DNA of 64,000 bases, taken from positions 1 to 64,000 of the forward strand of contig NZ_MTAZ01000016.1 of assembly GCF_002150785.1 (NCBI RefSeq), written 5' to 3'. Positions 1-64,000 of the stretch are shown piece after piece; the first letter of the stretch is position 1; each line of letters starts with the position of its first letter. The notes beneath the pieces are model-generated. The model was not told where the DNA came from, did no database searches, and worked only from the letters and a program-made list of their open reading frames with translations. Position numbers and translations under genes: made by a program. Source of the stretch: Arenibacter amylolyticus (GTDB lineage Bacteria; Bacteroidota; Bacteroidia; Flavobacteriales; Flavobacteriaceae).

Positions 1-6
1 AAATAG

Positions 7-99
7 CAGTCCTGTAAGGACTGGCCTTATCTTATCAACACGTTTGAATGGGACTCGCCGATAGGCAATTCCCGCCTCGAGTACGAAGACATGCCGTAA
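7..99 (+). other. possible C-terminal coding remnant
   Basis: Frame 1 is open from base 7 to a TAA at 97-99 and gives a protein-like tail (DWPYLINTFEWDSP, then a short acidic end). The same frame is closed by a TAG at 4-6, so if it belongs to a gene entering from the left, that gene is interrupted, or the fragment is chance. No family was recognised. It could also be a remnant of the degraded accessory region that follows. Confidence 0.2.
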
Positions 100-189
100 C
101 AACTTTATAGTAAAAGTGTTGCGGTTTTCTTTTTTACCATCGTGCCAACCATTTGCTAACCATTTCAAAATAACCTTAAAACAACCTAC

Positions 190-396
190 TCAATTACAGG
201 GGTAATCTCTTTGGTACTGCTCCCAGTATCTCTGCGACCTTTCCATAGTTCTAATGCCGTTTTCCGATTCCGGGTTACAGGCTTGCGCTTGATACCTTCC
301 GTGATCGGTCACACGCTCTATGCATTTACAGTTATCTCCTTCTTTTTGGCAGGAGACAAACAAGGCCAATATGGTTAAAACCCTTAAAGTTCTCAT
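190..396 (-). CDS. small cysteine-rich lipoprotein, unknown function
   Basis: A 68-residue protein begins with ATG and a short hydrophobic leader ending in a lipobox (LFVSC, Cys16), so it is probably lipidated and exported. The mature part is only about 52 residues, polar, with four further cysteines (in the early CKC, then near residue 40, and just before the C-terminus). No family was recognised. It stands alone, divergent from the helix-turn-helix gene at 514. A short real gene is likelier than chance because of the combination of leader, lipobox and ATG, but length makes this uncertain. Confidence 0.5.
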   Translation of the reverse strand: MRTLRVLTILALFVSCQKEGDNCKCIERVTDHGRYQAQACNPESENGIRTMERSQRYWEQYQRDYPCN

Positions 397-513
397 TGGA
401 CTTATCTGAATTTACAAAACTCTTTTAAAACTTCTTGAATCAAAAAACTACCTTTAATAATCTCATTTCCTTAAAATTAGTAAATTCACTTAACCAACTT
501 TAAAAATAATACC

Positions 514-867
514 ATGGAACTAAAAGATATAATTGAAGAGATTAAAGAACGAAAATTAACCGCTTATGAAATAGCGAAAAATACTTCATTAACAGAAGTA
601 GGTATAAATAAAATATTAAATGGGAAGTCGATAAGACCTCATAAATCTACCTTAGACATATTGAGGGCATATTTGAAAAATACATGCAATACAGATATTA
701 CGAATAAATCAGAAAACCTAACCACCCTTCAATTACTCGACATGGTAATTACTAGACTTGAAAAAATAAAGGATAATCCTATAATAAAAAAATTAGATAA
801 AACTGAGTCATCGCAACAGGAACTTGAAAATAAAGTCAATTCAGAAAGCAGTTCAAAAAACACCTAA
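514..867 (+). CDS. small helix-turn-helix (XRE/Cro-like) DNA-binding protein
   Basis: A 117-residue protein whose first ~55 residues form a helix-turn-helix of the XRE/Cro type: an N-terminal helix with LKDIIEEIKERKLT, then YEIAKNTSLTEVGINKILNGKS, then a TLDILRAYL helix. The C-terminal half is polar, with a predicted amphipathic helix (LLDMVITRLEKI) that could serve dimerisation. Probably a transcriptional regulator of a small accessory gene or phage-like module. Base composition is more A-rich than the core genes of the window, consistent with accessory DNA. The gene ends in a 15 bp overlap with the convergent gene on the other strand. Confidence 0.72.
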   Translation: MELKDIIEEIKERKLTAYEIAKNTSLTEVGINKILNGKSIRPHKSTLDILRAYLKNTCNTDITNKSENLTTLQLLDMVITRLEKIKDNPIIKKLDKTESSQQELENKVNSESSSKNT

Positions 868-1053
868 TTTCCTTAACTCCTTTATTTTCTCTATTTCCAA
901 ACTGCATTTTTCTGCAAAGGAAATTTCAATCTCATCATTAAGACTTGGCATTACGGTCTGTAGGTAGTTTGCTTTTGCCCCTATTAATTTTATCTGTTGC
1001 TCTCTTAATGGAAGATGCTGTATTTCCGCTTTCAATTTCTCAAAGTCGTACAT
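853..1053 (-). CDS. hypothetical small protein
   Basis: A 66-residue, highly helical, charged protein starting with ATG (MYDFEKLKAEIQ) and ending with the hydrophobic tail LRKLGVF. It converges on the helix-turn-helix gene and overlaps its last 15 bases. No known domain was recognised. The heptad-like pattern (KLKAEIQHLPLREQQIKLIGAK) suggests a coiled coil or adaptor of a mobile module. The ATG start and non-random composition support a real gene, but the short length leaves doubt. Confidence 0.45.
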   Translation of the reverse strand: MYDFEKLKAEIQHLPLREQQIKLIGAKANYLQTVMPSLNDEIEISFAEKCSLEIEKIKELRKLGVF

Positions 1054-1356
1054 TCTATTTTATTTATGGTTATTATTATTAATTCAGCAAATTAATGCGG
1101 TTGGTGGCGTTCCTCACTGTTACCCCGCTGTTATTCTGTTTTCAAAACTTAACATCCTTCAGAAAACTTCAGAAATCAAATGTAAACTTTTGTAAACACC
1201 CTTTAACCCGTATTGCTACCTCTCACCCGTGCGTAGTGACCCCAAAAAAACCTTTGCAACCTTTGATCTGATTTGCTACCAAAGGAGAAAGTAGGCCGAA
1301 AACTATTGGTAGACGCCACTTTTGAACCCTTCCTTATCCGCAGAGGACCGAGAAGT

Positions 1357-1395
1357 AAATGCAACGATTTGCATTTATAGCGAGGGGCCAGTTGG
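1357..1395. repeat. copy A of ~40 bp imperfect direct repeat
   Basis: Runs from AAATGCAACGATTTGC to GAGGGGCCAGTTGG. It matches the copy at 1491-1530 at about 34 of 39 positions, with the last 12 bases (GGGGCCAGTTGG preceded by GA) identical. The repeat sits in non-coding DNA. Confidence 0.7.
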
Positions 1396-1490
1396 AGAGC
1401 TGGGAAAGCTCCGAGATTCAGCTTTTTATTTTTTTTAAAAAAGCGCGGAGTTTTTAAACCGGTTTTTAGATCTAATCTAGGACCCATAAG

Positions 1491-1530
1491 AAATTGCAAG
1501 GATTTACATTTGTAGAGAGGGGCCAGTTGG
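1491..1530. repeat. copy B of ~40 bp imperfect direct repeat
   Basis: Runs from AAATTGCAAGGATTTAC to GAGGGGCCAGTTGG, 134 bp to the right of copy A, with one extra base near its left end. Function unknown; could be a dispersed intergenic repeat or part of an attachment region. Confidence 0.7.
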
Positions 1531-1663
1531 TGCGTTGTTCTTCGCTGCGGCTGGCTTCTTAAAAAGTATCGGTATGAGTTTCCCACTGGGTTATTGAAAA
1601 TCGTAACTTCAGCATGTAGCATTATAGCACCTTAGCCCTTGGCTACAGCTGGCTCCTCCATCC

Positions 1664-1682
1664 AAAGGTACACTGTACCTTT
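1664..1682. repeat. perfect 8 bp inverted repeat with 3 bp loop
   Basis: AAAGGTAC-act-GTACCTTT. The arms are perfectly complementary. There is no T-run, so a terminator is unlikely; a protein-binding or recombination site is possible. Confidence 0.5.
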
Positions 1683-2128
1683 ATCCCTCGGACCTAGACA
1701 AGCAAAGAAATCGGAGATTCACGAAATTCTTTAAAAAACAAATAATAATTCTTGAGTAAAATGAAAGGGAATTTGGTTGAGGGGAAAGGTAAAGTTTAAC
1801 TAATATCAAAAAAATAAGTCCTGCTCAAATCAACATTAATATTTCACCTAAACATAACAATTAATCTTCACCCTTAGTTAGTGTATGTGTATGGCTATTT
1901 GTATCTGGCATTACCCTGGCGGATTTGGAAAGTGTGGAAAGGATAAAGAATAGTATCGTATGGTTGACCCGATGGTCACAGTGGTTTGGCATAGAAAAAT
2001 TGAAAATACCAGGGTAGATCAGAACTACCTTCCGCCTCTTCCTCCCTATTCCTCACGTGGCATTTATTAATTCGTAGGTCAATAATATGTTCTTTCGCGT
2101 ATATTGTATGTAAATAAAGCTTAAAACT

Positions 2129-2404
2129 ATGGCAACAATTAGAAAATCATTGACTATTACCACTTCTCAAGAAAAATGGATAAAGTTGCAAATTGAACAT
2201 GGTGGTTTCGCTAATGACAGCGAATATATGCGACATCTAATACGGTTGGATGAAGAACGCAATAGGGAAATTTTAATGACCAAAGCAGCAATACAAGAAG
2301 GCTATGATAGCGGTGTGAGCTCTAAAATTAGGTCTGTTGAAGAAATTGTTGAGGCGGCCAAATCTCGCAAGAAAAATAGCGGTCAAACACCCATGGATGA
2401 ATAG
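2129..2404 (+). CDS. parD: ParD-type antitoxin (ribbon-helix-helix)
   Basis: A 91-residue protein of the CopG/ParD ribbon-helix-helix family. The N-terminal strand RKSLTITTSQEKWI is followed by helix 1, the turn GGFANDSEYMRHLI typical of ParD helix 2, and an acidic C-terminal arm that in the family wraps the ParE toxin. It represses its own promoter and neutralises ParE in known systems. The end of the gene overlaps, by 8 bases (ATGAATAG), the expected ATG of the toxin reading frame, the usual coupled arrangement. Start chosen at ATG 2129, giving the normal family length. Confidence 0.88.
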   Translation: MATIRKSLTITTSQEKWIKLQIEHGGFANDSEYMRHLIRLDEERNREILMTKAAIQEGYDSGVSSKIRSVEEIVEAAKSRKKNSGQTPMDE

Positions 2405-2429
2405 ATACAATTTATAATCGAAAGCCGAC

Positions 2430-2687
2430 ATGGATAAAGACGATATCGTAGATTGTACTCTAGAGACTTGGAGTGAATCGCAGACATATGCTTATGTTTC
2501 CGAGTTAGCACACCTTTTCCAGACGCTTGCTGACAGTCCAGAAATACGGCATAGCGCTGCTGAATATGCACCTTTACTAAAAAAATATACCTTCAAAGCG
2601 CATACAATATTTTATGAGCCGACTAAAAATGGCATCTTCATCATTCGCATTCTAGGACAACGACAGGACTTTAGAGGACATCTTTAA
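2430..2687 (+). CDS. parE: ParE/RelE-type toxin with interrupted N-terminus
   Basis: The 85 codons from ATG 2430 match the body and C-terminus of ParE toxins: YTLETW-like helix, LFQTLADSPEIRH, the strand HTIFYEPTKNGIFIIRIL and the terminal GQRQDFRGHL. ParE poisons gyrase in characterised members. The natural start is almost certainly ATG 2397, inside the parD end, in the same frame: it gives MNRYNL, then TAA at 2415-2417, then SKAD and the ATG at 2430. The first beta strand is therefore cut off. Either the toxin is a pseudogene, or translation restarts at 2430 and yields a shortened, perhaps inactive, protein. A sequencing error at the TAA cannot be excluded. Confidence 0.72.
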   Translation: MDKDDIVDCTLETWSESQTYAYVSELAHLFQTLADSPEIRHSAAEYAPLLKKYTFKAHTIFYEPTKNGIFIIRILGQRQDFRGHL

Positions 2688-2690
2688 ATG

Positions 2691-3554
2691 CTAATTGTCT
2701 GTAGGTTGAAGTAATAATTTTATGACGAAACTATCTTTTCTTTTATTTATTCTAACTATTTCGCATGTTAATATTTCACCATCTTTCAAATTATAAATAA
2801 ACCATTTTATGTTTTTGCGTGATATAGAGTCAGGATAAAACTCCTTTGTTACTGGAATTAGAGCTTCATGCTTTCCTAATACATAAAATTCGGGTTGCCC
2901 TTGTTTATTTACGACTACATTTACTTTTTGTTTAGTTCCTATAAGCTGATCCATTTCCCCATTGAACCATTTTCCACGATCACGATTATCCCTAAGTAGA
3001 GGGTGTCCATCTTTGTTGAATCCTTGAAAACGAACGATAATAACTTTTCCTACCTTCCAATGGTCATAATCTGATTCTTCAACTAGGGTCGATTTGTGAA
3101 TTAAGCCTAAAATTGAACCAAACTTCCACTTAAAGTGTACCCCTATGTCTACAAAAATGCCATATTTTGCTTTTTGTAAAATAACACCGCGACACCTAGC
3201 TTGTTCCATAAAATTCGGATATTCAAAACTGTGTTGCGTGGCATCCATTTGTATTAAAATAGGGTTTTCTTCCAACTTGTAGATTTTACCCCTAAAATAT
3301 TTTCCAACTAGATGATTGGAAACATTGTGCCAAAAATCTATTGTAGGATATGTCCAGCTAAAATGTTGGTAAGAAACAAAAGCAAATAATCCTCCCACCT
3401 TTACTGTAAATCCTTTAGCCCTACCTTCTACTATACGAAATGTTAAACTTTCTTGGTTTGCATAAGCCTTCCTTAAATTCATCAGTAGTCTTTGAAGATA
3501 ATCATCATCATTTGAGTCAGGATCTCTTTTTATATATTCAGTGGTTTTTCTCAT
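2691..3554 (-). CDS. S1-like RNA-binding domain protein, unknown role
   Basis: A 287-residue cytosolic protein. Residues ~118-190 resemble an S1/OB fold: CRGVILQKAKYGIFVDIG, a loop, then GLIHKSTL, then a spaced WKVGKVIIVRFQGF, the pattern of an S1 motif. Residues ~40-75 (FRIVEGRAKGFTVKVGGLFAFVS) look like the start of a second, diverged OB/S1 repeat. Role presumably nucleic-acid binding, but no specific family was recognised. It converges on parDE with 3 bases between the genes and has no operon partner. Codon use is AT-rich like the accessory DNA around it. Confidence 0.68.
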   Translation of the reverse strand: MRKTTEYIKRDPDSNDDDYLQRLLMNLRKAYANQESLTFRIVEGRAKGFTVKVGGLFAFVSYQHFSWTYPTIDFWHNVSNHLVGKYFRGKIYKLEENPILIQMDATQHSFEYPNFMEQARCRGVILQKAKYGIFVDIGVHFKWKFGSILGLIHKSTLVEESDYDHWKVGKVIIVRFQGFNKDGHPLLRDNRDRGKWFNGEMDQLIGTKQKVNVVVNKQGQPEFYVLGKHEALIPVTKEFYPDSISRKNIKWFIYNLKDGEILTCEIVRINKRKDSFVIKLLLQPTDN

Positions 3555-3861
3555 GGTTCAAGAATTCGTTCACAACCAAGGCTAGGTCGCCGTTAAATAG
3601 GCTACGGTGACGAAACAGAAAAATTTTTGTGTTTTTATAAATATAGGCAAAACTTTAAATTGAACACCAAAGACCACATTATCTGTAAGTTTTATAAGCG
3701 GGTGCACCAGGTCCTTAAAACGCTCAAAGAAACAAGTATCTCGTAGATTATTACCCGTTATTATGTAAGTCCCCTATTCTCAATTCTTATCATTGCCTAT
3801 TTCCAATACCGTAGGCATTAGATACGATCACCCACATAGGTATATACAAGGCAATAGATTT

Positions 3862-3879
3862 TATACCCTATCAGGTATA
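3862..3879. promoter_or_regulatory. operator-like palindrome, copy 1
   Basis: TATACCCTATCAGGTATA, imperfect dyad with perfect TATACC/GGTATA ends. It shares its outer six bases on each side and its first ten bases with the perfect palindrome 41 bp to the right. Paired sites of this kind are typical of autoregulated toxin-antitoxin promoters. Confidence 0.5.
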
Positions 3880-3902
3880 AAACCTAACCTCAACCCTTTT
3901 AT

Positions 3903-3920
3903 TATACCCTATAGGGTATA
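3903..3920. promoter_or_regulatory. operator-like palindrome, copy 2 (perfect)
   Basis: TATACCCTATAGGGTATA is a perfect 18 bp palindrome, 41 bp (about four helical turns) from copy 1 start to start. No intact gene is in position to be controlled by it; a HipB/XRE-type repressor operator left behind by a lost module is a possible reading. Confidence 0.55.
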
Positions 3921-4103
3921 CTTGAAAGAGGAAATGAATCCTGAGTAATTGTTGTGTTTATTCAAGAATTCTCGTTCATAAACATGAATTACTTGGCTAG
4001 ATCAATCCTTCCACTGCAGACAGACCGGAATCCTACAAGTCAAAGACTGGAGAAACGATCGTCTATAAGAACTATGACATCCTAGTGTCATGTAATCTTC
4101 AAT

Positions 4104-4616
4104 TTAAACATGATGAATTTCAGCTTTTAGGGAAACGGTATCCAATACCATAAAGGTTGCAGGAATCTCCCTTAGATCACCCCCATGATAGCCCATAATG
4201 GCCCCCGGATTAATCAGTAGGGTGTCGTTTATCATTTCATCGTTTACTACCATATGATTATGCCCATAGCAGACAACGTCATATCCTCCATTCTCGGCGA
4301 TTGTCCTAGCTTTATCGGGATAGTGATTCATAGCCAGGGAGATTCCACCTAAAAGACTTTTAAAATATTCTCCATGGATGTGAATATTGGGGTATTTCTT
4401 AGCGTTACGTAGGATAGCAGCAACATCCCCGTCGTTATTACCAAAGACCATGTGAACTGGGTCGGAATACGAACGCCCTAATAAATGTATTATAAAAGGC
4501 GAACAGAGGTCACCACAAAACAGCATCGCTTCAGTAGCAAGTAGCTCTGGCATGGATAAGGCTTTTTGCAGGTTCCAGATGTTGTCGTGGATATCGGAAA
4601 GTAGGGCGATTTTCAT
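4104..4616 (-). CDS. YfcE/MJ0936-family metallophosphoesterase
   Basis: A 170-residue calcineurin-like phosphoesterase of the small YfcE/MJ0936 type, which hydrolyses phosphodiesters with two bound metal ions. All metal-ligand motifs are visible in order: DIHDN at residues 8-12, CGD near 39, GNND near 60, the histidine in MNHYP near 97, and GHNH near 118, followed by NPGA. Length is normal for the family. It stands alone. Its physiological substrate is not deducible from the sequence. Confidence 0.9.
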   Translation of the reverse strand: MKIALLSDIHDNIWNLQKALSMPELLATEAMLFCGDLCSPFIIHLLGRSYSDPVHMVFGNNDGDVAAILRNAKKYPNIHIHGEYFKSLLGGISLAMNHYPDKARTIAENGGYDVVCYGHNHMVVNDEMINDTLLINPGAIMGYHGGDLREIPATFMVLDTVSLKAEIHHV

Positions 4617-4973
4617 TTGCGGTGGGTATTGATACGTTTAATTCATTAAGGTTAGGCGCTTGGATTAAAATCCATCCCTAATTTAAACTTTTTGTAGTTG
4701 CTTTTAATTTACAAAAAATTAAAGTCACAAATCGGCAATAAATACCAGCTAACCCTTTCCGGCCTATGCCGGTAGTGAGGCAACCCGTTCGCGCCTAATA
4801 TTCTTAAAAATATAACCTGACCGTTATAATCCAGGTGTTTCAATAATTAACCATCCTGTTTTTTGATAAATAACCCAAAACCTATTTCTTCCTATATTAC
4901 TTAGCTCAAAGTCCAGCTTAAAAGTTTATTTTCATCAATCCTTTATCGGTATAAAAAAAACTAATCAATAACC
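4617..4973. other. intergenic, divergent promoter region
   Basis: AT-rich spacer between the divergent phosphodiesterase and beta-lactamase-like genes. It contains a small inverted repeat CCGGC-ctat-GCCGG at 4759-4772 in otherwise AT-rich DNA. Nothing else was recognised. Confidence 0.5.
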
Positions 4974-5882
4974 ATGAAATCATTGAAACCTATTTTAGCC
5001 ATCAGCTTAATTTCCGTCTCCCTATTAACAAACTCCTGTCAGGTAAAAACTTCTAAAAAAGAAGATTTAGCAAAAAAGATCCATACCCAAATAGATTCAA
5101 TAGACGGTACCGTTGCTGTTGCATTTTATAGCTTATCTAAACCCAAAGACAGTTTATTAATAAATGTTGACGAGAAGTTTCATGCAGCCAGCACCATGAA
5201 AGTGCCTGTGATGATCGAATTATTTAAGCAGGCTAGCCAAGGGAAAATAAATCTTCAAGATTCTATTGTTTTGAAAAATGAATTTAAAAGCATTGTAGAT
5301 GACAGCTTGTACCGTATGGACATAAACGATGATAGCGACGATATTATCTACAATCAAATTGGCAGTAAAGTAGCGCTCAAAGATTTAATGCATAGCATGA
5401 TTACGATAAGTAGCAATTTGGCCACCAATGTATTAATTGAACTTGTAGATGCCAAAATGGTAACCGCTAGCATGCGAGACTTAGGCGCAGAAAACATAGA
5501 AGTTTTGAGGGGCGTTGAAGATCTAAAAGCGTATGAAAAAGGCTTAAGTAATTCTACTACCGCCAAGGATTTAATGGTTATAATGAAATCTATCGCAAAT
5601 AATTCTGCAGGAACCCCTAAAGATTGTGAGGCGATGATCACCATCTTAAAAGATCAACAGCATAAGAGTCTAATTCCTTTTTATTTACCCGAAGCGGTGA
5701 AAGTAGCGCACAAAACTGGATCTATAACGGGGGTTCACCACGATGCGGGAATTGTGTATTTGCCAGATGGCAACGCCTATGTATTAGTACTACTTTCTAA
5801 GAATTTAAAAGATTTTGATAAGGGGACCGAACAATTAGCCAGAATATCGAAAACCTTGTATGACTATGTAAGCAGTAATTAA
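4974..5882 (+). CDS. class A beta-lactamase-like serine hydrolase lipoprotein
   Basis: A 302-residue lipoprotein (leader ending LLTNSC, Cys22) with a class A beta-lactamase fold. The active-site tetrad S73-T-M-K76 corresponds to S70xxK, S146-S-N148 to the SDN loop, and K247-T-G-S to KTG. The omega-loop region reads VLRGVEDLKAYE; the arginine is there, but the glutamate is three residues after it rather than two, so the usual E166 register is not certain. It may hydrolyse beta-lactams in the periplasm or act on another amide; no regulator gene is adjacent. Start is the ATG that gives a complete lipoprotein signal. Confidence 0.85.
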   Translation: MKSLKPILAISLISVSLLTNSCQVKTSKKEDLAKKIHTQIDSIDGTVAVAFYSLSKPKDSLLINVDEKFHAASTMKVPVMIELFKQASQGKINLQDSIVLKNEFKSIVDDSLYRMDINDDSDDIIYNQIGSKVALKDLMHSMITISSNLATNVLIELVDAKMVTASMRDLGAENIEVLRGVEDLKAYEKGLSNSTTAKDLMVIMKSIANNSAGTPKDCEAMITILKDQQHKSLIPFYLPEAVKVAHKTGSITGVHHDAGIVYLPDGNAYVLVLLSKNLKDFDKGTEQLARISKTLYDYVSSN

Positions 5883-6291
5883 AGCCAATAAGACCCATAT
5901 ACCGGCAAGTCTATGGCTATCCGTGAAGAATCCATATAAGCGTGCATGAAAAAAAACTGAATGATAAGAGTTTTATTCCACTGAAAAATCCATGCCAACA
6001 TAGGGTGCTATCAAGAAGTTCTTGAATGACTTAGCTTGCACGCAATTATGTTATTTTCAACTTTTTTTTGAAAGCTTTTTTTGGTTTCTTTTGATAATAG
6101 GGGTACATCCCGTAAAATTGCAGTTCGCACAACATCAACTAAAACACAGTACGAAACAGAAGGACGCAGCAGGAAGATTCAGGTTAAAAGGAAATACACC
6201 TCACAACCATCGCATAAACCTGTTAAATTACGTATAACTCGCTCTAATATTCCCGGAATAGGAGTGCAATTCCAAATCAGAATTAATTAAA
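5883..6291. other. intergenic, possible decayed frame
   Basis: No convincing gene. A plus-strand frame from about 6081 to the TAA at 6288-6290 gives a strongly basic 60-70 residue product ending one base before the cidA ATG, but it has no ATG start and no recognisable domain. The frame could be a remnant of a gene end or the transcribed leader of the cidAB operon. Confidence 0.45.
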
Positions 6292-6630
6292 ATGCTTAAA
6301 GGAGTCCTATATATATTTTTATTCCTACTAATTGGAGAAGTCATAGTTTCCCTATGTAATCTTCCCATTGCTGGCAACATTGTTGGCATGGTTGCCATTT
6401 TTATAGCCTTAAAGACAAAAGTGATTAAATTAAAGGATGTGAAGCCTGCCTCGGATCAGTTTATAAAATACATGGTTTTATTTTTTATACCCTACGGAGT
6501 AGGCTTAATGACTTTTTACGACATGCTAAAAATGCATTGGGTCGCCATAGTAGTGAGCACGGTATTAAGTACTATCCTCACCTTGTATGTAACTGGTATC
6601 GTCTTACAAAAATTTGGAAAAGATGAGTGA
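6292..6630 (+). CDS. CidA/LrgA-family membrane protein
   Basis: A 112-residue, almost wholly hydrophobic protein with about four membrane segments and the family pattern LIGEVIVSLCNLPIAGNIVGMV followed by a cytosolic loop and FIKYMVLFFIPYGVGLM. CidA/LrgA proteins are holin-like membrane proteins that act with CidB/LrgB in murein-hydrolase control and, in several bacteria, in export of small organic acids such as pyruvate or glycolate. Its stop overlaps the start of the lrgB-like gene, so the two are translationally coupled. The sequence does not settle which of the two roles applies. Confidence 0.88.
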   Translation: MLKGVLYIFLFLLIGEVIVSLCNLPIAGNIVGMVAIFIALKTKVIKLKDVKPASDQFIKYMVLFFIPYGVGLMTFYDMLKMHWVAIVVSTVLSTILTLYVTGIVLQKFGKDE

Positions 6631-7324
6631 AATCTATCAACAACCCTTATTTGGAATTTTTATAACCTTATTGGTATTTCAATTATCCCAAATAATTGCT
6701 CGTAAATGGAAGTTTGTACTTTTCAATCCAGTGTTGCTTTCCGTTGTATCCATCATTGGCTTTTTGCTCCTATTTAATATAGATTTTGAAGCGTACAATG
6801 TGGGCGGCCAATATTTAGGATTTTTATTAGGGCCTACCGTGGTGGCCTTGGGGGTATTATTTTACGAGAAATACGAACAGATAAAGTTAAACCTACTGCC
6901 CTTTGTAGCTTCGGTGGTCATTGGAGGCACCATCAGCGTACTATCCGTATGCCTTTTAGCTATGCTACTTGGCGCTTCCGAACCCATTATACGATCCTTG
7001 GCACCCAAGTCTGTCACCACTCCAATAGCCTTGGAAATTGCTAAAATTATTGGCGGATTGCCTTATATTGCTGCTGGGATTGTAATTGCGGTAGGAATCT
7101 TTGGCAATGCTTTTGGCCCTGGTATTTTGCGTATTTTAGGGATAAGGAACAAAAATGCCATTGGGGCGGCCCTAGGAACTGCTGCTCACGGCATTGGCAC
7201 TGCCAGAGCCTTAGACGAAGGTAAGTTGGCAGGTGCCTATGGCGGACTAGCCATGTGCATTAATGGCTTGTTAACGGCCCTAATTACGCCCTACCTCCTA
7301 GAGCTAATCCTTCCTATGGTATAA
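6623..7324 (+). CDS. CidB/LrgB-family membrane protein
   Basis: A 233-residue inner-membrane protein of the LrgB/CidB family. Key family stretches are visible: LGPTVVALGVLFYEKYEQIK, the SLAPKSVTTPIALEIAKIIGG signature and GTAAHGIGTARAL. Probably eight to nine membrane segments. It works with the preceding CidA/LrgA-like protein. The start ATG at 6623 overlaps the upstream TGA stop by 8 bases and gives MSEIYQQPLFG, closer to the family N-terminus than the ATG nine bases upstream (6614). Confidence 0.9.
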   Translation: MSEIYQQPLFGIFITLLVFQLSQIIARKWKFVLFNPVLLSVVSIIGFLLLFNIDFEAYNVGGQYLGFLLGPTVVALGVLFYEKYEQIKLNLLPFVASVVIGGTISVLSVCLLAMLLGASEPIIRSLAPKSVTTPIALEIAKIIGGLPYIAAGIVIAVGIFGNAFGPGILRILGIRNKNAIGAALGTAAHGIGTARALDEGKLAGAYGGLAMCINGLLTALITPYLLELILPMV

Positions 7325-7475
7325 CCTTGCATTGAAATGCCCAGGTCTATGGGGGAGCCCAACTTTTACGAAATCGATAATCATTTGCTATCTTCGCAAA
7401 ACACGTAAAAAAAGGAAGAAACGATCTTCACTACGCAAAGCTATTTAGCTAAGGAATCATCTAACATATGGAAAA

Positions 7476-7973
7476 ATGAAAAAGCTAGTAATCATACTAT
7501 TAAGCTTTGGACTTTTTGCATGTAATCAGCAGAAAGACCAAATTACAACTTTACAAAACCACATAGACAGTTTAGAAGTAAAACTTGCAAACACCTATAA
7601 ACCCGGATTTGGGGATTTTATGGGGAGCATACAAACACATCACGCCAAACTATGGTTTGCAGCACAAAATCACAACTGGCAACTTGCCGATTTTGAAGTG
7701 CACGAAATAGAGGAGGCTATTGAAGGCATTCTCAACTTTCAAGCTGACCGAGAGGAAACTAAGATGATTGGCATGTTAGAACCGGCCTTGGATAGTATTG
7801 AAAAAGCCATTGAAAAGAAGGATATCGATTTATTTAATAGGAGCTACAAACAGCTTACAATAAGCTGTAACCAATGCCATCTAGCCGTAGACATGGGGTA
7901 TAATGTTGTTAAGGTTCCAGAATTCTCACCTTTCAGCAATCAAGAGTTTAAACCAATGGACAATTCCAAATAA
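7476..7973 (+). CDS. mono-haem c-type lipoprotein
   Basis: A 165-residue lipoprotein (leader ending LFACN, Cys16) with a single covalent haem motif CNQCH near residue 135 and otherwise long amphipathic helices. The fold is probably a helical bundle of the cytochrome c-prime or chemosensory four-helix type: HHAKLWFAAQNHNWQLADFEVHEIEEAIEG is a helix rich in histidines that could supply the second iron ligand. The C-terminus is a short polar tail. It is a single-gene unit with its own strong terminator. Role in electron transfer or small-molecule (gas) sensing is an inference; no partner is encoded next to it. Confidence 0.75.
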   Translation: MKKLVIILLSFGLFACNQQKDQITTLQNHIDSLEVKLANTYKPGFGDFMGSIQTHHAKLWFAAQNHNWQLADFEVHEIEEAIEGILNFQADREETKMIGMLEPALDSIEKAIEKKDIDLFNRSYKQLTISCNQCHLAVDMGYNVVKVPEFSPFSNQEFKPMDNSK

Positions 7974-7991
7974 GTTTAAGCCCTTCTAATT

Positions 7992-8040
7992 AAGGGTTCC
8001 TTTAGGACTTTAATAGTTCTATGGGAACCCTTATTTTTTT
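7992..8040 (+). terminator. rho-independent terminator of the c-type lipoprotein gene
   Basis: AAGGGTTCC at 7992-8000 pairs with GGAACCCTT at 8024-8032, followed by a run of T bases (8034-8040). Confidence 0.8.
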
Positions 8041-8146
8041 GCATAGCTATGCCGGTATCTTTCTACCGTTTTTATTCAGCGTCCAAAATTGCCTACTAAA
8101 CCATCCCGACCATAGAATTATTCCTGTTTTGATCTAGACCACGGTA

Positions 8147-8923
8147 TTAATCCTTAAATCCCCGATATTTGGCCATAAGGAACATATAAACACCATAGCA
8201 GATGAGTCCAAAAGCTACCAAACCCACCAGCCAAGGACCTTCAGAATTTTGACGCAAGAAGGAAAACGCCTCTGAAGTGCCTTTTATTGACTCTTGACTA
8301 GCCGTATCTGCTGCCTTAAAGAAGAAGTAAGCGACGATGCCCTCTACGATTCCCCTGGAAATTAAGCCAGCATAGCCCAGCCATTTGATGCTTTTAACGG
8401 TCTTCCTGTTGGATAAGGTATTCAAATGAAATTTCGATAAGAAATCGCCTTTAAATGCTTGTACAAACTGAAAAATGGCTTTGATGGCAATTCCGGCAGC
8501 AATTGCATAAAAGAGGTACGGAAGGGATTCCGAAGGGAGCATATTTACTTTTCCATTTGTCCCCTGGTTAGTTTCTTTAAATATTTCATAGAACGCATAG
8601 ACTCCTAGTCCTAAATACACCAATCCGCTAATTAAAAACCCGATGCGTTTCCCAATTCCTTTCGCGCTGTTACCCATGTCTTCTGGATCTTTAATGCTTT
8701 GGAAGAAGCGCCAAAAGGCGTAACACAACAATCCAAGGCCCAACAGCCCCAAAAGTATTTTCCCAAAGGGCTGCTCTTCCAAAAACTTTAAGATGCCCAA
8801 TTTCCCTTCGGAAGAACTACCAAGACCGATGGCGGCCCCCAGCGTTAAAATTCCTGTCAATGCATAGACCACCCCCTTGGAGACATAACCGGTTCGGGCA
8901 ATTTTTCGAATTCTTTTGTCCAT
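8147..8923 (-). CDS. DUF1206 membrane protein
   Basis: A 258-residue inner-membrane protein with three repeats of the DUF1206 unit, each a pair of membrane helices introduced by a pattern such as RTGYVSKGVVYALTGIL, GFLISGLVYLGLGVYA and LGYAGLISRGIVEGIVAYF. The function of DUF1206 is not known. Start chosen at the ATG at 8921-8923 (MDKRIRKIARTGY), the usual family start; an in-frame ATG 30 bases upstream would add ten residues. It stands alone and faces away from the secreted-hydrolase genes. Confidence 0.85.
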   Translation of the reverse strand: MDKRIRKIARTGYVSKGVVYALTGILTLGAAIGLGSSSEGKLGILKFLEEQPFGKILLGLLGLGLLCYAFWRFFQSIKDPEDMGNSAKGIGKRIGFLISGLVYLGLGVYAFYEIFKETNQGTNGKVNMLPSESLPYLFYAIAAGIAIKAIFQFVQAFKGDFLSKFHLNTLSNRKTVKSIKWLGYAGLISRGIVEGIVAYFFFKAADTASQESIKGTSEAFSFLRQNSEGPWLVGLVAFGLICYGVYMFLMAKYRGFKD

Positions 8924-9287
8924 GATTTCAAATTTGACCTCAAGGTAGTCCACTTAGGCCAATATTATTACCCCTAATACCCTAACTTTCTACACTATAT
9001 GCAATTATAAGGGGTTTAGATATAATCTCAGCTATCTCAGTAGACTTGTGACAGCACCCCTTGAGAAAAGTGATTATTAATCTCATAGTATCTCCCAGTA
9101 ATCACATCTTGGATGTATCCAAAATAATAAGGAAAACAACATCTAGTAAAATCCGATCCGTTTGTAAAAGCCCCTAACACCAGATCGGGATTTATCTTTT
9201 AGGGTAATGAAGAATAAAAATGATACTTTTATCATTTGGCGGGTTTCCGCAGAAAAATATTAATCAATAAGTTCAAATCGTTTAATA
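8924..9287. other. divergent intergenic region with regulatory block
   Basis: Separates the divergent DUF1206 and S9 peptidase genes. The right-hand end (9218-9285) is a regulatory block nearly identical to one in front of the DUF1080 gene. The left part is AT-rich with no recognisable gene. Confidence 0.6.
9218..9256 (+). promoter_or_regulatory. shared operator block, copy 1 (S9 peptidase)
   Basis: A perfect 20 bp palindrome AAATGATACTTTTATCATTT (9218-9237) is followed by a second dyad GCGG-gttt-CCGC (9239-9250) and A-rich DNA. About 37 consecutive bases match copy 2 at 11467-11507 with only a few changes, although the flanking DNA differs. Copy 1 ends about 30 bp before the S9 peptidase ATG. 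Probably the binding site of a dimeric regulator and/or a short leader hairpin. Confidence 0.65.
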
Positions 9288-11312
9288 ATGAAACACCTCT
9301 TTGTTACCATTACATTTTTGTTAGCGATAACTACCTCTAGTTACGCACAAATACAATCCAATTTAGAACTCACGGACATATTTAATATGGAGTTTGTATC
9401 GGATCCACAAATTTCTCCAGATGGAACCAAGGTTATCTACGTACGAAACTTCAAGGATATAATGACCGATAAAAATCTCTCTAATCTTTGGATGATAAAT
9501 TTTGATGGCTCTAACAATAGACCTCTTACAACGGGAAACCACAACGACACGTATCCCCGCTGGTCCCATGATGGTAAAAAAATAATTTTTAAATCGAATA
9601 GGGCAGATGACAAAACGAAGCTCTATATGATGTGGTTGGATACCAGGGAGTATGTTGCCATAACCAATAGCACCGAAGTCCCCAGGGATGTAGCATGGTC
9701 TTACGACGATAAGCACCTAGCTTTTAACATGTTTGTACCCAAGAAGCGCGAATCCATCATAAAAATGCCCCATAAACCCGAGGGAGCCAAATGGAATGCG
9801 CCCCCAATATATATTGACGATACAAAGTACCGTGGTGATGGACAGGGATACTTAAAAAGCGGGAACGTACAATTATTCACCATCCCCATAGACGGAGGCA
9901 CCGCAAGGCAACTAACCTTCACGGATTTTGATCATGGCGCCCCTATTTGGTCTAAGGACAATGCCTTATTATATTTTAGTGCCAATTTCCACAAACCAGA
10001 AGAAATGGAGCCTCTAGATGGGGAGATCTACCAGATAGCCTTAGAAGATGGGGCTATTAAGGCCCTCACCAATCGCTACGGTCCTGATACCAATCCCGTA
10101 CTATCACCAGACGGGAAAAAGATTGCCTATTTAGGATTCGATGATACGCATTACGGGTATCAAGTGACCAACCTTTACACCATGAATATAGATGGCAGCG
10201 ATTCTAAAATAATCTCTGCTGATTTTGATAGGGATATTCAAAATATTTATTGGAAAAATGACGGCAAGGGGCTTTATTTCCAATACGACGACAAGGGGGA
10301 TACCAAGTTAGCCTACATCTCTTTAGCTGGCAAGGTATCTATAATCACTGAAAGTTTAGGCGGACTTTCTTTAGGCAGGCCCTATAATGCCGCTAGTTTC
10401 AGTGCCTCTAAAACCGATAAATTTGCCTATACCCTTGGAGCAACCGATCATCCTGCGGACTTGGGGGTGGCAGACACAAAGCGCAGTAAGCGTTTAACCG
10501 CTCTCAATGATGACTTATTCTCCTTTAGAAACCTTGGGAACGTAGAGGAGATATGGTGGGAATCGTCCTTCGACAATCGAAAAATACAGGGATGGATTGT
10601 AACTCCTCCAAATTTTGATCCCAGCAAAAAATATCCAATGATTCTGGAGATCCACGGAGGCCCACACACCAGTTATGGCTCTGTATATTCTGCAGAAATA
10701 CAGGCATTCGCTGCAGCAGGCTATGTAGTGCTCTATGCCAACCCTAGGGGAAGTACAAGTTACGGTCGGGAATTTGGGCAATTGATACACCACGATTATC
10801 CAAATAACGATTATGACGATCTTATGTCTGGTGTAGATGCGGTTATTGCAAAAGGATTTATCGATGAAGATAATTTATTTGTCACCGGTGGTAGTGGCGG
10901 GGGTGTACTTACCGCATGGATAGTAGGTAAAACAGACCGATTTAAAGCGGCGGTGGTAGTAAAGCCGGTAATAAACTGGTATAGCTTTGTATTATATGCC
11001 GATAACGTGGCCTACTTCTCTAAATATTGGTTCGATAAAAAGCCATGGGAAGATCCGGAGAGCTATTTAAAACGCTCCCCTTTAACCTATGTGGCTAATA
11101 TAAATACGCCCACCATGCTTCTCACGGGGGAGGAGGATTTTAGGACTCCTATAGCGGAAACGGAACAATTTTATGCGGCTTTAAAATTGGAAAATGTAGA
11201 AACTGCCATGGTTAGAATACCAGGCGCTTCCCATGGGATAGCCAATAAGCCCAGTAACTTTATCGCAAAAGTTGCTAGTATCCTAGCCTGGTTTGATAAA
11301 TATAAGGAGTGA
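9288..11312 (+). CDS. secreted S9-family (prolyl oligopeptidase-type) peptidase
   Basis: A 674-residue protein with a Sec signal peptide (cleavage after SSYA), an N-terminal seven-bladed TolB/PD40-like beta-propeller (repeats such as DPQISPDGTKVIYVRN and WSHDGKKIIFKSN) and a C-terminal alpha/beta-hydrolase domain of family S9. The catalytic triad can be placed: S536 in GGSGGG, D617 in TGEEDF and H649 in GASHG. Such enzymes remove dipeptides or acylated residues from peptides, here probably in the periplasm or at the surface. Not in an operon; shares an upstream control block with the DUF1080 gene downstream. Confidence 0.9.
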   Translation: MKHLFVTITFLLAITTSSYAQIQSNLELTDIFNMEFVSDPQISPDGTKVIYVRNFKDIMTDKNLSNLWMINFDGSNNRPLTTGNHNDTYPRWSHDGKKIIFKSNRADDKTKLYMMWLDTREYVAITNSTEVPRDVAWSYDDKHLAFNMFVPKKRESIIKMPHKPEGAKWNAPPIYIDDTKYRGDGQGYLKSGNVQLFTIPIDGGTARQLTFTDFDHGAPIWSKDNALLYFSANFHKPEEMEPLDGEIYQIALEDGAIKALTNRYGPDTNPVLSPDGKKIAYLGFDDTHYGYQVTNLYTMNIDGSDSKIISADFDRDIQNIYWKNDGKGLYFQYDDKGDTKLAYISLAGKVSIITESLGGLSLGRPYNAASFSASKTDKFAYTLGATDHPADLGVADTKRSKRLTALNDDLFSFRNLGNVEEIWWESSFDNRKIQGWIVTPPNFDPSKKYPMILEIHGGPHTSYGSVYSAEIQAFAAAGYVVLYANPRGSTSYGREFGQLIHHDYPNNDYDDLMSGVDAVIAKGFIDEDNLFVTGGSGGGVLTAWIVGKTDRFKAAVVVKPVINWYSFVLYADNVAYFSKYWFDKKPWEDPESYLKRSPLTYVANINTPTMLLTGEEDFRTPIAETEQFYAALKLENVETAMVRIPGASHGIANKPSNFIAKVASILAWFDKYKE

Positions 11313-11466
11313 TCATAAGTCTCCAGTTTACAAAAAACTTGTATGCGATAGCACGGTGAAAGGTCTTGACAGGATGCTGAAAATCAATGTAAATTGTTCA
11401 GCATCCTATTGAGCGTAGTATTTATCTTAAAATCCAAGATTTATCTACCGGGGTATTTACAAATAA

Positions 11467-11507
11467 AATTGATACTTTTATCATTTGGCGGATTTCCGCC
11501 GAAAAAC
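11467..11507 (+). promoter_or_regulatory. shared operator block, copy 2 (DUF1080 gene)
   Basis: AATTGATACTTTTATCATTT at 11467-11486 (one base from perfect symmetry), then GGCGG-attt-CCGCC (11488-11501), then A-rich DNA and AAATCGTTTTA, mirroring copy 1. The second dyad is more perfect here than in copy 1. It lies about 42 bp before the ATG of the DUF1080 lipoprotein. Confidence 0.65.
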
Positions 11508-11548
11508 TCATTAATTAATTTTAAATCGTTTTATTTTAAACCCTATCC

Positions 11549-12397
11549 ATGAAAAATAAATCTTTCCATTCGGTTCCAGTACTAGCATCCCTTTTGGTGC
11601 TTTCGTTTATTCTGTATAGCTGCAGCACAACCCCAGATCTAAAGTGGGAGCAAATGTTTAACGGGAAAGACCTAAGTAATTGGAATATTAAGATTAGGCA
11701 CCATCAACTGAATGAAAACTACGCCAATACTTTTAGGGTAAATGACGGTCAGATACAAGTGCGATATGATGGGTATGATAGCTTTGATGAGCAATTTGGA
11801 CATCTGTTTTACGAAAAGCCCTATTCTTCTTACCTCATTGGGGTAGAATACCGTTTTGTGGGAGATCAAGTAACGGGCGGACCAGGTTGGGCTTATAGGA
11901 ATAGTGGTATCATGATTCACGGTCAGGATCCAGCGGATATGACCTTAGACCAGGATTTCCCTAATTCCATAGAGGTTCAACTATTGGGGGGCAACGGAAA
12001 GGATGAGCGTTCTAACGCCAACCTTTGTACTCCAGGAACTCAATACGAAAAAGATGGTGAGATTATTTCAAGGCACTGCACCAACTCCAATTCCAAGACC
12101 TTCCACGGAGACCAATGGGTACGTGTAGAAGTGTTGGTCCTAAGGGACTCTTTAGTGGTACACTATGCCAATGGTGAAGAGGTGATGCGTTATAACAAGC
12201 CCCAACTAGATCCGGTAGACGGAAATAAGCAGGGGGAACTATTAACCGGCGGAACCATTTCCCTACAAAGTGAGAGTCACCCAGTTGATTTTAGAAAAGT
12301 AGAGATTGTTAATTTAGACAAGGTGGCAAACGATCCTGAAAAATTACAGCAAGCCATTGATAAGTTAATGGCAGAGAAGCGTATTCCCAAGCAGTAA
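11549..12397 (+). CDS. DUF1080 lipoprotein (3-keto-disaccharide hydrolase-like)
   Basis: A 282-residue lipoprotein (leader ending LYSCS, Cys25) with a DUF1080 concanavalin-like beta-sandwich. Typical elements are MFNGKDLSNW, GPGWAYRNSGIMIHGQ and EVQLLGG, with WVRVEVLV further on. Family members hydrolyse 3-keto-glycosides or bind glycans at the cell surface; the exact substrate is unknown. The enzyme probably acts in the periplasm or on the surface. The C-terminal helix (PEKLQQAIDKLMAEKRIPKQ) lies outside the core fold. Shares its upstream control element with the S9 peptidase gene. Confidence 0.87.
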   Translation: MKNKSFHSVPVLASLLVLSFILYSCSTTPDLKWEQMFNGKDLSNWNIKIRHHQLNENYANTFRVNDGQIQVRYDGYDSFDEQFGHLFYEKPYSSYLIGVEYRFVGDQVTGGPGWAYRNSGIMIHGQDPADMTLDQDFPNSIEVQLLGGNGKDERSNANLCTPGTQYEKDGEIISRHCTNSNSKTFHGDQWVRVEVLVLRDSLVVHYANGEEVMRYNKPQLDPVDGNKQGELLTGGTISLQSESHPVDFRKVEIVNLDKVANDPEKLQQAIDKLMAEKRIPKQ

Positions 12398-12463
12398 GGA
12401 TTAGAGCTTCGCCCTAAGATAACAGAGCGCGTTTAACCTGTATACCAAACAAGCCATTAATAT

Positions 12464-12506
12464 TTAGGGGTGTTGTGCCAGTTTTACCTTGGACCAACAC
12501 CCCTAA
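12464..12506. terminator. bidirectional hairpin between convergent genes
   Basis: TTAGGGGTGTTG (12464-12475) pairs perfectly with CAACACCCCTAA (12495-12506). It lies between the DUF1080 gene and the convergent lipoprotein gene and can serve both strands; T-runs are short. Confidence 0.65.
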
Positions 12507-12523
12507 CTATTTTCTCCTAAGTC

Positions 12524-13159
12524 TTATTTATTTCGAAAAATAAGATCTTGTTCTTCCATTGCCCGTACCACCAATTTAATATAATCTTCCAAGGTCTTGT
12601 CTATTTTCTTGGGGTCCGTGATATCTATAGCCCCTCTCCATATCAATGCCCTTTCCTTATCTACACAGATACAGTACAAGGACGTTTCTGCATGATATAC
12701 CTTAAATTGGTCGTAATAATCCCGATCGTAAAAAACTCCCTGGCTACCCAAATAGTCATCCTTAAAGCCCCCATAAAAACTTTGAAGTTCGGACATGGTC
12801 TTGCGAAAGGTCTGTTTGTTTTCCGATCCGGAAACCTTACTAAACATAATGGCATCGAACCCTTTATCCAATAACTGTTCTTCCAATTGATCCAATTCCT
12901 CCTCCGTTTTTTTGGTATTGGTAAAGGCTACATCAAACAGGTCGATACTCCTCATGGCCTCTATACCTCTTTTATCGAACTCTTTTTTAAATCGAGTTTC
13001 AAAATCCTTCCTAACCTCGGCATTATCGGTCATCCCCACAATAAGCACCTTATACGCATCAAATAAAACGATGTCTGGATTCTTGTAATTCTCTACCATT
13101 TCCACGGAAGAACAGCCCAACACTCCTATAATAAATGCAAATACCAATAGCTTTTTCAC
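12524..13159 (-). CDS. lipoprotein of unknown function
   Basis: A 211-residue lipoprotein (leader ending VLGCS, Cys16). The first part of the mature protein (YKVLIVGMTDNAEVRKDFETRFKKEFDKRGIEAM) resembles periplasmic lipoproteins that start with a conserved strand-helix unit, then a region DKGFDAIMFSKV, and a C-terminal segment reading RALIWRGAIDITDPKKID. This is the shape of DUF4136-like outer-membrane lipoproteins, but the assignment is uncertain. It borders the stress island and is transcribed in the same direction as the following nuclease and Usp genes. Confidence 0.7.
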   Translation of the reverse strand: MKKLLVFAFIIGVLGCSSVEMVENYKNPDIVLFDAYKVLIVGMTDNAEVRKDFETRFKKEFDKRGIEAMRSIDLFDVAFTNTKKTEEELDQLEEQLLDKGFDAIMFSKVSGSENKQTFRKTMSELQSFYGGFKDDYLGSQGVFYDRDYYDQFKVYHAETSLYCICVDKERALIWRGAIDITDPKKIDKTLEDYIKLVVRAMEEQDLIFRNK

Positions 13160-13264
13160 TTTCTAAATATGTTAATGAATATACATTTATATGATGTACT
13201 CCTCTATTTTGTCTCCCCAATAAAGGAAGATCTCACGGTATTCTAGTAATTTCCTTTTATACTA

Positions 13265-14635
13265 TTAGATGGTCAGTTCCAGCACTTCCTGAAGATGGGG
13301 CACCTGCACCTTCCAACCAAGACTATCTTTTATTTTAACCCTAAAGGCATCCAAGGCACTGGGCTCCCCGTGAATTAAAAAGGTGTTTTCAGGAATATTC
13401 TTTACTTCTTTCAGCCAGTGCAATAACTCTCCTTGGTCTGCATGGGCCGACAGACTTTCTAGATGGTGAATTTCTGCCTTAACCGGAATATATTTTCCAA
13501 ACAGTTTTATTTCATGGGCCCCTTCCAATAATTGTCGGCCTCTAGTTCCCTCCGCTTGATACCCTACCAATAAAACGGTTGTAGCATCCCTATCTACCAA
13601 CTGCTTAAGATAGGTTAGTACCCTACCTCCGGTTACCATTCCACTTCCTGCAATCACCACCTTGGGTCTAGGATTGTCTATGGTCTTCCAAGTATCACCA
13701 TAGGACGTTATAATATTAAAATGGTCACACATGGCACGGTATTCCTTTAGGGAAAGCTTATGCCATTGTGGATACGCCTCAAACACAGACAGTACATTGT
13801 TCCCCATAGGGCTATCGATAAAAATAGGGATGTTGGGAATCTTATTTTCCTTATACAACGTCCATAGCAGGTACATTAAGGTCTGGAGTCGCTCTACAGC
13901 AAAAGATGGAATAATCAAATTTCCCCCTTCGTTAATGGTTTTAGCTATTAAACTTGAAAGAATATCCCCAACCTTCTCTTCTGGGTGTAGTTTATTCCCA
14001 TAGGTACTTTCCAGAAACAGATAATCTGCCCATTCTGGTCGGTCTGGAGAATAAAGCAAGGGGTCCTCTCTACGGCCTACATCCCCAGAAAATACAAATA
14101 GCTTACCAAAGAGTTCCAATTCAATAAAAGTGGCTCCAATGATATGACCGTTATATCTAAATCTAAACCTGATGTTCTCCGATAGGAATAGCCACTCGTC
14201 CTTTTCTGCGTGTTTAAACATTCCAAGGGTTTTTTCTGCCTCCTCCAGGGTATAATAAGGAATTGCAGGACGGTGCTTACTATACGCCTCTTCATTGGCC
14301 CTTTCTGCTTCTTCCATATGTATTTTAGCGCTATCCCGTAATATTATAGCGGTTATAGCTAAGGTGGGTGATGTTCCTATTATTTCCCCATGGAAGCCTT
14401 CTTTCACCAGACGCGGCAAATAACCGGTATGATCCAGGTGCCCATGAGTTAGTAGCACACAGTCTACTTTAGAAACGTCTATTGGAAGAGGCTGCCAATT
14501 AATCTCCCTTAATTCTTTTAGACCTTGGAACATTCCGCAATCCACTAAAATGTTTTGTTCTGGAGTTTCTAAATAGAATTTAGATCCTGTAACAGTACCC
14601 GCAGCTCCCAAAAAATGAATCTTGATCTTGTTCAT
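13265..14635 (-). CDS. MBL-fold, beta-CASP/RMMBL nuclease-like protein
   Basis: A 456-residue cytosolic metallo-beta-lactamase-fold protein of the CPSF/Ysh1-like RNA-processing group. The zinc motif H64-G-H66-L-D68-H69 is intact, followed by FSGDVGR, a beta-CASP domain (SFAVERLQTLMYLL, GSGMVTGGRVL) and the C-terminal RMMBL segment (LESLSAHADQGEL, LIHGEPSALDAF). Related bacterial proteins are RNases. Length is normal for the family. It is the first gene of the stress island on this strand and is found in other bacteria near universal stress proteins. Confidence 0.9.
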   Translation of the reverse strand: MNKIKIHFLGAAGTVTGSKFYLETPEQNILVDCGMFQGLKELREINWQPLPIDVSKVDCVLLTHGHLDHTGYLPRLVKEGFHGEIIGTSPTLAITAIILRDSAKIHMEEAERANEEAYSKHRPAIPYYTLEEAEKTLGMFKHAEKDEWLFLSENIRFRFRYNGHIIGATFIELELFGKLFVFSGDVGRREDPLLYSPDRPEWADYLFLESTYGNKLHPEEKVGDILSSLIAKTINEGGNLIIPSFAVERLQTLMYLLWTLYKENKIPNIPIFIDSPMGNNVLSVFEAYPQWHKLSLKEYRAMCDHFNIITSYGDTWKTIDNPRPKVVIAGSGMVTGGRVLTYLKQLVDRDATTVLLVGYQAEGTRGRQLLEGAHEIKLFGKYIPVKAEIHHLESLSAHADQGELLHWLKEVKNIPENTFLIHGEPSALDAFRVKIKDSLGWKVQVPHLQEVLELTI

Positions 14636-14726
14636 CGATATTGATTTAAGTTAGATTTGCCCCATACCAAATTGGAAGCCTACTGCAAACAAACTACTCT
14701 ACTACAAGGTCTGCCTGAAAGAAAGT

Positions 14727-15578
14727 TTACCTTTTCCCATGCCCACATAACTGGTTTATTTCCTTGAGGATCTTTTGTTTCCTCGTTGCTGAAACCCCCA
14801 AATGATCCAAGAAAAACTGGTCTTCTATTAGCTGTCTACACAGCACCACATCCCGACTCAACAAAAACTGTTTTTCCCTTTTGGTAAGTAATTGGGATAC
14901 GGTGATGGGATATAGGCCCAACCGATAAATGCGGTCCTTAAGTCCGTCATCTTCTGGATAATCCCAACTAAAAAGATGTAATCCCATACAGATACCATAT
15001 TTTAAGGCATCATCCGTAAAACGGGTATTGGTCACCACTCCGCCAATTACCCTTTCTTTATCCATTTCCCCATCTTTTATCAACTGCTGTTTCACATCTT
15101 GAAATCGAGCGTTGATATACAGCGGTACTTTCACATTGCAATTGCGATCTTCTTCTCCATGAAATTTACATTCCAACAGGTAGATATTATCATTTTTCTC
15201 GGCAAAAACATCAATTTCGTGGGTAACACATACTCCACGCATAATTTTACCTACGGTAGTTTTAAAGCCAGAGTAATCTAAAATGGCAGCAACAAATTTC
15301 TCGAAAGGGAATCCGGTAGGCCCCAATTCGAAGATTGCCCTTTTTACTTTGTACTTGGCGGCATAAATAGATTTCTTATTCTTTAGAAGGGCAAAGGCAC
15401 GGTTGTAAATCTCCCTGGATGTTATTCCGTCATAAAGCTCCTCTTTCACTTGCCCCACAATCTGTTCTACCAACTGGTCATCCGCTCCACTTTGCACCAA
15501 GGAACTGCGCAGCTTGTCCGTAGAGAAGTGCACCTTCTCTCCCGAAGATTTAACAATATCTATACTGACTTTTTCCAT
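14727..15578 (-). CDS. ATP-cone domain fused to a Mrr-like nuclease domain
   Basis: A 283-residue two-domain protein. Residues 1-90 form an ATP-cone (VDIVKSSGEKVHFS-type strand, then KLRSSLVQSG and AFALLKNKKSIYAAKYKVKRAI), the nucleotide-binding unit known from ribonucleotide reductases and NrdR. Residues ~90-210 form a restriction-endonuclease fold of the Mrr type, with D123 in HEID and E136-x-K138 in LECKF, the PD-(D/E)xK arrangement. The C-terminal tail is helical and cysteine-containing. Inferred to be an ATP/dATP-controlled nuclease; no methyltransferase partner is present. It lies between the MBL nuclease and Usp genes. Confidence 0.82.
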   Translation of the reverse strand: MEKVSIDIVKSSGEKVHFSTDKLRSSLVQSGADDQLVEQIVGQVKEELYDGITSREIYNRAFALLKNKKSIYAAKYKVKRAIFELGPTGFPFEKFVAAILDYSGFKTTVGKIMRGVCVTHEIDVFAEKNDNIYLLECKFHGEEDRNCNVKVPLYINARFQDVKQQLIKDGEMDKERVIGGVVTNTRFTDDALKYGICMGLHLFSWDYPEDDGLKDRIYRLGLYPITVSQLLTKREKQFLLSRDVVLCRQLIEDQFFLDHLGVSATRKQKILKEINQLCGHGKR

Positions 15579-15631
15579 GGCTTCATTTAAAGTATATTAA
15601 GGCCATTACCTTGCTACCTAACAAAGAGACC

Positions 15632-16477
15632 TTATCTGGATACATTTTGAAGTACCATAAAGGGGATTTTAAGATGCAACCCCAATTTATCGATGGTAGA
15701 CTGGTACAACATGTCTTCCATATAGGAGTGTCTAGAATTGACCAAGACCAACATATTGATGGCGTGATGTTCTATGTGTTTGGTTATTGCTACCGTTTTA
15801 TCTTTCTCTAAAGTGGTCTCAAAATTAAGTTTAGGCTTTTTCAAACAGTTCTTCAGAAACTCCTTATTGTCCTCCTGCCTCCAAGATAGATTGGTAATAG
15901 GATCTATATACAACAGGTGCACCGTAGAGCGGAAAGACCCCGTCATTTCACAAAGCAATTTCAGCTCCCTTCTTTTATTGGGAACCATATAATTTGTGGG
16001 AAAGAGAATTTCTTTTGGAGGATGAAACTCATACCCTTCCGGGATGGCCAGTACGGGGCAATGTACATATTTTAAAAGGTGCAGGGTGTTGCTACCAAAG
16101 CTAAGGTTCCTGTCATTGGTATCGCCCCGGGTGCCCATTACTACAATATCCATGTTCTCCTCATTAACCAGCTCGTTTACCTCGTCTACCAAGTCACCAA
16201 AAACTGCTAACGACTTTACCTTGTGTTTGGGGTTAGGAGAAAAATCTGCTAACTGCTTCACTACTTTCGCTAATGACTTTTTAGTTTTCTGCAGGGTTTC
16301 TTTTTTTAAATCCTCCACGCTTTCAGCATCCATTGTCACTGCTTTCCGATACACCTCATCTGCAAAGGCATGAAGAATAAAAAACTCACACTTTTCATAT
16401 TTAAACACCTGACAGGCATACTTTAATGCATTAAAGGCATTCTCCGAAAAATCTGTGGGTACCAATACTTTTCTCAT
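15632..16477 (-). CDS. universal stress protein, tandem domains
   Basis: A 281-residue cytosolic protein made of two Usp domains. Domain 1 starts MRKVLVPTDFSENAFNALKYA and contains the nucleotide-binding pattern VMGTRGDTNDRNLSFGSNT; domain 2 begins near residue 145 (EILFPTNY) and is diverged, without a clear GxxG motif. Usp proteins respond to starvation, low oxygen and energy stress. It follows the second Usp gene (16580-17476) by about 100 bp on the same strand, without its own TGAY-N4-RTCA site, so it is probably co-transcribed with it. Confidence 0.92.
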   Translation of the reverse strand: MRKVLVPTDFSENAFNALKYACQVFKYEKCEFFILHAFADEVYRKAVTMDAESVEDLKKETLQKTKKSLAKVVKQLADFSPNPKHKVKSLAVFGDLVDEVNELVNEENMDIVVMGTRGDTNDRNLSFGSNTLHLLKYVHCPVLAIPEGYEFHPPKEILFPTNYMVPNKRRELKLLCEMTGSFRSTVHLLYIDPITNLSWRQEDNKEFLKNCLKKPKLNFETTLEKDKTVAITKHIEHHAINMLVLVNSRHSYMEDMLYQSTIDKLGLHLKIPFMVLQNVSR

Positions 16478-16579
16478 AAGACTATAAATTATCCTTTAAT
16501 AAAACCATACACCTTTTAAGACCGTCATCAAACTATAGGTGAGAACCTACTTTCGTTTACAAAAACCTATGTATCCCCT

Positions 16580-17476
16580 TCAGTTTTTATATTTAGAAAG
16601 TTTGTTTACCTCCGACCAAAATGAATTGGAAGAAGACTTCTCGTGCAGAATAAAGAAGGGAATTTTGGTATGATAGCTTATCTCATCCAATGCCGGCTTA
16701 AATAATATCTTTTGAAAGAAATTTAAATTTTTGGCTACCATGGCAATCATATCAATGCTTCTTTCCTCTGAAAAGGAGTCTACTGCCCCATCCAAATTAG
16801 AACCACCAAGGGAGAAAAAGCTATGTTCTACATCCTTAAAATAATCGTCTAAAAACTCCTTATTGGTCAACTGATCCTGACTTAAATCTTCTTTTCTTCT
16901 AGAATAATGTACTATGTGCAGGGCAGACTGGTTCAATTGCACAATGCCCAAAAGATTTTCCAATACGTTTATATCGTAGCCTAAATGGTAATCGGTTGGG
17001 AAAGCTATCCTCATTGGCTTTTGATATATCGCTTCTTCCGGAACTGCCAGCAGGGCACATTTCACCTTAGTGATTACGTTCCCCGTATTGGTTCCAAGCG
17101 CCGCGTGTTTTACTTCGCTAGCTCCCTTGCATCCCATTACGATAAGGTCTATTCCCCTGTTGTATACCTCGCGTTTTATGGCATCCACAAAATAATCGTG
17201 TACCGTATGCGACAGGAAGGTATGTTTGGTATTGGGAAGGATTTCTTGAATCCTTCCCACCCAATCCTTTAATTTTATGCGACTTTCCTCTAGAGCACCA
17301 TTTTGTGGACGGAATTCCGAAGGCTTAATGGCAGTCCCCATATTAGAATAGATGGGAACAGGATTAACATGCAGTAAATAAAACGTACACCTGTGTTTCT
17401 TAAACAGTTGCACACTATATTTTAAGGCATTAAAGCTGTTTTCGGAAAAATCCGTAGGTACTAAAATGTTCTTCAT
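16580..17476 (-). CDS. universal stress protein, tandem domains
   Basis: Two Usp domains in 298 residues. Domain 1 begins MKNILVPTDFSENSFNALKYS and carries IVMGCKGASEVKHAALGTNT; domain 2 begins near residue 140 (RIAFPTDY). Start chosen at the ATG at 17474-17476, because it matches the family N-terminus; the open frame extends 21 codons upstream across the promoter. A TGAY-N4-RTCA palindrome (17533-17546) and a TACTTTTA box (17503-17510) lie upstream with class II activator spacing. Confidence 0.92.
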   Translation of the reverse strand: MKNILVPTDFSENSFNALKYSVQLFKKHRCTFYLLHVNPVPIYSNMGTAIKPSEFRPQNGALEESRIKLKDWVGRIQEILPNTKHTFLSHTVHDYFVDAIKREVYNRGIDLIVMGCKGASEVKHAALGTNTGNVITKVKCALLAVPEEAIYQKPMRIAFPTDYHLGYDINVLENLLGIVQLNQSALHIVHYSRRKEDLSQDQLTNKEFLDDYFKDVEHSFFSLGGSNLDGAVDSFSEERSIDMIAMVAKNLNFFQKILFKPALDEISYHTKIPFFILHEKSSSNSFWSEVNKLSKYKN

Positions 17477-17502
17477 TGCTAATTGGGTTTGCTTATACTC
17501 GA

Positions 17503-17546
17503 TAAAAGTAAGTCGCGAAACCCTAAACCTAAATGACAAAGGTCAT
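17503..17546 (-). promoter_or_regulatory. Crp/Fnr-type site and -7 box for Usp gene
   Basis: The site ATGACAAAGGTCAT (17533-17546) is a perfect 5-4-5 palindrome. On the minus strand the -7-like box TACTTTTA (Bacteroidota consensus TAnnTTTG) occupies 17510-17503. The distance from site centre to box edge is 29.5 bp, which would put the site near -41.5, the position of a class II activator. Identical geometry is seen at two other promoters in this island. Confidence 0.7.
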
Positions 17547-17642
17547 GTAGTAGCTTTATTCCAAATAGAGCAGGCCTTTAGCGTTAAAAATAATTTTACC
17601 CTCAAAATTCAAATGCGTTTAGTACCCACTTGAATAATAAGG

Positions 17643-18695
17643 CTAGGTAACCTTTGCAAGACCTTCTTTGTCTAAAATCTGAATTTTACGATCCTCTATG
17701 CGGATCAATCCCTCTTTTTTTAAGCTAGACAAGGTCCTTATCAGGGTCTCTGTTGCCATTCCAGCGACACTGGCTAGGTCGCTTCGAAGAATATGCAATC
17801 TGCCCTGTGAATCTTTTTCTAGTTTCTCTGCAAATTTTAATATGGTGGTTGCTGTTTTCCTTCTAACCGACCCATATGCCATCTCTAGCAATTGCTCTTT
17901 GGCGTCCGTTAGATTCTCCGATAGCAAGGTCATAAGCTCCATGGCTAATTGAGGGTTTTCTTGGAGCAATTTCACAAATTCGTCCTGCGGCAACCCTATC
18001 AAGTCCACTTCTTCCATAGCTGTTGCAGCTTCTTGGTAAGGGAGATTTTTAGTAAAACAGCTAAAACCAAAGAAATCCTCCGCCTTATAAATTCCCGTAA
18101 TCAACTCCTTGCCCCACTCATCCAATTTATGGGTCTTCACTACCCCCTTATTTACCAAATAAATAAAATTGGAGTTGCTACCCTCGGTATACACCTCTTC
18201 TCCCACGGAAAATTGGAAGGGTCGCCCTTCTTCTACCAGATGGTTTTTGAGATGTTCCATGGTTTGCATTCCTAAGCCAATATTGGAGGATCTGGGATTA
18301 ACCGTATCCCTATGCTCGGCTAAAATATTCATCCTAGCCAGTCGGCTGTTAATAGCTCCTACCAGCTCTGCCTCGGTAAAGGGCTTCGTAATATAATCAT
18401 CGGCCCCCAGATCCATACCCTTGCGTATGTCTTTCCGTTCTGTCTTTGCAGATAGAAAAATAAAGGGGATTTGTTTAGTTTGCTCTTCTTGAGACAAGGC
18501 CTGCAAGGCTCCATAGCCATCCAGCTCCGGCATCATAATATCGCAAATGATAATATCTGGCAAGTGCTCTTTTGCAAGTTGCACCCCCTTGTTTCCATTG
18601 GAAGCTGTAACTACCTGGAATTCGGACAATTCCAAAAGTTCGGCGGTATTTTCCCGCAATACCGGATCGTCCTCTATAAGCAACACACGTTTCAT
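17643..18695 (-). CDS. response regulator fused to a Crp/Fnr-type DNA-binding protein
   Basis: A 350-residue transcription factor with three parts. Residues 1-125 are a receiver domain with D9/D10, the phospho-acceptor D52 in CDIMMP, S82 and K104 in TKPF. Residues ~150-265 are a cNMP-binding-type beta-roll. Residues ~270-345 are a Crp-type winged helix, with a recognition helix TETLIRTLSSL; E316 and R320 stand five apart like E181 and R185 of Crp, which read TGA/TCA half-sites. It is encoded 26 bp after the PAS kinase gene in the same operon. In Rhizobia FixJ and FixK carry these parts on two proteins. Probably binds the TGAY-N4-RTCA sites in this island. Confidence 0.92.
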   Translation of the reverse strand: MKRVLLIEDDPVLRENTAELLELSEFQVVTASNGNKGVQLAKEHLPDIIICDIMMPELDGYGALQALSQEEQTKQIPFIFLSAKTERKDIRKGMDLGADDYITKPFTEAELVGAINSRLARMNILAEHRDTVNPRSSNIGLGMQTMEHLKNHLVEEGRPFQFSVGEEVYTEGSNSNFIYLVNKGVVKTHKLDEWGKELITGIYKAEDFFGFSCFTKNLPYQEAATAMEEVDLIGLPQDEFVKLLQENPQLAMELMTLLSENLTDAKEQLLEMAYGSVRRKTATTILKFAEKLEKDSQGRLHILRSDLASVAGMATETLIRTLSSLKKEGLIRIEDRKIQILDKEGLAKVT

Positions 18696-18720
18696 TAACA
18701 GTAAATTTAATATTTATCTT

Positions 18721-19953
18721 TTAATTTAAGGAATTCTTAAGAGGAAATTCAACCGAGAACTCCGATCCTTCCCCCAACTTACTTTTAAAATAAATGTCTC
18801 CCCCTATATTCTCCACATGCTTCTTTACTATATTCAGGCCAATTCCCGAACCTTGTATAAGCAGTGCATTTTCGGCTCTAAAGTATCTGGTAAAAATATA
18901 CTTCAAAGCCTTTTCAGGAATCCCTATTCCCTGGTCAATAATATGAAAAATAATTTTTGTGGGTTGTAAATCCACCTTTATAGCTATTTCTGTATCCTCC
19001 GAGGAATATTTAATGGCATTGTGCAGTAAATTGGTAAGCACCAAAGTAATAATACGCTCTTCCTGATAGATTTCTATTTCATCAATATTTTCAGGGTATT
19101 TTATATTCTGTCCGTCCTTTAAGAGCATATTGGCATTATATACCACTTCATTTATGACTTTACTTAGGGAAAACTCTGTGAATTTATACACTTCTTTCCC
19201 CTTTTCCAATCGTTCTAATGATAGAAAGTCATTTAATATCCCGGTAAGATGATGGACTCCTCCAATAATAGTGCGGAGGTGTTTTTCCCTTTTATCTTGC
19301 TGATCTTCCTTGGTGTATTTCCCCACTAATGTGGCCGAGGTGAGTATGCCGCTCAAGGGTGTTTTAAACTCATGGGAGACTAGGGACAAGAATTCGGATT
19401 TTAGGTCATTAAGCTCTCGTTCCTTTTGGAGGGCACTTTTAATTTTAGATTCCGCAGCTTCCCGCAGCTTTATTTCTTGAGTGAGTTTGGCTACGGTTTC
19501 TTCCAATTCATTGGTACGCGTCTTTATCTTCTGCTTTAATTGGTCATTTAGGTCCTTTATCTTTTTTTCCTGCTCCTTTTTTTCGGTAACATCAATAATA
19601 AGGGCCATTACATAGGACTCCCCAGATAAGTTAAACGGATTTAGCCCCACCTCAATAGGAAATTGCAATCCATCCTTACGCTTCCCGTAAAGTGTTCTAC
19701 CATGGGCCATTCTCCTTTGATCGCGGGTTTTACTAAACTCGTCCACATAGGTATCATGCGCTTTATGAAGGTTGTCCGGAATCAACATGTTTAAATTCTG
19801 ATCCCTTATCTCATTCTCCTTATAGCCAAACATTTCGTTGGTTCGGTGATTGGTGGCTACAATTATACGTTCTTGGTTCACCACCAAAATCCCCTCGGAT
19901 ACCGCTTCGGAAAGCAGTTGAAAAATATCCTTATTCTTCTCAAATACGCGCAT
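18721..19953 (-). CDS. PAS-domain histidine kinase (FixL-like candidate)
   Basis: A 410-residue soluble kinase with no membrane segment. It has a PAS domain (residues ~8-125), a coiled coil (125-180), a HisKA domain with the phospho-acceptor H194 in SHEFKTPL, and a HATPase_c domain (NAIKYS N box, DQGIGIP G1, GSGIGL G2). In the PAS domain H66 (HDTYV) and R86 (HGRTLYGKRKDG) are 20 residues apart, as are the haem ligand and oxygen-sensing arginine of FixL; the same pattern also occurs in many PAS domains not shown to bind haem. Forms an operon with the REC-Crp regulator, its likely partner. Confidence 0.92.
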   Translation of the reverse strand: MRVFEKNKDIFQLLSEAVSEGILVVNQERIIVATNHRTNEMFGYKENEIRDQNLNMLIPDNLHKAHDTYVDEFSKTRDQRRMAHGRTLYGKRKDGLQFPIEVGLNPFNLSGESYVMALIIDVTEKKEQEKKIKDLNDQLKQKIKTRTNELEETVAKLTQEIKLREAAESKIKSALQKERELNDLKSEFLSLVSHEFKTPLSGILTSATLVGKYTKEDQQDKREKHLRTIIGGVHHLTGILNDFLSLERLEKGKEVYKFTEFSLSKVINEVVYNANMLLKDGQNIKYPENIDEIEIYQEERIITLVLTNLLHNAIKYSSEDTEIAIKVDLQPTKIIFHIIDQGIGIPEKALKYIFTRYFRAENALLIQGSGIGLNIVKKHVENIGGDIYFKSKLGEGSEFSVEFPLKNSLN

Positions 19954-20100
19954 TGTATAAAATTACATTAATTTATGTTGTAAGATCAGTCTTAGACCAT
20001 GATAAGCAATCTCTTTCCTGTGAAGCTTTTACGCCCACTTCACTCCCATGTTTCCCAAAACACTAAATATAGCAACCTAATTGATGGCTCCCAAACTAAA

Positions 20101-20114
20101 ATGACACAGACCAT
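20101..20114. promoter_or_regulatory. weak Crp/Fnr-type site
   Basis: ATGACACAGACCAT differs from the TGAY-N4-RTCA pattern by one base in the right arm. It lies between the divergent kinase operon and the TerB-like gene. No -7 box has the 29.5 bp spacing seen at the other sites, so regulation from here is doubtful. Confidence 0.3.
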
Positions 20115-20203
20115 CAAAAATCATTTTTGTATTTTTAAGGGAAGCCGAATTCAGTCAACAATCACTCACTAGGCATTACACGAATTTAATCTAAAACAGC
20201 ACT

Positions 20204-20590
20204 ATGTTACCCACAGAACAACCAAAGGAATTCTATGAAAATTTGGGGAAATTATTTTATGCCCTTGCCAAGGCCGATAAAAATATAGTGCCACAGGAAG
20301 TGGCATCGCTCCAAAACAGTATTCGTAATTATTGGGTTTCCTTGGACGATGGAAATGCAGCTAGTAAGCTTATCCAAGAAAAATTTGAACTACTACAACA
20401 ACAAGAAAAAAAAGCGAAGGATTGTTTTGATGAATTTGAGGCTTTTTACTTGAAGAATCCCCCCTTATTTAGTCCTGAAATAAAAAATCGGATATGGAAA
20501 ACAGCAGATGATATAGCTGCTTCCTTTGCGCATAAGAATAAGTCTGAAGTGATTTTATTAAATAAGTTGAAGCTTTTGCTCTCTTCATAG
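20204..20590 (+). CDS. TerB-like small protein
   Basis: A 128-residue all-helical cytosolic protein. The segment LGKLFYALAKADKNIVPQEVASLQN resembles the metal-associated first helices of TerB/DjlA-type tellurite-resistance domains (helix, acidic DxxxxxxE loop, helix); the rest is helical with no enzyme motif. Function unknown; TerB domains are thought to sense or bind metals or membranes in stress responses. It is a single gene, divergent from the kinase operon, followed by its own terminator. Confidence 0.65.
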   Translation: MLPTEQPKEFYENLGKLFYALAKADKNIVPQEVASLQNSIRNYWVSLDDGNAASKLIQEKFELLQQQEKKAKDCFDEFEAFYLKNPPLFSPEIKNRIWKTADDIAASFAHKNKSEVILLNKLKLLLSS

Positions 20591-20653
20591 CAGGTACGCA
20601 TTTCCTGCTTACTGAACGTACTCACTAATCGAAAAGAAAATGACCCGCTACCT

Positions 20654-20696
20654 AAAAAGCGGGGCCCTTGCTAAGCACTGGCACCGCTTTTTTGTT
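20654..20696 (+). terminator. rho-independent terminator after the TerB-like gene
   Basis: AAAAAGCGG (20654-20662) pairs with CCGCTTTTT (20684-20692), followed by T-rich DNA. Confidence 0.75.
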
Positions 20697-20751
20697 TCAT
20701 TTTATTTACCGGGGAGACAAGAGGCTCCCCTCTCCAACTGGGAAGTATTTG

Positions 20752-21630
20752 TTACACCTTACTGGCAGTATGCTGCTGTTGGGCAAATAGATTTACCTCA
20801 TTATAACTCATCAGGGGAATGGTGATGTGCGATTCCATTTTTTTCACCAGACTTTTATGGAAAATTCGCTGGAAAAAACCGGTTTCCTTTCGTTCTAACA
20901 ACACCAGTATGTCGGCATTAATTTCCTTTGCTACTTTCTTAAGCTTATCCTCTATGTCTTCGGAGAAGATTAGTTGTAATCCAATATTTTCATAATCTAC
21001 CTGTTGCTCCAACATTTCCTTAAACCACTCCAATTGCTGCTCTCCTGCATATTCCTTTTCCGTGGAAATATGTATGATTTCTATTCTCGCTTTGAGCAAC
21101 TGTGCCATTTGAGCCAAATCTTTGAGCGCTAAAATATCTGCTTCCTCAAAAGCCGTAGCATATAAAATTGTTTTTACCGTAGCCTTATCCTTGGTATTGG
21201 GTACAATTAAAAGGGGACAGGTTACCCGGTCTTGAAGTGCCTTGCCAATATCTCCAACAAATAAACCGCGATCTGAATGCTTTTCCTTTCTTCCAATTAC
21301 TAGTAAGTCTGCCTTATGCTCCTTGGAAGTCTCCAAAATGGTATGGGATATGGAATCTCCTTCTACCACCTCCAAACTTATATTCTTTGTAATAAAATTG
21401 GCCCCCAAATGTTGTTTGCAATACGCTTCAAGGATTTCTTTCTGCTCCTCAATCAAATGATACACAATTTGCTGTATTGGTCGGCTTACACCTACCCGTA
21501 AGGGTTTCATTCTATGCACGTATAAGACCACCAACTTGGCCCCCAACTCTACACTAAGGTCATAGACGTATTTTAGGACCGGAACCTCACGCTCGGACCT
21601 ATCAGTAGCATAAAATATAGTATCTATCAT
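20752..21630 (-). CDS. universal stress protein, tandem domains
   Basis: A 292-residue protein with two Usp domains: domain 1 starts MIDTIFYATDRSEREVPVLKYV, domain 2 near residue 145 (KTILYATAF). The usual GxxG-x9-G(S/T) nucleotide motif is modified in domain 1 to GRKEKHSDRGLFVGD and absent from domain 2, so ATP binding is doubtful. A TGAY-N4-RTCA site and a TATATTTA box precede it with class II spacing. It converges on the terminator of the TerB-like gene. Confidence 0.9.
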   Translation of the reverse strand: MIDTIFYATDRSEREVPVLKYVYDLSVELGAKLVVLYVHRMKPLRVGVSRPIQQIVYHLIEEQKEILEAYCKQHLGANFITKNISLEVVEGDSISHTILETSKEHKADLLVIGRKEKHSDRGLFVGDIGKALQDRVTCPLLIVPNTKDKATVKTILYATAFEEADILALKDLAQMAQLLKARIEIIHISTEKEYAGEQQLEWFKEMLEQQVDYENIGLQLIFSEDIEDKLKKVAKEINADILVLLERKETGFFQRIFHKSLVKKMESHITIPLMSYNEVNLFAQQQHTASKV

Positions 21631-21649
21631 AATAATATTTTTTATATCT

Positions 21650-21695
21650 TAAATATAGCGGATTTAATATCGAAAAACAATGATTTTGGTCATTG
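21650..21695 (-). promoter_or_regulatory. Crp/Fnr-type site and -7 box for Usp gene
   Basis: CAATGATTTTGGTCATTG (21678-21695) has perfect six-base arms; its 14 bp core ATGATTTTGGTCAT (21680-21693) fits TGAY-N4-RTCA. The minus-strand box TATATTTA spans 21657-21650. Core centre to box edge is 29.5 bp, exactly as at 17503-17546. A divergent gene starts at 21791. Confidence 0.7.
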
Positions 21696-21790
21696 ATGGG
21701 TAGCCCCAGAATTCTTTTGACATAAAGAAGACATTTTTTATTAGTAAGAGAACCCGGCATTAGCTGCACTAAATTGGTTAGATTTATCCT

Positions 21791-22054
21791 ATGAAAGCGA
21801 TGGCACAACTTAAAAGTCCTTTATCAACAACAGAAGGCAATCTAATTAGAGATATCCTTAGACCTCTCTTTGATATCCAAATCTTAGATCTAGATCTTAG
21901 AAGTGGGCTATTACTAATCACCTATAATGGCAATATGGATCTGATGATGGTAGAGGAAAAATTAATGCAACTAGGACTTCCTATTCAATCCTATGCCTTC
22001 CCTAACCGCACACCCCTACACCCAGGCGGGACGGATACGGGTGGCTTGGCTTAA
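21791..22054 (+). CDS. small hypothetical protein
   Basis: An 87-residue protein without signal or membrane segment. The central part (IQILDLDLRSGLLLITYNGNMDLMMVEEKLMQLGLPIQSY) alternates strand-strand-helix-strand, which recalls a small ferredoxin-like or heavy-metal-associated fold, but no metal-binding CxxC is present and no family was recognised. It is divergent from a Usp gene across the 21678-21695 site and faces another Usp gene. An alternative ATG lies three codons in (21800). Confidence 0.6.
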   Translation: MKAMAQLKSPLSTTEGNLIRDILRPLFDIQILDLDLRSGLLLITYNGNMDLMMVEEKLMQLGLPIQSYAFPNRTPLHPGGTDTGGLA

Positions 22055-22118
22055 GGGAATTTTACTTTAAAGGTAGTTTCCCGTAAAGTTTTACACCAAT
22101 GCATTCCTATTTGCTACC

Positions 22119-22964
22119 CTATCTCTTGGTTAACACCATTAGCGGCAAGGAGGTGTGAAACGCCATCTTTTTAACTACTGCCTCCCTCGTGAGCTTCTCA
22201 AAAAAACTATGGTCGTATTGGATTAAAGCAATCATATCGGCATTGCTTTCCGTAGCAAAATCGGTAATAGCTTTGGCTACTCCCTCTTCAAATTGAACCT
22301 TATGAAAACCATGGACAATATCCTTAAAATATTCTTCCAACCGTAGCTTATTAGACTCCTGAAAGTCGTTGAGTTTAAATTCTGTACCTACCTGAAAAAT
22401 ATATGTTTCCGCCCTCCATAATCTCACCAACTCTAACATTGGATTCAATTCTGAAGACTCAAAGTACTTGAGAAAATTAGTGGGGAGAACGAGTCGCTTC
22501 AGGCTTTGAAAATTAACCTCTTTAGGCACCACTATAATTGGCCTACTCCTAATGGTTTTTAAGACCCTTACCGTATTACTCCCCATAAAAACCTCCTTGG
22601 CTCCTGTAGCTCCTGTAGTACCCATCACTATACAATCTATATGGTGGGTTATCATGGTATTCTTTATGGCAATCAACAGATTATCAGAAATGGAAAGTTT
22701 TTCGAAAGTGTGATTTTGGTTCTTGTGATTTTGCCGTAAATAGTCTAGAATTTTATCCAATTCTTTGTGCGATTGAATTGCCATGGAGTCATAAATCACC
22801 CCCAATCGCTGTTCGTCCTTTGCCCCTAACACATTGGCGATATTTGGCTCGTAGGCGTTTAGTACAATAAAATGGGAAACCATATCGGCATATAGCTTTA
22901 GTGCCGTAAACATTGCATTCCAGGCACTATCTGAAAAATCGGTGGGTAAAAGAATTATCTTCAT
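22119..22964 (-). CDS. universal stress protein, tandem domains
   Basis: A 281-residue protein with two Usp domains. Domain 1 begins MKIILLPTDFSDSAWNAMFTAL and carries IVMGTTGATGAKEVFMGSNT, a complete nucleotide-binding motif; domain 2 starts near residue 145 (RLVLPTNFLKYF). It is the fourth tandem-domain Usp of the island. Its start is divergent from deoC, with a TGAY-N4-RTCA site in the 280 bp between them. Confidence 0.92.
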   Translation of the reverse strand: MKIILLPTDFSDSAWNAMFTALKLYADMVSHFIVLNAYEPNIANVLGAKDEQRLGVIYDSMAIQSHKELDKILDYLRQNHKNQNHTFEKLSISDNLLIAIKNTMITHHIDCIVMGTTGATGAKEVFMGSNTVRVLKTIRSRPIIVVPKEVNFQSLKRLVLPTNFLKYFESSELNPMLELVRLWRAETYIFQVGTEFKLNDFQESNKLRLEEYFKDIVHGFHKVQFEEGVAKAITDFATESNADMIALIQYDHSFFEKLTREAVVKKMAFHTSLPLMVLTKR

Positions 22965-23134
22965 CCTTATTGTTTATTATTGCTTAAACTCCCTATCTTT
23001 AAAATCGATACCACGGGGTGTTGCCTAAATCTTATCCTAAGTCACCTCCAAGGTTGTTAGATTACGGTAGTTGGGGTGGGGATTACAACCTCCGCAGCAT
23101 CCCATCAAAATAGCGTATCCGAACCTGAAAAAAT

Positions 23135-23148
23135 ATGATATTGATCAG
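23135..23148. promoter_or_regulatory. Crp/Fnr-type site between Usp gene and deoC
   Basis: ATGATATTGATCAG fits TGAT-N4-ATCA. Toward deoC the TA of a poor -7 box (TAGTCTTA, 23171-23178) sits at exactly 29.5 bp from the centre; toward the Usp gene a TATTTTG-like box (23112-23106) sits at the same distance but one base short. Either or both genes may be controlled from here. Confidence 0.55.
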
Positions 23149-23245
23149 TCCTAAAATTTAAATACATGGCTAGTCTTATTTATCTAAAAAATATCTGGGC
23201 GCACTTCTTTTGGCCCCCAATAAGCCATCACAACAACCAACCTAT

Positions 23246-23905
23246 ATGCAGCTACAAAACTATATTGACCATAGCCTTTTAAAGGCAACTGCTACCGAAG
23301 CAGACATTCTTAGGTTATGCGAGGAAGCATTGAAATATCAATTTATTGCTGTTTGCGTAAACGGGTCCCACCTACCTTTGGTAAAGGCTAGGTTAAAGAA
23401 TTCTTCTATTAAAATAGCCACCGTATTGGGATTTCCCTTAGGCGCCATGACCACTAAAGCCAAGGTTATGGAAGCAAGGGATTATATGGACCAAGGTGCC
23501 GATGAGATAGATATGGTAATCAATATTGGGTGGTTAAAATCTGGAAAACACCAGGCGGTGATGAACGACATTTCCCAAGTAAAATCCGAGATAGGGACTA
23601 AGGTTCTCAAGGTGATATTGGAAACCTGTTACTTAACGGACGAGGAAAAGGAAATTGCGTGCAAGTTGGCCATGGAAGCCAAAGCCAACTTTGTAAAGAC
23701 CTCCACTGGTTTTGGTACTGCAGGAGCAACCTTCAAAGATGTGAGACTAATGAAGCAAGTAGTTGGGAACAATGTGCAAATAAAAGCTTCTGGAGGCATT
23801 AAAGACGCTGACACTGCCCTACAATATATAGCATTGGGTGCTAGCAGAATTGGGACCTCCTCTGGCATTGAGATGATGAAGGCACTAATAAATAAAAAAC
23901 CATGA
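23246..23905 (+). CDS. deoC: deoxyribose-phosphate aldolase
   Basis: A 219-residue DeoC: class I aldolase that splits 2-deoxyribose 5-phosphate into glyceraldehyde 3-phosphate and acetaldehyde through a lysine Schiff base. The TIM-barrel motifs are visible: IDHSLLK at the N-terminus, VCVNGSH, GFPLGAM, EIDMVINIG, KVILETCYL, and the Schiff-base lysine in FVKTSTGF, then IKASGGI. Start chosen at ATG 23246 (MQLQNYIDHS), the family start; a TTG start at 23210 would add twelve residues. It overlaps deoD by 4 bases (ATGA), so the pair is translationally coupled. Confidence 0.93.
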   Translation: MQLQNYIDHSLLKATATEADILRLCEEALKYQFIAVCVNGSHLPLVKARLKNSSIKIATVLGFPLGAMTTKAKVMEARDYMDQGADEIDMVINIGWLKSGKHQAVMNDISQVKSEIGTKVLKVILETCYLTDEEKEIACKLAMEAKANFVKTSTGFGTAGATFKDVRLMKQVVGNNVQIKASGGIKDADTALQYIALGASRIGTSSGIEMMKALINKKP

Positions 23906-24600
23906 GTTTACACATAGAGGCGAACCAAGGGGATATAGCAGACACCGTACTATTACCAGGAGATCCGTTGCGTGCCGAATGGATTGCCCAAACCTTTTTA
24001 AAAAATCCTTTTTGTTACAATAAGGTGAGGGGAATGTGGGGATATACGGGCACCTACCAAGGGAAACGGGTTTCGGTACAGGGCAGTGGTATGGGAGTTC
24101 CTTCTGCGATGATCTATTACCACGAATTAATTCACAACTACGGTGCCAAAAATTTAATTAGGGTTGGCACTGCCGGAGCAATACAGAAAAACCTACAATT
24201 GGGAGATATCGTCCTAGCCATGGCGGCATCCACAAATTCGGGTATTAACAATAAAGTTTTTGCAAATGCCCATTATGCGCCCACAGCCAATTTTGAATTG
24301 CTGCTAAAAGCGACCCAATACGCCAGCGAATTAAAATTCCCCATACAAGTGGGAAACATACTTACCTCCGATATTTTTTATAGTGACGATATAGAGGAGT
24401 ACAAACCGTGGGAAAAACATGGGGTTCTTTGTGTAGAAATGGAGGCGGCAGGGCTATACACCATTGCTGCAAAGCATGGCGTGAATGCTTTGGCCATACT
24501 TACCATCTCCGACTCGTTAATCACGGGAGAAAAATCTACTGCTGAGGAACGCCAATCCACCTTTGCAAATATGGTAGAGATAGCCCTCAACATTACCTAA
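23902..24600 (+). CDS. deoD: purine nucleoside phosphorylase, DeoD type
   Basis: A 232-residue cytosolic DeoD-type phosphorylase that cleaves purine (deoxy)nucleosides to the base and (deoxy)ribose 1-phosphate. Visible motifs are LLPGDPLRAEWIA near the N-terminus, QGSGMGVPSAMIYYHEL (phosphate and sugar binding), RVGTAGAI, the base-contacting EMEAAGLY and the late SDSLITGE loop. Length fits the family. It is coupled to deoC, so the operon degrades deoxynucleosides to triose phosphate and acetaldehyde, useful in nucleic-acid scavenging. Located in the stress island downstream of a putative Crp/Fnr site. Confidence 0.94.
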   Translation: MSLHIEANQGDIADTVLLPGDPLRAEWIAQTFLKNPFCYNKVRGMWGYTGTYQGKRVSVQGSGMGVPSAMIYYHELIHNYGAKNLIRVGTAGAIQKNLQLGDIVLAMAASTNSGINNKVFANAHYAPTANFELLLKATQYASELKFPIQVGNILTSDIFYSDDIEEYKPWEKHGVLCVEMEAAGLYTIAAKHGVNALAILTISDSLITGEKSTAEERQSTFANMVEIALNIT

Positions 24601-24604
24601 AAAG

Positions 24605-25000
24605 TTATGGCTTAATATTCTTGATGACCCGTTTCAATTTTTCCGAAACTTCATCGGCAATTTCCACCAGATCCAAGTTAATTACCGCCTGCATGGAAGC
24701 CGTAGGATTTACAGCAGAAACTTCTATAAATCCGGCATTCCTTTCTTGGACAATCACATTACAGGGAAGCATGGTCCCTATTTTATCTTCAGCCTGTAGG
24801 GCCTTGTACGCAAAGGGCGCATTACAGGCCCCCAGAATTTTATAGTTATAAAAATCTACCTCTATTTTTTTCTTTAAAGTGGCTTTTAAATCAATTTCAG
24901 AGAGGACGCCAAAGCCTTCCTCCATTAATGCCTCCTTGGTTTTCTCCACAGCTTGATCAAAACTTATATTGGAGAGTGTTTTACTAAAGTAATATTCCAT
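24605..25000 (-). CDS. DUF302 protein
   Basis: A 131-residue cytosolic protein of the DUF302 family, with the typical N-terminus YYFSKTL, then FDQAVEKTKEALMEEGFGVLSEID, YKILGACNAPFAYKALQ and LLPCNV-like end. Function unknown; the fold is alpha/beta and the conserved cysteines (CN and LPCN) are in place. It converges on deoD with 4 bases between stops, and shares strand with the FMN-protein gene upstream, which may form a short operon with it. Confidence 0.9.
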   Translation of the reverse strand: MEYYFSKTLSNISFDQAVEKTKEALMEEGFGVLSEIDLKATLKKKIEVDFYNYKILGACNAPFAYKALQAEDKIGTMLPCNVIVQERNAGFIEVSAVNPTASMQAVINLDLVEIADEVSEKLKRVIKNIKP

Positions 25001-25062
25001 GATCTAAAATTTATAAAATTGGTGCTAAAGCAAGATAATCGATGAAGTTGAACTATTTTTAT

Positions 25063-25078
25063 ATGGGTCCTTACCCAT
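25063..25078. repeat. perfect 6 bp inverted repeat between DUF302 and FMN-protein genes
   Basis: ATGGGT-cctt-ACCCAT. No T-run follows, so it is either a weak processing hairpin or an operator for the DUF302 gene. It does not fit the TGAY-N4-RTCA pattern. Confidence 0.4.
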
Positions 25079-25096
25079 CATAGTTTCCTCATTTTT

Positions 25097-25555
25097 TTAT
25101 TTGGGTTTCCTTTGTTTCCCAGTAATCTCCTTTATTTTAATACGATAGACCACCGAGGTCCCCCCCTCGGTATTCTTACTTGAAAAATCACTGATAAATT
25201 GCAGGTTTACATTCTCCTTATTGCCCGATATCCTTTTTACCCCCTGTAAAAACTGGTGTAATTGATACTTGGAATTACTCCCTTTAATTTCTTCCACCTC
25301 CCCATGTACCATAACAGATTGCCAGTCTTTTAGTGATGATTTATTGCTCACATTCAACGCAACCGAAGGATGCTCACGAATACAGCGCATCTTGTGTCCC
25401 TCTCCAGAAATACTTATGATACATTTTTCCTCAGGATTGTAATAATAGGTGATTGGCAGCACATAGGGTGTATCGTGATCCATATAGGCCAAGTACCCCA
25501 TACAATGGTTCTGTAACACCTCTATACATTGGGCTTCATTAATGTCTTTCATCAT
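25097..25555 (-). CDS. pyridoxamine 5'-phosphate oxidase-like FMN-binding protein
   Basis: A 152-residue split-barrel flavin protein of the PNPOx-like/NimA group. Family signs are GYLAYMDHDTPYVLPITYYYN, GEGHKMRCIREHPSVALNV and WQSVMVHGEVEEI, which form the FMN-phosphate and dimer contacts. Members of the NimA branch reduce nitro compounds; others are general FMN reductases. The natural substrate here is not known. It is preceded by a TGAY-N4-RTCA site and a TAATTTTA box with the same 29.5 bp spacing as two Usp promoters, so it probably belongs to the same regulon. Confidence 0.85.
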   Translation of the reverse strand: MMKDINEAQCIEVLQNHCMGYLAYMDHDTPYVLPITYYYNPEEKCIISISGEGHKMRCIREHPSVALNVSNKSSLKDWQSVMVHGEVEEIKGSNSKYQLHQFLQGVKRISGNKENVNLQFISDFSSKNTEGGTSVVYRIKIKEITGKQRKPK

Positions 25556-25620
25556 GGGTTTTCGGATTAAAATGGTTAGTTTATTCTATGGACATCGCTA
25601 TAAAAAATTAGGATTTGAAC

Positions 25621-25664
25621 TAAAATTAGGGAGATCCAGTTTTTTGCCAAATGACATAAATCAT
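25621..25664 (-). promoter_or_regulatory. Crp/Fnr-type site and -7 box for FMN-protein gene
   Basis: ATGACATAAATCAT (25651-25664) fits TGAY-N4-RTCA; the minus-strand box TAATTTTA spans 25628-25621. Centre to box edge is 29.5 bp, third instance of this exact geometry in the island. Confidence 0.7.
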
Positions 25665-25774
25665 ACGAAAAAACCTGAAATCGCTTTTTAAACTATTAGC
25701 CCTCTTAATTTATGAAAAAAACAAATAGAATCCGTCCCTAATTTTAATTCACCTTTCAATAACAACATAATACC

Positions 25775-25782
25775 TACCTTTA
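25775..25782 (+). promoter_or_regulatory. -7-like promoter box of sanA-like gene
   Basis: TACCTTTA, one base off the TAnnTTTG consensus, lies 19 bp before the ATG. No clear -33 TTG was seen. Confidence 0.35.
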
Positions 25783-25801
25783 AGAATGATAATCAGGAAT
25801 A

Positions 25802-26437
25802 ATGTGGAAGAAAATTGGCTATAGCTTTCTTTTATTGATCATCAGTTTTTTCCTGGTGGTTTTTGGTTGCAACCTGATCATTGAGATGGCAGGTGCGGGG
25901 AAGACCTATGAAAATATAGGATTAATACCGAAAAATAAAGTAGGGATCATTCTAGGCACTTCCCCTAAATTAGTAGGTGGAAAATCTAATCCCTATTACA
26001 CCAACAGAATAGTAGCTACCCTTGACCTATTTAAAGCTGGGAAAATAGATTATATCTTGGTTAGTGGCGATAGCGGCACCCCCTATTACAATGAGCCAAA
26101 CGTTATAAAAAAGGATTTGGTAAATGGGGGGATTCCCGAAGAATGTATCCTCTTGGACCATGCTGGGTTTAGAACATTGGACTCTATGGTACGGGCTAAA
26201 TTGGTATTTGGTCTAGATGAGGTTACCATTATTTCACAAAAATTCCATAATAAACGGGCCATTTACCTTGCAGAGCAAAAGGGCCTGCGCGCAATTGGTT
26301 ACAATGCGCACGATCTCACCCTAAAACGTGGATTCAAGGTTCAAATGCGTGAGTATTTTGCACGGGTCAAGGTTTTTATAGACCTCGCAATAAACACTCA
26401 GCCAAAGGTTATTGGGGATAAGGTTTCCGTACAATAG
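25802..26437 (+). CDS. SanA/YdcF-like DUF218 membrane-anchored protein
   Basis: A 211-residue protein with an N-terminal membrane anchor (residues 5-25) and a DUF218 domain of the SanA/ElyC type: VGIILGTSP, NPYYTNRI, YILVSGDSG, SMVRAKLVFG, TIISQKFHNKRAIYLA. E. coli SanA and ElyC influence envelope permeability and peptidoglycan synthesis. The catalytic role of the domain is not defined. It stands alone between the FMN-protein and Nramp genes. Confidence 0.87.
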   Translation: MWKKIGYSFLLLIISFFLVVFGCNLIIEMAGAGKTYENIGLIPKNKVGIILGTSPKLVGGKSNPYYTNRIVATLDLFKAGKIDYILVSGDSGTPYYNEPNVIKKDLVNGGIPEECILLDHAGFRTLDSMVRAKLVFGLDEVTIISQKFHNKRAIYLAEQKGLRAIGYNAHDLTLKRGFKVQMREYFARVKVFIDLAINTQPKVIGDKVSVQ

Positions 26438-26527
26438 CGGGAGAGGAAGAATATACTATGCCTCTATTGAGGTAACAAGCAGTGATTTCCCTAGATTTTT
26501 ATATTTTTACCTTCAGAATAACCACGC

Positions 26528-27778
26528 ATGTCTGCCATAAAAAAACTCGTTAAGAATCTTGGACCGGGTCTCCTTTTTGCGAGTATGGCTATTGGCACCT
26601 CACATTTAGTGCTGTCTACTACAGCAGGGGCCACCTATGGTTGGATTATGATAGTTCCTATTATCCTGGCCAACGTGCTAAAGTATCCCTTTTTCGAATT
26701 TGGGGTTCGCTACACCAATATCACCGAAAAAACATTGATTGAGGGCTATTTAAACAGGGGAATGGGGTACCTCATCTTTTACTCCTTAATTACCTTATTA
26801 AGCACCTTTACTATTTTAGCGGCCCTCTATGTGGTGACTGCCGGACTCCTTGTTAACTTGCTACAATTACCCCCACATACTGTGGGCACAACTGCAGGGG
26901 GCCTATTTATACTAATATCACTTTTACTTATTATAGGTCGGTACCGATTTTTGGAAATATCCCTAAAATATGTGGTAACCATTTTATTCGCTGCCTTAAT
27001 GGTCACCACCATCATGGTATTGATTAAGGGTCAGGTAGCCCACACTACCGGATTTACTCCGCCCCCTATTTTTAATGAAGTGGGAATTTTATTTTTAATC
27101 GGCTTGATGGGCTGGATGCCTACCACCGTAGAGGCCTCTAGTTGGATTAGCTTGTGGACGGTGGAAAAATTTAAGACCACCGCACATAAACCCAGATTAA
27201 AAGAGGCCCTGTCCGAATTTAAATTCGGGTATTATGTAACGGCTTTCTTGGCTGTGTTTTTTCTAATCATTGGATGGTTTACCCTCTATGGAACCAATAC
27301 AGAATTAAGTGGAAATGCAGTTATTTTCGCCGACCAATTGGTGCAAATATTCACCAATAGTATTGGTATATGGGCCTATATCTTTATTGCCATAGCAGCC
27401 TTTGCCACTATGTTCAGCACCTGTCTTACCGCTCACGATGCCATTGCCAGGGTTAGCGTGGATGCCCTAAGTTTGTTGTTTCCCCAAAAAAAATACATTA
27501 AGAAAAAAGGCGTGCCCATTGCTATTTTATTATTAGCTCTGATCAATTTTATGGTTATCACCTTCTTTATGGCCAATATGAGTGTGCTCTTGTCTATTGC
27601 CACATTTGTATCCTTTGTAGTTGCCCCCATCATTGGCTATATGAATCTAAAAAATGTGATGAGCCAGGAAATTCCAGAAAAATATCGTCCCAAAAAACCG
27701 CTACAATATCTCACCTACGTAGGAATCCTCTTTCTTAGTGCATTTTCACTCTACTATTGCTGGATGGTACTCATTTAA
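26528..27778 (+). CDS. Nramp-fold divalent metal transporter, divergent motif
   Basis: A 416-residue inner-membrane protein with about eleven membrane helices, of the Nramp (SLC11) family. The N-terminal helix reads GPGLLFASMAIGTSHLVLSTTAGA: the metal-binding DPGN of canonical MntH is replaced by IGTSH. The sixth-helix region GLMGWMPTTVEASSWISLW keeps MP but not the usual MPH. So the transported ion cannot be assumed to be Mn2+ or Fe2+; other substrates such as Mg2+ are known for non-canonical members. It is a single gene, 90 bp downstream of the sanA-like gene. Confidence 0.85.
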   Translation: MSAIKKLVKNLGPGLLFASMAIGTSHLVLSTTAGATYGWIMIVPIILANVLKYPFFEFGVRYTNITEKTLIEGYLNRGMGYLIFYSLITLLSTFTILAALYVVTAGLLVNLLQLPPHTVGTTAGGLFILISLLLIIGRYRFLEISLKYVVTILFAALMVTTIMVLIKGQVAHTTGFTPPPIFNEVGILFLIGLMGWMPTTVEASSWISLWTVEKFKTTAHKPRLKEALSEFKFGYYVTAFLAVFFLIIGWFTLYGTNTELSGNAVIFADQLVQIFTNSIGIWAYIFIAIAAFATMFSTCLTAHDAIARVSVDALSLLFPQKKYIKKKGVPIAILLLALINFMVITFFMANMSVLLSIATFVSFVVAPIIGYMNLKNVMSQEIPEKYRPKKPLQYLTYVGILFLSAFSLYYCWMVLI

Positions 27779-27874
27779 TGGAAGGTGTACACCCTCACTC
27801 CTTGCACACCCCTAAGCAAATCATTGATTATCAATCACATCAAAATAACTTTAACACATCCTTAACGATCTAGA

Positions 27875-27906
27875 TTTGTAATTGGCCTGTGTATCCCCAA
27901 TCTTTG
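27875..27906 (+). promoter_or_regulatory. promoter of the small basic protein gene
   Basis: TTTG (27875-27878), 20 bp spacer, then AATCTTTG (27899-27906), close to the Bacteroidota TTTG-N19-TAnnTTTG arrangement. The ATG follows at 27931. Confidence 0.5.
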
Positions 27907-27930
27907 CACCCAATGCAAAGGAATTTTACA

Positions 27931-28125
27931 ATGAAATTGATTACAATAACCAGAAACACCAAACAAGAAAAAAGATTCACCAAAAAGATGGGGATCCTAT
28001 ACACCAAGGTAACCTATATCAAAAAAACTATACTTGGAATTATCCCCATTAACACGCTTCACAAATACCGAGAAACCTATTATGGTAAGGTAAAAGATTG
28101 TGAGCAATGCGTCTTGAGCAAATAA
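27931..28125 (+). CDS. small basic hypothetical protein
   Basis: A 64-residue, strongly basic protein starting MKLITITRN and ending with a CEQC motif near the C-terminus (DCEQCVLSK). No family recognised. Start chosen at ATG 27931 after a plausible promoter; an ATG at 27889 in the same frame lies before the promoter box. The reading frame is long for an AT-rich region. It converges with the OmpA-family gene. Function unknown. Confidence 0.55.
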   Translation: MKLITITRNTKQEKRFTKKMGILYTKVTYIKKTILGIIPINTLHKYRETYYGKVKDCEQCVLSK

Positions 28126-28198
28126 GCTTTTGGCAGTTCCAATTGGATATTTGTTGTAGCACACCCAATACAACTCCACCGAGTAGCTTCGATTATGC

Positions 28199-30139
28199 TT
28201 AGTTTGAACCAAACAGATCGTTGTAATTTAGAATTATGACACTAGATCTTTCATTTCTGTTGTGAAGCATTTCCAGGCAGAAAACGCCATTTTTACAGTT
28301 GTTCAACAATTGCTCTTCCCCATAGCCTACAACTTCCACTAACGCACTGCTAGGCACTCCCTGCTGCATTAAATAGTCTTTTATAGCATCAGACCTTCTT
28401 TGTGACAGCTTTAGGTTGTAACTATTGCTACCTCTACTGTCCGTGTGCGACTCCACTTTTAATTGTAGCTCGGGAAAACCCTTGGCTATAGCTACCACTT
28501 TATCCAATTCTGTGGCTATGAAGGGGGTAATTTCAGATTTCCCCTTATCAAAATAAAACTTATTAAGCTTAATAACTTTTCGCTCCTCGTTCCAGTCTAG
28601 GATATCATCAATAGACATCAGGTCTAAATTGAATTTAGAAGTATTGATAGTGTCCAATGCCGCGGCATTGAACTGCTCCCTATATTGGGAATAACGCTCT
28701 TTATAGGCGGTGAGAGTAATAGTATCTCGCCATGGTATTTCCACCTGGTATCTCCCCTCCTTATCCGTAATTACCTCTTTAAGAACCGCTCCTTCCTTAT
28801 CCAATAAACTAATGACCACTTCTTCAATTCCGGCCCCACCTAGAGGCTTCTTAACCGCTCCCTTTATCGCCAAGGTCTTTAATCCTGGTTTTTCTAGCAT
28901 ATGAATACCATAGATATCATCATTCCCCCTACCACCCGGTCTGTTAGAGGCAAAATACCCTATGAGTTCTCCCGAATCTTTTGTTTTTATAATCAGGCCA
29001 AAATCGTCTTCTGGAGAGTTAATAGGGGCTCCCAGATTAACGGGAATGCTAAAACTATTTCCATCCTTCATATTAGACCGATAGACATCCATTCCTCCCA
29101 AGCCATAAAAGACATCCGAGGAAAAAAAGAGGGAGCCATCAAATATAAATGGGGCTATTTCATTTCCAGGGCTATTGATCCTAGGCCCCAGATTTATTGG
29201 AGAAGACATTATAATTCCATTATTGGTATGCACATAATAAATATCGGTCCCACCGTAACTATCCTTAAAATTTGCCGCAAAATAGAGTCGGCCGGTAGTT
29301 GCATCATAAAAGGGGTAATAAAAGGAGGTATCCAAATCCCTCAAGATATACAGATGTGAATCGGGACCGCTACTCTTACCGATAGACATGGCATTTTTCC
29401 CATTGGTGCTAAACAGCAATTCTGCCCCATCCGCATTGGATAGGCTGTAGAATATACTATTTAATTCCGCCGCGTAATAGGGTGTTGCCTTATGGAAGGA
29501 CGAAGCCATTAGTCCCCCAAATTCCCTGGTATTTTTTAGGTTCCCATTGGCATCTACCTCAGCCTCATAAATATTTAAATACGCTTCCCCAGACGGATTA
29601 TACACCTTTTTAGATCCTCTTGGTCGCCCACTGGAAAATAACACCTTGTCCTTGTAAAAGCTAGGTGAGAAATCTGCCTGCGCACTATTGGCGCTGACAT
29701 TGAATACCCCATAGCCCGGTAGCAACTTGTTTTTACTTTGGAGCAATTCATAATTAAATTCGGCATTCTCCAATACTACGACTGAGAATGACCGCTGATT
29801 ATTGTTGAGAAAAAGCTTCACCTTCTCTAAGCCCTCTGTTTTAGAGATCGATTGCAACAACCTATTAAAATGACCTGCAGACATGCTGCTATCCTTTTTA
29901 AAAACATCCCTATAGATATTGGAGGCCTCTTTATAGTTACCCACCTTAAGGTAGGAATCTGCCAAATTTAAATACTGAGCAGTGGTTAGGCCCCCTTTAT
30001 TTTGTTCTTTCCGATATTCCACAATGGCCCTTCTATAGGCATACTCAAAAAATGATATATCTCCCTTGGAGGGCTTTTGCTGTGCAAAACCCACGCAAGG
30101 AATTATTAAAAGCCATATACATAATTTTAAGCCCCTCAT
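28199..30139 (-). CDS. OmpA-family protein with PD40 propeller
   Basis: A 646-residue exported outer-membrane-associated protein (signal peptide ending GFAQ). Order of parts: TPR-like helices (~25-110, ADSYLKVGNYKEAS), PD40/WD40-like propeller repeats (~150-410), a carboxypeptidase regulatory-like/beta-sandwich domain (~425-505), and a C-terminal OmpA peptidoglycan-binding domain (FYFDKGKSEI, ESHTDSRGSNSYNLKLSQRRS). Such proteins follow PorP/SprF genes in Bacteroidota and help hold cell-surface adhesins or gliding-associated complexes. Third gene of the adhesin operon, 15 bp after the PorP/SprF gene. Confidence 0.92.
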   Translation of the reverse strand: MRGLKLCIWLLIIPCVGFAQQKPSKGDISFFEYAYRRAIVEYRKEQNKGGLTTAQYLNLADSYLKVGNYKEASNIYRDVFKKDSSMSAGHFNRLLQSISKTEGLEKVKLFLNNNQRSFSVVVLENAEFNYELLQSKNKLLPGYGVFNVSANSAQADFSPSFYKDKVLFSSGRPRGSKKVYNPSGEAYLNIYEAEVDANGNLKNTREFGGLMASSFHKATPYYAAELNSIFYSLSNADGAELLFSTNGKNAMSIGKSSGPDSHLYILRDLDTSFYYPFYDATTGRLYFAANFKDSYGGTDIYYVHTNNGIIMSSPINLGPRINSPGNEIAPFIFDGSLFFSSDVFYGLGGMDVYRSNMKDGNSFSIPVNLGAPINSPEDDFGLIIKTKDSGELIGYFASNRPGGRGNDDIYGIHMLEKPGLKTLAIKGAVKKPLGGAGIEEVVISLLDKEGAVLKEVITDKEGRYQVEIPWRDTITLTAYKERYSQYREQFNAAALDTINTSKFNLDLMSIDDILDWNEERKVIKLNKFYFDKGKSEITPFIATELDKVVAIAKGFPELQLKVESHTDSRGSNSYNLKLSQRRSDAIKDYLMQQGVPSSALVEVVGYGEEQLLNNCKNGVFCLEMLHNRNERSSVIILNYNDLFGSN

Positions 30140-30154
30140 GTTACTGTTTTGTTT

Positions 30155-31156
30155 TTAAAAAAACCTTGGACTGTCTATCTGCTTAGGTTTTCCTTTAGAT
30201 TCGCGCTTCTCTCCCTTGGCAGGCTTAGAGCTTTCCCTGCCCAAATAAAACTTTAGGATCACCTCGTGTGAACCTTGACTATACTCTCCAAAATTGGTGG
30301 TATTATAGTCGTAAGAATACCCTAGGAACAAATTATTCGATATTTGCAAGCCCGCCAATCCGCTTACGGCATTATCCCATCTATAGGAGGCCCCTAGGGT
30401 TACGATATCATTAATTAAAAAATTGGTGGACAAATTAAGGTTTACAGGAGCACCTTTTAGGCTGTTGACCAAAAAGGCGGGTTTAAATTTTAAATTCTCC
30501 GAAAGATCAAAAACATATCCTCCAATAAAATTAAACTGCAGCTTATCTTCCACTATGTTAGATACCTCATCCGCATATATACCATCGGTTAAAAAATTAG
30601 GGATGGATAGTCCCAAATACCAATTTTGTTCATACATAAACAATCCGGCACCAATGGTCGGATAAAATTTATTAAAAGTATCCTCCCCATTCAAAAGAGG
30701 TTCATTGGGATTTTCAAAATCACCTTTTCCATAATCCACATTTAAAAGGGAACCACCAGCGTCTACACCAAAGGACAATCTGGTAGTTTCCGAGAGTTTC
30801 ACCTGAAACGAATAGGCAAAATCTACGTAGGTTTGGGAGGTTGGCCCTATTTGGTCACTTACCACATTAAAACCCAAGCCATGTTTTTCATTTTCTAGGG
30901 GGAGGTTCACCCCAAACCTCAGCGTTTTGGGAGCCCCTGGAATCCCTGTCCATTGCACTCTGTACAATCCGGAAATATCTGGTGTCTCCACGGAGCCTAC
31001 ATAAGCGGGATTAAAACTACCTATATTATACATATATTGGGTGTACTGGGGTTCTTTCTGGCCATGGACCATAAGGGTAGCCAGCAAAAAAAATGCAGCA
31101 CACCATCTCTTTCCAACACCTAAATTAAATAATCTATAATGCATAGTCTTTATCAT
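30155..31156 (-). CDS. PorP/SprF-family outer-membrane protein
   Basis: A 333-residue predicted outer-membrane beta-barrel with a signal sequence ending VHGQ. The mature start QKEPQYTQYMYNIGSFNPAYVGS is the family signature (Q..Y..N...NPAY.GS), followed by alternating strands to a basic tail. PorP/SprF proteins secure type IX secretion-dependent adhesins to the surface, usually one partner per adhesin. It overlaps the upstream adhesin stop by 4 bases, so the pair is translationally coupled. The tail KGEKRESKGKPKQIDSPRFF is unusual. Confidence 0.93.
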   Translation of the reverse strand: MIKTMHYRLFNLGVGKRWCAAFFLLATLMVHGQKEPQYTQYMYNIGSFNPAYVGSVETPDISGLYRVQWTGIPGAPKTLRFGVNLPLENEKHGLGFNVVSDQIGPTSQTYVDFAYSFQVKLSETTRLSFGVDAGGSLLNVDYGKGDFENPNEPLLNGEDTFNKFYPTIGAGLFMYEQNWYLGLSIPNFLTDGIYADEVSNIVEDKLQFNFIGGYVFDLSENLKFKPAFLVNSLKGAPVNLNLSTNFLINDIVTLGASYRWDNAVSGLAGLQISNNLFLGYSYDYNTTNFGEYSQGSHEVILKFYLGRESSKPAKGEKRESKGKPKQIDSPRFF

Positions 31157-34100
31157 CTAATGATTTGGATCCACCCCTTTTTAACGGCGGTCCCATCGCC
31201 AAGATCTAGGATATAAAAATAGGTTCCCTTGGGTAAATCCCCTTTCTTACCTGTTCCCATCCAAGTATTGTTATATTGACTTGTCGCAAAGACTTCATTG
31301 CCGTAACGATCATAGATTTGGAGGGTATTATTGGGGAAATCATCTATACAATTAATATGTAATCTATCATTTTTACCATCTCCATTGGGCGATATTAAAT
31401 TAAATAGAAAACCACATTCATCATTGGACCTAGATGCAACCGTCACCGTAACCGCGGCGGAATTATTACTTAGATTCCCATCTTCCGGGAAGCTATCTGT
31501 TAAGGTGGCCGTATTCTGAAAACTACCGGCCACTGGTACCGATGCCACTATGGTGAGGGTCTGTGTATCGTTCTCCAAAATCTCTTCCAACTCCCACAAT
31601 CCGCTTACTTCATCATATAATCCCGCAGTTGCTGTGCTACTGATATACATAAAACCAATACTAGGGTCTATTAGGTCTTGTACACTTACATTGGTAACCA
31701 TTAGATTGCTTAGGTTGGTAAGGGTAATGGTAAAAGTAATCTCATCCCCAACAAATGGGTTGGTCTCATCTACCTCCTTTATAATTTCTAAATCGACCTT
31801 GCAGCTGGCAGCCCCCACATTTGGAATACAGGGGTCGTTGTTTGCGGGATCTAATTGATCTACTACGCCATCGTTATCCGCATCTAGTACCATAGACTCC
31901 AAGGCATCTATAATTCCATCCCCATCGGTATCAATTGGGTTGTCCAAATCTGGCCCCACTTCCACTCCGTCCATTATGCCATCCCCATCCGTGTCTGGGT
32001 TAAAGGGATCGGTTCCCAGTATTATTTCGTCCCTATCGTAAAGACCGTCCCCATCGCTATCCAACAAACAGTTGCTTACAGAAATGGTGACCTCCACACT
32101 GGCATCCGCACAGGGTGCTACGGCAGAATTGGTAGTAAACTTAAACGTATAGTCCCCTTCGGGGGCATCCTTAAAATCTACCGTATTATCTGCGCCTATA
32201 GTGACCGATCCTGGTGGCGTCCCAACAATACTCCACACTCCGGTAGCGGTTCCACTTTTCCGGGTATCATCCAAATCTATAACGGATACCCCCTCTCCCA
32301 CAATACTACAGGCCGCGGTATTCTCGGTAGTTCCCACATCTACGGGATCTTCCACCGTCACCGTTACTGCAATCCGATCCGTTGTACAGCCGTTCCCGCT
32401 TGCCTCCACATAATAAACCGTTGTAGACGCATTTTGAGGGGTAGTAAAGTTGCTGCCCTCCCCAATTGGATTTACGGCTGTATTAGATAAATACCAAAAA
32501 AGGCTTCCATTATCGGAGGCTGTGGCCGTAATGGTTGCTCTCCCCGGACCACAAATAGACGCCCCGGAGGTATCCAATATTTCTGGGGGCGTATTCCTTA
32601 CTAATGTCACTTCCAAAGGCGGACTAACACAAGATGTTGTGCTATTGTAAAGGAAACCATAGAAGGTAGCTACAAAATCTACTACGCTACTCTCCAAACG
32701 GGCTCCTTCATTAAAAAAGTCATCACTACTACTCCATATCAGCTCAAATCCGGTCGGAATAGGGCTACTGTTATAATCGTTTAAGTTCTGAGTAAAATCG
32801 GTACAGAAAATGGTAGGTATATTAGCATTTATCAACGGGGCTTCCATACAATTATCGTTATCCGTAATGGTACCTACCCCCTGGCCCTTTTCAATTTGAG
32901 CGAAGCCCGTGGCATTCACCAGATTTACAAAAAAGGTTTCGGTCCCTTCAGCTACATCGTCATCTATAATTGGAACGCTAATGGTTTTGGTTTCCCCTTT
33001 TAAGCCTAGAAAACCAATGGTTCCAGACCTGCTTAGGTAATCACTACCTGCAATAGCGGTATTATCTGCCGTAGTATAGGCTACTGTGGTTCCCAAAAGC
33101 ACAGCTGCATTTAGGGTTACGGTAAATACTGCATTCCCTACCGCCTCATCTACTACAATATCATTGATGGAAACTCCGGCAACATCATCACTAGCGATGT
33201 TTACGGTAGCCCGGTTAGGAAATCCTATACTATAACCGCTACCGGGTGCCAAGGAAACAATTACCGTTTCTATATCTGCCTCCACCTCATCATCATCTAT
33301 TGGGGTTACGCTAATGGTACTGCTATTCTGTCCGTTGGGAATGGAAACCGTTCCCGAAAGCGCAAAATAATCGTCCCCTGCCGTTGCCGTACCATCTACA
33401 TTGTACTGTATGCTGATAGGGCTACCGGTGGTATTTGTGGTGTTTAAGCTTACTGTAAAGGTTCCTGAAATCAAGGGATTTTCGGAAGCATCCTGTTCCG
33501 TAGCAACAATAGAGGCCACATAGCTATCGTCATTTAGGATAGTTCCCTGTTCCTGATCCTTGCCCAGTACATAATTTGTAGGGGGATTGCTAAGTCTCAC
33601 CAAAAACGTCTCGTCTGGTTCCACCATAAGATCTCCTTGAACCTCTATGGTAATGGTTGTTGTTTCATCGCCTACTAGGAAGGTGGCTGTTCCGGAAGGG
33701 AGCGTACCTCCCACAAAATCGGTTCCGTTTACGGGATTGCTTCCCGTGGGTGAAACACTGTAATTAATGCTCACCTCATCATTGGCATCCCCTGTACGGA
33801 TAAGGGTATAGGTAAAGGGAGTTGTGTCCCCAGAATTTCCTTCGGAAAGTGTTACACTACCATCTATGGATATCTCATTAACATCGTCATTTTGTATGGT
33901 TCCCATAGCCGTTATTTTTGATCCCAGCACATATCCCGTCCCGGGATTGCTAAGGGTAACAATAAAGGTCTCATTGGGTTCCACATCGGTATCGCCATTC
34001 ACATTAATATTAATGGTTCCTGTAGCCGATCCGGACGGAAAACTCACCTCCCCTGAGGGGAAGGCATTCCCCACAAAATCTGCAGCATTGGCTGCATTCC

Positions 34101-36813
34101 CAGGGCCAGCTGTTACCGTAAAGTTTGCGGTGGTAGCAAAACTGGTATTTCCTGTCCTGTTCACAACAAAAGTAAAAACCGTGGTTCCAGAATTTCCTTC
34201 GGCAAGGACTACATCGGACCCTATGGTAATCTGATCAAAGTCGTCGTTCACTATAGTGCCCTGTGCCTGAATCTTCCCTAGGGTATATCCTGTACTAGGG
34301 TTACTGAGGGTCACCGAAAATGTCTCATCCTGCTCCACCTCCGTATCGCCCGTCACATTAATAACAATTGTTGCTGTATCTTCCCCAGCATTAAACTCCA
34401 CGGTCCCCGAGGGAAATACATTCCCCTGAAAGTCGTTCGCAGTGGCCGCTGTACCAGGTCCGCCAGATCCCGCCACCGTATAGGTAGCAGTAGCTGCAGC
34501 GCTGGTATTCCCAGTCCGTGTAACTTCAAAGGTAAAGACCGTAATTCCTCCATTGCCCTCATTTTGGGAAACATCGTTGCCTATGGAGATCACATCACTA
34601 TCGTCATTCTGTATAGTTCCTATTGCCGTAGATTTTGCCCCTATTACATAGCCTGTCTTTGGATTGCTTAGGGTTACGGTAAAGGTTTCGTTGGGTTCTA
34701 CAGCGGTATCCCCATTTACATTTATATTAAAGGTTCCTGTTGAAGATCCCGCTGGGAAAGTAACCTCCCCTGTAGGGAATGCGTTCCCTACAAAATCGGC
34801 CGCATTGGCTGCATTTCCAGGGCCACCCGTCACCGTATAATTTGCGGTAGTAGCTAAGCTGGTGTCCCCGGTCCTGTTTGCGGTAAAAGAGAAAATGGTA
34901 GTTCCTGAATTCCCTTCGGGAAGGGAAACATCCGCTCCCATGGTAATCTCATTAAAATCGTCATTAAGAATAGTACCCTGCGCCTGGGTCTTCCCTAAGG
35001 TATATCCGGTACTTGGACTGCTAAGGGTCACGATAAAAGTTTCGTCCGCTTCCACCTCCGTATCTCCCTTAACGCTTATGGTAATTATTGCCGTGTCGTC
35101 CCCTGCCAAAAAAGTAACGGGTTCCGTAGGAAATACGTCCCCCACAAAATCATTTGCAGAAGCTGGGTTGGAGGGCCCTGCCGAAACGGTAAAAGTAGCA
35201 TTGGCGGCTAAACTAGTGTCCCCTGTTCTACTAGCTTCAAAGATAAAGGTGGTACTCCCGCCCGACCCCTCGTTCTGCGACACATCGCTTCCTATGCTTA
35301 TAACATCACTATCGTCGTTGAGTATGGTTCCTACAGCGGTTGCTGTTCCTATACTGGTATTGGTAGGATTGGTAAGGGTCAACAAAAAAGTTTCATTGGG
35401 TTCTACCTCCGTATCGCCCTCAACATTTACAGTAATGGTAGCGGTGTCTACCCCATCTGCAAAATTAACCGTACTAGAAGGAAATATCCCCCCTGAAAAA
35501 TCGGCCGTATTAGCCGGATTGGTTCCCGTAGCAGTTACGGTGTAGGTAGCGCTAGCCGCACCATTGGTAGCACCAACACGGGATACCGTAAAATTAAAGG
35601 CGGTACTCCCTGCGTCTCCTTCGTTCAAAGAAACGTCTCCATCTAGGGAGATTTCACTATCGTCATTTAGGATGGTTCCCAAAGCGGTGGTAGCCCCCAG
35701 GTTGATGGTAGCAGGAGTAGGGTTACTGATCGTTAGGGTGAAGGTTTCATCTGGCTCCAGATCAAGATCTCCACTTACATTTATGGTAATTGTAGCGTTG
35801 GCCTCCCCGTCTACAAAAGTAACGGTACCAGAAGGCAACGCCCCTCCAAAATCGGCCGCATTGGCTGCATTGGCACCGCTAACCGCTACGGAATAATCCA
35901 CGGAAGGGGTGCCAGACAGGTCCCCGCTACGGGTAAGCGTAAAATTAAAGGCGGTAGAACCGGAATCCCCCTCGGCAAGGGTAATAGGACCATCCAGGGA
36001 AATCTCAACATCGTCATTCAGAATCGTATAGGTGGTAGTACTAGGATTTATAATGGCATTGATACTTCCAGAGCTCCCAGTAATATTTAGAACAATGGTC
36101 TCATCCCCTTCCACGGTATTATCTGGATTGATCGTAAGTCCTAAGGGAAACGGCTCGTCGTTATAATTACCAACGGGGATGGTAATGGTAGTACTGGCCA
36201 GGGTAAAATCGTCCCCTTGGGTTGCCGTACTACTGGGGTCTATTGCTATGGTAACCGTAGTAGCCACATCCACAACATTTCCGTTTACAAGCAAGCTAGG
36301 GAGATTCCCTCCGGCATCTTCCGAATCGGAGGCGGTGGGGGTGGAAAAAGTCACCGAAGCGTCGTTGTCCTGGATGTTTAGGGTAGCGGTGTTATTAGTA
36401 GGATGAACAGTTTCTGAAGAGGCACTTAACAAGGTGATCGTTACCGACTCATCCCCTTCTACTATCGTATCATCTATAACATTTATATCTACAAACACCT
36501 CTTCATTAGTCCCGCCTGGAAGGTTAATTGATCCCACCAAAGGAACTGGATTATAGTCCACACCTTCTGTAGCAGTACCACTAAACTGATAGAACACAAC
36601 AGCATCGCTCACTATGGTTCCATTACTAAATATCCTAAAATGTCCCTTAACAGGCCCTTCCTCCGAAGCGTTAGGACCCGATACATCTACAGAAATCTCT
36701 TGCGCATTTACTACTGCTCCAAACAGCAAACAAAACAGCACAATCCACCCAAGAATTAAGAACTTGGCTTTAAAACAATTGGAAGTTGCTTTATATAGGG
36801 TATCTATTTTCAT
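31153..36813 (-). CDS. giant Calx-beta surface adhesin with gliding C-terminal domain
   Basis: An 1886-residue secreted protein. Signal peptide ~1-37 (cleavage after VNA); eleven Calx-beta domains (~40-1295), each with an EG...DY-type strand and a late DE/ETF...LNDD calcium-binding pattern; an Ig-like domain (~1300-1470); a region with DxDGDGxxD thrombospondin-type 3 calcium repeats (~1560-1650); a DUF11-like domain (~1665-1790); and a C-terminal gliding-associated CHU_C domain (SPNGDGKNDRL to KGWIQIIR). The last is a type IX secretion signal. Domains 3-9 of the array are very alike; a two-domain unit is duplicated. First gene of the operon with PorP/SprF and OmpA partners. Confidence 0.93.
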   Translation of the reverse strand: MKIDTLYKATSNCFKAKFLILGWIVLFCLLFGAVVNAQEISVDVSGPNASEEGPVKGHFRIFSNGTIVSDAVVFYQFSGTATEGVDYNPVPLVGSINLPGGTNEEVFVDINVIDDTIVEGDESVTITLLSASSETVHPTNNTATLNIQDNDASVTFSTPTASDSEDAGGNLPSLLVNGNVVDVATTVTIAIDPSSTATQGDDFTLASTTITIPVGNYNDEPFPLGLTINPDNTVEGDETIVLNITGSSGSINAIINPSTTTYTILNDDVEISLDGPITLAEGDSGSTAFNFTLTRSGDLSGTPSVDYSVAVSGANAANAADFGGALPSGTVTFVDGEANATITINVSGDLDLEPDETFTLTISNPTPATINLGATTALGTILNDDSEISLDGDVSLNEGDAGSTAFNFTVSRVGATNGAASATYTVTATGTNPANTADFSGGIFPSSTVNFADGVDTATITVNVEGDTEVEPNETFLLTLTNPTNTSIGTATAVGTILNDDSDVISIGSDVSQNEGSGGSTTFIFEASRTGDTSLAANATFTVSAGPSNPASANDFVGDVFPTEPVTFLAGDDTAIITISVKGDTEVEADETFIVTLSSPSTGYTLGKTQAQGTILNDDFNEITMGADVSLPEGNSGTTIFSFTANRTGDTSLATTANYTVTGGPGNAANAADFVGNAFPTGEVTFPAGSSTGTFNINVNGDTAVEPNETFTVTLSNPKTGYVIGAKSTAIGTIQNDDSDVISIGNDVSQNEGNGGITVFTFEVTRTGNTSAAATATYTVAGSGGPGTAATANDFQGNVFPSGTVEFNAGEDTATIVINVTGDTEVEQDETFSVTLSNPSTGYTLGKIQAQGTIVNDDFDQITIGSDVVLAEGNSGTTVFTFVVNRTGNTSFATTANFTVTAGPGNAANAADFVGNAFPSGEVSFPSGSATGTININVNGDTDVEPNETFIVTLSNPGTGYVLGSKITAMGTIQNDDVNEISIDGSVTLSEGNSGDTTPFTYTLIRTGDANDEVSINYSVSPTGSNPVNGTDFVGGTLPSGTATFLVGDETTTITIEVQGDLMVEPDETFLVRLSNPPTNYVLGKDQEQGTILNDDSYVASIVATEQDASENPLISGTFTVSLNTTNTTGSPISIQYNVDGTATAGDDYFALSGTVSIPNGQNSSTISVTPIDDDEVEADIETVIVSLAPGSGYSIGFPNRATVNIASDDVAGVSINDIVVDEAVGNAVFTVTLNAAVLLGTTVAYTTADNTAIAGSDYLSRSGTIGFLGLKGETKTISVPIIDDDVAEGTETFFVNLVNATGFAQIEKGQGVGTITDNDNCMEAPLINANIPTIFCTDFTQNLNDYNSSPIPTGFELIWSSSDDFFNEGARLESSVVDFVATFYGFLYNSTTSCVSPPLEVTLVRNTPPEILDTSGASICGPGRATITATASDNGSLFWYLSNTAVNPIGEGSNFTTPQNASTTVYYVEASGNGCTTDRIAVTVTVEDPVDVGTTENTAACSIVGEGVSVIDLDDTRKSGTATGVWSIVGTPPGSVTIGADNTVDFKDAPEGDYTFKFTTNSAVAPCADASVEVTISVSNCLLDSDGDGLYDRDEIILGTDPFNPDTDGDGIMDGVEVGPDLDNPIDTDGDGIIDALESMVLDADNDGVVDQLDPANNDPCIPNVGAASCKVDLEIIKEVDETNPFVGDEITFTITLTNLSNLMVTNVSVQDLIDPSIGFMYISSTATAGLYDEVSGLWELEEILENDTQTLTIVASVPVAGSFQNTATLTDSFPEDGNLSNNSAAVTVTVASRSNDECGFLFNLISPNGDGKNDRLHINCIDDFPNNTLQIYDRYGNEVFATSQYNNTWMGTGKKGDLPKGTYFYILDLGDGTAVKKGWIQIIR
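33884..35311 (-). repeat. tandem duplication of a two-domain Calx-beta unit
   Basis: Two nucleotide units of about 717 bp (about 239 codons), 33884-34600 and 34601-35311, match in order: for example TCGTCAT-linked linkers recur at 33884 and 34601, and at 34241 and 34958, both 717 bp apart. Each unit encodes two Calx-beta domains (types with NEG and with PEGNSGTT/AEGNSGTT). This indicates recent array growth by unequal exchange. Confidence 0.75.
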
Positions 36814-36982
36814 AATTGATAGTCTCTATAAACAAATCCAAACACAGTAGGTAATAATGCGAAAAGGGAATGTCAAGATAACTAAAAATCAGGGCCTTGT
36901 CCTAACAAACTAGGGTCAAATATGTATTTATCAGATGAACGGCAAATAACTTCTAGCAACGTCTATTTAGGTGTAAAATAGC

Positions 36983-37036
36983 AAGGGGCAAAGGAGGGCA
37001 ATCAATAAAAAATTGGTCGCAGCTCCTTTGCCCCTT
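36983..37036 (-). terminator. long hairpin after fabD
   Basis: AAGGGGCAAAGGAG (36983-36996) pairs with CTCCTTTGCCCCTT (37023-37036) over 14 bp with a 26-base loop. It lies between the fabD stop and the adhesin operon promoter. The T-run on the minus strand is short. Confidence 0.55.
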
Positions 37037-37058
37037 TGGGTGTATGTTCTGGTAGGTT

Positions 37059-37946
37059 TTATTCTTCTACCTTAGCGGATTGTGTTTCCGCATCGCGATG
37101 AATTTTCTTCACCAATCCCTGCAATACTTTTCCAGGTCCTATTTCGGTAAAGAGCGTTGCCCCATCGGCTACCATTTGCTGCACACTTTGGGTCCATTTA
37201 ACAGGTGCCGTTAGCTGCGCAATAAGGTTTTCTTTTATTTCTTGGGGATCTGTTACCCCTGTAGTGGTCACATTCTGATATACTGGACAACTTGGCGTAT
37301 TAAAGGTGGTATTCTCAATTGCTGCGGCCAATTCTGCCCTTGCAGGCTCCATTAAAGGTGAGTGGAAAGCACCACCAACTGGCAATACCAAGGCTCTTCT
37401 GGCACCTGCTTCCTTCAGTTTCTCACAGGCTTCCTCTATAGCTGCCACTTCTCCTGAAATTACCAATTGCCCTGGGCAATTATAATTGGCGGGCACTACT
37501 ACCCCAGGAATTTCCCCACATATTTTTTCTACTACTTCATCTTCCAATCCTAGCACAGCAGCCATAGTACTAGGCTGCAATTCACATGCTTTTTGCATTG
37601 CTTGGGCACGTTGGGATACCAATTTTAGGCCATCCTCAAAACTTAAGGTGCCGTTGGCCACCAAGGCTGAAAATTCTCCCAAAGAATGCCCTGCCACCAT
37701 ATCGGGTGCAAAACTATCTCCCATGATCTTGCCCAATATCACCGAATGCAAGAAAATTGCCGGTTGGGTAACCTTGGTTTCCTTTAGGTCTTCCGCGCTT
37801 CCTTCGAACATCAAATCCGTAATGGAGAAACCTAGGATCTCATTGGCCTTTTCGAATAGCTCTTGCGCCAAGGGATATTTTTCGTAAAGGTCCAATCCCA
37901 TACCTACAAATTGGGCTCCCTGCCCGGGAAATATATATGCATTCAT
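37059..37946 (-). CDS. fabD: malonyl-CoA:ACP transacylase
   Basis: A 295-residue cytosolic FabD that moves malonyl from CoA to the acyl carrier protein for fatty-acid synthesis. The catalytic serine S88 lies in GHSLGEF and the histidine H195 in GGAFHSPLM; the N-terminal FPGQGAQFVGMG and the QPAIFLHS segment are typical. Length is normal. The gene is alone on its strand, not in a fab operon. The last residues (KIHRDAETQSAKVEE) extend a little beyond the fold. Identification is secure. Confidence 0.95.
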   Translation of the reverse strand: MNAYIFPGQGAQFVGMGLDLYEKYPLAQELFEKANEILGFSITDLMFEGSAEDLKETKVTQPAIFLHSVILGKIMGDSFAPDMVAGHSLGEFSALVANGTLSFEDGLKLVSQRAQAMQKACELQPSTMAAVLGLEDEVVEKICGEIPGVVVPANYNCPGQLVISGEVAAIEEACEKLKEAGARRALVLPVGGAFHSPLMEPARAELAAAIENTTFNTPSCPVYQNVTTTGVTDPQEIKENLIAQLTAPVKWTQSVQQMVADGATLFTEIGPGKVLQGLVKKIHRDAETQSAKVEE

Positions 37947-38157
37947 ATTTTTAAAGTTATAAATTTATATTCCTGAATTTAAAAGTGACATTCACTGTCC
38001 CTAGGGGAGGTATGTCGCATGCAATTTTTAATCTTTTTTTGCTTTGCAAAAATAGGATTATTTGACTTATTGTCCTTACAAATACACCTTCAGTTAGATA
38101 GGCAGCTATTTTTTTAATTAAAACTAGGAAGAATGAAGGTATTTGCAAGCGTATTGA

Positions 38158-38667
38158 CTACTCTTTAAACCAACTGGAGTACTTCACATAACTCTCTGCA
38201 ATCCTATTAACCTCGCCCTCACTTAAGGCCTCGCTAATATCCTTGATCTTTTTTGCCGGCATCCCTGCGAAAATAGTCCCCGAGGGAACATGGGTACCTT
38301 TGGTAAGTACCGCTCCGGCCGCAATAATACTATTACTTTCCACCACACAGTCGTCCATCACAATACTTCCCATCCCTATGAGGACATTATCATGTATGGT
38401 GCAACCGTGTACAATGGCATTATGCCCAATAGACACCTTATTGCCAATTGTGGTGGGCGACTTAAGGTAGGTACCATGGATTACCGCTCCATCTTGTACA
38501 TTCACCTTATCGCCCATCTTAATGTAATGTACATCACCGCGAATTACCGCATTGAACCATACACTACATTGCTTTCCCATGGTTACATCGCCAACAATGG
38601 TCGCATTCTCGGCTATATAACAATCTTCCCCTATTTGGGGCGATTTCCCATTTACTTCCTTGATCAT
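38158..38667 (-). CDS. gamma-carbonic anhydrase-like hexapeptide-repeat protein
   Basis: A 169-residue left-handed beta-helix protein of the gamma-carbonic-anhydrase (YrdA/PaaY) type. The metal-binding histidines fit the family (IKMGDKVNVQDGAVIHGTY, VSIGHNAIVHGC, with the third in the adjoining turn). Role may be CO2 hydration or another hydrolysis. Start chosen at the ATG at 38665-38667 (MIKEVNGK), the usual family start; the open frame runs 20 codons further up to 38727. No operon partner. Confidence 0.85.
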   Translation of the reverse strand: MIKEVNGKSPQIGEDCYIAENATIVGDVTMGKQCSVWFNAVIRGDVHYIKMGDKVNVQDGAVIHGTYLKSPTTIGNKVSIGHNAIVHGCTIHDNVLIGMGSIVMDDCVVESNSIIAAGAVLTKGTHVPSGTIFAGMPAKKIKDISEALSEGEVNRIAESYVKYSSWFKE

Positions 38668-38859
38668 AATTGGATTATTAATTAATGCCTCTGTAACTGC
38701 CATTAAAGAGCTATCATGCTGCCTCAATGACTTGGACCCCTAGACATACTATTTTCACTATCACAAAACTATTCAAAATAAGTGGGAGTTCTCCATGGAT
38801 GGTACAGAAACCGAAGACCAAAAGATGGATGAATTAAAAGAAGTATCACATTTTCTCAC

Positions 38860-39852
38860 TTAATAATTGACCGCGGGACAGGAACAGTCGTACCTTTTTT
38901 CCCTTTGCCCAAAGTCGTACCCCAGGGTAATTTGATGGAATCCTCCGTCGTGAAACTTGGGATCGCCCATTTGATAGGAATAGTTATATGCCACCAAAAA
39001 CCGTTTATAATTTACCCCTACCATGGGCGTAATCAATTGCAAGGATTGTTCCCCCACGTCGGATTGGGTTTGGTAGTGCACGCTTTGCAAACTTCTCCGA
39101 TAGGAAATTCCGCCCCAAACCGTACCAAAATTTACAGCCCTGTACGCCTTAAGGTTTATATCTATGGCCCTTTCCCTAGTAAATTCGGTGTATTGAAACA
39201 AGGTAGAAGGTTCTATTTGCCAATCCCCTCGTCCAAAAAGGTAGCCAATGGAGAGTAGGTATTTCCTGAGATTGGTAGCTTCCACTGCGGAGTATAGGTC
39301 CCTACCCCTTCCCAATAAATTATGCACCGCCGCATGTGCTTGGAATTCCAGGAAGTTATAAGACATCCCCAAATCCAAATTAAAATAACCAACACTATTT
39401 CTAGAACCTGTAACCAAGGGGTCTGGTATTACGGAAACAAAGGAAGTTTCGTCTAAAGTACTTTCTTGTAATCCTGCACTTAGTCCAAAAGACAACTGAT
39501 TAAGGCTTCTAAAGTCGCCTCCCAGCCGCAAGTGATGGGCATAGGTGAGCTTTAGTCCGGCTTGGGAATGATAGCCATTGGCATCCTTAAAGAAAATGGC
39601 CCCCAAACCACTTTGCTCCCCTACTCTAAAATGTGCATTGAGGGTTTGCAAATTGGGTGCCCTATCTACATTAAACCACTGTTTTCTTAAGGTTGCCCTT
39701 ATCTTACCACCTTCCCCGATCCCTGCCATAGAGGGATAAACCAAATAATAGTTGTCCGATAAATAATCAAAGTATACGGGTACTCCTTCTTGACCATGGG
39801 TTGAAGGACCCAGGGCAAGAACAAAAAGGATAACCAAATATAGCTGCTTCAT
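38860..39852 (-). CDS. second PorP/SprF-family outer-membrane protein
   Basis: A 330-residue predicted outer-membrane beta-barrel with a signal peptide ending THGQ. The start of the mature protein PVYFDYLSDNYYLVYPSMAGIGEGGKIRATLRKQW matches the PorP/SprF start (NPA replaced by PSMAG), followed by the barrel. It ends CSCPAVNY, two nearby cysteines rare for the family. Unlike the copy at 30155-31156 it has no adhesin or OmpA gene beside it, so its partner must be elsewhere. Divergent from nfu. Confidence 0.82.
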   Translation of the reverse strand: MKQLYLVILFVLALGPSTHGQEGVPVYFDYLSDNYYLVYPSMAGIGEGGKIRATLRKQWFNVDRAPNLQTLNAHFRVGEQSGLGAIFFKDANGYHSQAGLKLTYAHHLRLGGDFRSLNQLSFGLSAGLQESTLDETSFVSVIPDPLVTGSRNSVGYFNLDLGMSYNFLEFQAHAAVHNLLGRGRDLYSAVEATNLRKYLLSIGYLFGRGDWQIEPSTLFQYTEFTRERAIDINLKAYRAVNFGTVWGGISYRRSLQSVHYQTQSDVGEQSLQLITPMVGVNYKRFLVAYNYSYQMGDPKFHDGGFHQITLGYDFGQREKRYDCSCPAVNY

Positions 39853-39948
39853 TTAAGAGGTGAGGGGGTTTAGCTGCATTGCCCATATACAATCTATAAC
39901 GATTTAAAGACTACATTATTATATACGCCATAACTTAGAAATCCTTCG

Positions 39949-39956
39949 TACTTTTG
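39949..39956 (+). promoter_or_regulatory. -7 box of the Nfu gene
   Basis: TACTTTTG matches the TAnnTTTG consensus exactly and lies 15 bp before the ATG. A -33 element is not clear. Confidence 0.5.
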
Positions 39957-39971
39957 TAAAAAATATTCATT

Positions 39972-40880
39972 ATGAAGGAGTATACAATTACAGTGGTCCC
40001 GACCAATAATCCGGCGATCCTAAAATTTGAAACCAACCACTTTCTCACTAAGAACCAACAATACGAATTTAAAAATATAGACGAAGCCAAAAACTCGCCT
40101 TTGGCCCAACAGCTATTTCACTTGCCATTTATAAAGACGGTTTATATAGCGGGTAATTTCATTGGCTTGGAGCGTTTTAATATTGTGGAGTGGGACGATG
40201 TAAAAGATACGGTAGCCCAGCAATTAGCCGATTACCTAAATGCCGGCGAGGTGGTAGTTAATGAAGAAGAGGTGGACGACAAAAAGAAAGTAGCGGTGAC
40301 CGTTTATGCAGAAGTTACCCCAAACCCCGCTGCAATGAAATTTGTTACCAATAAAAGAATAGTACCCACATCGTTCGAGTTTAAGAATATTGAAGAAGCC
40401 AAAGACTCTAAATTGGCGAGCCATTTATTTACCTTTCCTTTTGTAAAAGAAGTCTTCTTTGATGAGAATTATGTTTCCATCAACAAATATGATGTGGTAG
40501 AATGGGATGAGGTCACCTCTTCTATTCGCGAGACCATCCGCGATTTTATTGCCGAAGGCAACGAAGTGGTATCTGCCAGCAGCATTCAAAAGCAGCGCTC
40601 GGATTCTCCTGCCTCAAAATTGGAAGACTCCAATCTGGACGACACCTCTAAGCAGATCATTGATATATTGGAAGAATACGTGAAGCCAGCAGTTGCTTCG
40701 GACGGCGGAAACATCCTATTTCAATCATACGAAGAAGATAGCAAAACCGTAAATGTAATTCTACAGGGGGCTTGTAGTGGATGTCCCTCCTCTACCTTCA
40801 CCTTGAAAAATGGGATTGAGACGATGTTAAAAAATATGATGGGTGACAAAATCAATGAAGTAGTTGCCATAAACGGTTGA
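39972..40880 (+). CDS. Nfu-type Fe-S scaffold protein with two N-domains
   Basis: A 302-residue cytosolic protein with two tandem Nfu N-terminal domains and one NifU C-terminal domain. The N-domain pattern (ITVVPTNNPAILKFETN and then VYAEVTPNPAAMKFVTN, each with FKNIDEAK/FKNIEEAK and FNIVEWDDVKD/YDVVEWDEVTS) occurs at ~5-90 and ~105-190. The C-terminal domain carries the cluster-binding CSGCPSS near residue 265. It delivers Fe-S clusters to target proteins. Normal Nfu proteins have one N-domain. Followed by dodecin on the same strand. Confidence 0.92.
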   Translation: MKEYTITVVPTNNPAILKFETNHFLTKNQQYEFKNIDEAKNSPLAQQLFHLPFIKTVYIAGNFIGLERFNIVEWDDVKDTVAQQLADYLNAGEVVVNEEEVDDKKKVAVTVYAEVTPNPAAMKFVTNKRIVPTSFEFKNIEEAKDSKLASHLFTFPFVKEVFFDENYVSINKYDVVEWDEVTSSIRETIRDFIAEGNEVVSASSIQKQRSDSPASKLEDSNLDDTSKQIIDILEEYVKPAVASDGGNILFQSYEEDSKTVNVILQGACSGCPSSTFTLKNGIETMLKNMMGDKINEVVAING

Positions 40881-40949
40881 TTTTCTGCGCACTTACAAGG
40901 TTTTCCATCTTTTATTTGCTAACTTTAAGAAAATCTAAATTCATATATT

Positions 40950-41150
40950 ATGGCAATCTTAAAAATTATTGAAATACTAGCAAGTTCAGAAGATGGATGG
41001 GAAGATGCAGCTAAAAATGCTGTGAAAGAAGCTTCCAAAACCGTTAAAAATATACGATCCGTATATATAAAAGAGCAAAGTGCAACCGTAGAGGATGGAA
41101 AAATTATGCAATATCGCGTGAATGTAAAAATAACATTTGAAGTCAAGTAG
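40950..41150 (+). CDS. dodecin
   Basis: A 66-residue dodecin, the small flavin-storage protein that forms a dodecameric shell. The strand MAILKIIEILASSEDGWEDAAKNAVKEASKTVKNIRSVYIKEQSA and the closing strand (IMQYRVNVKITFEV) match the family; length is normal. A TAACTTTA box lies about 30 bp before the ATG (40920-40927). Follows Nfu by 69 bp and is closed by a good terminator. Confidence 0.93.
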   Translation: MAILKIIEILASSEDGWEDAAKNAVKEASKTVKNIRSVYIKEQSATVEDGKIMQYRVNVKITFEVK

Positions 41151-41171
41151 TTTTATTTACCCACCCTAATT

Positions 41172-41197
41172 AAGCGCCACTATTAGGCGCTTTTTTT
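41172..41197 (+). terminator. rho-independent terminator after dodecin
   Basis: AAGCGCC-actatta-GGCGCTT (41172-41192) followed by TTTTT. Confidence 0.88.
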
Positions 41198-41324
41198 ATG
41201 TCATCAATTTATTTTGGCCCTTTCACCCTAAATTGGCTTCGGTTGCCAACATTAACAATTGTTTGATTTTCTATTCTTGGCGACCTAAAAGATTTTTATT
41301 TGTTTTGTTAAAAATTTAAAATTT

Positions 41325-42155
41325 ATGGATATCGATATTATTACAAATTACGAAGAACACTGGGATCAGGCAGTGGCATTTATGTGGAAGGCACTTCCAA
41401 GCTTAGGAATGGCCATTCTCATCTATTTTTTAGGCTCATGGGCTATAAAAATCATCAATCGTTTGGTGCGTAAATTCTTTGAGAAGACGGATTACGACCC
41501 ATCATTGGAGAGCTTCCTGCGAAGTTTTATCAATATTGGGCTTAAAATAATGCTTTTCGTTCTTGTAATCACCCAGCTAGGAGTAGAATCTGGCTCACTA
41601 ATCGCCATTATTGGTGCCGCTGGTCTTGCTGTTGGTCTGGCCTTACAGGGGTCCTTGTCCAATTTTGCTGGTGGTGTCCTCATTTTATTGTTTAAGCCTT
41701 TTAAGGTAGGCGATTGGATATCTGCACAGGGTGTAGACGGTACGGTTAGGGAAATCACGATATTTACCACAAAGCTCAGTACTGCTGGAAATCAAATTGC
41801 CATTATCCCTAACGGACAATTGTCTAACAACAATATTATTAACTACAATGCGCAAAGCACAAGAAGGGATAATATTACCATTGGGATTGGGTACGATGCT
41901 AATATCAAACAAGCTAGGGAAATCCTTTTGCAAATATGTGCTGAGAACGAGAACATACTAAAGGATCCTGCTCCACAGGTTTTTGTTGCCGAATTGGGGG
42001 ATAGCTCCGTAAATCTTTCCCTACGCTTCTGGGCGGAAACCAGCGTGTTTTGGGGGGCTCATTTCCATGTAATAGAAGAGCTTAAGTATCGATTTGATGA
42101 GGCAGGTATAGAAATACCATTCCCACAACGGGTAATACACAATGCAAAGGCTTAG
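41325..42155 (+). CDS. small-conductance mechanosensitive channel (MscS family)
   Basis: A 276-residue inner-membrane protein with three membrane helices in the N-terminal third, including the pore helix (AIIGAAGLAVGLALQGSLSNFAGGVLILLFKPFKVGDWI), which carries the conserved glycine/alanine pattern of MscS TM3. The C-terminal half is the cytosolic beta and alpha/beta cage domain. Opens on membrane tension to release osmolytes after hypo-osmotic shock. Its stop overlaps the tsaB stop by 4 bases (convergent). The minimal single-module size is typical. Confidence 0.93.
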   Translation: MDIDIITNYEEHWDQAVAFMWKALPSLGMAILIYFLGSWAIKIINRLVRKFFEKTDYDPSLESFLRSFINIGLKIMLFVLVITQLGVESGSLIAIIGAAGLAVGLALQGSLSNFAGGVLILLFKPFKVGDWISAQGVDGTVREITIFTTKLSTAGNQIAIIPNGQLSNNNIINYNAQSTRRDNITIGIGYDANIKQAREILLQICAENENILKDPAPQVFVAELGDSSVNLSLRFWAETSVFWGAHFHVIEELKYRFDEAGIEIPFPQRVIHNAKA

Positions 42156-42826
42156 GACTTCTTCTTGGTCTTTAGAATAAAATCTTTTAAGTAATAGGGT
42201 TCAAAGTAGGCGACATTCTCAAAATCGCCTACTTTGAACTTTTTATAGGAGAGTTCTCCCATTTGCTGTGCTGTTGGCAAGGCAGTTTCAAAAGTAAAGT
42301 TAGGATGATCTAAGAGTTCCTTACATTTTTCTGCCCCATCCCCGATGAGCAGCACCGGCCCTTGTTCTGCATACTCCATAAAATGGCCTTCCTCTATAAT
42401 CTCGGCCATGGTTTCCCTTAGTTGTTCTCCTTGCGTATTAAAAATGGCCGAATACACTTCCATCCTTCTTGCATCTAAAACAGGAATAATATACTTATAG
42501 GTATTGGGGGTGGCTTGCTTGGCCAAGCTCTCTAGCGTAGCAACCGATATTAAGGGGAGATCCAATGAAAAACACAATCCCTTGGCCGCAGACACTCCTA
42601 TTCGCAATCCGGTATAGGAACCAGGGCCTTTACTTACGGCAATGGCCGAAAGGTCATTAAAAGACAAGGAAGCCTCTTGCAAAGCTTCCTGTATAAAAAC
42701 ATGTAGTTTTTCTGAATGTGAGTAATTAGGGCTATTATCCTCTTTTAAAAGGATCTGCTTTCCGTTTTTGGCAATACTCACCGAACAATTGGTGGTTGCC
42801 GTTTCCAAGTTTAATAGTATCGCCAT
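42152..42826 (-). CDS. tsaB: tRNA threonylcarbamoyladenosine biosynthesis protein TsaB
   Basis: A 224-residue cytosolic ASKHA-fold protein that dimerises with TsaD to make t6A on tRNA. Motifs: LLNLETATTNCSVSI at the N-terminus, SHSEKLHVFIQEAL, and SKGPGSYTGLRIGVSAAKGL, the hallmark of TsaB. Length and start are normal for the family. It is last on the strand of the efflux operon, 18 bp after the TolC gene, and may be transcribed from it in part, though no functional link is known. Confidence 0.92.
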   Translation of the reverse strand: MAILLNLETATTNCSVSIAKNGKQILLKEDNSPNYSHSEKLHVFIQEALQEASLSFNDLSAIAVSKGPGSYTGLRIGVSAAKGLCFSLDLPLISVATLESLAKQATPNTYKYIIPVLDARRMEVYSAIFNTQGEQLRETMAEIIEEGHFMEYAEQGPVLLIGDGAEKCKELLDHPNFTFETALPTAQQMGELSYKKFKVGDFENVAYFEPYYLKDFILKTKKKS

Positions 42827-42844
42827 ATAGGCTACAAATATAAC

Positions 42845-44185
42845 TTAATCTAAAACTATTGGCAGACCAAAATAAAATTCGAGCACTTTTAATCTAAAAA
42901 TATAATCGTATTTGGTACGGATAAGCTCTGCTTCCGCATTATCTACACGGGATTGCGCCTGACTATAGTCGAAGGAGTTCATTAAACCCACATTAAATCG
43001 GTCTCTAGAGTATTCGTATGCCAACAGCCTTGCTTCCAGTGTTTTTTCTGCTGCCTCGTACGCCTTGGCATAACTGGTTACATCTACATAAGCCTGATTG
43101 ATATTTGTCTCCAGATCCAATTTATTTTGCTTGTGCTGCAACTTAGACCGCTCTACGTTGATTTTGGCTCGCTGCACCGCATTTCTGGTGCTAAAGCCGT
43201 TAAACACGGGGATATTCAATTGCAAGCCATATGAAATTCCATCGGTTAGATACAACTGATCTGCAAAGGGAATTCGCTCTCCTGTAGCCGGATTTCTAAA
43301 TTCACTGGAATACTGTGTCCCATAATTAAAAAAGGCTCCCAAAGTAGGGTAAACGGCCCCCTTGGCTATTTGCAGGTCCTTTATCGCCAAGTCTACATTG
43401 GACAAGGAGAATTTAATATCATTCCTAAAGGTAAGCGCTTTTTCAAAAATAGATTTCGGGGAATTGTCTAAGATCGTTGCGGGGGGAATATCAAATTCCT
43501 CTTCTACGATATCAAAATTCTCATAATCGGTTATCTGTAAAAGCTGAGCCAAATTTATCCGGGAAAGCAAAACACTATTTCCCATGTTTACTATTTGCTG
43601 TTCCTGATTGGCCAAGGTGGCTTCAATTTCCAACAAATCACCATTTGGGACCACCCCGGCATTCACCAACTCTTTGGTTTTATCCAAATCCTGAGTGGTA
43701 ACGGCATATTGTGCACGGAGTACTTTTAATGTCTCTTTATTAGACAGTATCTGGAGGTAGGCATTGGCTACGGCCAGCATAATATCGTCCTTCAAATTGT
43801 CTAAGCGATATTGATTGGCCAAGGCATTTAGCTTAGCCCTATTTAATCTATGCATGTTCCTAAGCCCGTCAAAAATTGTAACGGACGAACCAAATCCGCC
43901 CGAAGCGGTGGTGATGGTTCCGGTTACCTGCTGGTTTCTAGATTGGTCCAGAACCAAGCCCGAATTGCCAGAAATCCTTGCATTCATATTGAAGGTAGGC
44001 AACATAGCGCCAATGGCATCGGACCTATCTATCATAGCATTGTCCAAGTCCAGTTCGTACTGTTCTATTGTTAAATTGTGGTCTACGGCATAACGAACAC
44101 ATTCTTCCAAAGTCCACTTCTTCCCTTGGGCCGTGATGGTCGCAAAACTGAAAAGAAATATTCCTATAATACCATTAATTCTCAT
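42845..44185 (-). CDS. TolC-family outer-membrane efflux protein
   Basis: A 446-residue TolC-type outer-membrane channel. Signal peptide ends ITAQG; two repeats of outer-membrane factor helices follow (WTLEECVRYAVDHNLTIEQYELDLDNAMIDRSDAIGAMLPTFN; later KAYEAAEKTLEARLLAYEYSRDRFNVGLMNSFDYSQAQSR). It forms the exit duct for the pump encoded upstream on the same strand. The segment ends with YGLPIVLD. Identification is secure; substrate is not. Confidence 0.93.
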   Translation of the reverse strand: MRINGIIGIFLFSFATITAQGKKWTLEECVRYAVDHNLTIEQYELDLDNAMIDRSDAIGAMLPTFNMNARISGNSGLVLDQSRNQQVTGTITTASGGFGSSVTIFDGLRNMHRLNRAKLNALANQYRLDNLKDDIMLAVANAYLQILSNKETLKVLRAQYAVTTQDLDKTKELVNAGVVPNGDLLEIEATLANQEQQIVNMGNSVLLSRINLAQLLQITDYENFDIVEEEFDIPPATILDNSPKSIFEKALTFRNDIKFSLSNVDLAIKDLQIAKGAVYPTLGAFFNYGTQYSSEFRNPATGERIPFADQLYLTDGISYGLQLNIPVFNGFSTRNAVQRAKINVERSKLQHKQNKLDLETNINQAYVDVTSYAKAYEAAEKTLEARLLAYEYSRDRFNVGLMNSFDYSQAQSRVDNAEAELIRTKYDYIFRLKVLEFYFGLPIVLD

Positions 44186-44221
44186 CTATATCCTGTTTTT
44201 TTTATTGATAATGTCATTGGT

Positions 44222-45361
44222 TTATTCGGCCTCTTCCTCGTCTTCCGTTCCTATTTTAATTGGCTCTGTTTTATTCCATACCTTCACCTTATCATTTTCC
44301 GTAATTCCCGATAGGATCTCTACATTTACCCCATCCGAGATTCCAATTTCCACATCCCTTCTTTCAAACTTCTGTTCTTCCACGGGCCCCGTGGCAATCT
44401 CTACATAAGGCTTGTCGGTTTTTTTATCGAACTGCAATAGCGCTTCTGGGATGGCCAGCACATTCTCTTTCCTTTCTAGCACCAAAGAGGCATTGGCACT
44501 ATAACCTGCACGTATTAGGAATTCGTCTTCAATGGTAACATCCCCTTCTATCTTAAACTGTACAGCACCTGATTCTTCCAATCCCTTAGGCGCTATAAAC
44601 CTAAGCTTGGCATCGAAGGTTTTATCATTAATGGCCCCCAAGCTTATTTCCAATGGCATCCCCAGTTCCAATTTACCGACTTCTCCTTCATCTACTTTTC
44701 CTTCAAAGATCATTACACTCAGATCTGCGATGGTAGCAATGGTGGTTCCTTCATTAAAGTTATTACTCTGTATTACCTGATCCCCTTTTTTCACGGGAAT
44801 CTCCAAGACTGTTCCAGAGACGGTAGCCCTAATATTGGTGTTTGCCAGCGAAGATCCTCCAGCAGACCCCACTCGTATTATCTGATAGTCCGATCGCGCG
44901 TTTTCTAGTTCTAACACCGCCTGGTCATAGCGTAGCTTTTGGGTATCATAATCCTGACTAGAAATCACTCCTTTTTCAAACAAGGTTTTATTTCTATCGT
45001 ACTCAGATTTCACATTATTCAAGGCTATTTCTGCATTCCTAACCCTTCCTTTCGCTTGGTTAAGGGACTGCTCATTGGGAACCACCTTAATTTTAGCTAT
45101 AAGATCGCCCGCATTTACCTTAGCACCTTCCTTTAGGAATATTTCATCGATTATCCCTGAAATCTGAGGTTTAATCTCTACTTCGTCTTCGGGAATAACC
45201 TTTCCTGTGGCTACGGTTTTCTTCTCAATATCGGTAGTGATGGGGGCTTTTACCTCGTAGGATATGGCAGATTTGCTGTTGGACTTAATAAAGAAAGCTG
45301 CAGCCCAGAGCGCTCCAAGCACCAAAACACCTATTAGCACATATTTTACTATCTTATTCAT
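44222..45361 (-). CDS. MacA-type periplasmic adaptor (membrane fusion protein)
   Basis: A 379-residue adaptor of the HlyD/MacA type with an N-terminal membrane anchor (residues 7-27). Parts in order: beta-barrel start (ATGKVIPEDEVEIKPQISGIIDEIFLKEGAKVNAGDLIAKIKV), lipoyl-like hairpin, a coiled-coil hairpin (NAEIALNNVKSEYDRNKTLFEKGVISSQDYDTQKLRYDQ), then the beta-barrel and membrane-proximal domains. It bridges the two permeases to TolC. The C-terminus is unusually acidic (EDEEEAE). Confidence 0.93.
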   Translation of the reverse strand: MNKIVKYVLIGVLVLGALWAAAFFIKSNSKSAISYEVKAPITTDIEKKTVATGKVIPEDEVEIKPQISGIIDEIFLKEGAKVNAGDLIAKIKVVPNEQSLNQAKGRVRNAEIALNNVKSEYDRNKTLFEKGVISSQDYDTQKLRYDQAVLELENARSDYQIIRVGSAGGSSLANTNIRATVSGTVLEIPVKKGDQVIQSNNFNEGTTIATIADLSVMIFEGKVDEGEVGKLELGMPLEISLGAINDKTFDAKLRFIAPKGLEESGAVQFKIEGDVTIEDEFLIRAGYSANASLVLERKENVLAIPEALLQFDKKTDKPYVEIATGPVEEQKFERRDVEIGISDGVNVEILSGITENDKVKVWNKTEPIKIGTEDEEEAE

Positions 45362-45393
45362 TTCAGTATCTATTTATTTAGAATTGGTTATGT

Positions 45394-46656
45394 TTATTCT
45401 TCTCTTAATGCGTCTATTGGTTTAATACTGACCGCCCGCTGCGCAGGAATCAGCCCTATTAGGGTTCCCAGAACCACCATAATGGCCAAGGCGCCTAAAA
45501 TATAGGGAATGGGAACAGTAGGGTTGGAATAGGGAAAATCTAGATCTTCCGTGGCGTTGTTGATTATACTAAGCACACCTGCCCCTAGAATAATACCCAT
45601 GATCCCAGCAATCATTGTTAGAAACACGGATTCCAAAATTATCTGGGCACGTACTTCTCGGGGGGTTGCTCCTAAGGCCCTACGCACCCCAATCTCCTTG
45701 GTACGTTCTTTTACGGAGATCAACAAGATATTACCAATCCCGATCACCCCTGCCAAAATAGTGGCAATCCCCACTACTAAAGACAAGAAGGTAAGCCCTT
45801 GGGCAAAACCACTGATTCTATTAAACACCTCTCCAATATTAAAGGAACCAAAGGCTCTTTCATCATCTGGATTTACTCTATGTATTCTTTTCAAATGTGC
45901 TTTTACACTCTCTTCTACCTTTAGCACATCGGCATCATTATAAGCGGCGATAGAAAACCAGCCCACGTCGTTTCCGGTGTTGTATAATTTTCTATAGGTG
46001 GTAAAGGGGATAAAAATATCACCATCATTATCGAAACCTCCTCCTTGGGAAAACTTATGTACTCCCACTACTTGGAAGTATACATTGTCTATCCTGATAA
46101 ACTTCCCTATAGGCGACTCGCCTTTTTCGAACAATTCTTTTTCGGTACGCTCCCCAATAACACAAACCTTTCTCGCTTTTTCTATATCTGCATCATTGAT
46201 AAACCTGCCGTTGTCATAAATTTTCTTGGTGGTAATTTTGGTGAAAACGGGAAAGTCGCCGTATACGTTATAACTACCAAACTTCTGTCCTCTTACTATG
46301 GTCCCTGGCGCGTCTCCAAATACACCCCTTACGTTTCTGGGAGCAATGTATTCTATCTCGGGAATCCTATTTTTTAGCTGGGTCGCATCTTCCAACTTTA
46401 ATTGAATGGGCCTGCCAGTTTTAAAGCCTTCATAGGGCATACTAGTACTTTGCGCCCAAACAAACATACTGTTCTTGGCAACACTTTTAAAGATCTCTTC
46501 AAAGCCATTATCCATCCCCTTTGCGGCACCGGATAGGGCAATGTAAATAAAGATACCCCACAACACCCCAATTACGGTAATTATGGTTCTGGTCCTATTT
46601 TTTCCAATAGAACCAAAAATCTCCTGCCATGTATTTCGGTCAAATAAAAATCGCAT
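45394..46656 (-). CDS. MacB-type ABC transporter permease
   Basis: A 420-residue permease with an N-terminal membrane helix, a large periplasmic MacB_PCD domain (~40-250) and an FtsX-type C-terminal half with three more helices (FLSLVVGIATILAGVIGIGNILLISVKERTKEIGVRRALGATPREV). No ATPase domain is fused; ATP is supplied by the separate ATPase gene. Together with the neighbouring permease it probably forms the heterodimeric membrane part of the pump. Two-base gap to the second permease. Confidence 0.93.
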   Translation of the reverse strand: MRFLFDRNTWQEIFGSIGKNRTRTIITVIGVLWGIFIYIALSGAAKGMDNGFEEIFKSVAKNSMFVWAQSTSMPYEGFKTGRPIQLKLEDATQLKNRIPEIEYIAPRNVRGVFGDAPGTIVRGQKFGSYNVYGDFPVFTKITTKKIYDNGRFINDADIEKARKVCVIGERTEKELFEKGESPIGKFIRIDNVYFQVVGVHKFSQGGGFDNDGDIFIPFTTYRKLYNTGNDVGWFSIAAYNDADVLKVEESVKAHLKRIHRVNPDDERAFGSFNIGEVFNRISGFAQGLTFLSLVVGIATILAGVIGIGNILLISVKERTKEIGVRRALGATPREVRAQIILESVFLTMIAGIMGIILGAGVLSIINNATEDLDFPYSNPTVPIPYILGALAIMVVLGTLIGLIPAQRAVSIKPIDALREE

Positions 46657-46657
46657 A

Positions 46658-47887
46658 TTATTCGTCTCTTAGGGCTATGATTGGTTTAATTTCGGCGGCT
46701 CTCTTTGCTGGAATATAACCCGCAATGGCCCCAAACACAATTAAAAGTATGGTAGCACTGATGGCCAATGTTAAGTCTATATAGGGATTGGTGATAAAGT
46801 AATCTTCCAGTTCATCTCCCATGGAGTTTAGAATGGCTATGCCAATAACCATCCCCACAAATCCAGAAATAGTGGTTATAAAAACGGACTCTAATAAAAT
46901 GGAACTGATTACCGACTTAGGGGTGGCCCCCAGGGCTTTTCTAATTCCCAATTCCTTGGTGCGTTCTTTTACCACAAACACCATGATATTACTAATCCCA
47001 ATTATCCCGGCTATAATGGTCCCAAAGGCTACAAAAGCAACTATAATTTGGAGCACCCTTGCAAATTGCTGGTTTTGCTTTAATTGATCGGCGACGTTTC
47101 TTATAAAAAATCCGTTTTGATCCTCAGGACTAATATGTTTTTTCTCCCTTAGCAACCTATCCAAACTTTTGTCTAGCGCCATGGCACCTACATACCCGAT
47201 CTCTGGTTTAAATCCCACGATAATCTGATTGATCTTATCCGTGTTTTTCTCTATAAGCTGCCTGGTGGTATAGGGTAAATAAATTAAACGCTCCTCATTA
47301 TCGCCTCCTTCATCTTGGAAGACGCCTATAACTTTAAAGGCTATCCCTCCCACATCTAGGTATTCTCCAACGGCATTTTTACTACCAAACAAGTCTTGTT
47401 CTACCAACCTACCAATCACCACGTATTTCGTCCTATTTATTATATCCTGCTCGTTTAAATAACGCCCCTTCATCATAATGGTCTTTTCCGCATACTGATG
47501 TGCAGGGGCTACCGCACGGGTAGTGTAATTATTGGACTCGTTTTTATATTTAACCAGGGCGCTTCGGGTGATTCTAGGAGTGGTATACTCCACAAACATG
47601 GCGAGGTTTTTTTCTATATCCTCCAAGTCCGAGTTATCAAATTCAATGGTTCTATTGGATTTATACCCTTTATAAGGAACGGAGGTACGACCAGGAAACA
47701 CAAACAGCACGTTGGTGGCATCGTCCCCAAAAAAATCATCAAAAGTATTGATAAGGCCGTTACCCATACCAAAGAGAACCACAAAAATGAGGATACCCAG
47801 GGATACCGTAAAGCCTGACAGGAATGTACGAAGCTTATTCTTTTGAATAGTATCGAATATCTCCTTCCAATTATCCCTACTGAACAT
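46658..47887 (-). CDS. MacB-type ABC transporter permease (paralogue)
   Basis: A 409-residue permease with the same layout: first helix, MacB_PCD periplasmic domain, FtsX-type half with IMVFVVKERTKELGIRKALGATPKSV. It overlaps the ATPase gene by 11 bases at its start and precedes the second permease by 1 base. It differs enough from its paralogue to suggest an old gene duplication leading to a heterodimer rather than a homodimer. Confidence 0.92.
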   Translation of the reverse strand: MFSRDNWKEIFDTIQKNKLRTFLSGFTVSLGILIFVVLFGMGNGLINTFDDFFGDDATNVLFVFPGRTSVPYKGYKSNRTIEFDNSDLEDIEKNLAMFVEYTTPRITRSALVKYKNESNNYTTRAVAPAHQYAEKTIMMKGRYLNEQDIINRTKYVVIGRLVEQDLFGSKNAVGEYLDVGGIAFKVIGVFQDEGGDNEERLIYLPYTTRQLIEKNTDKINQIIVGFKPEIGYVGAMALDKSLDRLLREKKHISPEDQNGFFIRNVADQLKQNQQFARVLQIIVAFVAFGTIIAGIIGISNIMVFVVKERTKELGIRKALGATPKSVISSILLESVFITTISGFVGMVIGIAILNSMGDELEDYFITNPYIDLTLAISATILLIVFGAIAGYIPAKRAAEIKPIIALRDE

Positions 47888-48581
47888 ATGAAGAAGCTCT
47901 TACTTGATTAATTTTTTCATCCTCTATGATAACCCCGTCCTTTAAATGTACTATTCTCTTACACATCTTGGCAATGTCTGGCTCATGGGTTACAATGAGG
48001 ATGGTATTACCGGCATCGTTAATTTTCTGAATTAGATCCATCACCTCATAAGAGGTTTTACTGTCCAAGGCTCCTGTAGGCTCATCGGCCAACAATACCT
48101 TAGGTTCTGCTGCCATAGCCCTAGCGATGGCAACCCGCTGTTTTTGCCCTCCAGACAATTCACTGGGAAGATGTCCTGCCCATTCTTTTAGCCCTACCTG
48201 CTCCAGGTATTTTAATGCCTTTATTTCTCGTTCCTTTCTACCCACTTTTTGGTAGTACAAGGGGAGCGCTACATTCTCTGCCGCAGTTTTATAATTAATA
48301 AGGTTGAAGGACTGGAAAACAAACCCCAAGAACTTATTTCTATATTGCGCTGCCTTAGTTTCATTCATATCTTTAATAGGCACTCCATCTAGCGTGTACG
48401 TCCCCTCATCCAAGACATCTAACATCCCCAAAATATTGAGAAGGGTAGATTTTCCGGAACCCGAAGACCCCATAATAGCTACCAACTCCCCATCATCTAC
48501 GGTAAAATTGATTCCTTTTAAGACGTGAAGGGAATTGTTCCCCATCTTATAAGATTTATGAAGGTCTTTTATTTCTATCAT
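47877..48581 (-). CDS. MacB/LolD-type ABC transporter ATPase
   Basis: A 234-residue ATPase. Motifs: Walker A GSSGSGKST near residue 40, Q-loop in VFQSFNL, signature LSGGQ near 142, Walker B VLLADEPTGALD near 165, and H-loop in VTHEP. Powers the two permeases and the adaptor encoded downstream on the same strand. First gene of the operon, so the promoter lies in the 570 bp stretch upstream. Confidence 0.95.
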   Translation of the reverse strand: MIEIKDLHKSYKMGNNSLHVLKGINFTVDDGELVAIMGSSGSGKSTLLNILGMLDVLDEGTYTLDGVPIKDMNETKAAQYRNKFLGFVFQSFNLINYKTAAENVALPLYYQKVGRKEREIKALKYLEQVGLKEWAGHLPSELSGGQKQRVAIARAMAAEPKVLLADEPTGALDSKTSYEVMDLIQKINDAGNTILIVTHEPDIAKMCKRIVHLKDGVIIEDEKINQVRASSYVQ

Positions 48582-49153
48582 GTTATTATTGAATTAGCAG
48601 GTTTTAGCAGCTTATACAGGTATAGGACTATTCCTTCTTAATTTTGTTACAGTTTTATTTGACAAAACTTTTAATCAAAACAAAAAACCCTGATAATCAG
48701 CATAATATATTTAGTGAAAATATTTAATCAGATGGCTATTCCTATTTACCATGTACTATAAAGCATTACCGCTGGAGCTACTCCTTTAAGACAAGCTTTT
48801 AAGGAAAGACGCCATATTACGAATAAACCCGCGGGAATAGTACGATGGATGAAATAGGAACAAGAACGTTCTACGCTGTAAAATACAAATAAAACCTATA
48901 TACCAAGCTCTAATTCAGGAACTTTCCTTTCGCAAAAGGGGAGTAAAAGAAATAGCACTATAAAAGCGCAAGGGAGATGAGTAAAAAGCATCAAAGAAGT
49001 TGGCATTCATCGCCAAACGAAGCCGTAGATAAATATAAAATGGCAAACGGAACGCCCAGGAGGCTCTAGGTAAGCAGCCATCCGACAAGAAAGGAAGTTT
49101 TAAAAAGAGGAAAGGCATGCCTTCCCCATTCGGGAAGTATTTGGTGTTCTGGA
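48582..49153. other. 570 bp gene-free region upstream of the efflux operon
   Basis: No supported gene. AT-rich promoter-like DNA lies at 48582-48720 just before the ATPase gene. The right half is richer in G/C and holds a 67-codon minus-strand frame (48915-49118) with arginine/leucine-rich, non-protein-like composition. No tRNA or known RNA was recognised. The region separates the efflux operon from the oxidase assembly genes. Confidence 0.55.
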
Positions 49154-49414
49154 CTAAGATTTCATTTTTCTATAGACAAAAAAGAAAACCCCAGCCACTA
49201 ATATATAAGGCACGGCCATTAAATAAACTATCCCATTATTAATACCCTCAGCTACCGCGTTATTATCTCCCGTCTGTAATACCGCCCTACACATGGCACA
49301 TTGTGCCGATGCCGACTGCGGGAACAACATCACCAATAAAAAAAGGGACCCCAAAAGGTATTTTACCCTGGTTCTAGCCACTTTATTAAACAGTACATTA
49401 GTATTAGCTTCCAT
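49154..49414 (-). CDS. small membrane protein of the oxidase cluster, unknown function
   Basis: An 86-residue protein with two membrane helices: one at ~18-38 ending in SASAQ, the second at ~63-82, and a CAMC motif in the middle of the exported loop. The N-terminus suggests a signal anchor. Found at the end of a haem-copper oxidase operon; the cysteine pair might bind copper or haem, but this is inference. It overlaps DUF420 by 11 bases and is last in the operon. Confidence 0.72.
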   Translation of the reverse strand: MEANTNVLFNKVARTRVKYLLGSLFLLVMLFPQSASAQCAMCRAVLQTGDNNAVAEGINNGIVYLMAVPYILVAGVFFFVYRKMKS

Positions 49415-49937
49415 AATAAGGAGATATCATTAAATAAACCACTACGCCACTCACTGCTACATACAACCAAATTGGAAAGGTAATCTTAGCGAGTTTCCTA
49501 TGCGCTTCAAATTGCTTTAAATATGCTTTTGCAAAGGTACGCAACACCAAAGGAACAATTACAATAGACAGGAGGATATGTGTAATAAGAATAAAATAGT
49601 ACACATACCTAATATTGCCTTCTCCTCCAAAGGTAGTAGAGTCTGCCGTCATGTGATACGCCACATACATAATTAAAAATGCCAATGACAACCCAATGCA
49701 AGCTGTCATTAGTTTTTGGTGCAGGCCTAACTTCCCTTGCTTTACCGCAATAACGGCCACCACTAATAAAACTGCTGTTAGCGCATTGGTAGAAGCATAT
49801 ATGGGCGGCAAGAACATTAAGGGCTCCACATTGGGCAATTTAACCCCAAAAAGCAGGGCAACTACCAGCGGAATCACCACAGAAACCACATTGATAAGCT
49901 TATTAAATTTCTTCTCCTTAGCTAAATTAACTTCCAT
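49404..49937 (-). CDS. DUF420 membrane protein
   Basis: A 177-residue integral membrane protein with five helices and the conserved histidine pattern of the DUF420/CtaG-like family (LHQKLMTACIGLSLAFLIMYVAYH; HILLSIVIVPLVL; HRKLAKITFPIWLYVAVSG). DUF420 genes are regularly found in caa3-type oxidase operons, and a role in assembly has been suggested. Starts directly after the Sco stop (1 bp apart). Confidence 0.92.
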   Translation of the reverse strand: MEVNLAKEKKFNKLINVVSVVIPLVVALLFGVKLPNVEPLMFLPPIYASTNALTAVLLVVAVIAVKQGKLGLHQKLMTACIGLSLAFLIMYVAYHMTADSTTFGGEGNIRYVYYFILITHILLSIVIVPLVLRTFAKAYLKQFEAHRKLAKITFPIWLYVAVSGVVVYLMISPYYGS

Positions 49938-50666
49938 CTACTCTTGCAATAGTTTTTTAATGTCTTCTTTTAGGATAGAGATCTGCTCCTCCTCACCGTG
50001 GTCATTTACGCCTTCGGCCTCTGTAATAGCCCCTCTGTAGTAAATAATGGGATTTCCAAACTTATCCATTCTAGAACGGATGTATCCGTTTTTATCGATT
50101 AGCGCAAACAATCCGGCGTGTTCAAAGCCACCAGGAGCATCGGGCATATGGGCTGCAAAAATATTAAACCCATTATTGGCCAACTCATAGATATCTTTCA
50201 TGTCGCCGGTTAAAAAGTGCCAATCCATATTGGTAACCGCGTATCTTTCGGCATAGGTTTTGAGCACTTCTGGCGTATCATTTTCTGGGTCAATGGTAAA
50301 GGAAGCCACACCAAAGTTGTCAAAATCCTTGAACTCATCTTGCAACTCCACTAAATTCCTATTCATTATAGGGCAGATAGTAGGACAGGAGGTAAAGAAA
50401 AACTCCACCAAATAAACCTTACCATCATAATCCCTATTGGTAATCATGAGGCTATCCTGATTAACGAAGGCAAATTCAGGAACTTTTCGCTTCTTCCCAT
50501 TTATTTCCACAAAGGCCAAGGGTTCGTTATCACCCTTTAAATTCATTCTACCACTTTTAACTACGGTACCCTCTTGAAAGCGATTAATGATTCGCGGAAT
50601 AAAAATGATTCCAAACACCAAAACCACCAAGGAGACCCACACATAGGTATACTTATTTTTTTGCAT
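49938..50666 (-). CDS. Sco1/SenC-family copper chaperone
   Basis: A 242-residue membrane-anchored thioredoxin-fold protein of the Sco family that inserts copper into the CuA site of cytochrome oxidase. The copper motif TSCPTICP and the late histidine in EHAGLFAL are present. N-terminal anchor ~residues 8-25, then a linker, then the thioredoxin domain (~65-220). The stop touches the following DUF420 start and the ATG overlaps the upstream Sco-like gene by one base, showing tight coupling. Confidence 0.93.
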   Translation of the reverse strand: MQKNKYTYVWVSLVVLVFGIIFIPRIINRFQEGTVVKSGRMNLKGDNEPLAFVEINGKKRKVPEFAFVNQDSLMITNRDYDGKVYLVEFFFTSCPTICPIMNRNLVELQDEFKDFDNFGVASFTIDPENDTPEVLKTYAERYAVTNMDWHFLTGDMKDIYELANNGFNIFAAHMPDAPGGFEHAGLFALIDKNGYIRSRMDKFGNPIIYYRGAITEAEGVNDHGEEEQISILKEDIKKLLQE

Positions 50667-51298
50667 TATTTCTCTCTATTGGAATTATTCTTCTTCAAGG
50701 CCATACGGTATTCGGCCAGAATTATTTTTACATCGTCTACCATCTTATTATTAAGCTCGGCTACCTCTAAGGCATTAAACCCGAATTTAACCCCTTCGTC
50801 CTCATCGTCATCTCTTCCTCTTAGTCTACGCTCTTTATCTATAATAAACACATAGGGCGTCCCCAAATCCTCCCCCAGGGTTAAATTGCTTTCTAGACTG
50901 TTAAATTGCTTTTTGATTTCCTCATCCTCCCCAAAAACAAAATGCCATTTGGAGGCGTCTGCCAATTGGTTCAATTCCTTTTTCAGGGATTCTACCGCTT
51001 CCTCGGTGCCTTTAGGCATTACCATCACAAACTGAAAATCATTGAATTCATAAAAGCGCTTATAAATTTTCTGATTCAGATTGAAGGCTTGTGCCTGCTG
51101 GTATTGGATATTCTTACCTAAAAAACCCAAAATGGTAATCTTTCCATCAAGGGATACGGCATCCTGACCGAAGTCTACTTCGGCGACCTCCTCGGTCAAC
51201 TGGGTTAACCTACCAAAGTTGGTAACTCCTGAAGCAAAAAAAAGATAAATTAGGATAGGTAGCACAAAGAGGACAACTAAGACAAATGTTTTTTTCAT
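50666..51298 (-). CDS. Sco-like thioredoxin-fold protein lacking the copper cysteines
   Basis: A 210-residue membrane-anchored protein (anchor ~3-22, MKKTFVLVVLFVLPILIYLFFAS) with a thioredoxin-like fold: ITILGFLG, MVMPKGTE, YVFIIDKERRLRGR. The position of the Sco CxxxC reads FLGKNI, with no cysteine, and no histidine ligand is obvious, so copper binding is unlikely. It may hold or shield Sco during assembly. Start chosen at the ATG of MKKTFVLV (51296-51298); the frame extends 16 codons upstream. Overlaps Sco by one base. Confidence 0.75.
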   Translation of the reverse strand: MKKTFVLVVLFVLPILIYLFFASGVTNFGRLTQLTEEVAEVDFGQDAVSLDGKITILGFLGKNIQYQQAQAFNLNQKIYKRFYEFNDFQFVMVMPKGTEEAVESLKKELNQLADASKWHFVFGEDEEIKKQFNSLESNLTLGEDLGTPYVFIIDKERRLRGRDDDEDEGVKFGFNALEVAELNNKMVDDVKIILAEYRMALKKNNSNREK

Positions 51299-51370
51299 CT
51301 GAAAAATATTAGCAGGGCCATCTTGTAAAAAGAAGGGTTGGCCCATTCCCTGTAGGGGCCGTACAAAAAT

Positions 51371-51400
51371 AAAAAAGACGGTTGTTAAACCGTCTTTTTA
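51371..51400 (-). terminator. terminator after the oxidase subunit IV gene
   Basis: GACGGTT-gtta-AACCGTC, flanked by A5 on the left and T5 on the right, so it can act on both strands. It separates the subunit genes from the Sco-like/Sco/DUF420 group. Confidence 0.85.
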
Positions 51401-51415
51401 GTTGTTAATTATTCG

Positions 51416-51799
51416 TTAGAAGTTCCAAGCTATAAAGCCCTCCTTTAAAACGTTATGGACGTAATCTGCCTCGAATAATAATATAAATACCATATAGGAT
51501 ATTAGAAACACCCCAGTCCAGACAATAATCCTTCTAAGGGAGGTTTTCTCGTCCCTAAGGTGCATAAAATCCCATGCAATATAATAGGCCTTCACTATGG
51601 TTAGGATTATGAAAATCCAGTTTAGCCACTTCATTCCAAGGAAATGGCTATGCACCAAAACCTCTGGTTTAATAATCCCCAATATCACCTCTACCGCAGT
51701 AACAAGGGTAAGAAGGATTAATACCCCCCATATTTTATGAACGTTGCTCTTAAACTTCCAGTACCCTCTAAAAATTGCAAGCTTTTGATCTTCTGCCAT
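51416..51799 (-). CDS. cytochrome c oxidase subunit IV family protein
   Basis: A 127-residue inner-membrane protein with three helices (~21-42, ~58-78, ~92-112), of the COX4_pro/CyoD type (VHKIWGVLILLTLVTAVEVILG; AYYIAWDFMHLRDE). It is the small stabilising subunit of caa3-type oxidase. It follows the two subunit III genes on the same strand and is followed by a strong terminator. Confidence 0.9.
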   Translation of the reverse strand: MAEDQKLAIFRGYWKFKSNVHKIWGVLILLTLVTAVEVILGIIKPEVLVHSHFLGMKWLNWIFIILTIVKAYYIAWDFMHLRDEKTSLRRIIVWTGVFLISYMVFILLFEADYVHNVLKEGFIAWNF

Positions 51800-51850
51800 T
51801 GTAAATATATTTTTTTAAGTCTTATGACAATTATAATTTTATCCGATTAT

Positions 51851-52825
51851 CTACACCAAGTAGAAGAATGTAAATACGAATACCCAAACCAAATCCACAA
51901 AATGCCAGTAGAGTCCTACTTTCTCTACCATCTCGTAATGGCCTCGTTTCTCATAGGTACCCAACAGTACGTTAAAGAAAACGATTATATTCAGTATAAT
52001 ACCAACACTTACGTGAAACCCGTGGAATCCGGTAATAAAGAAGAATAGGTCGGCAAAAAGCCTGTTCCCGTACTCATTATGTATAAGATTGGCTCCTTCT
52101 ACCACTCCTACAGTCTCATCTAGCTTTTTAAGACTTTCTTCCCTTGAGAGGACTGTTTTCTCGCCTCTTTCGTTAAGCTTTTCTACACGGACCACTACAT
52201 TGGGATCTGCTTTCACCCCTTCGATTACCTCGTTAAGACTATAACTAGGCAACTCTTTCTCGCCGTAGTACCATACCCCATTTCTTCGTTCGTGATTTAC
52301 ACGCTCACTAGGAATGGTCTTAGCAAAGTCCTTAAGTGCCAAGCGCTCTCCGGTATCAGCAGCTTGAAACTGGATGATACGACCTCCTTTGGTTTCCAAA
52401 GCTCCGTAGTCACCTTTTATAAAGGTAGCCCACTCCCATGCTTGCGAACCAATAAATATAAGTCCACCAAGAACGGTAAGGAACATATACCAAGTTGTTT
52501 TCTTCTTCTGCATCTTATGCCCTGCATCAACTGCCAACACCATCGTAACAGAAGACATAATAAGAATGAAAGTCATGAACGCCACATAATACATGGGGTA
52601 ACTTCCATGAAAGAATGGTACGTGGGTAAATACCTCATCGGCAATTATCCACGAATCAGCGAACTTAAACCTTGCAAAACCGTATGTCACAAGAAAACCC
52701 GCAAAGGTTAATGAATCAGAAACTATAAAGAACCAAATCATCATTTTGCCATAGCTAGCACCTAATGGTTTGTTCCCTCCGTCCCAAACGTTCTCCTCTG
52801 CAACCGTAGTAACCGTAGAATCCAT
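51851..52825 (-). CDS. cytochrome c oxidase subunit III with large insertion
   Basis: A 324-residue haem-copper oxidase subunit III. The N-terminal helices (MMIWFFIVSDSLTFAGFLVTYGFARF) and C-terminal helices (FADLFFFITGFHGFHVSVGIILN; VGLYWHFVDLVWVFVFTFFYLV) are typical. Between the fourth and fifth helices a polar region of about 110 residues (~135-250, QAADTGERLALKDFAK to EYGNRLF) enlarges the protein beyond the usual ~200-260 residues. Its role is not known; it probably projects into the periplasm or cytosol. Encoded after the shorter subunit III. Confidence 0.9.
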   Translation of the reverse strand: MDSTVTTVAEENVWDGGNKPLGASYGKMMIWFFIVSDSLTFAGFLVTYGFARFKFADSWIIADEVFTHVPFFHGSYPMYYVAFMTFILIMSSVTMVLAVDAGHKMQKKKTTWYMFLTVLGGLIFIGSQAWEWATFIKGDYGALETKGGRIIQFQAADTGERLALKDFAKTIPSERVNHERRNGVWYYGEKELPSYSLNEVIEGVKADPNVVVRVEKLNERGEKTVLSREESLKKLDETVGVVEGANLIHNEYGNRLFADLFFFITGFHGFHVSVGIILNIIVFFNVLLGTYEKRGHYEMVEKVGLYWHFVDLVWVFVFTFFYLV

Positions 52826-52974
52826 ATAAAAATTATCGTGTTAATAAAATTTTCACAAATTTACATTTTTTTCGGCTAAACCAAATTATTGCCATTCAAA
52901 AAAGGTTAAAAAAACACATTCTAAATAAGGCTTAGATCAAGCGCGCCGAACATCTTAAAAATAAGGCGTTTCCC

Positions 52975-53556
52975 CTATTCAACGAAATACATAAACAGGA
53001 CCAAATATAACCAAAGAAAGTCCAAGAAATGCCAAAAAGTGGCTCCCAGTTCTAATCCAAGCATATTATCTGAAGAGTACTTCCCTTTAAAGTGATTGAC
53101 TACCACCACCGAAAGACTAACAATCCCGGCCACCACGTGTACCACATGCACTGCTGCAATTAAGAACACATAGGACATCTTAATACTACTAGTAGGCCCG
53201 GTAAAATAGTATCCTTGTGCAATTATCTGGGAAAATCCATTGAATTGAAAAACAATAAATGCAATTCCCAACCCCAAGGTAAGCAACAAGTAATTGGAAC
53301 ACTGCTTGCGGTTATCCTTGGCAATTGCCTTTTTGGCCAACCAATAGGTGATACTACTTAAGATTATCACAATGGTACTACCTAAAAAAGCAGATGGCAG
53401 GGAAAGGTCGTGCAACCAATCTTCCCTAGAGCTACTAACAATATAGGCACTGGTCCAACCTGCAAACCCCATTACAAGGCTTACAATAGCAAACCAAAGC
53501 ATCATCTTTCTTGCCCTTTCGTTCTTTACTTTATCTGTCCCTTTTGTTAAGTCCAT
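52975..53556 (-). CDS. cytochrome c oxidase subunit III (short)
   Basis: A 193-residue subunit III with five membrane helices (MMLWFAIVSLVMGFAGWTSAYIV; FLGSTIVIILSSITYWLAKKA; SYVFLIAAVHVVHVVAGIVSL; ATFWHFLDFLWLYLVLFMY). It lacks the insertion seen in the neighbouring paralogue. Subunit III stabilises the catalytic subunit and protects it from turnover-based inactivation. It starts 4 bp after ctaB. Confidence 0.92.
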   Translation of the reverse strand: MDLTKGTDKVKNERARKMMLWFAIVSLVMGFAGWTSAYIVSSSREDWLHDLSLPSAFLGSTIVIILSSITYWLAKKAIAKDNRKQCSNYLLLTLGLGIAFIVFQFNGFSQIIAQGYYFTGPTSSIKMSYVFLIAAVHVVHVVAGIVSLSVVVVNHFKGKYSSDNMLGLELGATFWHFLDFLWLYLVLFMYFVE

Positions 53557-53560
53557 CTTA

Positions 53561-54460
53561 TTAAATAAATTTATCTATTACGTATACCAGCTGCATTAAA
53601 GTTATGTAACTAACACTGGCCAACATCAATTTACGTGCAGAGGCATTATCCCTTTTTTCATAGAGACGAAACGCGAAAAACAGCATCACCAGCCCCATTA
53701 TAAAAATCAGCACCGCAGCACCTACGGATAGTTGCAAGCGCCCTGTAAACCCAAAGACTGGAATAATAGAGATCAGTATCATCCAAAGGGTATACATTAT
53801 GATTTGCAAAGCGGTCCCCCGATCTTTTTTGCCAGTGGGCAACATCTTAAATCCGCCTTTCTTATAGTCGTCATCCAACATCCAGCCCAACGCCCAGAAA
53901 TGGGGGAATTGCCAAAAGAATTGAATCATAAATAAGGTCCCTGGCTCAATTCCAAAATTATCGGTAGCAGCCACCCAACCAAGCATAAAGGGGATTGCCC
54001 CGGGAAAAGCACCAACAAAGACAGACAAAGGCGTCTTGGTCTTTAAGGGCGTATAAACGCTGGTATATAGGAAAATTGAAATTGCCCCAAACATAGCTGT
54101 CTTGGGGTTAAGGAAATAAAGGGTCACAATGCCTAGAATGGTAAGCGTTACTGCAATAGTCATGGCAGTTGCCACCGACATCCTTCCTGCAGGAATAGGC
54201 CTGTTTCTAGTACGCTTCATCAAGGCATCCAAGTCTCTCTCGATAACCTGATTATACGCATTTGAAGCTCCCACCATGCAATACCCCCCAAAGGCAAGTA
54301 TTAAAATGGACACTAAGTTTACCTCAACGGCACCCAACATATATCCAGCAATGGAAGAAAAAACAACACTTACAGCCAGCCTAACCTTTGTAATTTCTTT
54401 AAAGTCAGAAAAATACATTGCAAAGGAAGCGCCTTTAACCGAACCAACCACCGTTTTCAT
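53561..54460 (-). CDS. ctaB: haem O synthase (protohaem IX farnesyltransferase)
   Basis: A 299-residue inner-membrane UbiA-family prenyltransferase that adds a farnesyl chain to haem B, giving haem O for oxidases. Motifs: the aspartate-rich NQVIERDLDALMKRTRNRPIPAG and the second loop LGWMLDDDYKKGGFKML. Seven to nine helices. Start chosen at the ATG at 54458-54460 (MKTVVGSVK), which fits the family; the open frame runs 21 codons upstream. First of the oxidase subunit group. Confidence 0.93.
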   Translation of the reverse strand: MKTVVGSVKGASFAMYFSDFKEITKVRLAVSVVFSSIAGYMLGAVEVNLVSILILAFGGYCMVGASNAYNQVIERDLDALMKRTRNRPIPAGRMSVATAMTIAVTLTILGIVTLYFLNPKTAMFGAISIFLYTSVYTPLKTKTPLSVFVGAFPGAIPFMLGWVAATDNFGIEPGTLFMIQFFWQFPHFWALGWMLDDDYKKGGFKMLPTGKKDRGTALQIIMYTLWMILISIIPVFGFTGRLQLSVGAAVLIFIMGLVMLFFAFRLYEKRDNASARKLMLASVSYITLMQLVYVIDKFI

Positions 54461-54707
54461 CACCCTTTTATAATAAGTGCGCAAAGATACACTGCCTTCC
54501 ATATTTTTGCAACCAATTAACAAGGTTTATTACAGGCTGTGCAGCCTATAGAACCTAATTCATTACAGTAAACAGGGAAGTAGCTACCTCAAGATGCTAC
54601 CTCACTGGCCAACAGCAGGCTCACCGTGAAGGTTTAGGAGTAGGTCTAGAAAATACCATTTTGGATGGACTACCCATCAGAAAAATTCCGAAGAGAAACT
54701 AAAAAGC

Positions 54708-54737
54708 AAAAAAAAATCCCGGACCAAGGCCCGGGAT
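54708..54737 (-). terminator. rho-independent terminator after tonB
   Basis: On the minus strand ATCCCGG-gccttggt-CCGGGAT (54737-54716) is followed by a run of T bases (54715-54708). Confidence 0.85.
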
Positions 54738-54761
54738 GTCATTTATCTTAAATACTGTTAA

Positions 54762-55466
54762 CTACTGCAACTTAAAAGTAATTGGGATACTAAAAGGCAC
54801 ACGTACAGCTCTACCTCTTTGCTTTCCAGGAGTCATTTTCGGTAATTTACCAATGATCCTAGCCGCTTCCTCCTCCAAGTTCTTATCCGGTCCTCTCATC
54901 CTTACATTACCGATACTACCGTCTTTTTGAATCACGAACATTACATTCACCCTACCTTGCACACCCATTTCCTGAGCGATTTCGGGGTAACGGAAGTTAT
55001 CTCTAATATGCTTTTGCATCATGGAGTTAAAGCAAGCTCTCTTATCTTTTTCGTTCTCACAACCTGGAAAAACAGGAACATCCTCAATAACTGCGAAGGG
55101 AATATCCAATTCTTCTTCTACTTCCTCTACCTGTACGTCTTCTACTTCTATTACCTCTTCTTCCTGACTAGTTTCAGTAGACTCAATTACAGTTTCCTCC
55201 ACTTCTTCCTCATCCTCAACAATCTCGATGATCTCTGGAGCTGCTGGTGGCGGCGGTGGCGGTGGTGTTTTTATTTGTTCAGTCATAGGAACTTCTTCAT
55301 CCAACGTATCATCCACGTTCATAGTATAATCAAATTGATTGTCATCGTCATAGGTTTTCCATTCCAAGGCACCCCAAGTTAACAACAACACTATCACCAA
55401 ACCAATAACGAAGTAAAGTCCGCTATTCCTTGTTAAATCCGCCTTTGGATTTTTTTTAAGTTCCAT
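54762..55466 (-). CDS. TonB-type energy transducer
   Basis: A 234-residue inner-membrane protein: a helix at ~18-36 (GLYFVIGLVIVLLLTWGAL), a proline-rich stretch (PPPPPPPAAPEI), a very acidic linker (EDEEEVEETVIES to EEELDIP, ~80-120) and a C-terminal TonB domain (FRYPEIAQEMGVQGRVNVMFVIQKDGSIGNVR). It passes proton-motive force to TonB-dependent receptors. The acidic linker instead of the usual Lys/Pro-rich one is notable. No exbB/exbD gene is in the window. Confidence 0.9.
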   Translation of the reverse strand: MELKKNPKADLTRNSGLYFVIGLVIVLLLTWGALEWKTYDDDNQFDYTMNVDDTLDEEVPMTEQIKTPPPPPPPAAPEIIEIVEDEEEVEETVIESTETSQEEEVIEVEDVQVEEVEEELDIPFAVIEDVPVFPGCENEKDKRACFNSMMQKHIRDNFRYPEIAQEMGVQGRVNVMFVIQKDGSIGNVRMRGPDKNLEEEAARIIGKLPKMTPGKQRGRAVRVPFSIPITFKLQ

Positions 55467-55685
55467 AGTTTTTAAGTTTAATGTTCGCTAATTTATATAT
55501 TTATTTCATCTGTTTAAAATTTTTTCCAAAAAATAGGGAAAAAACTTTAAAACCCCTTCCAGGAGCGCCAAGTTTGCTATAGAATCCTATTAATGTAGCC
55601 AATACCACCAAACCCAATTGGGCGAAAGAATTATATACGTTTTAGCTGCCTCTTTGGAAACCGTCCACAAGGTATTCAAAAAATT

Positions 55686-56090
55686 TTACTTTTTCCACTT
55701 CAGGGAGGTATTCCCCGAAAAAATCAACTTTACCACTAGTCCTCCCAAAAGAGCCCCGGCAGTATTGGCCAGCACATCTAATATATCGCCTTGGCGATAG
55801 GTAGTAAACCACGCCTGAAGAACTTCAATAATTATGCCATAAAAAATTGCATAGCCCACAGCCCAACCTACGGTTTTATGAAGTGTATACCTTCCGTTAG
55901 TACGCTCCCAAATACACAGTGTCCCCAGAATAGTGGCTCCAAAATAAAATGCAAGATGCACTAATTTATCAAAGTGTGGTATTCTAATTACAGGGAGTAC
56001 ATGAGTACCACTAAAAGAAAATAAGCTGAGCAGTGTTACTAACACTATCCAGCTTATAAATGCAATGGTGAAAAAATATTTCTTAAGCAC
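55686..56090 (-). CDS. VanZ-family membrane protein
   Basis: A 134-residue inner-membrane protein with four helices and VanZ-like motifs ([53 protein letters not shown]). VanZ proteins confer slight teicoplanin resistance in enterococci; in Bacteroidota the role is unknown. It overlaps gcvH by 8 bases on the same strand. Confidence 0.87.
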
Positions 56091-56463
56091 CCACTAATTC
56101 TTTGTAATCCGCATCGGACATCAACTCGTCTATCTCGGAAGCGTCACTAAATTTCACTTTTATGATCCACCCCGCCCCATAAGGGTCACTGTTTACAATT
56201 TCGGGCTCGTCTTCCAAGGATTCGTTAAAGGCAACTATCTCGCCACTTAAGGGAAGAAACAGGTCCGAAACGGTTTTAACGGCTTCTACTGATCCAAACA
56301 CCTCGTCCTTATCCAAGGTCTCATCCAAGGTTTCCACCTCTACATATACAATATCGCCCAACTCTCCCTGCGCGAAATCCGTGATTCCTATTGTAGCGGT
56401 ATCGCCCTCTATTTTAACCCACTCGTGGTCTTTGGTGTATTTTAATTCTGAAGGTACATTCAT
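56083..56463 (-). CDS. gcvH: glycine cleavage system H protein
   Basis: A 126-residue cytosolic lipoyl carrier. The lipoylated lysine is in EAVKTVSDL near residue 64, and the flanking strands ([55 protein letters not shown]) are canonical. It shuttles the aminomethyl group between P, T and L proteins, none of which is in the window. Length is normal. Confidence 0.95.
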
Positions 56464-56484
56464 TATTTCTGATTGTTAAAAAAA

Positions 56485-56512
56485 CAAATTTAAAAAGATT
56501 ATCCGAAGCAAA
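56485..56512 (-). promoter_or_regulatory. promoter of gcvH
   Basis: On the minus strand TTTG (56512-56509), 16 bp spacer, then TAAATTTG (56492-56485), a perfect TAnnTTTG box; the spacer is slightly short. ATG follows 22 bp later. Confidence 0.5.
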
Positions 56513-56596
56513 TCTATATTACGCATTTAAACTTTCCAATTAATACGGAATTTTTAACGCCTCCTACCCTACACCCTCACGCTTACAATGGTATCC

Positions 56597-59500
56597 TTAA
56601 TTCCCGAAGTTGTAAATTAGGGTAAACCCAGTATTGATAGCCGTCTGGGGAAAAGCGGTAGAAACCGCAAACTTGGAAAAGGAATGATCGTAGAAAAATA
56701 GGGCGTTTAAGCTTTTGCTTAGAGCGTAATCTGCCCTAAACTTAACCGACATAATATTTTTCCCGGAGGTTATTTGATTGTTGTCTATATCCAAGTTCCT
56801 TATAATGGTAACATCGTCCCTAAGGGTAACATCTGCCTTTAGGTTTAGATCTCCTTTTAGTCGCTGTTGCTCTCCGCCAATATTGGTAACCAATTGTACA
56901 TCCTTAAATCTATATCCCAGCCCTAGGGTATATTCCTTCCCAGTAATTTCTGTCATTAAATTATTATCAAAACTCAAGGACAAGGCCCTATCGGTTCTAA
57001 TTTCGGCAAGGACACTCATGGAGTTTCGCATTTCAAAATCTACCTTCACCAACGGATTAAATTGATCCGTTAGCACTACGTTGTTCATAATGGTCTTCGG
57101 CAGGAAGTCTTGATTTTCTCTATTTATGGGCTCTAAGCCCTCATTCACCATTTGGGTACGCTCCAAATTGGTCTGAAAGGAGTTGATGCTATAGGCCGAT
57201 CTATACCCGTGGGTTAAAGAGAAGCGATTAAATTTCTCCCTAAACCAAGCATTCCTCATGAGGCCTGTATATTTAATATTCCAATTGGGAATGGGCACAT
57301 TCCTGAAAGCACCTAAATTTACTTTGTTGGCATCCTGCCCCGTATAGGCGGCAAAAAATGCTGGCAACAATACGTCTTGACTGGTTTTTCCGTATCGTTC
57401 TGGGAAGCCGTCCTCATCTACATTGCCCGTTTCGTGGTTTCGCTCGGCCACAATTCTATTGGCCACGGTTATACGGTTTTCTTTAAAGGTCTCAAAATTA
57501 GCAGAACCAAACTCGTCACTTTTATTGAATACCGTACCAATCATCAGGGTAGAAATACTAAAGCTCCCATAATTATTCCCCAAGAGGTTCACATATTCGA
57601 AGGCATTGTTTCCAAGGTCGGTCACTTTAAAACTTTCTTTATAGCTTTCAGAGAACTGTCTATCTGCCACTAGATCGATCGTTAAATCTCGCATAGGTTG
57701 TGCGGTAGCGGTAATATTCAACTGCCTATTGGTATTTTTCACATACTGCTGACTAAATTCCGGAAAGGTAGTTAACCATCCGTTCCTAGCCGCCTCAAAA
57801 CGCACATCGGACTGATTCCCAAACACAAAACCTAAGCTAGGCTTTGCAGTCCCTATAAAACCGACCGACTGGGTATACCCTGGCAACACTTTCCCATTAT
57901 TCTCGCTATAGGTAAGATTTATACGCTTTACCATAGTAAGCACATCCAAAAGGGCATCACTACCTCTTGCGGCGGATTTCTGGTCGTTACTTCCTGGGCC
58001 ATTCCCAGCATTGGACAGGACACCCTGCTGCCTTGGGGGCGTTGCTCTATTTCTTCTTCCCAACCCAATAAAATCGTACAATTTCTGCATGCTTAGAGAG
58101 GTAGTTAGGTTATGGGTATTGGCATTTTGCACGGTATTTACATCCCCCCCTGCCACTTCGCGTATGGCATCGCCTCCTCGTTGCCAGTCAAAATTGCTGG
58201 TATAGGTGTATTGGGCATTAATAAAATCCAGGAAAGGAATCTTATTAAATGGAAGTTCATAGTTCAATTGCATTTCTTGGGAATGCCTGTTAGGCTCCCC
58301 AATATCAAAAAATCCGTCCCAAAGCCCCAAAGCGGGGTCTATCCCTGCATCCGGATTTCCATCTTCCGCAAAATAGTTGCGAACAATATTATTATTGGAG
58401 GCGGTAAGATTTAGTCGCAAGGATTTAGTGAGACTATAATTAATGGCATACTGCCAATTAAAAAGGTAGTTACGTTGTTGCAAGAACGGCAACTCTAGCT
58501 TTTCCACCCCAGGCTCAAATACATCCCTAAACTTCTGCTGATTAAAGGCCCTATTGATATTAGACTGAAGGGCTACACTTGCCGGTAGCACGTTTATATT
58601 TAGATCTTTCAGCCATTTCCAATACCTACTAGTAAATAAGGAGTCCTTTTTTGCAAAGGGCTCTACGGAAAGCGGGTTAAAATTATGGTTATACACAAAG
58701 CCGGTCACCACATTCTGGTCGTGCAATTCTGCAATCTCAAAATCGCGATGATTCACCTCGTTATAGGAGTAATTAAAGGTAAAGTTCTCTACATCGTAGA
58801 AACGGGATTCCGATTCTGGCGCCTTGTCTTTTCTAACCCCTATAAAATTAATACTGGTACGCTTTGTATAATCTTCTCCCTGTTGTTTTATAGCCTCGGC
58901 ATCCTCAGCATTATCTGCAGCTGCAATTCTATCCTTTAGTTTTAAGTCGTCAAACACTGGGTCGAATTCTGGCGTAATCAGTTGCTCCGAAATACCGTAA
59001 TTAAATGGCAATTGAAGCCCCCAGTTTCTTGGGAAGAGCTGGCCAAAATTAACATTGGTGACCATATCATAAGAAATGGCATCTTCTCTAGCACGCTCAT
59101 TTGGCATTTGATCCAAGGCACCAAAGCCAGAGGTACTTTTGCTTCCTGTGGCAGAGAGGTTGGCAAAATCTGCCATATTCATATCGATTGCTGCTACGGC
59201 TGCCCATCCGCCGTTATTATCCAATCCGGCCAAGCGAAGCTCGTTAAACCAAACCTCCCCTCGGGCGGGCAGGTCATCATCGTTTTTAATACCCACCATC
59301 ATACTGCGGATACTTCCCAAAGAGGGATTTCCACGAATCCCAATCCGTACCCTTCCTAGGGTTCGGGGATCAAATTCATTTACCTGAACCACTTCCCCAT
59401 CTACCAATTCGTAGTAATTTACGGTTTGGAGGCTTTGGGAGGCAATACCTGCCGATTTTACTTTCGACAGATCGTCCAGAGCCAGGTCTAGCTGATTTAC

Positions 59501-62500
59501 ATCTGGCCATATTTCGGTGGCCGAACTTGTTCCAAAAGGGGTAAACTGCAAGGGCAGTTCTATTTGGTAGTAGTTCTGGGAAAGGTCGCTTCCTATCCTT
59601 AAAAATCCAACCAAGGGATGCTCATCATCGGCATAATCGGATTCCACAATCTCCTCGGCATGCATAAACATTTTTAATCGTTTGTACTGCCTAATATCTA
59701 CGTTAATATTTTTAAAAACTCCTCTAGCGTCCTTAGGTTCCAAATTCTCTACCTTAAAGGACATAGACTGTTCGTTCTGTCTAATTATGGTATTGTTATT
59801 ATTGAGTCGCTCCCTTTCTACCCCTGGCGGCAATACATAGGGAATAGGTGATCTATTGGCATTTTCCTCAATATTCACGGCATTCACATCTACCAGGGTC
59901 CCATCATTGGAGGGATCGGAATCTACTTCTGGTTGTAAGGATCGGGTATAGGTACGCCAATCCCCACGCACAAGGTCTAAGGTGGCGAAACGCAGAATTA
60001 CATCACTAGAAAATCCGGTGAGGAACATCCGCATAAAACTGATGGACCTAAAGTCGCTTATCCCCCCTTTGGCATCGGTAAAATCCCGTAATGGAATTTT
60101 GTATTGTATCCAGCGCTCGTTCAAATTATTACCATTGGGCAGGGTACGGGTAACTCCTTCCTTTATATCCGTTACATAGGTGTCGTTAATAGTGGTTCCC
60201 GGCTTCACCTTAATGCGATATTCAAAATAGCTATTCACCGTATTCATGGTACCATCCCTATTAATATCCTCCACATCGGGCAAGGTAGTACTCCCCCTAC
60301 TCTTATTGCCTAAACCTACTGGTGAATTCCCCTCGGGGTTATTGTAATTTAAATAGCGCTCTGGGATACTCCCCTCCCTATCCAGGAAATACTCATAATT
60401 ATCTAAGGCAGGATCTTCTGGAGGTCCGTTATAGGAAATTCCACCCGCAAAGGTATAGGTTGCCTCCTCTTCATCGTTAAGGCCGTCTAGGCCCACATCC
60501 TGCTTTTTTCTATTGTTCTCGTCTGCATCAAAGGCATACACCAAAGACTGGGTAGCGGGCACCTTTCCCCAGGCAGTTTTATAGGTAAGGTCATTAGATT
60601 CTGGGTTTACCGGCAATCCATTCTCATATTGCTTTCTCCCATCGGGTAGAATATCCTCGGAAATATTTCCAAAATTGATCACCAGCTCCCCTGCACTGGT
60701 AGCTTTCCCATCTACATAAGGATCTAGTACCCAAAACTGTAGGTATTCCACATTAGACTGCTCAAAATTAGTACTGTTAAGGGGTCGCATTATTCCGCCC
60801 CACTTCTCCTCTGGCTGCGCTCCATCAAAATCGGGATGGGCATTGTAAGGCCCTTTTAATTGTGGGTAATAGGCCAGATCCAGGGTATTTTGGGCTAGGG
60901 TCTGCCCCTGCGGCACGTCTTGGTTAAAGATATCCTGAATATAGATTCGCCTAGTTTCATTGGTAGAAATATCGTCGTCCCTAATGCTCGATGGGCGCTG
61001 GTTACTATAAAAGATGGGGTCTATGGTATACCAGGCCAGTTTAGCCCTACCAAACCCAGATTCCATACTGTTATCCCCTGCCAAATATTCTACAGGCGGA
61101 CTCGCCAAGGACCATCCCAGGAAGGAACGAATATCGATTAGGGATTGCGCCCCTTCAAAATCGTCCAAATAGGTAGTGGTTTCCCCTTGAAAATTGGCAT
61201 TTTTGGGAGAATTGGGCTTTAAAAAGGCCACTTCGCCCCGGACCGATAGGTTAGAAGCCACATCGGTATCAATATTGGGAAGTTTATTCGCTAAGCGAGT
61301 AAGGAAGGGTACTTCGGTAGAGAAATTACTATTTAGCCCAAAGATGGTATTATTCACCGGTTCTACCCCGTAGTTGGATTTCTGTGTTAATGGTCTTTCA
61401 TTCAGGTTTAACAAGGTACCGCCAAACATCAGGTTTTTATTGAACTGATGCTCCACATTCACCCCAGAAAAACGCCTCGTCTGTTGACCGAAAACGGCAT
61501 TGTTCTCTACAGAAATATTAATGGGTGTATTGGAAGCTTCCAAGCTAGGGTCCAAAATCTGCACAGTTCCCGCCTGATAATTTACGGTATAGTCTATCCC
61601 TTCCTGTAGCTGTCTCCCACCTGCAGTTACTCGGACCGAACCTTGGGGAACGTTAAATGCCCCAATTGGGATACCACTTGCCCCTTGGGATTTATACCTT
61701 CCCTTTAGGATAAACTTATTCTTATCTGCATCTTGCTGTGCGGCTGCGGATGGCAGGGCGTACATATTCCTAAATACGTATTTCTTCTGATTGGCATTAT
61801 ACCCCTGGTCATTTTCTACCTCATAGGTTCCGCCTCCCAACAGCTTGAACAAGAATTCTCCGAAGGGCTCTACCTTGGTGAAGATTATATTTCCGGACTG
61901 TGGGTCGATGGTAATTCCTGGGACATAATCGAAGAATCCGTCGCCCCCAGGCTGAATGTCGTTGTAATTGTTTAGTCGGTCTAGATTAAACACCTCCAAT
62001 AGTATTCGTTCCTCCAAAGCTTTGGGCGTTGTGGGCCACCCACTACCCGGACCCGATTCTACCGGAGTAATATAGTTCCTGGGAGTGGTTTCGTTATAGA
62101 GGATGTTAAATTTAAAGTCGTCCTGACTTAACTGGTAGGCCCCTGTAGCATAAATATTCTTCATCATAAGATCCCAGATAGGATCTTTTACATTGGTAAT
62201 GTTACTTTTCAGCAACTTCAGGATCAAGGTATTATTATTTACAGGTACTTCGGCCCCTGGGGATACGGTAGTGGCATCTAAGCCGCCATTGGCAAATTCC
62301 CCTACCTGATACACCTCTCCATTATAGGTGTACTGAAATGCCACACCCAACACCTCGTCGTTACTAAGTCGCTGATTAAGGGATAGGTATCCCAGTTGGG
62401 GATTAAAAGTAAAATCCCTGCCTTGCTCCAATTTACGGGCATTTTCCAAGATAGCGTAATCAAAACCTTGGTTTACGGTGTATCCAGGAACGTTGAAGCC

Positions 62501-63766
62501 GCTTTTTACGGTAGCAATATCCCTTACATTCTGATTTAAGGCCCCTCCGTTTCCAATGAGTCCGGGGTCATAATCGTTGGCAGCGTTGCGTGGTAAGTTC
62601 CCAGCAGCCGATGGGTTAAAGAACCCTGCGGGATCTCCGTTATTGTTTCCAATACGCGTTCTATCGCTTAAGATTTCCCCCAAATCCTGAATTGCCACCA
62701 CATTTCTAATATTCAGGGTTTGCTGACTTCTATTGGTTACCCATACTTCTAGCCTGGTAATCTGCACCTGACTTCGGATATAAGGATAGTTTTCCAAGGC
62801 GGCATCATAGTTATCCCTAAAATAATGAGCTAAGAAAAAGTGTCTATCGGCATCGTAATCTTGCGCCCTCAGTTCAAATTCGTTTACGGCACCGCCTCCT
62901 TGCGCCACCACGGTATTGCTTTGGGAACGTTGCTCGGAAAATACTCCCGTTACGGTTGTCTTTCCAAATTGCAGTTGTGTTTTCACCCCAAATAGGCTCT
63001 GTGCTCCGGTAATTAAGGAGCTGTTAAGCGGCATGCTTACATTACCCACTTCTATTTTCTGGAGGATATCATCTTCGGAGGGTGTATAATCTAACTTTAC
63101 CAGGTTTTGAAAATCGAAAGTAGCCTCGGTATCGTAATTAGCGGTAACCTGCAAGCGCTCTCCAATTTTACCGAGCATACTAAGGCTGATGCGCTGGTCA
63201 AAATCGAAGGAAAGATTGGTACGGTTTCGCGGAGATAGGGAAGGATTGTCATTCTTCTGCCAAATAACCCCTAGATCCATAGCTACAGAACCTTGTGGAA
63301 TCACCTCTATGGTATTCCCTCCAAATACACTTTCAAAAAAACTATTGTTTACATAAAAATTGGGGAGCAAGTTCTTCCTAGCCGCTTCGGAACCTTCTTT
63401 TTTTCCGGAATAGGCGTCTATTTTCTCCTTAAAATAGGCTTTCATCCCCTCACGGCGGGCCAATTCCATGTATTGTTCGGGGGTAAGGATAATGGGATAG
63501 GTAATATCATAATCGCCCACGCTCACCGTGTAAATATAGCGATCTAACTGAGGGTCATAGGTATATTTGGAGACGATGCTATCTGGATTTTCCATCACCA
63601 GTTTTCCCAGAGCAACCCCGGTTTTAAGGGAATCTACCTCTTGCGCACCGCTTTCCTCTGCGCCCCTATCCTGGGCCAAGGTATTAAAGCCTAGCCCAAC
63701 TAGAAACACAAATAGTAAGAAATCCCTTAATTTGGATATGAGATAATGTACTGCCCCCTTTTTCAA
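56597..63766 (-). CDS. sprA: gliding motility / type IX secretion translocon SprA
   Basis: A 2389-residue outer-membrane protein (signal peptide ending NTLAQ). Two SprA N-terminal units and long beta-strand-rich stretches are visible (for example AIDMNMADFANLSATGSKSTSGFGALDQMPNERAREDAI), ending in an aromatic barrel strand FTLIYNFGN. SprA forms a very large single-chain beta-barrel that exports T9SS substrates such as the adhesin above and drives gliding in Flavobacteria. The length is in the normal range. It starts 5 bp after the ruvA stop, so the two are co-transcribed, a conserved order in the family. Confidence 0.96.
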   Translation of the reverse strand: MKKGAVHYLISKLRDFLLFVFLVGLGFNTLAQDRGAEESGAQEVDSLKTGVALGKLVMENPDSIVSKYTYDPQLDRYIYTVSVGDYDITYPIILTPEQYMELARREGMKAYFKEKIDAYSGKKEGSEAARKNLLPNFYVNNSFFESVFGGNTIEVIPQGSVAMDLGVIWQKNDNPSLSPRNRTNLSFDFDQRISLSMLGKIGERLQVTANYDTEATFDFQNLVKLDYTPSEDDILQKIEVGNVSMPLNSSLITGAQSLFGVKTQLQFGKTTVTGVFSEQRSQSNTVVAQGGGAVNEFELRAQDYDADRHFFLAHYFRDNYDAALENYPYIRSQVQITRLEVWVTNRSQQTLNIRNVVAIQDLGEILSDRTRIGNNNGDPAGFFNPSAAGNLPRNAANDYDPGLIGNGGALNQNVRDIATVKSGFNVPGYTVNQGFDYAILENARKLEQGRDFTFNPQLGYLSLNQRLSNDEVLGVAFQYTYNGEVYQVGEFANGGLDATTVSPGAEVPVNNNTLILKLLKSNITNVKDPIWDLMMKNIYATGAYQLSQDDFKFNILYNETTPRNYITPVESGPGSGWPTTPKALEERILLEVFNLDRLNNYNDIQPGGDGFFDYVPGITIDPQSGNIIFTKVEPFGEFLFKLLGGGTYEVENDQGYNANQKKYVFRNMYALPSAAAQQDADKNKFILKGRYKSQGASGIPIGAFNVPQGSVRVTAGGRQLQEGIDYTVNYQAGTVQILDPSLEASNTPINISVENNAVFGQQTRRFSGVNVEHQFNKNLMFGGTLLNLNERPLTQKSNYGVEPVNNTIFGLNSNFSTEVPFLTRLANKLPNIDTDVASNLSVRGEVAFLKPNSPKNANFQGETTTYLDDFEGAQSLIDIRSFLGWSLASPPVEYLAGDNSMESGFGRAKLAWYTIDPIFYSNQRPSSIRDDDISTNETRRIYIQDIFNQDVPQGQTLAQNTLDLAYYPQLKGPYNAHPDFDGAQPEEKWGGIMRPLNSTNFEQSNVEYLQFWVLDPYVDGKATSAGELVINFGNISEDILPDGRKQYENGLPVNPESNDLTYKTAWGKVPATQSLVYAFDADENNRKKQDVGLDGLNDEEEATYTFAGGISYNGPPEDPALDNYEYFLDREGSIPERYLNYNNPEGNSPVGLGNKSRGSTTLPDVEDINRDGTMNTVNSYFEYRIKVKPGTTINDTYVTDIKEGVTRTLPNGNNLNERWIQYKIPLRDFTDAKGGISDFRSISFMRMFLTGFSSDVILRFATLDLVRGDWRTYTRSLQPEVDSDPSNDGTLVDVNAVNIEENANRSPIPYVLPPGVERERLNNNNTIIRQNEQSMSFKVENLEPKDARGVFKNINVDIRQYKRLKMFMHAEEIVESDYADDEHPLVGFLRIGSDLSQNYYQIELPLQFTPFGTSSATEIWPDVNQLDLALDDLSKVKSAGIASQSLQTVNYYELVDGEVVQVNEFDPRTLGRVRIGIRGNPSLGSIRSMMVGIKNDDDLPARGEVWFNELRLAGLDNNGGWAAVAAIDMNMADFANLSATGSKSTSGFGALDQMPNERAREDAISYDMVTNVNFGQLFPRNWGLQLPFNYGISEQLITPEFDPVFDDLKLKDRIAAADNAEDAEAIKQQGEDYTKRTSINFIGVRKDKAPESESRFYDVENFTFNYSYNEVNHRDFEIAELHDQNVVTGFVYNHNFNPLSVEPFAKKDSLFTSRYWKWLKDLNINVLPASVALQSNINRAFNQQKFRDVFEPGVEKLELPFLQQRNYLFNWQYAINYSLTKSLRLNLTASNNNIVRNYFAEDGNPDAGIDPALGLWDGFFDIGEPNRHSQEMQLNYELPFNKIPFLDFINAQYTYTSNFDWQRGGDAIREVAGGDVNTVQNANTHNLTTSLSMQKLYDFIGLGRRNRATPPRQQGVLSNAGNGPGSNDQKSAARGSDALLDVLTMVKRINLTYSENNGKVLPGYTQSVGFIGTAKPSLGFVFGNQSDVRFEAARNGWLTTFPEFSQQYVKNTNRQLNITATAQPMRDLTIDLVADRQFSESYKESFKVTDLGNNAFEYVNLLGNNYGSFSISTLMIGTVFNKSDEFGSANFETFKENRITVANRIVAERNHETGNVDEDGFPERYGKTSQDVLLPAFFAAYTGQDANKVNLGAFRNVPIPNWNIKYTGLMRNAWFREKFNRFSLTHGYRSAYSINSFQTNLERTQMVNEGLEPINRENQDFLPKTIMNNVVLTDQFNPLVKVDFEMRNSMSVLAEIRTDRALSLSFDNNLMTEITGKEYTLGLGYRFKDVQLVTNIGGEQQRLKGDLNLKADVTLRDDVTIIRNLDIDNNQITSGKNIMSVKFRADYALSKSLNALFFYDHSFSKFAVSTAFPQTAINTGFTLIYNFGN

Positions 63767-63771
63767 ATTTG

Positions 63772-64000
63772 CTACAAATTTTTAAGCGCAAATTTTATGA
63801 TATCTTCTACGCTTAGTCCAGGATCTTGACGTATTACCTTGTCCACCACCTTCTCTGCCTGCTTGCGAACAAATCCAAGAACCTCTAAAGCTGATAACGC
63901 CTCATCTTTATTTGTATTGTTTGATGGTAGGGAAAGTTCATCAATATCATAGATTTTCAAGATTTTGTCCTTGAGATCCAATATTACCCGTTGGGATGTC
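63772..64000 (-). CDS. ruvA: Holliday junction branch migration protein RuvA, C-terminal part
   Basis: The 3' part of ruvA, entering from beyond the right edge of the window. The visible residues TSQRVILDLKDK match the end of RuvA domain II, followed by a flexible linker and the C-terminal RuvB-contacting helices (ALSALEVLGFVRKQAEKVVDKVI). RuvA binds four-way DNA junctions and loads RuvB. The reading frame is open to the window end, so the apparent TTG start at 63981 is not the true start. Confidence 0.93.
   Translation of the reverse strand, partial: TSQRVILDLKDKILKIYDIDELSLPSNNTNKDEALSALEVLGFVRKQAEKVVDKVIRQDPGLSVEDIIKFALKNL

Follow-up and report, generated by a model that had tools for sequence, protein, structure and literature searches.

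The closest described systems are the oxygen-responsive FixL–FixK circuits of rhizobia. Rhizobium leguminosarum has an hFixL–FxkR–FixK system together with FnrN, and in the accessible parts of its description a heme-PAS kinase branch and an Fe–S Fnr branch meet on one FNR-type box before the cbb3 oxidase, hemN and fnrN (PMC7888657; PMC4999443). For Caulobacterales, the available portion of one of these accounts proposes that FixK keeps sites after FnrN has been lost (PMC4999443). The heme-dependent kinase system NmpRSTU of Myxococcus xanthus stands over an oxygen-use regulon; its response regulator is NtrC-like, its test promoter carries a sigma-54 site, and a Crp/Fnr output domain is unmentioned in the accessible text (PMC11841059).

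Our analysis of a 64,000-nucleotide (nt) stretch of Arenibacter amylolyticus DNA (the window) points to a counterpart in marine flavobacteria. FNR-type sites in this window are likely to serve as activator boxes in an FNR-type regulon for low oxygen that spans the family; there, a receiver–FixK fusion driven by a FixL-like kinase would converge with Fnr. As in rhizobia, a heme-PAS branch and an Fe–S branch are predicted from sequence to meet on one box, and the resemblance to NmpRSTU extends to a heme-dependent kinase, the heme being predicted here. Unlike in the rhizobial FixL–FixJ–FixK cascade, the receiver is fused directly to a FixK-like protein, so that the pathway bypasses both the FixJ/FxkR step and the fixK gene. 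The flavobacterial box, TGAY-N4-RTCA, also differs from that of rhizobia and is coupled to the Bacteroidota TAnnTTTR promoter, and universal stress protein (Usp) genes are, unlike in rhizobia, the commonest target, with 6 of 16 sites in the organism’s own genome running straight into one. No earlier report of this regulon was found in the literature searched, which took in few subscription papers or preprints.

The window contains four TGAY-N4-RTCA palindromes and no others, at the positions named by the sequence-only reading that preceded this work. Three are on the minus strand: TGAC-N4-GTCA at 17534–17545 (centre 17539.5) before Usp2, a site at 21681–21692 before Usp3 and one at 25652–25663 before a PNPOx-like gene. 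Palindrome and gap scans place a TAnnTTTA −7 box on the same strand exactly 23 nt downstream of each (TACTTTTA at 17503–17510, TATATTTA at 21650–21657 and TAATTTTA at 25621–25628, respectively), which gives the identical centre-to-edge distance of 29.5 bp that had been claimed. The fourth palindrome (23136–23147, no strand assigned), between Usp4 and deoC, lacks an intact box at gap 23 and has one-mismatch boxes in both directions, also as described earlier. The number of palindromes is not unusual (4 against 2.79 expected, with at least 4 in 30 of 100 shuffles), and the bare palindrome is barely more frequent in the genome than its control (162 versus 146); because both counts lie near chance, palindrome number alone was dropped as evidence. 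The spacing is indeed improbable by chance: three palindrome–box pairs in the window compare with 0.01 expected, and none of 100 shuffles yielded three.

We define a composite as the palindrome TGAY-N4-RTCA with a TAnnTTTR box following at a gap of exactly 23 nt. A genome-wide pattern scan and a comparison with relatives, checks of the kind that had been proposed, both bear out the rule. The genome holds 16 composites, which are 16 of the 25 matches at all gaps from 14 to 34, against 8 matches altogether for a reversed-pattern control; with the window’s three removed, 13 of 22 matches still fall at gap 23 (P ~2e-12). A wider scan allowing one mismatch, kept out of the composite counts, gives 55 sites versus 27 in the reversed control. 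Among 20 neighbourhoods of related REC-Crp regulators, 72 matches lie at gap 23 and 0–3 at every other gap from 10 to 40, where an even spread predicts 2.6; across 80 such loci the figures are 261 at gap 23 and 0–8 at each of 30 other gaps, the conserved spacing expected of class II CRP/FNR promoters. In these 80 loci, changing the inner spacer from 4 to 2, 3, 5 or 6 leaves 0–2 matches at any gap from 18 to 28. An open reading frame (ORF) starts within 250 nt of 208 of the 261 gap-23 sites (median 23 nt), compared with 45 of 86 sites at other gaps. In 73 genomes of the same family, 1042 composites are found versus 49 reversed-pattern controls. The consensus palindrome is CTGAY-AWWT-RTCAT, with a constant 29.5 bp between its centre and the first base of the −7 box of Bacteroidota. 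The accessible text of a study of Flavobacterium psychrophilum positions a TAnnTTTG box at −12 to −5 (PMC9723704), which would set the site centre at −41.5, in line with the class II placement suggested earlier.

The regulator within the island, REC-Crp (17643–18695, minus strand), consists by Pfam and alignment of a receiver (D52), a cNMP-binding fold and a Crp helix–turn–helix with E316 and R320. The E-x3-R pattern attributed to it holds: D52, E316 and R320 are invariant in 21 of 21 proteins, that is, the window’s and 20 orthologues. REC-Crp is immediately followed by a composite in 15 of these 21 loci and in 65 of 79 loci of a larger set. The E316/R320 helix and the genomic association with boxes make REC-Crp a candidate for FixK-like binding to FNR-type boxes; its N-terminal receiver is foreign to FixK. 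Next to it, at 18721–19953 (minus strand), Pfam and a PDB sequence search identify a PAS histidine kinase whose PAS domain best matches the FixL heme PAS (E 1.1e-15), with the His of its HDSY motif aligned. This predicted axial ligand, H66, is kept in 20 of 21 kinases and in 72 of 77 of a larger set, and the domain is probably a heme-binding oxygen sensor. The distal FixL-type Arg (R220 type) is present in the window’s kinase; overall, only 61 of 77 kinases retain it, so some of them may respond to another ligand than oxygen. The partner of the kinase joins its receiver to a Crp-type domain, and not to the LuxR-type helix–turn–helix of FixJ; the kinase is FixL-like in its predicted action and is not classed as FixLJ.

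Pfam confirms the remaining proteins proposed for the island, namely the four Usp proteins, DeoC, the nucleoside phosphorylase and the FMN protein. On the minus strand lie an MBL/beta-CASP RNase-like protein (13265–14635) and an ATP-cone protein (14727–15578), each found in 6 of 20 related islands too, Usp1 (15632–16477), Usp2 (16580–17479), Usp3 (20752–21630), Usp4 (22119–22964), a DUF302 protein (24605–25000) and the PNPOx-like, FMN split-barrel protein (25097–25555). The plus strand encodes a conserved 128-residue protein with no Pfam match (20204–20590), present in 11 of 20 related islands, the DeoC aldolase (23210–23905, with the ATG at 23246 the likelier start) and a DeoD-like nucleoside phosphorylase (23902–24600).

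The same E-x3-R helix, on a Crp-type fold, recurs in a second regulator, encoded elsewhere in the genome (contig C6, 19183–19866). The cluster ligands of FNR are C20, C23, C29 and C122. Equivalents of C20, C23 and C122 are present in the second regulator; unlike in proteobacterial FNR, the third N-terminal cysteine, C29, is replaced by Asn13 and there is an additional invariant C53. We call it Fnr-like and not FNR because it lacks this four-cysteine set, and its Fe–S cluster would need a changed set of ligands. C4, C7, C53 and C106 are invariant in 30 of 30 Fnr-like proteins and probably hold an oxygen-labile Fe–S cluster. Its best sequence matches are structures of Aliivibrio fischeri FNR (5e44, 5cvr and related entries; E 4.2e-23 to 3.7e-22), which its predicted fold also resembles although its cysteine set differs from theirs; a fold search with the predicted model ranks a Porphyromonas gingivalis Crp/Fnr protein (2gau) first and 5e44 19th. 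This model has a mean pLDDT of 80.9; within the first 20 residues the values drop to 53 and 61. A composite precedes the Fnr-like ORF by 20–32 nt in 4 of 30 cases (the own genome, G000, and L069, L070 and L072), joined by L066 and L068 if the start is set by hand at the conserved N terminus, a weak case for autoregulation as a general rule.

Composites in the organism’s own genome front ccoS–ccoNO, hemN, the fnr-like gene, cytochrome c, Fhs and Usp genes. One of the 16 has no nearby ORF start, another lies 282 nt ahead of its ORF, and five overlap an ORF start that was listed mechanically and may in truth lie at a Met further downstream. The PNPOx-like genes of G076 and G133, like that of the window, carry an FNR-type site. 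A division of labour, with REC-Crp controlling Usp genes and Fnr controlling cco and hemN, was considered and rejected: G200, which has only the Fnr-like protein, has three Usp targets among 11 sites, and ccoS and hemN are among the targets in the REC-Crp-only genomes G192, G034 and G188. Only in genus g8 did none of the sites followed lead to cco or hemN. Proteobacterial FNR/Anr regulons share the E-x3-R helix, the palindrome with a 4-nt spacer, the −41.5 position predicted here and cbb3, hemN and Usp targets. Their half-site is TTGAT/ATCAA, as opposed to CTGAY/RTCAT here.

In the mechanism that we propose, the adjacent kinase, with its FixL-like PAS as oxygen sensor, would phosphorylate REC-Crp, and REC-Crp and the Fnr-like protein, through the same recognition helix, would read one box. 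Bound at −41.5, in place of a −33 element, the activator would recruit RNA polymerase in class II fashion. At low oxygen, both regulators would activate the high-affinity cbb3 oxidase, HemN for oxygen-independent heme synthesis, cytochrome c, Usp proteins and salvage enzymes, and the island would be one target cluster around the second sensor, part of a larger regulon.

That the two proteins share the box is probable. It is unlikely that the Fnr-like protein is its sole reader, REC-Crp reading something else and being merely an island neighbour, even though the Fnr-like protein has a close orthologue in 62 of 73 genomes, the core targets are those classically assigned to FNR, and the 38 genomes with this regulator only have a median of 9 sites. 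The 14 genomes with both regulators have more sites, with a median of 23 (genus means, P ~7e-5, kinship uncorrected), and the nine that have a close REC-Crp but lack a close Fnr-like orthologue still carry 8–25; together with the composites adjoining REC-Crp, this persistence supports REC-Crp as the reader that the sequence-only reading took it to be. Because a further Crp/Fnr protein with E-x3-R is present in seven of these nine (that of G292 being a second protein resembling REC-Crp), the clean case is a single genus, g8 (G076 and G133, with 10 and 16 sites), in which no other Crp/Fnr protein with E-x3-R was found at E ≤ 1e-5. The single genome with neither regulator has 1 site. Sites are few in G264 (2), G196 (2) and G252 (3) despite an Fnr-like orthologue, and in G284, which has a 39% REC-Crp, 1 site stands against 3 controls.

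The other readings concern the extent, the signal and the reality of the regulon. Three composites within 8 kb, and the density around REC-Crp in relatives, would suit the self-contained unit originally envisaged (kinase, REC-Crp, four Usp proteins, deoCD and the FMN protein), but 13 of the 16 composites lie outside the island, before cbb3 oxidase, hemN, fnr-like and other Usp genes; the regulon is therefore genome-wide, which refutes the self-contained version and makes this reading very improbable. Crp/Fnr members sense many signals, so that nitric oxide, redox state or carbon supply might act through the same geometry in place of oxygen. Carbon sensing has been proposed in one study for Flavobacteriales Crp/Fnr proteins that it placed near MalR and that may or may not be orthologous to those here (PMC8510549). 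The FixL-like PAS with its conserved axial His, the FNR-like cysteines and the cbb3 and hemN targets speak against such a signal, as does the report that oxygen-limited F. psychrophilum increases its cbb3 oxidase and its heme enzymes (PMC9723704), and we regard such a signal as improbable. Least credible of all is that AT-rich DNA produced the matches by chance, or that an alternative sigma factor reads the two parts as its promoter: the near-chance palindrome count would fit, but the fixed gap, the required 4-nt inner spacer and the gain of sites with regulators would not, and the gap scans refute the chance version.

Beyond the preferred reading of a low-oxygen regulon, we tentatively suggest, with somewhat more doubt than conviction, that an oxygen circuit with two sensors and a single promoter code arose in Flavobacteriaceae independently of rhizobia. 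It would combine a FixL-like heme kinase, which phosphorylates a receiver–FixK fusion uniting FixJ and FixK in a single protein, with an Fnr variant bearing a new Fe–S ligand set (C4, C7, C53 and C106), and loss of either sensor would leave boxes kept by the other. Genomes with one, the other or both regulators offer a natural experiment on two sensors sharing one box. A low-oxygen regulon is also an alternative reading to the carbon-sensing role proposed for some Flavobacteriales Crp/Fnr proteins (PMC8510549). The fixed-gap rule provides a way of reading the regulon from a Flavobacteriaceae genome sequence and names two testable regulators, and the same arrangement occurs in dozens of relatives, in which oxygen control is little studied.

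The four TGAY-N4-RTCA palindromes that the sequence-only reading had placed within 8 kb of the window are present, as 12-mers at 17534, 21681, 23136 and 25652, and a search of the full 64 kb found no further ones; their number is unremarkable (4 versus 2.79 expected). As also claimed there, three palindromes share the same spacing to a TAnnTTTA box: the composite TGAYNNNNRTCA-N23-TANNTTTR, with a gap of 23 nt between palindrome and box, occurs three times in the window against an expectation of 0.01. At palindrome 23136, the gap distance holds just one-mismatch boxes, one per direction. The class II position for FNR and CRP is -41.5. The first base of the box lies 29.5 bp from the site centre and, because the TAnnTTTG box of Flavobacterium psychrophilum is reported at -12 to -5 (PMC9723704), the centre would fall at -41.5.

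The gap rule is genome-wide and family-wide. Our scan of the organism's own genome (3.99 Mb, 101 contigs), with the gap allowed to vary over 21 spacings from 14 to 34 nt, gave 25 matches versus 8 with the reversed pattern, and the gap was exactly 23 in 16 of the 25. Excluding the window's three, the source of the rule, leaves an independent test, in which 13 of 22 matches fall on one spacing among 21 (binomial P ~2e-12). Palindromes without a box occur at about chance (162 versus 146 reversed controls). A self-contained regulon under the window's REC-Crp activator, as proposed earlier, is not supported: three island genes carry sites, but 13 of the 16 composites lie outside the window.

Conservation in relatives, suggested earlier as a check, was surveyed across 296 genomes from the same order. 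Those of the same family, 73 in number, hold 1042 composites versus 49 reversed controls, and the 223 others hold 0–12 composites each. Composites are concentrated at gap 23 near REC-Crp orthologues: the neighbourhoods of the 20 best-matching ones (19.5 kb each) contain 72, versus 2.6 if evenly spread over those genomes, and 0–3 for any single alternative gap between 10 and 40. Among 80 REC-Crp loci from titled records (best 80 of 582; Maribacter, Arenibacter, Eudoraea, Aquimarina, Winogradskyella and others, which we take to be Flavobacteriaceae), 261 composites have gap 23, and the other gaps have 0–8 apiece; palindromes with an inner spacer of 2, 3, 5 or 6 yield 0–2 matches per gap from 18 to 28. 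An ATG or GTG ORF start follows within 250 nt at 208 of the 261 sites (median 23 nt) versus 45 of 86 other-gap matches, and the consensus of this set is CTGAY-AWWT-RTCAT followed by T-rich sequence.

In the own genome, composites stand in front of ccoS with a fused ccoN–ccoO behind it, the fnr-like gene, hemN (above the NCBIfam hemN cut-off), itself followed by a Usp gene, formate–tetrahydrofolate ligase, Usp genes on contigs C6, C39 and C43, three island genes in the window, and a gene for a small, lipoprotein-like cytochrome c with a fasciclin gene after it (L040:4767-6013, contig C22). The first gene is a Usp in 6 of the 16. In F. psychrophilum under oxygen limitation, the cbb3 oxidase is reported to be strongly induced, as are heme enzymes (PMC9723704). 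CcoN and CcoO form a single 732-aa protein (COX1 + FixO; L038:4293-6491, C6); cytochrome c genes similar to that on C22 also lie behind sites in genomes G192 and G034, and a second Usp cluster outside the island has three composites within 3 kb (L045:6255-10340, C43). There are weak points: an acyl-CoA dehydrogenase ORF begins 282 nt behind its site, C43:32297 has no nearby ORF start, and five sites (window 17503, C37:69018, C37:75230, C43:29549 and C43:31302) overlap a mechanically listed ORF start, where the real start could be a later Met. Family searches gave no identity for the genes at C37:69018 and C37:75230.

Around REC-Crp (17643..18695, minus strand), the kinase (18721..19953, minus strand) is immediately upstream in 76 of 79 loci. 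A composite immediately follows REC-Crp in 15 of 21 and 65 of 79 loci, mostly with a Usp-like gene behind it in the 21-locus set, and in 9 of 21 another lies upstream of the kinase. Of 20 islands, 6 share the ATP-cone and beta-CASP proteins and 2 share DeoC with DeoD. The putative oxygen island also has a conserved 128-aa member without a Pfam match (window 20204-20590), present in 11 of 20 and, by feature order, with its own composite in front in 8 of those 11.

Four Crp/Fnr HTH proteins of the own genome exceed the Pfam cut-off, and two, REC-Crp and an Fnr-like protein (C6:19183-19866), carry the E-x3-R recognition helix of A. fischeri FNR. We scored both across the 73 same-family genomes, with cut-offs chosen once values were known. 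The median number of sites is 23 with Fnr-like plus close REC-Crp (14 genomes), 16 with Fnr-like plus a more distant REC-Crp (10), 13 with close REC-Crp only (9) and 9 with Fnr-like only (38); the single genomes with distant REC-Crp only and with neither have one site each. Reversed controls average 0–0.74 per group, bar 3 in the lone distant-REC-Crp genome. Genus means differ between the Fnr-like plus close REC-Crp and Fnr-like-only groups (P ~7e-5, kinship ignored).

The case for REC-Crp as a reader is cleanest in one genus (G076 and G133), where all eight proteins matching the Crp HTH with E <= 1e-5 were inspected and E-x3-R was confined to REC-Crp, making it the sole candidate found for 10 and 16 sites. 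Usp and PNPOx-like genes lie behind these; among the sites followed, PEP carboxykinase, Hsp20 and a DJ-1/PfpI protein were each seen in a single genome. The clean case is confined to this genus because the remaining seven REC-Crp-only genomes have another E-x3-R protein: in G057 and G164 it is Fnr-like but diverged, with a CxxC motif, and in G292 it is a second REC-Crp-like protein. In the Fnr-only genomes G266 and G200, an ORF starts within 81 nt of 21 of 23 sites, and each genome has ccoS and hemN behind sites; these two genes also follow sites in REC-Crp-only G192, G034 and G188. The helix alone is no predictor of sites, since G236 lacks both orthologues and, despite two E-x3-R proteins of other types, has a single site. 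G192, G188 and G034 lack a close Fnr-like orthologue and encode a ~198-aa E-x3-R Crp/Fnr protein without an N-terminal cysteine motif (L209:7128-7724, L143 and L152, respectively), which might be a further regulator reading the box, the third; in G192 its gene has two composites no more than about 1.3 kb away.

The best PDB match of the kinase PAS is the heme PAS of Bradyrhizobium FixL (E 1.1e-15), with FixL HDSY aligned to HDTY. The predicted axial His (H66) is shared by 20 of 21 and 72 of 77 kinases and the distal Arg by 61 of 77; the receiver Asp (D52) of REC-Crp is present in 21 of 21. Second REC-Crp-like proteins occur at L132 (G292) and L172 (G220); the kinase paired with the latter lacks the axial His, which suggests a different signal. 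The Fnr-like protein matches A. fischeri FNR as best entry (E 4.2e-23), keeping equivalents of C20, C23 and C122, with Asn13 in place of C29 and an extra C53; its C4, C7, C53 and C106 are invariant (30/30) and probably hold an Fe-S cluster.

We propose that as oxygen drops, the PAS heme would lose its ligand, the kinase would phosphorylate REC-Crp, and REC-Crp would bind at -41.5; at still lower oxygen, the Fnr-like protein would acquire its cluster and bind the same boxes. This order of sensitivity is modelled on hFixL and FnrN (PMC7888657). In Caulobacterales, FnrN sites are proposed to have been retained under FixK after FnrN loss (PMC4999443), and the REC-Crp-only genomes look like that case in another phylum. 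Flavobacteriales Crp/Fnr proteins, not necessarily orthologues of those here, have been put near MalR, with carbon sensing proposed (PMC8510549); the open-licence PMC papers searched held no prior description of the regulon. Each single element is of a known kind. What appears new is that a receiver/FixK-like fusion adjoins a FixL-like kinase, that the cysteine set is altered, and that the geometry is fixed on a Bacteroidota promoter.
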